In this document: positions 1 to 33,878 of the stretch, one piece after another
How the letters are laid out: every line of letters begins with the position of its first letter
Position numbering within the stretch: the first letter of the stretch is position 1
Source of the DNA: Acidobacteriota bacterium
GTDB taxonomy: Bacteria > Acidobacteriota > Aminicenantia > JBFLYD01
DNA: 33,878 nucleotides
Reading direction: 5' to 3'
Assembly: GCA_040756905.1 (NCBI GenBank)
Contig: JBFLYD010000052.1
Coordinates: 1 to 33,878 of the forward strand
The notes under the pieces: generated by a model
Told to the model about the DNA's origin: nothing
What the model saw: the letters and a program-made list of their open reading frames with translations, nothing else
Databases searched by the model: none
Made by a program: the position numbers and the translations under genes

Positions 1-72
1 CCTGATGAAATTAAAAGATTATACGAAATAATTCAATTCAGTATATACAAGCCTGAAACTCATAAGTGTTAG
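1..72 (+). CDS. 3' end of an unidentified gene (partial)
   Basis: Frame 1 is open from the window edge to a TAG at 70-72. It gives a 23-residue tail rich in Lys, Ile and Tyr and ending THKC, which has the composition of a normal protein C-terminus. The start lies outside the window. The stretch is too short to assign to a family and could be a chance open frame. Confidence 0.35.
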   Translation, partial: PDEIKRLYEIIQFSIYKPETHKC

Positions 73-123
73 TATTTATGCGGTTTTGTGGTAAAAAATA
101 TGCTCTAAAGTAGGAAACTCACG

Positions 124-255
124 CTAGTACTTAGTTGCATAAGTTCTCACCCCGTCATTCCCCCAGGTCTTAAGCGGGAATCCATTGATTTTACTGGATT
201 CCTGCTTTCGCAGGAATGACAACATAAGACGCTAATTTACGCAACTAAGTACTAG
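124..255. repeat. Palindromic MITE-like element A
   Basis: A perfect 15-bp terminal inverted repeat (CTAGTACTTAGTTGC at 124-138, its complement at 241-255) encloses an inner palindrome at 154-220. The inner palindrome begins GTCATTC and ends GGAATGAC, with inner arms GCGGGAATCCA and TGGATTCCTGC. There is no coding capacity. The core closely matches that of the element at 32321-32390, whose outer ends are different. It fits a non-autonomous miniature element or a REP-like repeat. No clear target-site duplication is visible. Confidence 0.75.
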
Positions 256-437
256 ATATTTCAAGCCATGAATTTTTTCTCCTTTCTTCAACAAAACTTT
301 TACCACTTTTTTACAACTTCATGACAACGCGGGATTAAAAAACTTATAATTTTAGTTTTGAACAAAAATGCATTAATAGGAGGCAATGGGAAAAGAAATC
401 GTGAAAAAAAGAAATTTCCTTTGCCGAGAAGGATAAC

Positions 438-876
438 ATGAAAATAAAGCTCATAGCCCCTGATGCAAAATGGGAAACGAGTATCACGAGTGCTGAAACC
501 CACAAAGTCCAAAATGAGACACCGGCTTGATTGTGTCCAGTTGAGAGTGATCTGTCCATTTCCTGGAACTCGTCTTTACAACAGACTTTTGGAAGAAAAC
601 CGTCTGTTTGATCCTGAGTGGTGGCTTAAGGGATATCCCCCGGGCACTCTCCTCTTTCGTCCAAAAGGTATGACCCCTGAGCAGCTCCTGAACGGTCTTC
701 ATCGGATAACCAAAGAGCTCTATTCTTTCCATGGAATTGTGAATCGTTTCTTCGGTATAAGTCCTTGGAAGCGTTCTCTCAATAATTTCACTATTTTCTT
801 AGGTGCTAATTTTGGCAACCGAAAGCGCTATTTCAAAGGTTTAACCACCCCTCAACCATTTCTTTCCAAGAACTGA
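438..876 (+). pseudogene. B12-binding radical SAM protein, internally deleted remnant
   Basis: Two fragments of one gene family lie back to back in different frames. An ATG at 438, after a good ribosome-binding site (GAGAAGG), starts MKIKLIAPDAKWE, typical of the first strand of an N-terminal B12-binding domain, and runs to a TGA at 528-530. From about 529 a second frame continues to 874-876 with a C-terminal segment typical of B12-binding radical SAM proteins: CPFPGTRLYNRLLEENR, then DPEWW, then FRPKGMTPEQLL and a Lys/Arg-rich tail. The middle is missing, including the whole radical SAM barrel with its CxxxCxxC motif, roughly 300 residues by family expectation. The frame also shifts at the junction. 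A 137-codon open frame from 463 is therefore not a real gene. The fragment seems richer in G and C than the kinase gene that follows. Confidence 0.7.
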
Positions 877-1046
877 TTCCTCCTAATTTTCTCTTCTTAA
901 CAATCAGCAATTTTGATGGCGTTTTAGAAATATAAAATGTTAAAAAGCAAAGAATGATAATAAAATTATTGTATTCTGTTATTTTCGATGATTTACAAGT
1001 TATTGAAATGAAATATAGAGATGGGAAAGAAACAAAATAAGATATC

Positions 1047-1075
1047 TTGACTAAATTCTGAATTAGAAATAAAAT
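1047..1075 (+). promoter_or_regulatory. Candidate sigma70-type promoter for the kinase/regulator pair
   Basis: TTGACT at 1047-1052, a 17-bp spacer and TAAAAT at 1070-1075. The expected transcription start, near 1082, is only about 7 bases before the ATG at 1089. No Shine-Dalgarno sequence precedes that ATG, so the mRNA may have a very short leader. AT-rich DNA produces such boxes by chance, hence the moderate confidence. Confidence 0.5.
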
Positions 1076-1088
1076 TTTACCAAATAGA

Positions 1089-3518
1089 ATGAATCCAAAA
1101 AAAATTTTTTATCTATTCTTGGCATCACTATTATTGATTTTATGCCTCATAAATATCTTTCACATGAAAAATAGAGCTGACCTTCCTTTTGAATACAGAA
1201 GCTATAATGGAAAAATAATAATATCCACTATAAGTTTATCTTCAAAAGAGGTCGGACTGAAAGAAAATGACGTTTTATTAAAAATTAATGAATTTCCCGT
1301 CAAAAAAATACCCCATATAGAATTTGCTTTAAATTACAAAAAACCAGGAGATTTAATTTCGTTAAAAATTTTAAGAAATCAGCAAGAAAAAGAATTCTAT
1401 GTAGAATCTTCTCGTTACTACTCAAATCTATCCATCCTTGTTTTCTTCTCCGTAGGAATTGTTCTATGGATATTTGGCATTTTCATTTTTTTAATGAAAC
1501 CTGAGGAAAAACCAGCAGAAATTATTTTCTTCAATCTTCTATGCTTCTCTTCAACTATTATGATCTCAGCTACCAACTTGGGTACAATACCTTTTCCCTG
1601 GGTTGATTTAATTTTGAGAGTTATCTTTCTAATCACATATTCATTAACCCCTGCTATTTTTTTACATTTTTCATTCATTTTCCCAAAAGAAAAAGCTTTT
1701 AAGAATAAATTACTTCTTTACATTCCAGGCATCCTTTTTGTCTTGAATTTTCAATTATTTTTTCTGCATGCATTTTTTAAAAAGTCCATATTCTATTTTT
1801 ATAATTTTCATTACCCTTTTCCTTATTTCAGATTTTATGTAGTTCTCTTTACAATGATAGGAATATTTAATTTTATCAGGACATTCATAAAATCAACATC
1901 AGGAGAAGAAAAAGATAAAATAAGATGGATATTATGGGGAATAGTGTTTAGTGTTGCTCCATTTATTCTGTTGTGGATGATTCCTAAAGCAATCCTTGAT
2001 TCTCCAATAATAAAGGAAGAAGTCGCAGAGTTTTTTTTCATATTGATACCTGTTTCCTTTCTCATCTCAATAGTTAAATACAAATTGTTCGATATTGAAC
2101 TTATCATCAAAAAAAGTTTGATATATTCATCATTGACTTTTTCTGTAATAATCCTTTACTTTACATTGATAGAAATTATTCAGTACCTATTCAATTTGGA
2201 AGCTCTAAAAAAAATTAATTTGATAAGAATAATGGTAATTCTTATTATCGCAGCTCTGTTTAACCCGATAAGAGAGAAAATTCAGAATTTAATCGACAGG
2301 ATGTTCTACAGAATACCTTTTGATTATAGAAAAATAGTAAGGGAGTTTACAGCGGAAATGCATAAATCATTATCAATGCAGGATTTAGTCTCGGTCCTAC
2401 TGATGAAAATTAATAGAGCGTTATTTATAGAGGGCGCATCAGTATATATTTATGATTCTAACTCAAAAAAATACAGAAAAGTTAGAAGTATTGGAACTCA
2501 TAAATCCTTTGAGGATAATTTTCATTTTGAATTTTCAGGTTCAAGGATACTGGCGATAAAAGGTAGAGCTGAAGAGATAGAAGAATTAGATTTTTCAAAA
2601 GAAAAGGAAATTGAAAAAGCTGGGTTTGAAATCTTAGCTCAGTTTCCTTTTACTCATAAAGAGCTTCGTGGAGTTATTGGATTAGGAAGGAAAAAATCTG
2701 AAAAGTTATATTCAAAAAAAGACCTTGAATTTATCCTCACTATCTCTGAAGAAGCCTCTATAGGAATAGAAAGATTAAAGCTTCAAGAAGAAGTGATTTT
2801 AGAAAGGCTCGAGAAAGAAAAGCTTGAGGAAATAAACAGGTTAAAAAGCGAATTTGTATCCACAGTCTCCCATGAACTTCGCTCTCCAATGACCTCAATA
2901 AGAGGATTCGCTGAAATGTTGCAAATAGGAAAGAAAATAGACAAAGAAAAAAGAGATGAATATCTTGATATCATTATAGAAGAAAGTGAAAGGCTGTCGA
3001 GATTAATAGAAAATATTCTCGACATAAGTAAAATAGAGGAAGGAGTAAAAAAATATTATTTTGACAAGCTTAATCTTAAAGATTTAATAGAACGAACTTT
3101 AAGTTCAATGGAGTTTCAATTTAAAAAGTCAGGGTTTAAAATAAATAAAAATATTTCAGAAAAAATTCCTCTTATAAATGGGGATTGTGATGCATTAACT
3201 CAGGTTTTAATAAATCTGTTAAATAACTCTATTAAATATTCTTCTGATAGAAAAGAAATAACGGTAAATTTAAAAGAGAATAAAGATTATCTCATCGTTG
3301 AGATTGAAGATAAAGGCATTGGAATTCCAGAAGATAAGCTTGATAAAATCTTTGATAAGTATTATAGAATTGAAGATGAAGAATTTAAAAAAGTTAAAGG
3401 TCTGGGATTGGGGTTATCAGTTGTAAGGCACATAATAGAAGCTCATAACGGAGATATAAAAGTAGAAAGTAAAGTTGGAATTGGAACAAAATTTTCTGTA
3501 TATCTGCCAAAACAATGA
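1089..3518 (+). CDS. Membrane sensor histidine kinase: PDZ, multi-TM, GAF, HisKA, HATPase
   Basis: A membrane histidine kinase of 809 residues. An N-terminal signal anchor (about 5-25) is followed by a PDZ-like segment with a 'GLKENDVLLKINE' signature (about 35-105). Next come about seven or eight hydrophobic helices (about 115-395), a GAF-like region (about 425-560) and a short coiled linker. The HisKA box is SHELRSPMTS with the phospho-accepting His at residue 595. The ATPase domain follows, with an N box (NLLNNSIKYS), a G1 box (EDKGIGIPEDKLDKIF) and GLGLGLSVVRHI. The stop overlaps the next ATG by four bases (ATGA), so kinase and regulator are co-translated partners. The signal sensed is unknown. 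The extracytoplasmic PDZ suggests it binds a peptide or a protein partner at the envelope, which is an inference. Confidence 0.93.
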   Translation: MNPKKIFYLFLASLLLILCLINIFHMKNRADLPFEYRSYNGKIIISTISLSSKEVGLKENDVLLKINEFPVKKIPHIEFALNYKKPGDLISLKILRNQQEKEFYVESSRYYSNLSILVFFSVGIVLWIFGIFIFLMKPEEKPAEIIFFNLLCFSSTIMISATNLGTIPFPWVDLILRVIFLITYSLTPAIFLHFSFIFPKEKAFKNKLLLYIPGILFVLNFQLFFLHAFFKKSIFYFYNFHYPFPYFRFYVVLFTMIGIFNFIRTFIKSTSGEEKDKIRWILWGIVFSVAPFILLWMIPKAILDSPIIKEEVAEFFFILIPVSFLISIVKYKLFDIELIIKKSLIYSSLTFSVIILYFTLIEIIQYLFNLEALKKINLIRIMVILIIAALFNPIREKIQNLIDRMFYRIPFDYRKIVREFTAEMHKSLSMQDLVSVLLMKINRALFIEGASVYIYDSNSKKYRKVRSIGTHKSFEDNFHFEFSGSRILAIKGRAEEIEELDFSKEKEIEKAGFEILAQFPFTHKELRGVIGLGRKKSEKLYSKKDLEFILTISEEASIGIERLKLQEEVILERLEKEKLEEINRLKSEFVSTVSHELRSPMTSIRGFAEMLQIGKKIDKEKRDEYLDIIIEESERLSRLIENILDISKIEEGVKKYYFDKLNLKDLIERTLSSMEFQFKKSGFKINKNISEKIPLINGDCDALTQVLINLLNNSIKYSSDRKEITVNLKENKDYLIVEIEDKGIGIPEDKLDKIFDKYYRIEDEEFKKVKGLGLGLSVVRHIIEAHNGDIKVESKVGIGTKFSVYLPKQ

Positions 3519-4198
3519 AAAAAATATTAATTGTTGAAGATGATTTGAACCTTTTTAAAAACTTGAAGGTTCATTTAGAGAATGAATATTTTGATGTCAT
3601 TCATGCAGAAGATGGAGAAAAATGTCTTGAACTCGTAAAAAGAGAAAAAGTTGATTTAATAATTTTAGATATAGTTCTACCAAAGATAAGTGGGTTTGAT
3701 GTAATGAAGAAAATAAGAGAATCTGGGATTGCCACATCGGTTCTTATGCTAAGCGGAAAGAGAAAAAATGAGATGGATAAAGTTTTAGGCCTTGAGATAG
3801 GAGCAGATGATTATGTTACAAAACCATTCAGCACAAGAGAATTGGTCGCAAGAGTTAAAGCTATTTTAAGAAGGAAAATACCAAAAAAAATTGAACTGGA
3901 CGAATACAGCTTCAGAAATATTCATCTTGATTTTAAAAAACAAGAAGCTTATAAAGCAGGAAAGAAAATTAAATTATCTCCGAAAGAATTTAAAATTTTG
4001 AAATTTTTTGTTTCTCATGAAGGAGAAGTCGCGACAAGAGATATGTTGTTGAATGAAGTATGGGGATATGAAGTATTTCCCACAACAAGAACGGTTGATA
4101 ATTTCATTCTTTCCTTAAGAAAAAAGATTGAAGATAATCCCTCTAAACCAAAACACATTTTAACCATCCATGGCTCTGGATATAAATTTATAAAATAA
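3515..4198 (+). CDS. OmpR/PhoB-family response regulator
   Basis: A DNA-binding response regulator of 227 residues, the usual length for the OmpR/PhoB class. The receiver domain (1-115) has the acidic pair D9/D10, the phospho-acceptor D52 (LIILDIVLP), a late Thr/Ser position near 'VLMLSG' and the conserved Lys in 'VTKPFS'. The C-terminal winged helix (about 130-225) shows LSPKEFKILKFF, LLNEVWG, RTVDNFILSLRKKIE and a closing GSGYKFIK, all class-typical. It begins inside the stop region of the histidine kinase upstream and is presumably its cognate output. Its targets cannot be read from the sequence. The lipid operon starting about 400 bases downstream is a candidate only because it is next in line. 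Confidence 0.95.
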   Translation: MKKILIVEDDLNLFKNLKVHLENEYFDVIHAEDGEKCLELVKREKVDLIILDIVLPKISGFDVMKKIRESGIATSVLMLSGKRKNEMDKVLGLEIGADDYVTKPFSTRELVARVKAILRRKIPKKIELDEYSFRNIHLDFKKQEAYKAGKKIKLSPKEFKILKFFVSHEGEVATRDMLLNEVWGYEVFPTTRTVDNFILSLRKKIEDNPSKPKHILTIHGSGYKFIK

Positions 4199-4240
4199 CA
4201 CAATAATTTTTTAATTTCCTTCATCCATTCATAAATTTCT

Positions 4241-4427
4241 AGTGTGCTGTAACATAAATTTTTTTACAAACATTAGATTTCTCAGAAAGCACACTGAAGG
4301 GGTATGGGGAAGGTCACTTCCCCATGTCTGGGGGGTGCTCAGCGAAGCGTCTAAGGAGGGCTTGCCCCCATAGGGAAAGTGTCGTGTCACATCAAAATAA
4401 CAAAAGATATTTAAGTGACACGACACT
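4241..4427. repeat. Palindromic MITE-like element E
   Basis: The outer ends form an imperfect inverted repeat: AGTGTGCTGTAACATAA at 4241-4257 against the complement of 4411-4427, 13 of 17 positions alike. Inside are two smaller perfect hairpins: AGTGTGCT/AGCACACT (4241-4248 with 4288-4295) and AGTGTCGTGTCAC with its complement (4378-4390 with 4415-4427). Between them is a G-rich stretch (4297-4375) that stands out from the AT-rich surroundings. It occupies most of the 402-base gap between the response regulator and the lipid kinase, with no coding capacity. The 13-bp hairpin could also act in transcription, but it has no clean U-tract. Confidence 0.55.
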
Positions 4428-4600
4428 AAATCAATTTTTTAGCTTATTTTTTATGACAATATTTTTACAATATATCAACAATTTCATGACAATTTTCTGT
4501 ATCAGAAGAATTAAATTTTATATGAAATGATTGAATGGATACTAAAATGATGGAACAAAAATTAAAAAAAATGCCTGATTTAAAATTTCAGGAAAGGGGA

Positions 4601-5548
4601 ATGTCTTTTAAGAAGACGCATGTGATTATAAACCCTGCTTCAGCTGGAGGAAAAACTAGAATCAGGCAAACCCAAATCATTAATGAGCTTGATAAACATT
4701 TCGGAAATAGATATTCCATCTTTATTACTCAAAGACCCTTAGATGCTACCTTTTCAGTTCGAAGAGCAATCATTGAAGGAAGTGAGCTAATCATTGCAAT
4801 TGGCGGAGATGGAACTATTCAGGAAACTGTAAATGGGTTTTTCTTCGATGGATATCTAATAAATCCTGCTTGTCAACTTGGCATCATCAACAGTGGAACT
4901 GGACACGGTTTTGCTCAGAGTTTGGGCTTGCCGTCAGAGATCAAAAAGCAACTTGAAGTTATTTGTAGAGGAGAAAGTCGTTTTATTGATGTTGGAAGAG
5001 TTGTTTTCTCTAACAAAGATGGAATAGCAATTGAGCGTTTTTTTATAAATGAATGTCAAGCAGGAATAGGAGGAGAAGTAGTCAAATGCGTCCAATCAAA
5101 GCACAAAAAATTTGGCGGACTCATTGTTTTTGGTTTAACTGCATTCTCAAAGGTTTTTAGTTATCCTGGCCATCTGATTGCAGCAACTATAGATAATAGT
5201 TTTCATACGATGCAGAAACTTATCGGAATCGCTATTGCTAATGGTAAATTCACTGGAGGTGGCATGAATTTGGCTCCTCAAGCTAAGGCCGATGATGGAT
5301 TGCTCGATATCCTTTTGATTCATGAGCAACCAATCCTTCAGCGTCTATGGAATTTCCCAAAGATATATTCTGGACAACACATCCTTTCATCGAAGTTCAG
5401 TTATTTTCAAGGAAAAAGTATAACTCTCAATGCTTCTGAAAGGGTATTTGTTGAAGCAGATGGTGAACTGCTTGGTTTCCTACCCTGTACTGTTGAAGTA
5501 ATTCCCTCTGCATTAAAGGTCAGGGTTTATTCTCAAGAGAAAGGATGA
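4601..5548 (+). CDS. Diacylglycerol/sphingoid-type lipid kinase (DAGK catalytic domain, YegS/LCB5 family)
   Basis: A soluble lipid kinase of about 315 residues. The nucleotide-binding motif is GGDGT (residues 68-72), preceded by the family's first strand and loop VIINPASAGG. Later family blocks are 'GIINSGTGHGFAQSLGLP', 'RFFINECQAGIGGEVV' (normally the substrate loop) and a C-terminal beta domain ending in VEADGELLG, as in YegS, DgkB and sphingosine kinases. I chose the ATG at 4601 because AGGAAAGGGG lies just before it. An in-frame ATG at 4535 would add 22 residues but has no ribosome-binding site. It is the first gene of a block with spacings of only -20 to +22 bases. By family it phosphorylates diacylglycerol, a long-chain base or a related lipid alcohol; the exact substrate is unknown. 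Confidence 0.88.
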   Translation: MSFKKTHVIINPASAGGKTRIRQTQIINELDKHFGNRYSIFITQRPLDATFSVRRAIIEGSELIIAIGGDGTIQETVNGFFFDGYLINPACQLGIINSGTGHGFAQSLGLPSEIKKQLEVICRGESRFIDVGRVVFSNKDGIAIERFFINECQAGIGGEVVKCVQSKHKKFGGLIVFGLTAFSKVFSYPGHLIAATIDNSFHTMQKLIGIAIANGKFTGGGMNLAPQAKADDGLLDILLIHEQPILQRLWNFPKIYSGQHILSSKFSYFQGKSITLNASERVFVEADGELLGFLPCTVEVIPSALKVRVYSQEKG

Positions 5549-5554
5549 GAGAAA

Positions 5555-7438
5555 ATGCAAAAATTTTTTCTGAAAATTCTGAAATTTGAATTTGAGGCTC
5601 GTATTTTTATCTCATTTATCATAGTAATTTTTGTTTCCGCTCTTTCTTTTTCAATGTTTTATCACTCTCCATCTAACGCTATCATAATTGGTAAAATAAT
5701 TGGGTCTTCTGCTGAAACATCTATGGCCGCTGGTTATTTAGTTGTGGCGTTCTTCATGTTATTGGCATCAATTCTCAGATCATGGTCGGGAAGTATATTA
5801 ACTTCCCAGAGAATGATGTCATTCCGCGTCCAAGTTGACAAACTGATGACAGCAGGTCCTTATCTCCTCGTTCGAAACCCTATTTACCTTGCAGACCTTA
5901 TAGCATTCTGCGGCTTTGCACTCTGCCTTACACCTATCGGTATTTTTCTACCAGTTCTTCTTTTACTCCATTATACTCAACTTATAAAGTATGAAGAGGT
6001 ATCTCTAATAGAACAATTTGGGAAAAAGTATTTGGATTACAAAACACGTATCCCCCGATTGATACCGAATTATAAAAGTGCTTGTAACTTGATTTCTGCG
6101 TTTAAAGAGTTTGAGATAAATCGAGATGGGTTAAGACACAATGCTCTCTATCTGCTTTTCATCCCTGGATTTATTTTAGCGGCTTTCACTCAAGAAATTC
6201 TCTTTGCTGTTATTGTTGGAATTCCTGCTGTATTCGATTGGGCCATAATTCACACAAAAATCGGATTATCCAAGAAACCTAAGAAAGGGGATTCTGGAAA
6301 AAAGTATATCTTTAATGCTGATCAGGAGAACAATAAGATATTTAAAGAGATAATTTATGCCCAATGCTGGGAAGATCCTCAAATAGACCGTGAAGCATTT
6401 AAAATCACCTCTGACGATGTAGTTTTTTCAATTACTTCAGGTGGATGCAATACTTTAACTTTTTTACTTGACAATCCACGCAAAGTCATTGCTCTTGATA
6501 TTAACCCCCATCAGAATTTTTTACTGGATTTAAAGATTGCAGCGTTTAAGAATCTTTCATACGAAGAATTGCTCGAATTTACAGGACTGAGAGAATCTAA
6601 ACGTCGTCTTCTATTATACAAGCAAATTCGTTCCTCTCTCCAAGTGGACAGTATCAGATATTGGGATAATCAATTGAAGAAAATAAAACAGGGTATCATT
6701 CACTGCGGTCGTTATGAAGGCTATATGCGATTGCTGAAAACAATAATAGTTACTCCAATCATGAAGAGACAGTTAATTGAGAAATTTTTTGAAACTGAAG
6801 ATTCAGCAGCAAGAGCAAAGCTTTTCCATCAGAGATGGGAAAATATCTGGTGGTGGCTACTCACCAGAATCATGCTCAGCCGCACAGTAATGACTCTGTT
6901 TTTTGATAGAGCATTCTTTGTTTACCTCGATGAAAAATTTTCATTCGGAAAGCATTTTGCAAAGAAAGTTGAGCGAGCGCTCACCCAATTGCCCATGAAG
7001 GAAAATTACTTTCTCTCCTATATTTTGCTCAGAAGATTTTACAGCGAAGAACATCTTCCAGTTTATCTGAGACAGACTAATTATGACATCATCCGCAGCC
7101 GAGTAGATCGAATCGAAATAGTTACGGATAGCTGCGAGCATTTTTTTACTACATTGTCTGATTCTTGTATTTCAAAATTTAACTTCTCAAACATTTTTGA
7201 GTGGATTTCAACCAAAGCCTATGAAAACTTACTTAAAGAGACGATTCGAGTAGCAAAGGATAGAGCTGTTATAACTTATCGAAATTTGCTTGTGTTCCGT
7301 GAACATCCTGTTTCTCTTGACGAGAAAATCCATTCTCTAAAACCTTTAGTAAAATTTCTTCATGAGCAAGACCTTTCATTCATTTATAACAACTACGTTG
7401 TTGAAGAAATTCATAAAGGAGAAGCAAATGACATATAA
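5555..7438 (+). CDS. Fusion: PEMT/ICMT-type membrane methyltransferase + BtaA-type aminocarboxypropyl transferase (DUF3419)
   Basis: A 627-residue protein that joins two SAM-dependent modules. Residues about 15-170 are membrane helices of the phospholipid/isoprenylcysteine methyltransferase type, with the diagnostic GPYLLVRNPIYLA (101-113), an EE pair (147-148), FGKKYLDYKTRIPRLIP and a further hydrophobic pair (about 200-225). Residues about 250-620 are a BtaA-like domain: YAQCWEDPQID, the SAM-binding turn SGGCN (295-299), the acidic residue of ALDINPHQ (D315) and HCGRYEGYM. BtaA enzymes move the 3-amino-3-carboxypropyl group of SAM onto diacylglycerol, releasing methylthioadenosine. A second enzyme (BtaB) then N-methylates the product to the betaine lipid DGTS. 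Here a different, membrane-type methyltransferase is fused in front and could play the BtaB role; that is an inference. The start lies 6 bases after the lipid kinase stop. Confidence 0.9.
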   Translation: MQKFFLKILKFEFEARIFISFIIVIFVSALSFSMFYHSPSNAIIIGKIIGSSAETSMAAGYLVVAFFMLLASILRSWSGSILTSQRMMSFRVQVDKLMTAGPYLLVRNPIYLADLIAFCGFALCLTPIGIFLPVLLLLHYTQLIKYEEVSLIEQFGKKYLDYKTRIPRLIPNYKSACNLISAFKEFEINRDGLRHNALYLLFIPGFILAAFTQEILFAVIVGIPAVFDWAIIHTKIGLSKKPKKGDSGKKYIFNADQENNKIFKEIIYAQCWEDPQIDREAFKITSDDVVFSITSGGCNTLTFLLDNPRKVIALDINPHQNFLLDLKIAAFKNLSYEELLEFTGLRESKRRLLLYKQIRSSLQVDSIRYWDNQLKKIKQGIIHCGRYEGYMRLLKTIIVTPIMKRQLIEKFFETEDSAARAKLFHQRWENIWWWLLTRIMLSRTVMTLFFDRAFFVYLDEKFSFGKHFAKKVERALTQLPMKENYFLSYILLRRFYSEEHLPVYLRQTNYDIIRSRVDRIEIVTDSCEHFFTTLSDSCISKFNFSNIFEWISTKAYENLLKETIRVAKDRAVITYRNLLVFREHPVSLDEKIHSLKPLVKFLHEQDLSFIYNNYVVEEIHKGEANDI

Positions 7439-8540
7439 AGTTATGCCCGTATCCAATTCTCGACAGATGAAGGATTTTCTCATGCTGCCGTTTGTCATTT
7501 ATCGTCATGATCCTAACTGGGTTCCTCCAATTACTTCAGAAGTGAGACGCATTATTAACGAAAAGATCAATCCATACTTCAACAACGCACAAATAAAATT
7601 TTTTGTCTGTTATAAAAATAATACTGCTGTTTCTCGCACTGCCATCATTATTAACAGGCTCCACCATGAAAAATTTGGAGTTAATGCAGTTTTCTTTGGC
7701 TTCTTTGAATCTATAAATGATCCCGATGCTGTTCGCTACCTATTTGATGAAGCAGAAAGCTATTGTAAGAGTCAAGGGAGTGCGTTGCTCGAAGGGCCAT
7801 TTAACCCAAATCACTACTCAGAGTTAGGGCTGCAAGTAAATAAATTTGGGACTCCACCAACTTTTTTCCAACCATACAATCCTGAATATTATACAGACTT
7901 ACTTGAAGCAACAGGTTTTCATGTTTCATCCCGATTTCACTCCTGGAAGAATGAGAACATCAGGGAATATATTCTCGATCATTATGGAATCCAAACAGCT
8001 CTTGAGGTAGATGGCTACACTGTCCGCTCTTTTTCAATGAAAAACATCAGAGCAGAACTTGAAATCATCCGTGAGGTAAACAACAATGCCTTCTCATCTA
8101 ACTGGCATTTTCTGCCTTTGTCCAGGGAAGAGTATCTATTTTCTTCAAAATTTCTGAGTTTGATAACCTATCCAGAGCTAATCAAGATTGTGGAGCATAA
8201 TGGTTCTCCTGCAGGAGTGCTTATCTGTGTTCTGGATATTAATCCATTGCTTAAAAAAATGAATGGAAAGGTAGGACCTATTAAATACATCAGGTTTTTG
8301 TATGAGAGAAGGAAAATCAGAAAGCTTATCATTTATTCTGTGGGTATTAAAAAGGAATATCAGCATACGCCTGTTTTCCAGCTAATTTTCAATGCATTCT
8401 GTCAGATTATTCTGAATTATAATGTCTTAGAAACAACCTGGTTATCGGAAGAAAATATTCCTGCAGTAAAAGCAACTGATCGTCTTGGGTTAAAACCTGA
8501 TAAACAGTTTGTTATCTATGAAAAATATCTGGACGGATAA
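7428..8540 (+). CDS. YghO-like acyltransferase (GNAT-fold family)
   Basis: A 370-residue protein of the YghO-like group. The N-terminal signature is FVIYRHDPNWVPP with NPYFNNAQIKFFVCYKN, followed by 'GFFES' and a block EGPFNPNHYSELGLQVN that recurs in this family. A GNAT-like C-terminal half contains IIYSVGIKKEYQHTPVF and ends TDRLGLKPDKQFVIYEK. I take the ATG at 7428, preceded by AAAGGAGAAGC, rather than the upstream in-frame ATG at 7362. This overlaps the previous gene by 11 bases and indicates translational coupling. The family's reaction is poorly defined; the fold suggests acyl transfer from an acyl-CoA or acyl-ACP to an amine. In this operon the acceptor could be the amino lipid or its precursor, which is speculative. 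Confidence 0.78.
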   Translation: MTYKVMPVSNSRQMKDFLMLPFVIYRHDPNWVPPITSEVRRIINEKINPYFNNAQIKFFVCYKNNTAVSRTAIIINRLHHEKFGVNAVFFGFFESINDPDAVRYLFDEAESYCKSQGSALLEGPFNPNHYSELGLQVNKFGTPPTFFQPYNPEYYTDLLEATGFHVSSRFHSWKNENIREYILDHYGIQTALEVDGYTVRSFSMKNIRAELEIIREVNNNAFSSNWHFLPLSREEYLFSSKFLSLITYPELIKIVEHNGSPAGVLICVLDINPLLKKMNGKVGPIKYIRFLYERRKIRKLIIYSVGIKKEYQHTPVFQLIFNAFCQIILNYNVLETTWLSEENIPAVKATDRLGLKPDKQFVIYEKYLDG

Positions 8541-8562
8541 ATAATTTTAAAAGGAGAAAGGA

Positions 8563-9981
8563 ATGACAAAAGTTTTTAATCCTCAAGATTGGGGGCTCCA
8601 AATGAGCCCCAGGGGTGAGCTAATGGTTGGGGATTATAATACTGTTACCCTTGCCAAAGAATATGGCACTCCTCTCCATGTAGTAAATGAACACCGCTTG
8701 GAAGAAACTGCAAAGAAGTTTCGGGAAAGTGCCAGTTCCATGTACCCGGGGAAAACATCAGTCCATTATGCATTCAAGTGTAATTCTGTACCAGTAGTTA
8801 TACAAACGATTCGTCGCGCCGGACTAAAAGCTGAAGTTATGAGCGAATTTGAATTGAATTTGGCTTTCCACATAGGTTATGAAGGGGAGGAGATTGTTGT
8901 TAATGGACCATGCAAAACTGATTCCTTTCTGCGCCAATGTCTTAATAGGCGTGTCCGCTTCATCATTATCGATTCCCTCGACGAACTTCAAGCACTAAAT
9001 CAAATATGTATATCAGAAGAAAAAAACGCAAACATCTTGCTTAGAATCAATCCTGATTACATTCCTAAAGGTATGAATCAAGGCTCCGCAACAGGAAGCC
9101 GAAAAGGCTGTGCTTTCGGGCTCGATCTTAAAGGCGGAGAGGTCACTACTTGCTTAAATTTATTAAAAGAAATGAAACGAATTCATTTTCATGGATTCCA
9201 CTTTCATATTGGTACTGGGATAAGAGACCCAAGAGAGTATTCAAAAGCACTTAAATGTCTAAGTTTACTTCTTGATTGTGCTTATTCTTCAGGGCTGATG
9301 GTCAAAATTTTGGATATTGGCGGAGGATTTGCCTCAATGACAACGCGAGAACTAACAAACCGTGAGCTTCTGGTTTATCAAGGATTAGAGCGCTTACCCT
9401 CTGGTGTTGATAAAAGCAATAATGCTACCTTCGAAGATTTTGCAAGAGAAATATCTAATGCTATCTTAAAATATTTTCCCCCAGACAAATTGCCAGAAAT
9501 CTTGTATGAACCAGGAAGATGTATTGCAAGTCCTAACCAGTTTTTACTACTCACTGTTCACCGAGTAAAAGAACGTCCTAAAATTCGAAAGTGGCTCATC
9601 ACTGATGGTGGTTTAGGAACGGTAACCATGCCTACTTTCTATGAATATCATGAGGTCTTTTTATGCAACGATGTTACACGACCTCGAATAGAAAAGGTAA
9701 CTATTGCAGGTCCAGTCTGCTTTGCTTCTGATGTTGTATATCGAAATAAACTTATGCCTCAGGTTCATCCTGGAGAAGTTATCGCAATCATGGATAGCGG
9801 AGCCTATTTCACAGCCCTGGAATCATCCTTTGGTTTTGCTCATCCAGCAATTATCTCCATCAACCTCTCTACTCACCGCTTGATTAGGAGGGCAGAAACA
9901 TTTGAGGATATGGTTTGTAGGGATATATTTAATAATTCAATTAATGGAAGGGAGGAAAAAAATGAAATTTGCAATCATTAA
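8563..9981 (+). CDS. Fold-type III PLP-dependent decarboxylase (diaminopimelate/ornithine decarboxylase superfamily)
   Basis: A 472-residue alanine-racemase-fold decarboxylase, longer than typical LysA (about 420). The PLP Lys is K72 in YAFKCNS. HFHIGTG (213-219), DIGGGF (glycines 253-255) and EPGR (316-319) bind the cofactor phosphate and ring. The C-terminal sheet has GPVCFASD, with the Cys-x-x-x-Asp that completes the active site across the dimer, and DSGAYFTALESSFG. The last block differs from the usual LysA pattern, and an insertion after GGGF (about 257-285) is also unusual, so the substrate need not be diaminopimelate. A strong ribosome-binding site (AAAGGAGAAAGG) precedes the ATG, 22 bases after the acyltransferase. 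Possible substrates are a basic or carboxyl-bearing amino acid or, given the neighbours, a homoserine-type lipid head group. Confidence 0.87.
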   Translation: MTKVFNPQDWGLQMSPRGELMVGDYNTVTLAKEYGTPLHVVNEHRLEETAKKFRESASSMYPGKTSVHYAFKCNSVPVVIQTIRRAGLKAEVMSEFELNLAFHIGYEGEEIVVNGPCKTDSFLRQCLNRRVRFIIIDSLDELQALNQICISEEKNANILLRINPDYIPKGMNQGSATGSRKGCAFGLDLKGGEVTTCLNLLKEMKRIHFHGFHFHIGTGIRDPREYSKALKCLSLLLDCAYSSGLMVKILDIGGGFASMTTRELTNRELLVYQGLERLPSGVDKSNNATFEDFAREISNAILKYFPPDKLPEILYEPGRCIASPNQFLLLTVHRVKERPKIRKWLITDGGLGTVTMPTFYEYHEVFLCNDVTRPRIEKVTIAGPVCFASDVVYRNKLMPQVHPGEVIAIMDSGAYFTALESSFGFAHPAIISINLSTHRLIRRAETFEDMVCRDIFNNSINGREEKNEICNH

Positions 9982-11068
9982 AAATGGCATAAATCCACTT
10001 CGAGATAAAATCGCTGAGGAGATTATACAAAAGTGTCTTCAGCATGGCCATGAAATTTCTACTTCGGAGAATGGTATTCAGTTTGTTCTGAACCTGACCC
10101 AAATAGAATCTCCGCAATTTTTTCGTAGACATTCCCAATCAATTCTTGTCTTTTCGATTGTTGCAACTGAAAGCGAAGGTAAGGATTTACGCTCCGTCTG
10201 TTATACAACTCTCGTCCGGACCCTCTCCAACATTTTAATATGTGTTACACCCAATAAAAATTCTCTTTCTTCTGAAGGAAACAGTCCATGCGAAATTTAT
10301 TTCACCACACCAGAGGCAGGATTCTATCATTTTCCTTTCGATCCAGAAGAAGTTTATCGTTGCATTATTCCAATTGCAGGAGCGCACTTTGCAATGGGGA
10401 ACCAGTTCTTCACAGACTTACCCCCTCGCTACTGGAAAACTTCTCCAATTGTTGAAAAAATCAAAGAATACGGAAAAGAGCTTGATAGTCTCGGTGTGCT
10501 TCCCGCACCATTTCCCCTCAGAGAAGTTCTATCGGAAGAAAACATTCAACATGTTTACAATCTCTTTGAATTAAAAGGTATAAGCTATGGAAATCTCAGC
10601 GCCCGTGAACATATTCCAGAACTTGGCAAGGCGACTTTCTGGATGACCGCCCGAGGAATAAATAAAGCTAAAATTTCAAAAATAGGCAAAGATGTGTTGT
10701 TAGTAAAAGGCTTTGATTATGAGCAGGGCAAAGCATTGGTAAGCGTTCCACCTGACTTCGACCCAAAAGCAAGGGTATCAGTTGATGCTGTTGAGCATGA
10801 GCTCATCTATCGAACATTTCCTGAAGTTGGCGCAATTGTCCATGTGCATGCATGGATGGATGGAGTTCTCTGTACCCGACAGAATTATCCATGTGGAACA
10901 CAGGAGCTTGCCGAAGAAGTTGTGAACCTGCTTCGCAAAACGGACAATCCATTGCAGACCGCTGTTGGTCTTAAAAATCACGGATTGACCATAACAGGGC
11001 CAAGCCTTGAAGAAATCTTTAAACGGATTCGTGGAAAGCTTCTCACTGAAGTTCTAATGTTTAAATAA
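9962..11068 (+). CDS. Class II aldolase/adducin-family protein with an extra N-terminal domain
   Basis: A 368-residue protein in two parts. The C-terminal half (about 180-368) is a class II aldolase/adducin domain: YGNLSAR, WMTARG, the zinc ligands HVH (H294, H296) and a third His in GLKNHGLTITG (H340). The N-terminal part (about 1-165) is not a domain I recognise; it has alternating strands and helices (NGINPLRDKIAEEII, QFVLNL) like a small Rossmann-type domain. Family members include L-fuculose-phosphate aldolase, ribulose-phosphate epimerase and MtnB dehydratase, so the reaction is open. The start at 9962 follows GGAAGGGAGG and overlaps the decarboxylase by 20 bases. Because a BtaA-type enzyme releases methylthioadenosine, a role in salvaging that by-product is conceivable but unproven. 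Confidence 0.82.
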   Translation: MKFAIIKNGINPLRDKIAEEIIQKCLQHGHEISTSENGIQFVLNLTQIESPQFFRRHSQSILVFSIVATESEGKDLRSVCYTTLVRTLSNILICVTPNKNSLSSEGNSPCEIYFTTPEAGFYHFPFDPEEVYRCIIPIAGAHFAMGNQFFTDLPPRYWKTSPIVEKIKEYGKELDSLGVLPAPFPLREVLSEENIQHVYNLFELKGISYGNLSAREHIPELGKATFWMTARGINKAKISKIGKDVLLVKGFDYEQGKALVSVPPDFDPKARVSVDAVEHELIYRTFPEVGAIVHVHAWMDGVLCTRQNYPCGTQELAEEVVNLLRKTDNPLQTAVGLKNHGLTITGPSLEEIFKRIRGKLLTEVLMFK

Positions 11069-11078
11069 AGGAGCTTCT

Positions 11079-12185
11079 ATGGAAGTATATGCTATTAGAA
11101 CCCTGAGAAATCAGCCATTGCGACTTGCACTCACAATCGGTGGTGTTGCCCTCTGTGTAGTGCTTATGTTTTTTCTTTTGTCTGTCTATAAGGGAGTTGC
11201 TGATGGCTCAGTAGAATATATAAAGCAGAATAAAACTGACTTATGGGTCCTTCAGCGCAACGCAACTAATATCCTTCGTGGCTCATCTATACTTTCAACT
11301 TTCCAAGGAGAGAGAATCCGACAGATTTCGGGTGTTAAATCTGTTTCTCCGGTTCTTCTCCTTTTATCCACAATCAAGAAAGATGATAAGGTTCGAACAG
11401 TATTTTTGACTGGATTTGAGCCAGAGGAAGGCATTGGAGGTCCACCTAATCTTGTTGCTGGCCATACTGTTCTCAGAGATGATGAGATTGTTCTTGATAA
11501 ATCATTTGCCGCAAAATTTAAGTTTAAAGTGGGTGATCGAGTTGAAATACAGAATAATTCATTAAAAGTAGTTGGTATCAGCGGAGGAACTAATGCCTTT
11601 GTTATCCAGTATGCTTTTGTAACGCTTCGCTTTGCTCAGAGACTTATTGGATTTCCAGGTATTGTGAGCTGCTACTTAGTTAAGGTTAAAGATAGAAGCA
11701 CTCTTGCAGAAATTGCCGAGAAGATTCGCAAAGAATTACCTGAGGTTGAAGTTTATTACCATGAGATATTTTTGGAGAATAACATTAATGAGATGGAATC
11801 AGGTTTTCTCCCTCTCCTTTACACAGTGGCTGCAATTGGGGCTGTAGTCCTGACCGTCATTTTGAGTCTGCTTCTCTCTGTCAACATTCTTGAAAGAAGA
11901 AAAGATTTTGCTGTATTAAAAACACTTGGTTCGCCAAAAGGATTTCTATGGCGGCTGATAATCGATCAGGCTTTACTAATATCATTTGCGGCAAGTATCG
12001 TTGCTCTTATTGTCTTTTTTCCATTGGTTTATGTGATCGAAAAAATTTCCCCAGAGGTTAGCACGAAGTCTTCGGTTGAGCAAATTATAGTTGTTGTAAT
12101 TGTTGCTGTAGTGATGAGTCTTATAAGCTCATTAATATCAATTCAAAAGTTAAGGCATATTTATCTGCTGGAGGCATTCAAATGA
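11079..12185 (+). CDS. FtsX/MacB-type ABC transporter permease (DevC-like)
   Basis: A 368-residue permease with the four-helix FtsX/MacB plan. One N-terminal helix (about 15-38) is followed by a large periplasmic domain (about 40-240, with VSPVLL, LTGFEPEEGIGGPP and VGDRVEIQNNSLKVVGISGG). Three C-terminal helices come next (about 250-275, 300-325, 335-355), with the coupling segment 'LERRKDFAVLKTLGSPKGFLWRL' between them. It begins 10 bases after the aldolase with AAAGGAG as ribosome-binding site and overlaps the ATPase by four bases (ATGA). Proteins of this class extract lipids or lipoproteins, drive efflux or export small molecules through mechanotransmission. In this block the cargo may be the lipid made by the preceding genes. 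Confidence 0.9.
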   Translation: MEVYAIRTLRNQPLRLALTIGGVALCVVLMFFLLSVYKGVADGSVEYIKQNKTDLWVLQRNATNILRGSSILSTFQGERIRQISGVKSVSPVLLLLSTIKKDDKVRTVFLTGFEPEEGIGGPPNLVAGHTVLRDDEIVLDKSFAAKFKFKVGDRVEIQNNSLKVVGISGGTNAFVIQYAFVTLRFAQRLIGFPGIVSCYLVKVKDRSTLAEIAEKIRKELPEVEVYYHEIFLENNINEMESGFLPLLYTVAAIGAVVLTVILSLLLSVNILERRKDFAVLKTLGSPKGFLWRLIIDQALLISFAASIVALIVFFPLVYVIEKISPEVSTKSSVEQIIVVVIVAVVMSLISSLISIQKLRHIYLLEAFK

Positions 12186-12871
12186 AAGGATTAGAAAAGA
12201 CATCGTGTGTTGTTCAATTAGTTAATGTCACGAAAATATTTGGTAGTAATGAACACAAGACCGTAGCAGTGCATCAGATTTCCCTTCGTGCTTCCTCAGG
12301 CGAATTGTTGTTATTCTTAGGCCCCAGTGGAAGTGGAAAGACAACTTTATTGACATTAATTGCAGGACTGCTAAAACCAACTTCTGGCATTATATCGCTC
12401 TTCGGCAGGAATATTGAATCATGCTCCCCCAGAGAATTACAAAAACTTCGAGCTTTAAGAATTGGCTTTATCTTTCAAACTTTTCTGCTGATCGATTCCC
12501 TAACAGCCCTGGAAAATGTAGAAGTAGTTCTTCGTTTTACCGGTAGGCCAAAGAGAGAAGCTCATTGGCAAGCAATGCAACTTCTACAGCAATTTCATGT
12601 AGAACATCTTGCCTGGAAATTTCCTCCTTCATTAAGTCAGGGAGAAAAGCAGCGAGTTGCAATAGCTCGCGCGGTTGCAAATGGTGCTGACCTTATCCTT
12701 GCTGATGAACCAACTGGCAGCCTGGAATCAAAACAAGGTTTTGAAATCATCCGGCTTATCCATGCATATGCGAAAGAGCAAAACAAGTGCGTAATCGTCG
12801 CAAGTCACGACCTTCGAATTGTCGAGTTTGCCGACAGGATAATCCGGTTAGAAGATGGGAAACAAAAATAA
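12182..12871 (+). CDS. ABC transporter ATP-binding protein (LolD/MacB class)
   Basis: A 229-residue ATPase. Walker A is GPSGSGKT (47-54), the Q-loop is in GFIFQTFLLID, the signature is LSQGEKQRVAIARA (Gly-Glu-Lys replaces the common Gly-Gly-Gln), Walker B is LILADEPTG with SLES as the D-loop, and the switch His is in VASHD. The length and motifs fit the LolD/FtsE/MacB class that pairs with FtsX-type permeases. It is coupled to the permease through an ATGA overlap and ends right before the outer-membrane barrel gene. Confidence 0.95.
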   Translation: MKGLEKTSCVVQLVNVTKIFGSNEHKTVAVHQISLRASSGELLLFLGPSGSGKTTLLTLIAGLLKPTSGIISLFGRNIESCSPRELQKLRALRIGFIFQTFLLIDSLTALENVEVVLRFTGRPKREAHWQAMQLLQQFHVEHLAWKFPPSLSQGEKQRVAIARAVANGADLILADEPTGSLESKQGFEIIRLIHAYAKEQNKCVIVASHDLRIVEFADRIIRLEDGKQK

Positions 12872-12872
12872 A

Positions 12873-13973
12873 ATGGAAATTAATAAGAAATATTTTCTTA
12901 TTTTTTTAATTATCTTATTTTCTCATTCAATTTCATTTTTGTTGCCTCAAGAAATATTGAAAAATACAAAAAAAATCACATGGAGCGCTTTTCCGATTTT
13001 AATGTATGATTCTGATATTGGGTTTGGGTATGGAGGGAAAGGGATAATAAAAAATATCTTCAAAAAAGACGAATCCTTTGATTTAATTTTGTTTAACTCG
13101 ACTAAAGGTGAACATTGGTATGTTTTTACTTTCTCAATTCCTGATTTTGAAATCAGACAGAGAAAAGCCTACCCTCTCTCATTTGACCTGAAGATCGAAT
13201 ATGACAGAATCTTAAAGGACAATTTTTTTGGGTTGGGAATCGATTCAAAAAAAGCAGACCATATAATTTTTACAAAAGAATGGACAACTGTTCAATTCAC
13301 TTTAGGAAGAGGTTTTACAGAGAACTTTTTTGCTGAGATAAGCTACAATTTAAAAAATATAAGCTATCTTAACATTGAAAAAGATAACAGGGGATTGACA
13401 GATATTTTGAAAGAAGTTGGCTCTCGATCTTCTCCATTTATCTCCTTTAATATACGATACGATACATCTGATAGCCAGATTCATCCACTTGAAGGATTAA
13501 GACTTGCTCTCATTTTTGACCTATCCAATAAATCATTTGGAAACAAGAATTTTAGCTTTAATAAAATTACTTTAGATTTTAGAAAATATACATCAATTTT
13601 TAAGAGAAAAGGTGTGTTTGCTTTTCGGTTATTATTCCAAACAATCAACGGCTCAAAGATCCCTATTTTTGAATATGGAACTCTTGGTGGCGGCTCAACT
13701 ATGAGAGGCTTTATTTTAAATAGATTTGCTGATAAGAAAAGAATTCTTTCGAATATAGAATACAGATTTCCGATATGGAAAAAAATCGGAGGAAACATTT
13801 TGTTGGATGCAGGGAATTTAAGTCCAAATTTAAGAGAAATTAACTGGAACAAATGGAAATACAATTTAGGTGCAGGCTTGAGATATTATCTTCAAAATTT
13901 TGTTGTAAGGTTTGATATGGGGTTAAGTCCGGAAGGCACCAGGATATATTTCAACTTTGGACATTTATTTTAA
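12873..13973 (+). CDS. Omp85-type outer-membrane beta-barrel protein (BamA/TamA surface-antigen domain, no POTRA)
   Basis: About 366 residues. A signal peptide (Lys-rich start, then FLIFLIILFSHSISFLL) leads directly into amphipathic beta strands with no room for POTRA domains. The family mark is the (V/M)RGF motif in GGGSTMRGF, followed by a strand ending in EYRFPI; the chain ends in NFGHLF, with the terminal Phe typical of barrels inserted by Bam. An ATG at 12873 sits one base after the ABC ATPase stop. An in-frame ATG at 12855 (six more residues, overlapping the ATPase) is equally possible, and neither has a strong ribosome-binding site. Third-base usage is more AT-rich than in the lipid genes. 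The role may be as an outer-membrane partner of the exporter or an independent surface protein. Confidence 0.82.
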   Translation: MEINKKYFLIFLIILFSHSISFLLPQEILKNTKKITWSAFPILMYDSDIGFGYGGKGIIKNIFKKDESFDLILFNSTKGEHWYVFTFSIPDFEIRQRKAYPLSFDLKIEYDRILKDNFFGLGIDSKKADHIIFTKEWTTVQFTLGRGFTENFFAEISYNLKNISYLNIEKDNRGLTDILKEVGSRSSPFISFNIRYDTSDSQIHPLEGLRLALIFDLSNKSFGNKNFSFNKITLDFRKYTSIFKRKGVFAFRLLFQTINGSKIPIFEYGTLGGGSTMRGFILNRFADKKRILSNIEYRFPIWKKIGGNILLDAGNLSPNLREINWNKWKYNLGAGLRYYLQNFVVRFDMGLSPEGTRIYFNFGHLF

Positions 13974-14054
13974 GATGGGAATATTTTCTTAATTTATTAA
14001 TTCAGTTATCATTATTTTTTTATATTTGGAAGCGGGTAAAATAAGGAGCTTGAA

Positions 14055-15608
14055 GTGAAGAAAGTTTCATTTTTACTCTTTTTGTTTTTTATAATTACTG
14101 TAACGGTTAATAGTTATAAAGAAGAAAAACCTGACTGGAGCTATGGAAAGCCCGATAAAATTTTTGATTCTCCTTGGAGAATCCCTCCCAATCAAGATAA
14201 AATGCCAGTCCTTTGCCTTTTAAGAAGAGGTGGAAAATTTATCTATCTCCTTCCAAGAACATCTGATTCAATCCATTCAATAAAAATATTTCAATACTTT
14301 CCTGAAACTAAAGCTTTGAAACAGATTGAATTTTTTGATGAGAAAGGTAATTTATATGAGGAATATTCAGGGAATCATACGGGAGAATGGTACAAAATAT
14401 TTTACGTTGATAGAAAATTGTTTAAAAGAAGGGAAGGAAAAGAGATTTTTCTTAAAGTTATGTATGACGGAGAATTTGCTAACTCTCCTAAGGATGAAAG
14501 AGATTTAGATTTTGTTTCAACATATTTATCGGATAAGCCATTGCCAAAGCTTCCAGGATGGCTTGTAGGAGACCTTCACCTTCATTCAGAAGTTACTTCA
14601 AATTCAAGCGAATATGGTCCTCCCCTTGAAATATTTAAACATTCAAACGAGTGGTTTGAACTGGATTATGTAATCTTAACTGACCATAGCTATGACATAA
14701 GTAAAAAAGAGTGGTTAAAATTAAAAAAATTCAGCAAAGAAAATAGTTCAGATAAGCTTTCGATAATAATTGGGCAGGAAGTTCATGCAAAAGATGACGA
14801 TAGCATTTTCCCCTCAATTTCTCAATGTCACTCTATGCATCTCCTGACATATGGAGTTGAAAAAAGAATTAAGACAGGTTCCCTTTTACTCAATTCGTAC
14901 AATCCAACTAAAAGTGATAATGAGGTAATTGAAGAAATATTAAAAAAAGGAGGATTTTTATATATAGCCCATCCTGAAGCAGAAAAGGAAGGAAACTGGA
15001 ATCATAAAGCCAACAGGATAAAAGCTCATTATTTTGGCAATCCTATTATCGGTATCGAGGTTCTTAATGAAGGTGATTTTAGATTGTTGCAGAATATAAA
15101 AGCAATGGAATTATACAAGGATTTTCTTCTGAAGGGATACAAATTTAAAGTTATTGGAAATAGCGATTCACACTCGTTAAGAGTCGGGATGGGAAGGACA
15201 TATGTAAAAGCAAGCGTAAATAACAAAATGGAGATTTTAAAGGCTTTAAGAGAGGGTAAAACTGTTGCTTCAGATGGACCATTTGGCTATCTTGAAGTTA
15301 TTAATAAGACAGGGAAAAAAGCTGAATTAGGAGAAGCTATCGAAGGAGAAAGCTTTGAAGTGGAAATTTTCTGGGATTCAAACCCTCAGCATCAATATAC
15401 AGATATAAAAGAAATAAAATTATTTCTTGGAAAAGTAGGATCTGAAGAAGAAAAAGAATCGATTCTTGATAATTTAGACAAGCAAAGGGGGTATCAAAGG
15501 TTAAAATTAGAAAAATTACCAAAAGGCTCTTATTATGTAAGGGTTGAATTTTTTACCTTTGATGAAAAAAGGGCTGTTACAAGTCCTATTTTTGTTGAAT
15601 CTAATTAA
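14055..15608 (+). CDS. Secreted PHP-domain metal-dependent phosphoesterase-like protein
   Basis: 517 residues from a GTG start with AAGGAG seven bases upstream. A signal peptide (FLLFLFFIITVTVNS) is followed by an N-terminal beta-rich region (about 25-165). The PHP domain (about 170-410) has its metal-binding sets: GDLHLHSE (H175, H177), LTDHSYD, GQEVHA, YIAHPEAE and GNSDSH. A C-terminal beta domain (about 415-517) ends GSYYVRVEFFTFDEK, like a carbohydrate- or lipid-facing sandwich. PHP enzymes hydrolyse phosphoesters, while exported members of this long form are mostly uncharacterised. The gene ends only 8 bases from the 3' end of the convergent tRNA-Lys gene. The substrate is unknown. Confidence 0.85.
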   Translation: MKKVSFLLFLFFIITVTVNSYKEEKPDWSYGKPDKIFDSPWRIPPNQDKMPVLCLLRRGGKFIYLLPRTSDSIHSIKIFQYFPETKALKQIEFFDEKGNLYEEYSGNHTGEWYKIFYVDRKLFKRREGKEIFLKVMYDGEFANSPKDERDLDFVSTYLSDKPLPKLPGWLVGDLHLHSEVTSNSSEYGPPLEIFKHSNEWFELDYVILTDHSYDISKKEWLKLKKFSKENSSDKLSIIIGQEVHAKDDDSIFPSISQCHSMHLLTYGVEKRIKTGSLLLNSYNPTKSDNEVIEEILKKGGFLYIAHPEAEKEGNWNHKANRIKAHYFGNPIIGIEVLNEGDFRLLQNIKAMELYKDFLLKGYKFKVIGNSDSHSLRVGMGRTYVKASVNNKMEILKALREGKTVASDGPFGYLEVINKTGKKAELGEAIEGESFEVEIFWDSNPQHQYTDIKEIKLFLGKVGSEEEKESILDNLDKQRGYQRLKLEKLPKGSYYVRVEFFTFDEKRAVTSPIFVESN

Positions 15609-15616
15609 AAAAAGAA

Positions 15617-15689
<73 letters not shown>

Positions 15690-15698
15690 AACCTCATG

Positions 15699-15771
15699 CA
15701 CGCCCGGAGGGATTCGAACCCCCAACCAGCGGATTCGAAGTCCGACGCTCTATCCATTGAGCTACGGGCGC
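15699..15771 (-). tRNA. tRNA-Arg (anticodon TCG)
   Basis: A minus-strand cloverleaf with acceptor GCGCCCG against CGGGCGT (first pair G-U) and D arm GCTC AATGGATA GAGC. The anticodon loop is CTTCGAA, giving TCG, on a stem with four good pairs and one weak outer pair. The T arm is GGGGGTTCGAATCCC. No CCA is encoded. A candidate promoter lies immediately upstream. Confidence 0.92.
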
Positions 15772-15779
15772 ACATTAAT

Positions 15780-15808
15780 ATTTTCAATGGTTTTGATAAT
15801 TTTGTCAA
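15780..15808 (-). promoter_or_regulatory. Candidate promoter for the tRNA-Arg/tRNA-Lys pair
   Basis: On the minus strand there is a consensus TTGACA (15803-15808), a 17-bp spacer and GAAAAT (15780-15785). This would start transcription a few bases before the tRNA-Arg 5' end. The -35 box is perfect and the -10 box is only fair. Confidence 0.45.
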
Positions 15809-15928
15809 CTTTCCAAAGGCTTTATCCTTTCCAATCATTAAACCTAAAGTACATTCAAGCCCTTCTATAAGGCAAAAGAGGTCTTTTCTGAAGCGAGAAA
15901 ACTGGTTTTTCCATGGAAAGTCACAAGC

Positions 15929-16711
15929 TCAGTGCTCTATTTCTCCAACCCAGATAGTCTTACTGCCATCAGAATTTTCTTTCAATGTATAGTCAACTGC
16001 CATGAAGGTTGTGGCTCTGTGATGGTGGGGAAAATTCCACTCAACACCACCAGAAATCCAGGCACCAAGCATTCCTATAAGGGCAGGTTTAATCACATGC
16101 TGATGATAGAAGAAGTCATAATTGTTCGTTTTATCTATAGCAGAAAAAATTCTCCCACCTATTTCAGGAAGAACACAGAGCTTTACATATTTATTTTCCA
16201 GATAGATTGCATTGTAAGTTTTATTCTTACGGACATCAGTCAGCTTATCCAATAATGGATAAGGGTAAACAGGACCCTTGGCTCCCTGGTAAGCTCTTCC
16301 AGAGTAGAACATTGGATTTAGGTCAGGGCTTTTAACTATGTATGTAGGAATTGTAAGAGGTTCTACCCATAGCTTAACAGGCAATTCTCCTGATACTAAA
16401 GTTATGGGTAATAATATCAATACTATGATTTTCCATAATTTTATCCATCTAAATTGCTCTTTTTGAGAGTAAGATTCTTTGTCCTCTACATCATATTCAC
16501 TTATTCTTTCCTCACTGATAAAATTATAAAGACCAATTACAGCGAGAATAAATGATATGAAAAACCATAAACCTAAAAAGAGTTTTACCTCTAAAGGCCC
16601 TTTTAAAAAAGTATCTTTGAAAGCAACCCAGGCTACTGCAATCATTCCAATACCTACTATAAATTGAAGTAATGAAGGTATTCTTCCAGGCTTTACCCCT
16701 CTGGATATCAT
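15929..16711 (-). pseudogene. Truncated DUF5107-type protein with an N-terminal membrane segment
   Basis: 260 codons starting at a well-placed ATG (AGAGGATTAG upstream). Residues about 10-70 hold two hydrophobic helices and an acidic linker. Around residue 92 a second signal-peptide-like segment begins (LWKIIVLILLPITLVSG). It is followed by the start of a DUF5107 domain: AYQGAKGPVYPYPLLD, VCVLPEIGGRIF-like (here LCVLPEIGGRIFSAIDK), SGGVEWNFPHHHR and IWVGEIEH before the TGA. Members of this family usually continue for several hundred more residues after the GEIE motif, with the rest of the domain and often TPR repeats. Here only 157 bases separate the stop from tRNA-Arg, with no continuation that I recognise. 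I read it as a 3'-truncated gene, possibly also a fusion of a small membrane protein with DUF5107. Confidence 0.6.
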
Positions 16712-16768
16712 CTAATCCTCTTTATAATAATTTTAAAGTCCTATACTTCTAATAATTTAATTTTTATT

Positions 16769-19354
16769 TTATTTAAGGACTTCTCTTAATAATTCTCCTA
16801 ATTGATTAATCTGATAAGGCTTTTGAATAAATCCATGGGCTCCTTCATCCAGAATTTCCTGCGCATATCCATCTTTACTGTAACCGGATGATATTATAAC
16901 TTTAACATCAGGATTTATCTTTTTAAGTTCAAGATATGTTTCTTTTCCAGATAATTTCGGCATAATGATATCGAGCAATACAAGATCAATCTTGTCCTTC
17001 TCATTTTTGTATATATTGATCGCTTCCATCCCATCCTTTGCAAGTATTACATCATATCCTAAAACCTTCAATATATCACTCGCAAGATCTCTGATTAACT
17101 CTTCATCATCAACCACGAGTATTCTCCCACTCCCACTTGAAATTGTTTCTTGTTTTTCTTCATTAAAGATTTTAATTTTTTCAGGAGAATTTAACAGGGC
17201 AGGAAAGTAAATTTTTACCGTAGTTCCCTTTCCCTCTTCACTTGCCACATCTATATATCCATCATGATTTTTTACAATTCCATAGACCATTGAAAGGCCC
17301 AATCCTGTACCATTTTCTTTTGTAGTAAAAAAAGGTTCAAATATCCGGGAAAGAATATCTCTATCCATACCAATTCCTGTATCTGAAATTGATATCATTA
17401 CATAATTTCCATGCTTTGAACCAACATGAGTTTTTGTAAATGCTTCATCAAGGTAAACATTTTCAGTTGCAATCAATAATTTACCTCCTTCAGGCATCGC
17501 TTCTCTCGCATTCATACAAACATTTAAAATTGATTGTTGAATTTGCCCGCTGGTTCCCTCTATTGAGGCTAAATTTTTATCGAGATTGGTTTTGATTTCG
17601 ATGGTTTTTTCAAAGGTTCTTAACAATATTTTTGTAACGTCAGAGATAATATCATTAACATTTATATTTTTTATCTCGTATTTTCCCTTCCTTGCAAACC
17701 CGAGAATTTGTTGTGTAAGTTCAGAAGCTCTTTCTGATGTTTTTTCTATTCTATCCAGTCGAGAATAAACAGGATGAGCTTTATCTACGTCCATTTTCGC
17801 AAGTTCTAAATTTCCTAAAATTACTTGAAGGATGTTGTTAAAATCATGGGCAATTCCACCAGCCAATGTTCCAAGGGCTTCCATCTTTCTTGCCTGGAAG
17901 AGATCTTCCTGAAGAATTTTGACTTCTTCTTCTGCCTTCTTTCTATGGGTTATATCTCTATAGATTGCAATTCCACCCCTGAATTTGTTTTCTATTAAAA
18001 CAGGAGAAGCAGTAAAATGAACAAAAACTGGCTCTCCATCTTTCCGATACCTTAAAGTTTCTACCTCTATTGTCTTAGAATGCTTTAATACTTCATTTGA
18101 AAATTTCTTTGCTTCTTCAATTCTATCCCCTCCTACAATCAAATCAAGCCTCTTTTCCTTTACTTCCTCTTCTTTCCATCCAAAAATTTTTTCAGCACCT
18201 TTGCTCCATCTTTTAATAATATTATTTTCATCAACGATTACTATCCCATCCACTGAGCTATTTATGAATGCATTGAGCAAAACTTGAGATTCTAATAGTT
18301 CTGAATAAAGCTTCTGAAAATTTTCATAGCTTTTTTCTTTTTCTCTTTCAGATTTAATCTTTTCTGCAATGTCTGAAACTATTGCCAATCTGTATATTCT
18401 ATCCTTTATCTTTATCTTGATATTTTTTACGTTTACATTTCTATACATTATGCTGCTATCCTTCTTTTGATGTCTGATGCCGAAGGTTGAAACAAAACCT
18501 TCCTGTGTTTTAATTTTCTGGATTATTTCCCTTACCATCTTAATATCTTCTGGAGGTATGATATCAAGAACACTCCTATTAAGAAGTTCCTCTTTTTCCC
18601 ACCCATATTTTTTTAATGCCATATCATTTACATCAATAATTCTGTAAGTTTCAGGGTCGAATATAAAAATTGAATCAGGAATTCCCTGGAAGAGAGTATA
18701 ATAATGAGATTCTATCTCATCTTTTTCTTTAATCCTATTGAGCATTCTTTGATAAGTTTCTAAAGATATTTTTGATTCAAACCTTATAAATTCCTCTGGA
18801 GGAATGTAGAAGAAATTTTCATAAGTATTTTCTCCAAGTATGAGGAGAGGGTGAGTATAGAGGATTTTAGCTAAAATATTCGGGGAAAACCTGGATTCAT
18901 TGTATTGACAGATGGCTGAAACAGGATATTGAAGAAAATAAAAATTAAGTTTTGACTCATATTCAATTATCTTTTCTAAATCTTCTAATTCTGCTAAAAC
19001 CCATGCCATTTCTACTACGATTCTTAAACCTGAATAATTCTCCTCCGATGCCTTTTTTACACTTTCTAAAAGAAATGGAATTATCTTCTCTGGATCAAAA
19101 AAACCATCCTTTAAATAAGTTTCTTTTTTTGTATAGAATATCAACTGTCCTTTTTCTATGGAGCTATTTATGTTTGTTCCTTTCTTTTTGAATGAATCTA
19201 TGATGTCTTGAACGCTATTTTCATCAGCGATATATATACATTTTTCATTTCTTTCGAGACCTTCTTTTATAAAAGGAATTATTACAGACATCTGCTCTTT
19301 TTTATTCTTGTAAATGAAACATACATGAGAGCCTGATTTAATTTTTTGACTCAT
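16769..19354 (-). CDS. Hybrid histidine kinase: MEDS-PAS-PAS-HisKA-HATPase-REC
   Basis: A cytoplasmic hybrid kinase of 861 residues with no membrane helices. Residues about 5-190 are a MEDS sensory domain (HVCFIYKNKKEQMSVIIPFI at the start and ENYSGLRIVVEMAW in the middle), as in DcmR-type regulators. Two PAS domains follow (about 215-335, with PDSIFIFDPETYRIIDVND; about 355-475, with DGIVIVDENNIIKRWSKGAE). The dimerisation helix has GGIAHDFNNIL (His 503). The ATPase shows NVCMNAREAMPEGG, DTGIGMD, and FFTTKENGTGLGLSMVYGIV. A C-terminal receiver (about 735-861) has the acceptor Asp 795 in LVLLDIIMPK. No dedicated output regulator is adjacent. A 16-bp tandem repeat sits just before the start codon. 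Confidence 0.94.
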   Translation of the reverse strand: MSQKIKSGSHVCFIYKNKKEQMSVIIPFIKEGLERNEKCIYIADENSVQDIIDSFKKKGTNINSSIEKGQLIFYTKKETYLKDGFFDPEKIIPFLLESVKKASEENYSGLRIVVEMAWVLAELEDLEKIIEYESKLNFYFLQYPVSAICQYNESRFSPNILAKILYTHPLLILGENTYENFFYIPPEEFIRFESKISLETYQRMLNRIKEKDEIESHYYTLFQGIPDSIFIFDPETYRIIDVNDMALKKYGWEKEELLNRSVLDIIPPEDIKMVREIIQKIKTQEGFVSTFGIRHQKKDSSIMYRNVNVKNIKIKIKDRIYRLAIVSDIAEKIKSEREKEKSYENFQKLYSELLESQVLLNAFINSSVDGIVIVDENNIIKRWSKGAEKIFGWKEEEVKEKRLDLIVGGDRIEEAKKFSNEVLKHSKTIEVETLRYRKDGEPVFVHFTASPVLIENKFRGGIAIYRDITHRKKAEEEVKILQEDLFQARKMEALGTLAGGIAHDFNNILQVILGNLELAKMDVDKAHPVYSRLDRIEKTSERASELTQQILGFARKGKYEIKNINVNDIISDVTKILLRTFEKTIEIKTNLDKNLASIEGTSGQIQQSILNVCMNAREAMPEGGKLLIATENVYLDEAFTKTHVGSKHGNYVMISISDTGIGMDRDILSRIFEPFFTTKENGTGLGLSMVYGIVKNHDGYIDVASEEGKGTTVKIYFPALLNSPEKIKIFNEEKQETISSGSGRILVVDDEELIRDLASDILKVLGYDVILAKDGMEAINIYKNEKDKIDLVLLDIIMPKLSGKETYLELKKINPDVKVIISSGYSKDGYAQEILDEGAHGFIQKPYQINQLGELLREVLK

Positions 19355-19363
19355 TCTTATTTA

Positions 19364-19395
19364 TATATAATAAATTTTATATATAATAAATTTAA
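19364..19395. repeat. Perfect 16-bp tandem duplication upstream of the hybrid kinase
   Basis: TATATATAATAAATTT occurs twice head-to-tail (19364-19379 and 19380-19395), 9 bases before the kinase start codon. Read in the gene's direction each copy is AAATTTATTATATATA, so each could offer a -10-like box. No Shine-Dalgarno site is visible between the repeat and the ATG. Confidence 0.7.
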
Positions 19396-19446
19396 ATTTT
19401 TACCTCTAAATTTCCTTTCATATCTATCATATTTAAAATTCTCATT

Positions 19447-20496
19447 TCAAGAAAAATCAAAAACTTCCCAGATGGTTAATCCTTCAGGGCTCAGGAGCAC
19501 AGGAATCTGATTAAATTCAGGGGATAATTTCTCAATTTCTTGAATCATTTCTCTTTTTTTTAACCTATCAAAATCTGACAATATCGTCAATGAACCTCCA
19601 TCGCCTCCAGCTCCGTTCACTTTCCATCCCAGAGCTTTATATTCCTTTGCAATTTCAATTACGCTTTCTGCCTTTTTTGAAATTAAATCAGAGTGGAGCT
19701 CTCTCTGGACTTCTGTGTTTTCTATCATTACTTTACCAAATGAAACAAAATCACCCTTACATAAGAAATCTCTTCCTCTATCTACAAATCTTCTCAGTTT
19801 TTCCATCAAGGGGTTATCCGGACCAAGATCTTTTAGATTTTCAATCACTTTTTTATGCATTTCAGAGGATTTATGGGCTTCTCCAAGGAATATAAGAGAA
19901 AGCCGATTTTCCAGTTCTAATCTTATTGAATCAGATAAAGTGAGATTTGAAACATTAGCATGAGGGTATTTATACATGTCTATATAACATATCCCTCCAA
20001 GTGCCGAACAAATCTGATCCTGAATCCCACTTTGAAGTTTGAGTTTTTCTGTCTCAAGATAATGGGCTAAATAAGCAACTTTATAGGGAGATAATTTTTT
20101 CTCTGTTAAATAATTTAGAGCTCCTAAAAGGGAAACTGAAACAGCTGCAGAAGTTCCTGTTGAAGAACCTGCAGGAACGCTTGAAAAAATATTTATTTCA
20201 AGGAATAAATAATCTGGAATTTTTACTATATCAAATGCAGCTTCGAGCATCGGATTTTTTGAATAAGTAATCTCATCAGGATTTAACAAAAAAGTCTCAT
20301 GAAAATTTTCTTGATGTATAATAACCCTTTCTTTAGTTTTTTGCTCGTTTAGAAAGACTTTTATCTGAACTTCAACTCCTGGAGATACAGCAATGTTCAG
20401 TACTTTTCCGTGTTCTGCAAACCATGTATCAGTCCACCCTCCTATATCATTTATCCTTATCGGTGCTCTTGAATTTATAATTTTTATCAATTTCAT
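19447..20496 (-). CDS. GHMP-family sugar kinase (heptose-7-phosphate / fucose kinase type)
   Basis: 349 residues, normal for a stand-alone GHMP sugar kinase. The N-terminal sugar-binding motif is RAPIRINDIGGWTDTWF (the equivalent of the galactokinase signature). The ATP motif is SSVPAGSSTGTSAAVSVSLL (motif 2), followed by SGIQDQICSALGG and the C-terminal motif 3 GAGGDGGSL. The arrangement is closest to D-glycero-D-manno-heptose 7-phosphate kinase and fucokinase-type proteins. It phosphorylates a sugar or sugar phosphate with ATP; which one cannot be told. It lies 184 bases after the sugar importer genes in the same direction, with a palindromic element between, so it may act on the imported sugar. 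No ribosome-binding site is evident and the start is the first Met. Confidence 0.85.
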   Translation of the reverse strand: MKLIKIINSRAPIRINDIGGWTDTWFAEHGKVLNIAVSPGVEVQIKVFLNEQKTKERVIIHQENFHETFLLNPDEITYSKNPMLEAAFDIVKIPDYLFLEINIFSSVPAGSSTGTSAAVSVSLLGALNYLTEKKLSPYKVAYLAHYLETEKLKLQSGIQDQICSALGGICYIDMYKYPHANVSNLTLSDSIRLELENRLSLIFLGEAHKSSEMHKKVIENLKDLGPDNPLMEKLRRFVDRGRDFLCKGDFVSFGKVMIENTEVQRELHSDLISKKAESVIEIAKEYKALGWKVNGAGGDGGSLTILSDFDRLKKREMIQEIEKLSPEFNQIPVLLSPEGLTIWEVFDFS

Positions 20497-20509
20497 TCTA
20501 TATGAAACA

Positions 20510-20658
20510 TAATACGAACGCCCTAATATTTGTTACATCTTACTCGTTTTCCCCCTCACCCCCGTATCAAGTACGGGGCAGGCTTCAATCCTCTCCCCTC
20601 AGGGGAGAGGGAGGGGTGAGGGGACAGGAATGCATCAGAATTAAATGCGTTTGTATTA
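20510..20658. repeat. Palindromic MITE-like element D
   Basis: The ends are TAATACGAACGC (20510-20521) and the near-complement GCGTTTGTATTA (20647-20658), 11 of 12 pairing. The core holds CCCCTCACCCC against GGGGTGAGGGG, and CTCTCCCCTC next to AGGGGAGAG. The terminal motif is shared with the two elements at 32278-32424 and 32421-32576, but the core is different. It fills the gap between the sugar permease and the GHMP kinase. Its outward end lies 13 bases from the kinase start codon and carries a TATTAT. Confidence 0.65.
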
Positions 20659-20680
20659 GTTTTAAAATATCTTTTCATGA

Positions 20681-21694
20681 TTATAACTCCTTTCTATATC
20701 TCAATTGGTCTATCGTTACTGCAATAACAATTATTGAACCGATAATTATTTCCTGGATATAATTTGGCCAGCCAACCATTGTGGAGCCATTTCTCAGAAA
20801 AGCCATTATAAAAACTCCAATCATTGAACCGAGAACACTACCCTCACCTCCCCTGAGACTTCCACCGCCGATTACAACTGCAGCTATCACATCCAGCTCG
20901 ATTCCGATGGCAACTGTGGGGTCTCCCACTGTAAGTCTTGAAAATTCCATAACTCCAGCCAATCCTGTTAAAAACCCTGAAAATGTATATATCAGTATCT
21001 TTACCTTATTAACTCTGATCCCGCATAAGCGAGCTGTTATTTCATTCGAACCAATCGCAAATGTATGTCTTCCAAAAACTGAATGTTTAAGCACTAAAGC
21101 AATAAATATAGCAAGGATCAGGGTTATCCAGATCCCAGGCGAGAGCAAAAGCCATGAGGGATCTGGATATTTTGTCATTAATTGGTTTATCCAAGTCAAC
21201 GGAGCATCAATCTTTTGGTTCCCTGCAATCCACTTTGCTATTCCCCTTGCTATTCCAAGCATTCCAAGGGTAACGATAAAAGGAACTATTTTAAAAGATG
21301 TTATTAACACACCGTTTCCAAATCCGATTATTCCTCCAGTTAATATTCCTAAAAGAATTGATAGAAAAGGATTTAAACCTGACTTGATTGCATATGCGAT
21401 TACAACGCTTGAAAGAGCAATCGATGAGCCAACGGATAGATCAATTCCTCCGCTTATTATAATCATCGTCATTCCCAGAGCGCATAAAGCTACAATAACT
21501 GATTGAGTTGTAACACTCTTTAAATTTGAAAACCTTAAAAATCTATCCTGAACCTCGGGAATCATCGCAAAAATAAGGATAATCAGGAGCAACCCTAAAA
21601 AAGGACCCAAAAAACTTAATAAACGGGAAATTTTATCAGGGGTAATTAGAGGCTTGCGCAATCTTATCTCCGGGGTTTTGTTTTTAGAGAGCAT
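20681..21694 (-). CDS. Sugar ABC transporter permease (RbsC type)
   Basis: A 337-residue integral membrane permease with about eight to ten hydrophobic segments. Family marks are ALGMTMIIISGGIDLSVGS near the first third, NGVLITSFKIVPFIVTLGML, RHTFAIGSNEITARLCGI (the coupling-loop region contacting the ATPase) and VIGGGSLRGGEGSVLGSMIG near the end. It is transcribed after the ATPase with a 6-base gap. It moves a monosaccharide inward together with the RbsA- and RbsB-type partners; ribose, xylose, galactose and related sugars all use this family. Confidence 0.95.
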   Translation of the reverse strand: MLSKNKTPEIRLRKPLITPDKISRLLSFLGPFLGLLLIILIFAMIPEVQDRFLRFSNLKSVTTQSVIVALCALGMTMIIISGGIDLSVGSSIALSSVVIAYAIKSGLNPFLSILLGILTGGIIGFGNGVLITSFKIVPFIVTLGMLGIARGIAKWIAGNQKIDAPLTWINQLMTKYPDPSWLLLSPGIWITLILAIFIALVLKHSVFGRHTFAIGSNEITARLCGIRVNKVKILIYTFSGFLTGLAGVMEFSRLTVGDPTVAIGIELDVIAAVVIGGGSLRGGEGSVLGSMIGVFIMAFLRNGSTMVGWPNYIQEIIIGSIIVIAVTIDQLRYRKEL

Positions 21695-21700
21695 CTTTGT

Positions 21701-23227
21701 TTAAAATTGATTTACGGTCTGATGATAAGGCTTTCCAATACTTGCAATAATCATGATTTCGTGCTCATCCCATTCATCGGCAAATCTTATCTCAACTATT
21801 TTTCCCCTGTGCATTACTGCAACCCGATTGCAGATTCCAAGAAGTTCTGGAATGTATGAACTCACAAAAATTATTGCCTTTCCTTTATTAGCCAATTCTC
21901 CTATGATTTTATAAATCTGAACCTTAGATTTTACATCAATCCCCCGGGTAGGTTCATCGAGCAGGAGAATGTCCGAATCAGTATGGAGGAGCCGTGCAAT
22001 TGCAACTTTTTGTTGATTTCCCCCTGAAAGATCCGATGTTTTCTGATCAGATCCAGTGACATTTATCTCCAGTTTTTCAATCCATCTATTTACATATTCC
22101 CTTTGTTTTTTTAAATTTATCCATCCAAATTTTGCGTATGGCCTAAAATAGCTCAAAGTTATATTATCAGCAACAGTTCTTGATAAAGCCAGTCCTTCCT
22201 CTTTCCTGTTTTCACTGAGATATCCTACTCCATTCAACAGCATTTCTCGAGGATAAACTTTGCTAAAGGAAATCCCAAGAATTTTAATTTTTCCTGATTT
22301 TATAGGCTCAAGACCATAAATGGTCTTTAACATTTCAGTTCGTCCGGCTCCAATCAATCCTGTGATACCTAAAATCTCCCCTTTATGAAGAGAAAGGTTT
22401 ACATTTTCAGGAAATTTCCTTCCACAGAGAGAATCCAGTTCAAGAACACTTACTCCTGTTTCAGGTTGAATTCTGGGGAACATCTCATCGAGCTTTCTTC
22501 CTAACATCATTCCTATAAGATCCTCTATAGAGGTATTTTCTATAATTCCATTGCCTGCATTTCTTCCATCCCTTAAAACTGTGTATCTATCAGCCACTTT
22601 TTTTATTTCCTCTAAAAAATGACTTATGTAAATAATGCTTATCCCTTCTTTTTTTAGCTCTTTTATTATTTTGAAAAGATTCTCCATATCATCACCAGAT
22701 AAACTGCTTGTTGGTTCATCCATGACGATAATTTTTGATTTAAGAACAAGAGCTCTTGCTATTTCAATTATCTGTTGAGCGCTGAGACTTAACTTATAGA
22801 CCGGAACATCGAGAGAAATTTCTGAATGTCTTAAAATTTCAAGGATACTTTTCACCTTATTTCTCATAATAGTGCGTTTTAAAAACCCTGAAGTATTTTC
22901 TTCAATCCCGAGCATTATATTTTCTATAGCATTTAAGTGAGGAGCAAGGTTTAATTCCTGGTAAATCATAGAGATTCCATATTTCCTCGCTTCAATCGGA
23001 TTCTCCAGTTTGAATAATTTATCTTCCAAAAATATTTTTCCTGAATCAGGTCTTAAAGCTCCACTTAAAATTTTCATCAATGTGCTTTTTCCTGCTCCGT
23101 TTTCACCAATTAAAGCATGGATCTCCCCTTTTTTCAGTTTAAAATCAACTTCATTTAAAGCAACTGTGGAACCAAATCTTTTGGAGATTTTCTCCATTTT
23201 CAATATAAATGAATTATGATCAGGCAT
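21701..23227 (-). CDS. Sugar ABC transporter ATP-binding protein, two ABC domains (RbsA type)
   Basis: 508 residues, the usual length of RbsA/MglA/XylG. The first ABC domain has Walker A GENGAGKST, signature LSLSAQQIIEIARAL, Walker B IIVMDEPTSSLS and switch ISHF. The second has the degenerate Walker-A-like GLIGAGRTEMLKTIYG, signature DLSGGNQQKVAIARLL, Walker B ILLLDEPTRGIDVKSK and VSSY. One chain therefore forms both nucleotide-binding sites of the importer. It begins 4 bases after the binding protein. It contains GVGYLSENRKEEGL, a conserved block of sugar-type tandem ATPases. Confidence 0.97.
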   Translation of the reverse strand: MPDHNSFILKMEKISKRFGSTVALNEVDFKLKKGEIHALIGENGAGKSTLMKILSGALRPDSGKIFLEDKLFKLENPIEARKYGISMIYQELNLAPHLNAIENIMLGIEENTSGFLKRTIMRNKVKSILEILRHSEISLDVPVYKLSLSAQQIIEIARALVLKSKIIVMDEPTSSLSGDDMENLFKIIKELKKEGISIIYISHFLEEIKKVADRYTVLRDGRNAGNGIIENTSIEDLIGMMLGRKLDEMFPRIQPETGVSVLELDSLCGRKFPENVNLSLHKGEILGITGLIGAGRTEMLKTIYGLEPIKSGKIKILGISFSKVYPREMLLNGVGYLSENRKEEGLALSRTVADNITLSYFRPYAKFGWINLKKQREYVNRWIEKLEINVTGSDQKTSDLSGGNQQKVAIARLLHTDSDILLLDEPTRGIDVKSKVQIYKIIGELANKGKAIIFVSSYIPELLGICNRVAVMHRGKIVEIRFADEWDEHEIMIIASIGKPYHQTVNQF

Positions 23228-23231
23228 GAAA

Positions 23232-24257
23232 CTATTTTTTAAAATAAGATGTTAAATCAGGAAGCAATAAGTTTTTTATTTCAGGCTGTTCCATGTTTTT
23301 TTTCGTCGCTAAATAAACACCAGTGTCGATTCTTTTTTCAATATCTTGATTTCGAAGGTAAGATACAATTCTTTTCACCCCCAGATATCCCATTTTAAAA
23401 GGATTTTGAAGAACAAGACCATGAATATGACCCTGTTTTAAACCCTCGACGAGTTTCTCACTACTGTCAAATCCAACAAATTTAATCTTCCCGGCTAACT
23501 TTGCTTCTTGAAGAGCTCGCAGGGCTCCAAAAGTAGTCGATTCATTCGGACAGAAAATCCCCTCAACTTCAGGATACCGATTTAATATATTTTCAAGTAA
23601 TCTATAAGAAGTCTCAGTGGTAGAACCTCCATATTGATCCTTTGAGAGAAATTCAATTTTGGAAAACTCTTTATTCATTGTATCGAGGAAACCCTTTTCT
23701 CTTTCATTTGTGCTTGCTGAACCTTCCTGATAACGTATCAGAAATATCTTTCCCTTTCCATTTAGAATCTCTCCGAGTCTTCTTGCTGCAATTACTCCTC
23801 CTTTATAATTGTCAGTGGCTATAAAACTCACAAAATCCTCTCCCTGAAGAGCAGAGTCTATTATAACCACGGGAATCTTTGCCTTTTTTGCTTCTCGAAC
23901 AGGCATCATCAATGCGCGGTCATCCAGGGGGGCAAGTACAATTCCATCAATACCACGGCTAATAAAGTCCTCTATGACAGTAATCTGTTGTTCTCTATCA
24001 TCTTCCTTTTGAGGTCCTTTCCAGAAAATTTCAACATCAAGTTCTCTCGCAGCTTTTAAAGCTCCAGCATGAACAGATTTCCAGAATTCGTGAGTTGTCC
24101 CTTTTGGTATAACAGCGATCTGCAGTTTCTTTGTCTGTGATTCTTTCATGCATCCAGTAATGCCTGTAAGCAAAAAACCAAGGAAGATTGTCAGAATGAA
24201 AAAAATGAAGCAATTAAATAATTTTAAAGATAATTTAGTCGATGTTCTTTTTGTCAC
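23232..24257 (-). CDS. Sugar-binding lipoprotein of the ABC importer (RbsB type)
   Basis: 341 residues from a GTG start. The positively charged beginning, hydrophobic stretch and lipobox TGITGC predict lipidation at Cys about 32, unusual compared with the free periplasmic RbsB of E. coli. The mature part is a type I periplasmic binding fold (Peripla_BP_4): IAVIPKGTTHEFWKSVHAGA, ISRGIDGIVLAPLDD, IPVVIIDSALQGEDFVSFIATDNYKGG, FCPNESTTFGALRAL, VGFDSSE and LVLQNPFKMGYLGV. These are substrate-cleft and hinge positions typical of sugar binders. It is the first gene of the importer operon. Confidence 0.94.
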   Translation of the reverse strand: MTKRTSTKLSLKLFNCFIFFILTIFLGFLLTGITGCMKESQTKKLQIAVIPKGTTHEFWKSVHAGALKAARELDVEIFWKGPQKEDDREQQITVIEDFISRGIDGIVLAPLDDRALMMPVREAKKAKIPVVIIDSALQGEDFVSFIATDNYKGGVIAARRLGEILNGKGKIFLIRYQEGSASTNEREKGFLDTMNKEFSKIEFLSKDQYGGSTTETSYRLLENILNRYPEVEGIFCPNESTTFGALRALQEAKLAGKIKFVGFDSSEKLVEGLKQGHIHGLVLQNPFKMGYLGVKRIVSYLRNQDIEKRIDTGVYLATKKNMEQPEIKNLLLPDLTSYFKK

Positions 24258-24268
24258 AATAAAATAAA

Positions 24269-24295
24269 ATTATAATTAATATTTTTTCATGTCAA
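24269..24295 (-). promoter_or_regulatory. Strong candidate promoter of the sugar importer operon
   Basis: On the minus strand a perfect TTGACA (24290-24295), a 15-bp spacer and a perfect TATAAT (24269-24274). TAATTT with a 17-bp spacer overlaps. The GTG start codon of the binding protein lies only 11 bases beyond the -10 box, so the leader would be about 5 bases. Confidence 0.6.
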
Positions 24296-24330
24296 CTTTA
24301 TTCAAAGAAATCTCTGAAAAAGTTCCTCTT

Positions 24331-24450
24331 TGTCACCCTGAACTATGTGCTGAACTTGTTTCAGTATCGTTTCAGGGTCTTGTAACACATTGTTTTTATT
24401 AGATGCTGAAATGATCCTGAAATAAATTCAGGACATGGTTCAGCATGACA
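24331..24450. repeat. Long imperfect hairpin element F
   Basis: Arms of about 50 bases pair at about 40 positions around a loop near 24380-24400. The outermost arm is TGTCACCCTGAAC against GTTCAGCATGACA. Within the arms TTTCAG/CTGAA units recur. There is no open frame of note. It sits between the alcohol dehydrogenase stop and the importer promoter and could end transcription or be a dispersed repeat; no typical U-tract follows. Confidence 0.65.
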
Positions 24451-24479
24451 TTTTGCTCCTTTTCATTAGTTTTCTGTCC

Positions 24480-25475
24480 CTAAATTTGAAGGACTCCGGC
24501 GCCGTTTATTTTTCCGTGTTTCAGGAGAGTAAGAGCATGGTTTGCCTGCTCTAAAGGGAATACTTGAACCTCTGGATGAACCGGAACTTTTCTTGCAATC
24601 TCAAGAAAATCAATAACATCTTGTCTCGTACTGTTCGCAACACTCTTAATACTTCTTTCATTATAGATTAACTTATACTCTATTCCAGGAATTGGACTCA
24701 TGTATATACCAGCAAGAGCTAATGTTCCTCCTTTTTTGAGTATTTTCAAAGCTTCGATTACAATATCTCCAGCTGGTGCAAAAATTATTCCGCTTTCGAT
24801 GGAGTCAGGAGGTTTATCATTTATTGTTCCTGTCCATTCAGCACCTAACTTTTCTGCCATCTTCCTGTGCTTTTCGCTTCTTGAAAAAACAAATACCCTG
24901 CAATTTAGATATTTTGCTACCTGAATTACTATGTGTGCTGATGCTCCAAATCCGAATAGACCTAAAATGCTTCCTTCTCTTACATTACTCAATCTCAAAG
25001 CCCGAAATCCTATAACTCCAGCACAAAAAAGAGGAGCAGTTTTTATATCGACAAACTCCTCTGGAACTTTATATGCAAAATCTTCTGAAACAACTGTATA
25101 TTCAGAGTACCCTCCATCCACATGATATCCTGTAAACTTTGCACCATCGCACAAATTTTCCATCCCATTTTTACAGTAATAACATCTCCCGCAGGTTGAG
25201 TTTAACCATGGAATTCCAACCCTATCTCCTTCTTTAAATTTTTTAACCCCATTTCCCATTTTATCCACAATTCCTATTATTTGATGTCCTGGAATAACAG
25301 GTATTTTTTTCAAAGGAAGGTCTCCTTTAACTATATGAAGGTCAGTATGACAGATACCACAATAGGAAATTTTCACCCGAATTTCCCTATTTTCAGGAAC
25401 TGGTTCTGAAATTTCTACAATCTCTAAAGGATTTTCCTCTATGGGCTTTTGTTTTTTGAGTATGGCCGCTCTCAT
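24480..25475 (-). CDS. Zinc-dependent alcohol dehydrogenase (MDR superfamily)
   Basis: About 331 residues using the ATG at 25475 (MRAAILKK), which has AGAAGACAGAGG in front. An upstream in-frame ATG at 25517 adds 14 unlikely residues. The catalytic zinc site has YCGICHTDLHIVKGDLP and GHQIIGIV. The structural zinc cysteines are all present in CGRCYYCKNGMENLC. NAD(P) is bound by GLFGFGASAHIVIQVAK. The C-terminal part includes GGTLALAGIYMSPIPG. It oxidises an alcohol or reduces an aldehyde. It lies upstream of the importer on the same strand, 222 bases away and separated by a hairpin and a promoter, so co-regulation is uncertain. The class resembles broad-range AdhA-type enzymes. Confidence 0.92.
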   Translation of the reverse strand: MRAAILKKQKPIEENPLEIVEISEPVPENREIRVKISYCGICHTDLHIVKGDLPLKKIPVIPGHQIIGIVDKMGNGVKKFKEGDRVGIPWLNSTCGRCYYCKNGMENLCDGAKFTGYHVDGGYSEYTVVSEDFAYKVPEEFVDIKTAPLFCAGVIGFRALRLSNVREGSILGLFGFGASAHIVIQVAKYLNCRVFVFSRSEKHRKMAEKLGAEWTGTINDKPPDSIESGIIFAPAGDIVIEALKILKKGGTLALAGIYMSPIPGIEYKLIYNERSIKSVANSTRQDVIDFLEIARKVPVHPEVQVFPLEQANHALTLLKHGKINGAGVLQI

Positions 25476-25558
25476 CCTCTGTCTTCTTCCCCGATGTGAT
25501 TGGCTATCACACTCCAACTGATGAAAATATAATGTTTCTGGAAATTATTTCATATCTT

Positions 25559-28180
25559 TCAATCAGATACAGGATCATAATAAATTGAGTTGAAGAGTAA
25601 CTTGAAAGTATTATGAGGTTGAGCTCTGTGCTGAATTCCAAAACCGAGAAGAATAACCTTCCCATTTCCAAGAGTAGCCTCTGCTATCGCTCCTTTATTG
25701 AATAAAGCTTTTTCTCCATGGATGTATCCACTCATGAGGGGATTTTCCTCAGGATATTTTGCAATGATCTTTGCTGCTTCCTTTTTTTCAAACGTTGGTA
25801 AAGATGTAAAAGCCGGGCTGTACGAGAAAAAGCCAGATGCCTGTTTTGGCATTCCATAGCACACAGGATGGGTGTTATCAAACTCAATTCTCAATAAGGC
25901 TCCAGAGCATGTAAACTCTTCAGGTTTTACATCCTTTAATGAATTCATAACTGGAATGCCGATTCTCTCTATGGCAAAGTCACAGGCATTATTAATTGTT
26001 ATTAATGCTCCTCCCTCTTCAATAAACCTTTTTATATTCTCAGAACCTGAATCTCCAATTCCGCCAACATATTCAGGAGGAATCGTTCCTAACCTATGTC
26101 CTTCAACAATTGCTTTTGGTGATTGAGAAGGAATGATTAGAACATCATATCTATCTTTCAGATTTCCAGCTCTTATCTCTGCATCATGGATGTTTTTAAA
26201 AGGAAATTCGAATTGCTCAAAAATCCACCTTGTCCATCCTTCATCTATGTTTGCAACCCAGGATTTATAAAGGGCAATTCTAACAGGTTTCAATTTGATA
26301 GTATCCACCTTTATTGTATCCTTAGCTCCGTAAGTTTTAAGATGAAGGTTTTTTGCAATTTTTTCCATCTTTGACTTTGAGATTTTAGCTGAAGGAATTA
26401 TCATTGTGCCTATCGGGTATTCTTTTCCATTTGATTTAAAGCTCCCTTTTGCCCATAACACATCTCCTCCATCTTTAAGCACTCGGTTTACCGCTATGAA
26501 TGAATTGTTTATTTCATGGCTTAAAATATACGCATAAGAGGGGTTTCCAGTGATCTCTCCTTCTGGATAAATGGCTTCTTTCAGAGGGAGAAGATCAACA
26601 TTGAAAGGAGAATTTACAGCTACAGCTTTAACTCCCATCTGAAGAGGAAGAGTCCATCCAGTCACATCATAAGAACGAAGGGGTGCTCCTTCAAATTTTA
26701 CAGGGTCAACGATTCCCTGCCATAGATCAGGGTATTTTCTTAAATCAGGATATTTTTGAATTTCAAATATATTTTTAACAAACAGAGCAAAGGGTTGATC
26801 CATTTTTATAACATATGAACCTTCTGGATATGTAACTCCATCTGCTGTAAATTTTGAAGTTGCTCTGTTAACTTCGACTCCAAGGAGCATCATTTTTTCA
26901 ATCAGAAGAGCCGCAGCATCAGGGTCTCTTTGATCAGCAGGGATAATCCATGCAACTGGAGGCTCTTTTCTAAACCTTTCTATCACATCTTTACCCATTT
27001 TGTATTTATCAAAAAGAAGTTCTTCTTTGTGTTTAGCAGCCACATCAAGCACTGCAATTGATGCAGTAAGACAATAATCTACTGCATCCTTCAATCTCCA
27101 CCATCCTCCTTTCCATGGGCTCGGATAAAAAGCTGAGATTGTTAATTCCTGATATTCCTCTGGGAAATCCCTGATTGTATAAAAGTATGGAGTTGCATAT
27201 CTGTAAAGAGCTGTTTCAGTAAGAATTGAAATGATATTATGAGAATCAACAACCTGAGTTACATAGCCAGGGTACCAGGTATCGAATACAATTCTTGAAA
27301 TTGCTCCCTCTTTTTCTTCCTGGTCAAAAGCAGCTCCCATAGCAGAGCCAATTAAATTCTGCCAGCGAACTACTAACGGATGAACGTTTGGATTTGTGGG
27401 TTCGGAATTTGGTGGTATCCATATTCTTGCTGGAAATGGAGCTGTCTGATGGTGATTGTAAAGGATATTTGGAAACCATTCCTTATGAGCAATTTTTGTA
27501 AGATGCTGGGTTTCAACCTGATTGACCATAAAGGAGTCACGATTATTGTCGTGGCCAACGTATTTGTGATAAAGCCAGGGCATCGGACTTACTTCATATG
27601 GAGTGCCGAGATTTTTGTTATACCATTCAGCTAACAAATCCATTCCATCTGGATTTGCAAAAACTAAAATTATTATGACATTGTCAAGTATATTTTTTAC
27701 TTTCTGGGAATTTGAGCTGACCAGATCATAAGCTAATTGAATCAAATGCTGAGCGGGAGCACATTCAGTAGCATGCAGTCCACCATCTATATAAACTATG
27801 GATTTTCCCTCTTTGATTAGTTTTTTTACCTCTTCTTCAGTAACTCCTTTTACAAGGGCAAGTCTCTTTGAAATCTCTTTGTAGTGATCAAGTTTTTTTA
27901 TATTCTCCGAGGAAGAGATTGTTGCATAAGTCATAACTTTCCCCATCGATGTTTTTCCAACATCAAAAAGTTTCATCTTATCTGTGGATTGAGCTAAAAT
28001 TTTAAAATATTCAATTGCCTGCTCGTAGGTCGCCAGATGATAATCAGCCCCAACTTTGAATCCAAGTATCTTTTCAGGAGGTGGCATAACTTCAGAATTT
28101 AATCCATTTGAAAAAATTAAAAAAGAAACAATACATATAATAAACCAACAAATTCTGATGAAAAAAATTTTTTCTTTCAA
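25559..28180 (-). CDS. Exported M14-family zinc carboxypeptidase-like protein
   Basis: About 873 residues. I use the TTG at 28180, because AGAGAGGGA precedes it at good spacing; an in-frame TTG at 28198 is the longer option. The signal peptide is FFIRICWFIICIVSFLIFSNG. The peptidase domain (about 50-370) has the zinc motif HATE in DGGLHATECAPAQ (about 136-139), GHDNNRD for substrate binding, the third zinc ligand in NILYNHHQT and the catalytic Glu region ILTETALYR. The remaining 500 residues form an alpha/beta region with a class I amidotransferase-like end (DVLIIPSQSP, PEYVGGIGDSGSENIKRFIEEGGALI). It probably trims peptides outside the cytoplasm. It is downstream of an amino-acid transporter on the same strand, but 260 bases away with its own candidate promoter. 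Confidence 0.9.
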   Translation of the reverse strand: MKEKIFFIRICWFIICIVSFLIFSNGLNSEVMPPPEKILGFKVGADYHLATYEQAIEYFKILAQSTDKMKLFDVGKTSMGKVMTYATISSSENIKKLDHYKEISKRLALVKGVTEEEVKKLIKEGKSIVYIDGGLHATECAPAQHLIQLAYDLVSSNSQKVKNILDNVIIILVFANPDGMDLLAEWYNKNLGTPYEVSPMPWLYHKYVGHDNNRDSFMVNQVETQHLTKIAHKEWFPNILYNHHQTAPFPARIWIPPNSEPTNPNVHPLVVRWQNLIGSAMGAAFDQEEKEGAISRIVFDTWYPGYVTQVVDSHNIISILTETALYRYATPYFYTIRDFPEEYQELTISAFYPSPWKGGWWRLKDAVDYCLTASIAVLDVAAKHKEELLFDKYKMGKDVIERFRKEPPVAWIIPADQRDPDAAALLIEKMMLLGVEVNRATSKFTADGVTYPEGSYVIKMDQPFALFVKNIFEIQKYPDLRKYPDLWQGIVDPVKFEGAPLRSYDVTGWTLPLQMGVKAVAVNSPFNVDLLPLKEAIYPEGEITGNPSYAYILSHEINNSFIAVNRVLKDGGDVLWAKGSFKSNGKEYPIGTMIIPSAKISKSKMEKIAKNLHLKTYGAKDTIKVDTIKLKPVRIALYKSWVANIDEGWTRWIFEQFEFPFKNIHDAEIRAGNLKDRYDVLIIPSQSPKAIVEGHRLGTIPPEYVGGIGDSGSENIKRFIEEGGALITINNACDFAIERIGIPVMNSLKDVKPEEFTCSGALLRIEFDNTHPVCYGMPKQASGFFSYSPAFTSLPTFEKKEAAKIIAKYPEENPLMSGYIHGEKALFNKGAIAEATLGNGKVILLGFGIQHRAQPHNTFKLLFNSIYYDPVSD

Positions 28181-28227
28181 TTTTCCCTCTCTTTCCAAAT
28201 ATTAATGTTTCTATTTTTTAATTTATA

Positions 28228-28256
28228 AATCTAACTCTTAAAAGCTCTATTGTCAA
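28228..28256 (-). promoter_or_regulatory. Candidate promoter of the M14 peptidase gene
   Basis: On the minus strand a perfect TTGACA (28251-28256), a 17-bp spacer and TAGATT (28228-28233). Transcription would start near 28221, leaving about 40 bases before the TTG start with its AGAGAGGGA site. The rest of the 28199-28458 gap has a short GC-richer stretch (28318-28385) with no frame longer than about 20 codons, and otherwise AT-rich DNA. Confidence 0.45.
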
Positions 28257-28458
28257 ATATACGCCTTTTTTAATAAGCAAGTAAAGTTTTGTAGAAGAAG
28301 AATTTAATTTAACTTTAATGGGCAGTAAGGGTGGCCAAGAAACCGAAGGTTCCTGAAAACCGTCACGAATGCTGAGCGGGCATGATCCCCTCACTTATTT
28401 TAAAGTATGAGTGAAATTAAAACCAATAGAAGATAATGTTTTTTGAATTATGCATAAA

Positions 28459-29802
28459 TTATATATTCTTTCGCTTTTTAATTTTCCAAATATAATAAAC
28501 AGGAAAACCGGATAATACAAAAAATATTCCTAAAAGAGAGTTTCGCGGCTCTCTTATAAGAGTATTAATAACAAGAAATAAAGCTCCTGAAATAAATAAC
28601 AAAGGCACCACTGGGTATCCAAATGTCCTGTAAGGTCTTTGTAAATCAGGCATTTTTTTCCTTAATGCTATCACTGCTAAAGCACCCATTCCATAGAATA
28701 TCCAGCCTATAAAAAGAGTGTAGGTAAAAAGCTCGGTGAATCCTCCAACAATCAATATTAAAAAAGATGCCCAGATTCCCTGTAAAATTATTGAATAAAC
28801 AGGAGTTCTGAATTTTGGATGTATAAACTCAGCCTTTTTGAAAAAAAGCCTGTCTTTTGCCATTGCATAATAGACCCTTGGGCCTGTTAAAATCAATCCA
28901 TTTGTAGCTCCATAGATTGAAATCAGGATTGCCACTGAGATAAGGATGCCGGCTCCTGGACCTATAATTTCTTCCATCACAACAGAAGCGACTTTTTCTG
29001 AGTGAATAATCCTATCAACGGGGAGGATGTATAAATATGCCATGTTTGCTATTAGATAAACCGCAATAACGAATAGTGTTCCTAAAAGCAAGCTAAAAGG
29101 TAAATTTTTTCTTGGATTTTTTATCTCTCCTGCAGAAAAAGTTACCAGGTGCCAGCCTTCATATGCCCATAATGCTGCTATCATTGCGATTCCAAAATCA
29201 CTTAAAATATTTCTTGAGATAAAGCCAGAAGAGCTTAAAAAATTTGAAAAACTACCCTTTCCTATAAAAAAAGCACTAAAGACAATAAAAAATATTGCAA
29301 AAGTCTTTAGAAATCCAAAAAGGTTCTGAACAAATGCTCCAAACCTGACACCCAAACAATTTATTGCTGTTAATAAAAGTATTGCAATTATTGAAATTAT
29401 TCTTATCCAGAAATGAGATAGAGGAAATAGATAACCAAAATATATAGAAAAGGCATATGCGAGAGTTGCAATCGACCCAGTATTTATCACTAAAAAAAGA
29501 GCCCATCCAAAAAGAAAGCCTGCCAAATGCCCGAATGCCTCACGAATAAAAACATACAATCCACCTGCCTTTGGAAAGGCTGCACCAAGTTCTGAATAAG
29601 AAAGAGCACCAAAAAAACTTAAAATCCCGGCTGCAATCCATACAAGGAAAATCAATACTACAGAATGCACTTTGCCCGCTATCTGCGCAGGTACAAGAAA
29701 AATCCCTGAACCGATAATTGTTCCTATAACAATCAAAGTTCCATCAAACAATCCAAGTTTTCTCGGCAATTCCTCTGAAAGTCGCTCTTCTTTGTTTAAC
29801 AT
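28459..29802 (-). CDS. APC-family amino acid transporter
   Basis: 447 residues with about twelve membrane helices. The APC signature is at the start (GTLIVIGTIIGSGIFLVPAQIA). Further family blocks are FPKAGGLYVFIREAFGHLAGFLFGW, ALWAYEGWHLVTFSAGEIKNPRKNLP and GPRVYYAMAKDRLFFKKAEF. The arrangement is that of the LAT/SteT-type exchangers and related amino acid permeases. The substrate is unknown. Its ATG has GGAGGAGAT upstream and begins 13 bases after the nuclease gene, so they are likely co-transcribed although their functions seem unrelated. Confidence 0.93.
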   Translation of the reverse strand: MLNKEERLSEELPRKLGLFDGTLIVIGTIIGSGIFLVPAQIAGKVHSVVLIFLVWIAAGILSFFGALSYSELGAAFPKAGGLYVFIREAFGHLAGFLFGWALFLVINTGSIATLAYAFSIYFGYLFPLSHFWIRIISIIAILLLTAINCLGVRFGAFVQNLFGFLKTFAIFFIVFSAFFIGKGSFSNFLSSSGFISRNILSDFGIAMIAALWAYEGWHLVTFSAGEIKNPRKNLPFSLLLGTLFVIAVYLIANMAYLYILPVDRIIHSEKVASVVMEEIIGPGAGILISVAILISIYGATNGLILTGPRVYYAMAKDRLFFKKAEFIHPKFRTPVYSIILQGIWASFLILIVGGFTELFTYTLFIGWIFYGMGALAVIALRKKMPDLQRPYRTFGYPVVPLLFISGALFLVINTLIREPRNSLLGIFFVLSGFPVYYIWKIKKRKNI

Positions 29803-29815
29803 CTTATCTCCTCCA

Positions 29816-31024
29816 TCAATCTTCTTTTAATCTCGAAAGATTTATAGATTTTAACTTCTCAATTTTAAAATATTTTTTTATCTTTTCTGTTAGCTCTGGC
29901 CCCCAGACTTCTTCAGTAACTATTCTTCTCATCTCAGGAAAGCTCAATTTACAAACTTCATTCCATTTATTCGCTTCTCTTATTAGAGTCTCAAGCTCTT
30001 CCCTTTCTTTTTCATTTTTAAAATCATAAGAAACATTTACTCTTTTTGATATGGTAGCTTTAAATTGATCTCCTCTAACAACATCTAATCCTTCTTTTTC
30101 TGCATATTTGAGGATAAGGTCTTTCAGCCTTTCCATTTCATTTTCAATTTTTTCCGTCTGTATTTTTAAATCATCTATTTCTTCTTTTAATTTTACATAT
30201 TGATTAACAAGCTTCACCCCATCATCTTCCAGATATTCATCTTCTGTTAAATTCTCTACGATAAAAAAATGCTTTCTTCTCGGACAGAGATCCTGGTAAA
30301 CACACCATTCACATAGCTCAGATTCATGAGGTTCAAACCTTACTTCCCTTTCTACTTTTTTAATCAGAGCAATCGTATTTCTTATTAGATCTTTTAATTG
30401 ATCTTCACCTCTTTCCGATGAAAATTCTTTATCAAAGTATACAAAGTGCCAGATCAACTTTATTCTCTGCGCATCTCTCCACATTTTTTGGACTCCAATC
30501 TGGTAGAGACCGAGCTGCTTATCCTTATCGAGGTCTTTTTGGGTAGGTAAAGTTGTTGAAGTTTTATAATCATGGATTTCATAAATTCCATCTTCTGATT
30601 GAGATATTCTATCTATTACTCCAAAAATTTTATACATTCCTCTATCATCAAGGGGGATTTCTATTGATCTTTCGAGGCTTAATACTCTTGAGGAATCAAA
30701 CGGATAATATCTTCTATAATAATCTTCGATGCATCTTTCACCGATTTTTTTATAATCTTCAACGGACCATTCTTTTTTTATAACAAATATTTCCTCATGA
30801 AAATTAGATTTCCATTGTCCTCTAAAGTAATTTATTAACTCATCAAGCGTGAAAATTTTTATTTTCAAATTCTTGTAAAGAAATTCCATCGTTTTATGGA
30901 ATGTTCTTCCCAACAAAATTTCAACAGGTTCTATCCTTCTTTCAATTTTATCTATATACCTCAACTTAAACTGATGAGGACACTTTTCAAATAAATCCAA
31001 TTTTGAGTATGAATATACTGGCAT
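29816..31024 (-). CDS. PD-(D/E)XK nuclease of the RecB/Cas4/AddB type with Fe-S cysteines
   Basis: 402 residues. Active-site residues are D138 (GVIDRIS), then D152 and K154 in EIHDYKTS, with the QLGLYQIGV helix (the Q-x-x-x-Y motif) after them. The cysteines match an Fe-S cluster set: C15 in FEKCPHQFKLRY, and C238, C241 and C247 in CEWCVYQDLCPRR. After the nuclease core, residues about 255-310 form a Lys/Glu-rich coiled coil, and a basic C-terminal tail follows. The start has AGAAGGAGG. There is no helicase domain, no CRISPR array and no cas gene nearby, so this is an orphan RecB-like nuclease. It may process DNA ends in repair. Confidence 0.9.
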   Translation of the reverse strand: MPVYSYSKLDLFEKCPHQFKLRYIDKIERRIEPVEILLGRTFHKTMEFLYKNLKIKIFTLDELINYFRGQWKSNFHEEIFVIKKEWSVEDYKKIGERCIEDYYRRYYPFDSSRVLSLERSIEIPLDDRGMYKIFGVIDRISQSEDGIYEIHDYKTSTTLPTQKDLDKDKQLGLYQIGVQKMWRDAQRIKLIWHFVYFDKEFSSERGEDQLKDLIRNTIALIKKVEREVRFEPHESELCEWCVYQDLCPRRKHFFIVENLTEDEYLEDDGVKLVNQYVKLKEEIDDLKIQTEKIENEMERLKDLILKYAEKEGLDVVRGDQFKATISKRVNVSYDFKNEKEREELETLIREANKWNEVCKLSFPEMRRIVTEEVWGPELTEKIKKYFKIEKLKSINLSRLKED

Positions 31025-31147
31025 ATTGCCTCCTTCTCAATAAAGTTTTCTTCATCAAACATTTGCTAAAAACTTTATCAAAAATTATTTCAATTTTCCA
31101 TCTTTTTCTAATACAGACGAATTATATAAATTGAATTTTATTTTTAT

Positions 31148-31176
31148 TTGACTTTTTATTTTCTTTTTGATATTTT
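31148..31176 (+). promoter_or_regulatory. Candidate promoter of the DUF4386-like gene
   Basis: TTGACT (31148-31153), a 17-bp spacer and TATTTT (31171-31176). Transcription would begin near 31183, giving a 22-base leader that includes the AAGGAGGTG ribosome-binding site. It lies in the 180-bp divergent gap before the nuclease gene. Confidence 0.5.
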
Positions 31177-31204
31177 CCCATCAAATTAATGAAGGAGGTG
31201 CGTT

Positions 31205-31885
31205 TTGGATAAAAAGGGTCTTTACATGGTAACAGGTTTTTGTGCAATCCTTGCAGGTATTCTAAGTGTGGTAGGTTATATCTGTTATTTGATCGGTGTG
31301 CAATCAATTAAAATGCCCATGCCGCAGAATGTAGATGATGTTATTAAAGTCTTTAAGGCTCCTTTTGTTCAGGCAGCAGCGAACATAAATGCTCTTAGTT
31401 TAATTTTTCTCTTTCCTGGAATTGTTGGAATAATGTTATTTCTTTATCAGAAAGCCAAGGGATTATCAGTTGTCGGGTTTACATTTGGAGTCTTAGGATT
31501 CCTCTTATTCTTTCTTGAAATGTTTATTGAATCAGGAATTGGAAGAATTGCGTGGGGACAGGAGCAGATGATAGCACCCGAAGCTGTAAAAACATCTGTT
31601 GGGATTTTCTATCTACTGGATGAATTTATAATGTTTCCAGGTCTTTTTCTAACAGCTGTATTTTATCTTCTATTTGGTTTTGCGTTCAAAAGGTTTGATG
31701 GCATCTCAAAAACAATTGGTAATCTCTTCCTCCTTACGGTTTTATTCTTTATTCTTACCTTTATTTTCTTCGCTGTGAAAAGTAATCTAATTGCAAGTAT
31801 CTGTATTCTTATTCAGGTTATACTTGTTGCTATAGCTTTAGTAATGGCTGGGAGCATGTTAAGAAAGTTTGAGCCTACTGATTAA
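31205..31885 (+). CDS. DUF4386-like multi-pass membrane protein
   Basis: 226 residues from a TTG start. The start is supported by AAGGAGGTG, an almost perfect ribosome-binding site five or six bases before it. Six hydrophobic segments are spread over the chain (first two near 8-30 and 55-80; last two near 165-190 and 195-218). The loop between helices 3 and 4 carries IESGIGRIAWGQEQM. The overall plan resembles the DUF4386 family, whose function is unknown. It is a single-gene unit with its own candidate promoter. Confidence 0.75.
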   Translation: MDKKGLYMVTGFCAILAGILSVVGYICYLIGVQSIKMPMPQNVDDVIKVFKAPFVQAAANINALSLIFLFPGIVGIMLFLYQKAKGLSVVGFTFGVLGFLLFFLEMFIESGIGRIAWGQEQMIAPEAVKTSVGIFYLLDEFIMFPGLFLTAVFYLLFGFAFKRFDGISKTIGNLFLLTVLFFILTFIFFAVKSNLIASICILIQVILVAIALVMAGSMLRKFEPTD

Positions 31886-32040
31886 AGAATAAAAAAACTA
31901 TTATATTTTTTAGACCAAAAAACAACATCTTAAACTGAGAAAGTTAAATTTGTAAAATATTATTTTCTCGTTTATTATTTAATTGTATTCCAGGGAGAGA
32001 AGTCTGATTTAACAGGCATCAAAAGTTAGAATGAAATTCT

Positions 32041-32262
32041 ATGTTTAACAAAGAAGAAAAATGGATTGAAATTTATACTGCTAACGGTAAAACTGAGGCA
32101 GATATAATAAAATCAAAGTTAGAATCCGAAGATATTCCTGTTTTTTTAAAATATGACGTTATAGGAACGATTTTCGGGATCACTCTAAATGGCCTTGGAA
32201 AAGTAAAAATTCTTGTTCCTGAATTAAAATCAGAAGAGGCAAAAATACTCTTAAACATATAA
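32041..32262 (+). CDS. Small DUF2007-like protein
   Basis: 73 residues matching the pattern of the DUF2007 family. A strand (WIEIYTANG) is followed by a helix starting with KTEADIIKSKLESEDIPVFL, a variable loop and a last strand KVKILVPE before EEAKILL. The fold is a small alpha/beta domain sometimes described as a signal-transduction module, without a known reaction. No ribosome-binding site is evident, and the 155-base gap before it is plain AT-rich DNA. Confidence 0.72.
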   Translation: MFNKEEKWIEIYTANGKTEADIIKSKLESEDIPVFLKYDVIGTIFGITLNGLGKVKILVPELKSEEAKILLNI

Positions 32263-32277
32263 GCTACGCAAGTAAAC

Positions 32278-32424
32278 TAATACAAACGCATTAAGTAAGA
32301 TGACATATACTCATAGTATTGTCATTCCCGCGTAGGCGGGAATCCAGTTTTATCATTATGTTTCTGGATTCCTGCTTTTGCAGGAATGACGGTAAATGTA
32401 ACATTATTAATTTCGTTTATATTA
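32278..32424. repeat. Palindromic MITE-like element B
   Basis: The left end TAATACAAACGCATTAA (from 32278) pairs imperfectly, about 20 of 28, with the right end running to 32424. The core 32321-32390 is a strong hairpin: GTCATTCCCGC...GGCGGGAATCCAG against CTGGATTCCTGC...GCAGGAATGAC. The core is the same as that of element A (154-220). The ends are of the type seen in elements C and D. There is no coding capacity. Confidence 0.7.
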
Positions 32425-32576
32425 ATACAAATGCAATAAATGATGTTACATGTAGGGCAGGGTTTTAGCCTTGTATTAAGCAACCCCCGAATCAACCCAT
32501 GAAACAAGTTCAGGGCAAGGTTCGGGGCAGGCTCTGAAGGGTTGCCCTACAAATTATTTATTGCATTTGTATTAAT
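32421..32576. repeat. Palindromic MITE-like element C
   Basis: A perfect 21-bp terminal inverted repeat at 32421-32441 and 32556-32576 (inner unit ATTTATTGCATTTGTATTAA). It encloses a second perfect 9-bp pair, TGTAGGGCA at 32451 and TGCCCTACA at 32543. The left end overlaps the right end of element B by four bases. Together B and C fill most of the 430-base gap between the DUF2007 gene and the next gene; the remainder (32577-32692) is AT-rich and holds only a candidate promoter. Confidence 0.75.
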
Positions 32577-32656
32577 ATATTTCCTAAGGAAGAAAAAACG
32601 CTTCCAGAAATAAAAATGTAAGTTGCTATTTAAATTTAAACCTTAAAAGAATCTAA

Positions 32657-32686
32657 TTGAAATTATTAATGTATATAGATTAAAAT
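32657..32686 (+). promoter_or_regulatory. Candidate promoter giving a leaderless message
   Basis: TTGAAA (32657-32662), an 18-bp spacer and TAAAAT (32681-32686). The GTG start codon lies 6 bases after the -10 box, which is where transcription itself should begin. No ribosome-binding site exists, in keeping with leaderless translation. Confidence 0.4.
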
Positions 32687-32692
32687 TCTGCT

Positions 32693-33643
32693 GTGCCATC
32701 AAAATATAAGTATAAACCTTTATCTCCTGGTGGAATTAAAACAATTTCTCTCGATGAAAGAGAGAGCAAGGTTGATATCGAAGATTTTGGAAAGCCTGCT
32801 CAAAAGTCATCCACTTTTAGAGAATTCTTTAATTCATTGCCTGATATTCTTGCTTCGAAAGATTTAAAAGACCTAATAGAAAAAATTCATGAGGCTCAGA
32901 AAAAAAATAAACCAATAATTTTTGGATTGGGAGCTCATTTTATAAAAGTCGGCTTAAATCAGTTCTTAATTGATTTAATGAAAGGTAATTTTGTAACAGC
33001 AATTTCAATGAACGGCGCAGGAATGATTCATGATTTTGAAATAGCCTACTCAGGAAAAACATCCGAGGATGTTGAAAAACATCTGAAGGATGGAAGTTTT
33101 GGCATGGCTGAAGAAACTGGAAAATTACTTTCAGAAGCGATTAAAAGCGGGGATTCAGAGGAACTCGGTTTAGGAGAATCAATCGGAAAATTTTTAGCTG
33201 AAAAAAATTTCAGATATAAAGAGAAAAGCATTTTTTCCAGGGCTTATGATTTGAACATTCCTGTTACAGTCCATATGGCAATTGGTACTGATACCATTCA
33301 TTTTTATCCAGATTTTTCAGGTGAATCAGCAGGAAGAGCATCTTTGAGGGACTTTTTTCTTCTATCCTCAATTATGACCAATTTAGAAGGAGGGGTTTAT
33401 CTAAACATTGGTTCTGCAGTAATTTTGCCAGAGGTGTTTTTAAAAGCTTTAACGTTTGTAAGAAACAAAGGCTATCCAATTGAAAATTTTACAACAGCAG
33501 TTTTCGATTTTATTCATCATTACAGACCTTATGAGAATGTGACTAAAAGACCAGTTGGAAACAAAGGAAAGGGCTATTATTTTATCGGTCACCATGAAAT
33601 TATGATTCCCCTCCTCTTTCAGGCCCTCATTGAATTTAAATAA
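32693..33643 (+). CDS. Deoxyhypusine-synthase-like protein of unknown function
   Basis: 316 residues from a GTG start. An N-terminal arm is followed by a Rossmann-like core. Blocks similar in order to deoxyhypusine synthase are FGLGAHFIKVGL, SMNGAGMIHDFE (like the TAGG-x-EED block), SIFSRAYDLNIPVTVHMAIGTD (like the SILYWAYKNNIPVF block) and LNIGSAVILPEVFLKAL. The C-terminal GYYFIGHHEIMIPLL replaces the region where the synthase has its catalytic Lys in GGGxxKHH, so spermidine-dependent hypusine chemistry is doubtful. Bacteria lack eIF5A, so the natural substrate is unknown. The likeness is by eye and moderate; a distinct NAD-binding enzyme is possible. Confidence 0.6.
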   Translation: MPSKYKYKPLSPGGIKTISLDERESKVDIEDFGKPAQKSSTFREFFNSLPDILASKDLKDLIEKIHEAQKKNKPIIFGLGAHFIKVGLNQFLIDLMKGNFVTAISMNGAGMIHDFEIAYSGKTSEDVEKHLKDGSFGMAEETGKLLSEAIKSGDSEELGLGESIGKFLAEKNFRYKEKSIFSRAYDLNIPVTVHMAIGTDTIHFYPDFSGESAGRASLRDFFLLSSIMTNLEGGVYLNIGSAVILPEVFLKALTFVRNKGYPIENFTTAVFDFIHHYRPYENVTKRPVGNKGKGYYFIGHHEIMIPLLFQALIEFK

Positions 33644-33681
33644 ATACATTTCTATAGAATATTGGGAAGTCAACCATCTTC

Positions 33682-33878
33682 TGAGCGATATATCGACGAG
33701 CATCTAAAAATCTGCGAAGTGAGTGAGAATAATCTCCTATATTTTATTCTTTCGAAAGAGAAATAATATAACGAACGGGAGCGAGAGAGAATATAGAAGA
33801 TAAGAGAGGATAAGAGTCTGAGTGATAGGAGATTATTTGAACGAACGAGCATAGATTTTGATGCGAGGAGATCTGAGC
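33682..33878. repeat. Structured, gene-free terminal stretch with inverted repeats
   Basis: From the last gene to the window end (235 bases) there is no convincing gene. A perfect 13-bp pair, AATAATCTCCTAT (33728-33740) and its complement (33825-33837), encloses a 12-bp perfect palindrome TCTTTCGAAAGA (33748-33759). Purine-rich GAG/GAAC-type tetranucleotide steps recur (GAAGTGAGTGAG, GAACGAACGAG). The outer arms probably continue, and the element may extend past the window. It could be a structured RNA, a repeat element or the edge of a larger array. Confidence 0.5.

Follow-up and report, generated by a model that had tools for sequence, protein, structure and literature searches.

A PEMT-BtaA fusion protein within a predicted seven-gene operon shared by several phyla of uncultured bacteria

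A single gene in a 33,878-nucleotide stretch of DNA from an Acidobacteriota bacterium (hereafter, the window) encodes a membrane methyltransferase domain of the PEMT family joined to a BtaA-type (DUF3419) transferase domain, and comparison of related loci indicates that this fusion protein is the core of a conserved seven-gene operon present in several phyla of uncultured bacteria (Table 1). The enzyme families involved are known; the fusion and the operon appear to be new, and in the open-access literature that we searched, where four papers mention DUF3419, we found no description of DUF3419 or BtaA together with these partners. Our leading interpretation, at about even confidence, is that the operon produces an exported, SAM-derived aminolipid other than DGTS.

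Table 1. Predicted genes of the operon and its upstream neighbors in the window, with the regions of the fusion protein
Feature	Position	Strand	Remarks
Sensor histidine kinase	1089..3518	+	
OmpR/PhoB-type response regulator	3515..4198	+	pairs with the sensor histidine kinase
YegS/DAGK-family lipid kinase	4535..5548	+	conserved gene upstream of the fusion
PEMT-BtaA fusion protein	5555..7438	+	627 aa; ATG start; AlphaFold2 model, pLDDT 81.6
PEMT (PF04191) membrane methyltransferase domain	5750..6028	+	residues 66-158; R107, N108, P109, Y111 and E147 invariant
Conserved post-PEMT extension	6128..6265	+	residues 192-237; hydrophobic 197-236
Interdomain linker	6263..6340	+	residues 237-262; pLDDT <50
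DUF3419/BtaA domain	6335..7288	+	residues 261-578
Tandem-GNAT N-acyltransferase	7428..8540	+	first bases (from 7428) shared with the fusion gene; model pLDDT 93.3
Fold-III PLP decarboxylase, LysA paralogue	8563..9981	+	CFASD for CESxD, MPTFY for RPxxY
Class II aldolase-family protein	9962..11068	+	extra N-terminal domain of ~190 aa; HVH and NHG conserved
MacB/DevC-type ABC permease	11079..12185	+	
ABC ATPase (DevA/LolD-like)	12182..12871	+	overlaps the permease gene by 4 nt

The initial annotation read two domains in one open frame, and the Pfam search that it proposed bears this out: within a single unbroken frame, the PEMT profile is matched with E=3.4e-8 (34.3 bits, the cut-off being 25) and the DUF3419 profile PF11899 with E=6.3e-68 (profile positions 4-335 of 385), whereas the ICMT profile PF04140, also named there, scores 17.1 bits, under its cut-off of 24. 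Both PEMT and DUF3419 are matched by all 18 full-length fused members, compared with 8 of the 18 for ICMT, and the separate PEMT genes of three split loci (L054, L057 and L062) match PF04191 as well. All the motifs quoted in that annotation are present, namely, GPYLLVRNPIYLA (residues 101-113) and the downstream EE (147-148) in the PEMT half, and YAQCWEDP (268-275), SGGCN (295-299) and GRYEGY (385-390) in the BtaA half. The EE pair, however, is strictly conserved in its first residue only: E147, like the four other invariant PEMT residues listed in Table 1, is found in each of the 23 fused and split members, whereas E148 varies (the L062 protein has YEQ). In the BtaA domain, Y18, A19, W22, E23, D24, I43, S45, G47, N49 and D65 (domain numbering) are invariant, including in the true btaA-btaB locus L116 that served as the comparator for the BtaA core residues.

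The N-terminal part of the fusion protein contains four hydrophobic stretches (residues 8-39, 52-82, 108-144 and 197-236) and shares its membrane segments and the RNPIY...E motif with the PEMT/ICMT superfamily, which includes PE methyltransferase, ICMT and LmtA; compared with these proteins, the fusion adds the BtaA domain and a conserved extension (DG.RHN, DWA..H) in which G192, R194, N196, D228, W229, H233 and G237 are invariant. Other Acidobacteriota encode standalone PEMT proteins (e.g., L034:8632-9465) that are about 30% identical to the fusion and, like it, have a KFEFR-type motif near the N-terminus. In the AlphaFold2 model, which is ligand-free, the disordered linker separates two confidently predicted parts, and residues 84-95 have pLDDT below 50; a Foldseek search with this model returned generic Rossmann SAM folds only, none of them at E<=0.001, and the top 50 hits did not include ICMT.

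The PEMT domain matches the ICMT structure 4a2n in sequence over residues 94-172 (E=0.0088), and the best NCBIfam matches of the N-terminal part are LmtA (E=5.8e-8) followed by isoprenylcysteine methyltransferase (8.9e-8), both far below the respective cut-offs. LmtA is the lipid A 1-phosphate methyltransferase. Thus, the domain could be an O-methyltransferase that acts either on a phosphate placed by the kinase, like LmtA, or on a carboxylate, like ICMT, while the GNAT acylates the BtaA-derived amine; the combination of kinase and GNAT in the operon fits such phosphate capping plus N-acylation. Given that the LmtA and ICMT matches are both weak, and that PEMT outscores ICMT in Pfam and is matched by more of the members, we consider this scheme unlikely. 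By analogy with the conversion of PE to PC, we favor an amine as the methyl acceptor, at about even confidence, over a phosphate or a carboxylate, to each of which we assign a low probability.

A single scan of ~85,000 species genomes yielded 79 loci; fusion-type loci, some of them fragmentary, account for 25. The survey of this architecture, another check that had been suggested, shows PEMT and BtaA in one frame in 20 loci (the window, L037-L053, L055 and L059, with L051 and L059 ending at contig edges), and as two adjacent genes in the same operon position in five (L054, L056, L057, L058 and L062); in L054 and L057, the split genes overlap by 4 nt (ATGA). With 20 loci encoding it, we rejected the possibility that the fusion is an assembly or frameshift artefact. 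All related loci come from metagenome-assembled genomes which, by their record titles, represent eight or nine phyla: Aminicenantes/Acidobacteriota, Bacteroidota, WOR-3, Deinococcota, Gemmatimonadota, Ignavibacteriota, Kryptoniota and Planctomycetota, plus one genome titled Nitrospirota (L059). The last of these may be misbinned because its BtaA domain groups within Aminicenantes in the tree. The full-length fusion is present in 7 of the 142 genomes of the class to which the window belongs and in 2 of the 198 genomes in a phylum-wide sample. The BtaA domains of the fused and split forms comprise one clade (97/99 support) to which the other DUF3419 proteins do not belong. In this tree, the btaB-linked comparator sits on a long branch, so its exact placement is unsure. 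A Spirochaetales locus (L060) with only a BtaA fragment was left out.

As far as the contigs reach, the gene order in the fusion loci is recurrent: DAGK, PEMT-BtaA, GNAT, decarboxylase, aldolase, ABC permease and ABC ATPase. Among 26 loci, the kinase was detected in 23, the GNAT in 24, the decarboxylase in 23, the aldolase in 22, the permease in 15 and the ATPase in 14, the ABC genes not being recognisable in several Bacteroidales loci and in L044. Neighboring genes of the operon in the window overlap or lie at most ~25 bases apart, and in L045, the decarboxylase and the aldolase are encoded in one 839-aa frame. The histidine kinase and OmpR/PhoB-type regulator genes are located 5' of the operon in the window, L054 and L057, and in L040, a sensor histidine kinase homologue lies downstream of the operon on the opposite strand. 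In the window, the operon is preceded by a gap of 336 bases that contains a 21-nt inverted repeat (86%; loop of 8 nt) at positions 4378-4427 and a perfect hairpin of 9 nt at 4304-4325. A gene for an Omp85-family protein at 12855-13973 overlaps the ABC ATPase gene at its end; in the other loci, a homologue adjoining the operon was not found. Near the start of the window, a short frame (463-876) matches only the beginning of DUF4070 and is possibly a remnant of a longer gene.

Among the closest known counterparts of the fusion is the BtaA-BtaB system of Rhodobacter and Sinorhizobium, which makes DGTS. The two systems have in common the BtaA catalytic domain, with the YAQ.WED, S.G.N and related motifs, and a SAM-dependent methyltransferase partner. 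In BtaA-BtaB, this partner is a soluble class I enzyme, whereas here it is a membrane PEMT-type domain at the N-terminus of the fusion; furthermore, the operon adds the GNAT, the decarboxylase, the aldolase and the ABC exporter. Eukaryotic BTA1 combines a BtaA-type domain with a soluble BtaB-type methyltransferase in one polypeptide; BTA1 thus resembles the fusion in being a single chain but differs in its soluble methyltransferase domain. Two BtaB probes (from L116 and L118) found no match at E<=0.01 in the 25 fusion-type loci, including the window. The idea that the fusion embodies a third solution for betaine lipid synthesis is accordingly upheld with respect to the partner, given that a membrane PEMT, with no soluble BtaB, consistently accompanies this BtaA clade, but the DGTS outcome is unsupported, the GNAT, the remodelled decarboxylase, the aldolase and, mostly, the ABC exporter being conserved along with the fusion.

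It might still be that the fusion makes DGTS on its own, with the BtaA domain forming diacylglyceryl-homoserine and the PEMT domain trimethylating it in place of BtaB, while the other operon genes serve another purpose. The conserved BtaA core residues, the assignment of PF04191 to the phospholipid methyltransferases and the adjoining diacylglycerol-kinase-family gene are all compatible with this scenario. Nevertheless, we deem it improbable: the GNAT, decarboxylase and aldolase genes have no role in DGTS synthesis, yet they are conserved together with the fusion gene and packed closely with it, the BtaA domain is 24-27% identical to its rhizobial homologues, and its clade is distinct from btaB-linked BtaA, although the comparator is a long branch.

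The operon decarboxylase belongs to the LysA/Orn-Arg fold-III family and, like LysA, is a predicted PLP enzyme with the conserved Lys, EPGR and Cys; all 21 members retain Lys72, Cys386 and Tyr415. The substrate pocket, in contrast, is altered in all of these. The residue following the Cys is Phe, compared with Glu in the aligned LysA structures (CESSD, CETGD and CESGD), and the Arg of the RPxxY-type motif is replaced by Met, Leu or Thr. In LysA, the Glu of CESxD and the Arg of RPxxY bind the amino and carboxyl groups at the second end of DAP; the loss of both points to a substrate that has only one amino-acid end, for example, a homoserine ether. The window protein scores 256.4 bits against the NCBIfam lysA model, below the cut-off of 297.9, whereas a separate, canonical LysA encoded in the same genome (on C17) scores 511.7 bits and retains CESGD and RPVLY. 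The presence of this second enzyme, together with the lost specificity residues, led us to reject the notion that the operon gene is the housekeeping LysA.

The GNAT is modeled as a tandem GNAT fold, with a Foldseek match to the tandem GNAT 2wpw (E=1.2e-15). The aldolase keeps HVH and NHG but has Asp in the position where an aligned class II relative has Glu. Homologues of the aldolase are encoded beside DAGK and/or AMP-ligase genes, without BtaA, in Acidobacteriota (L141-L147 and L152). This pairing of full-length homologues with lipid kinase and/or AMP-ligase genes in BtaA-free clusters disfavors a role in MTA salvage (of the MtnB or DHAP-shunt type) and makes it more likely that the aldolase is a lipid-backbone enzyme.

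From the family assignments and motifs, we infer the following reactions. The fusion protein would be bifunctional, drawing on SAM for both of its reactions at the membrane. The BtaA domain, judging by its family, most likely attaches the 3-amino-3-carboxypropyl group of SAM at a lipid hydroxyl, with release of MTA, although the acceptor may be a non-lipid; with a second SAM as the donor, the PEMT domain would methylate the same lipid. The decarboxylase most likely strips the carboxylate from the group added by BtaA, so that an aminopropyl head group remains; the GNAT would acylate an amine, the kinase and the aldolase would act on the lipid backbone, and the ABC pair would export the product. 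These assignments constrain one another. PLP-dependent decarboxylation requires a free primary amine and thus cannot come after N-trimethylation; on the BtaA product, it would have to precede full N-methylation. A methyl ester would block decarboxylation, so that the two are incompatible on the same carboxylate. Likewise, if the GNAT acylates the BtaA-derived amine, the PEMT domain cannot fully methylate that amine, in which case the methyl group would be placed elsewhere, on a phosphate or a carboxylate, or the amine would be partly methylated; this conflict implies that the step order or one of the assignments is wrong, or else that the acceptors differ.

Most standalone BtaA homologues that we found are encoded in a different conserved cluster that consists of genes for a UbiA-like-motif membrane protein, a PPDK-like protein, BtaA, a CTP-kinase-like membrane protein, a GNAT and an AMP-ligase; the PPDK-like and AMP-ligase genes were named by Pfam, and the two membrane proteins by sequence motif, with no Pfam match above the cut-off. 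This cluster occurs in Cyanobacteriota, Planctomycetota, Verrucomicrobiota, Pseudomonadota and Chloroflexota (L063, L070, L084, L090 and others), and BtaB was not found near it at the sensitivity used. Probes for the PEMT, decarboxylase and aldolase of the fusion operon found no match in the standalone-BtaA loci. A fusion operon and another BtaA cluster are both present in one Trueperaceae chromosome (L044 and L090) and in one Aminicenantia genome (G404), hence the systems are probably not interchangeable. In two further loci, whose genes were named directly from the sequence, an exporter gene (RND-like in L148, MacB-type in L151) comes before the BtaA homologue and a GNAT-like gene of ~340 aa comes after it.

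The prevalence of homologues in this other context, with PPDK-like, AMP-ligase and GNAT genes, and the putative nature of the DUF3419 acceptor outside btaAB raise the possibility that the operon makes a soluble metabolite, formed by transfer of the aminocarboxypropyl group to a non-lipid acceptor and exported by the MacB-type pump. This appears very unlikely in view of the membrane PEMT domain fused to BtaA, the adjoining YegS/DAGK lipid kinase and the DevA/LolD-like exporter, of a kind that moves lipids and lipoproteins; we retain a lipid as the expected product. Five BtaA loci (L064, L069, L101, L114 and L149) contain a phosphatidylserine decarboxylase homologue adjoining the GNAT gene, and L069 additionally has the ABC pair of the operon (58% and 65% identity); phosphatidylserine decarboxylase probes found no match in the fusion loci. 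BtaA therefore recurs alongside a GNAT and some type of decarboxylase; this correlation provides the main support for decarboxylation after BtaA, although the phosphatidylserine decarboxylase homologues could be ordinary PE-making enzymes. We tentatively propose, as a doubtful but specific extension, that the operon makes a new class of exported membrane lipids, in which an aminopropyl ether, formed by decarboxylation of the aminocarboxypropyl group from SAM, is subsequently methylated, acylated or both. The fusion protein would be the committing enzyme, and in the related BtaA clusters, the phosphatidylserine decarboxylase homologue would perform the decarboxylation.

If true, the aminopropyl-ether route would run parallel to the PS-to-PE-to-PC pathway, with an ether head group as its basis. 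Because the operon, which is compact and shared by several phyla of uncultured bacteria, is small enough for laboratory expression, its product is directly testable. DUF3419 is usually taken as a sign of betaine lipids; here, one clade of the family and a much larger set of its relatives belong to gene clusters unlike those for betaine-lipid synthesis, and predictions of lipids from a DUF3419 gene in metagenomes may therefore be wrong.
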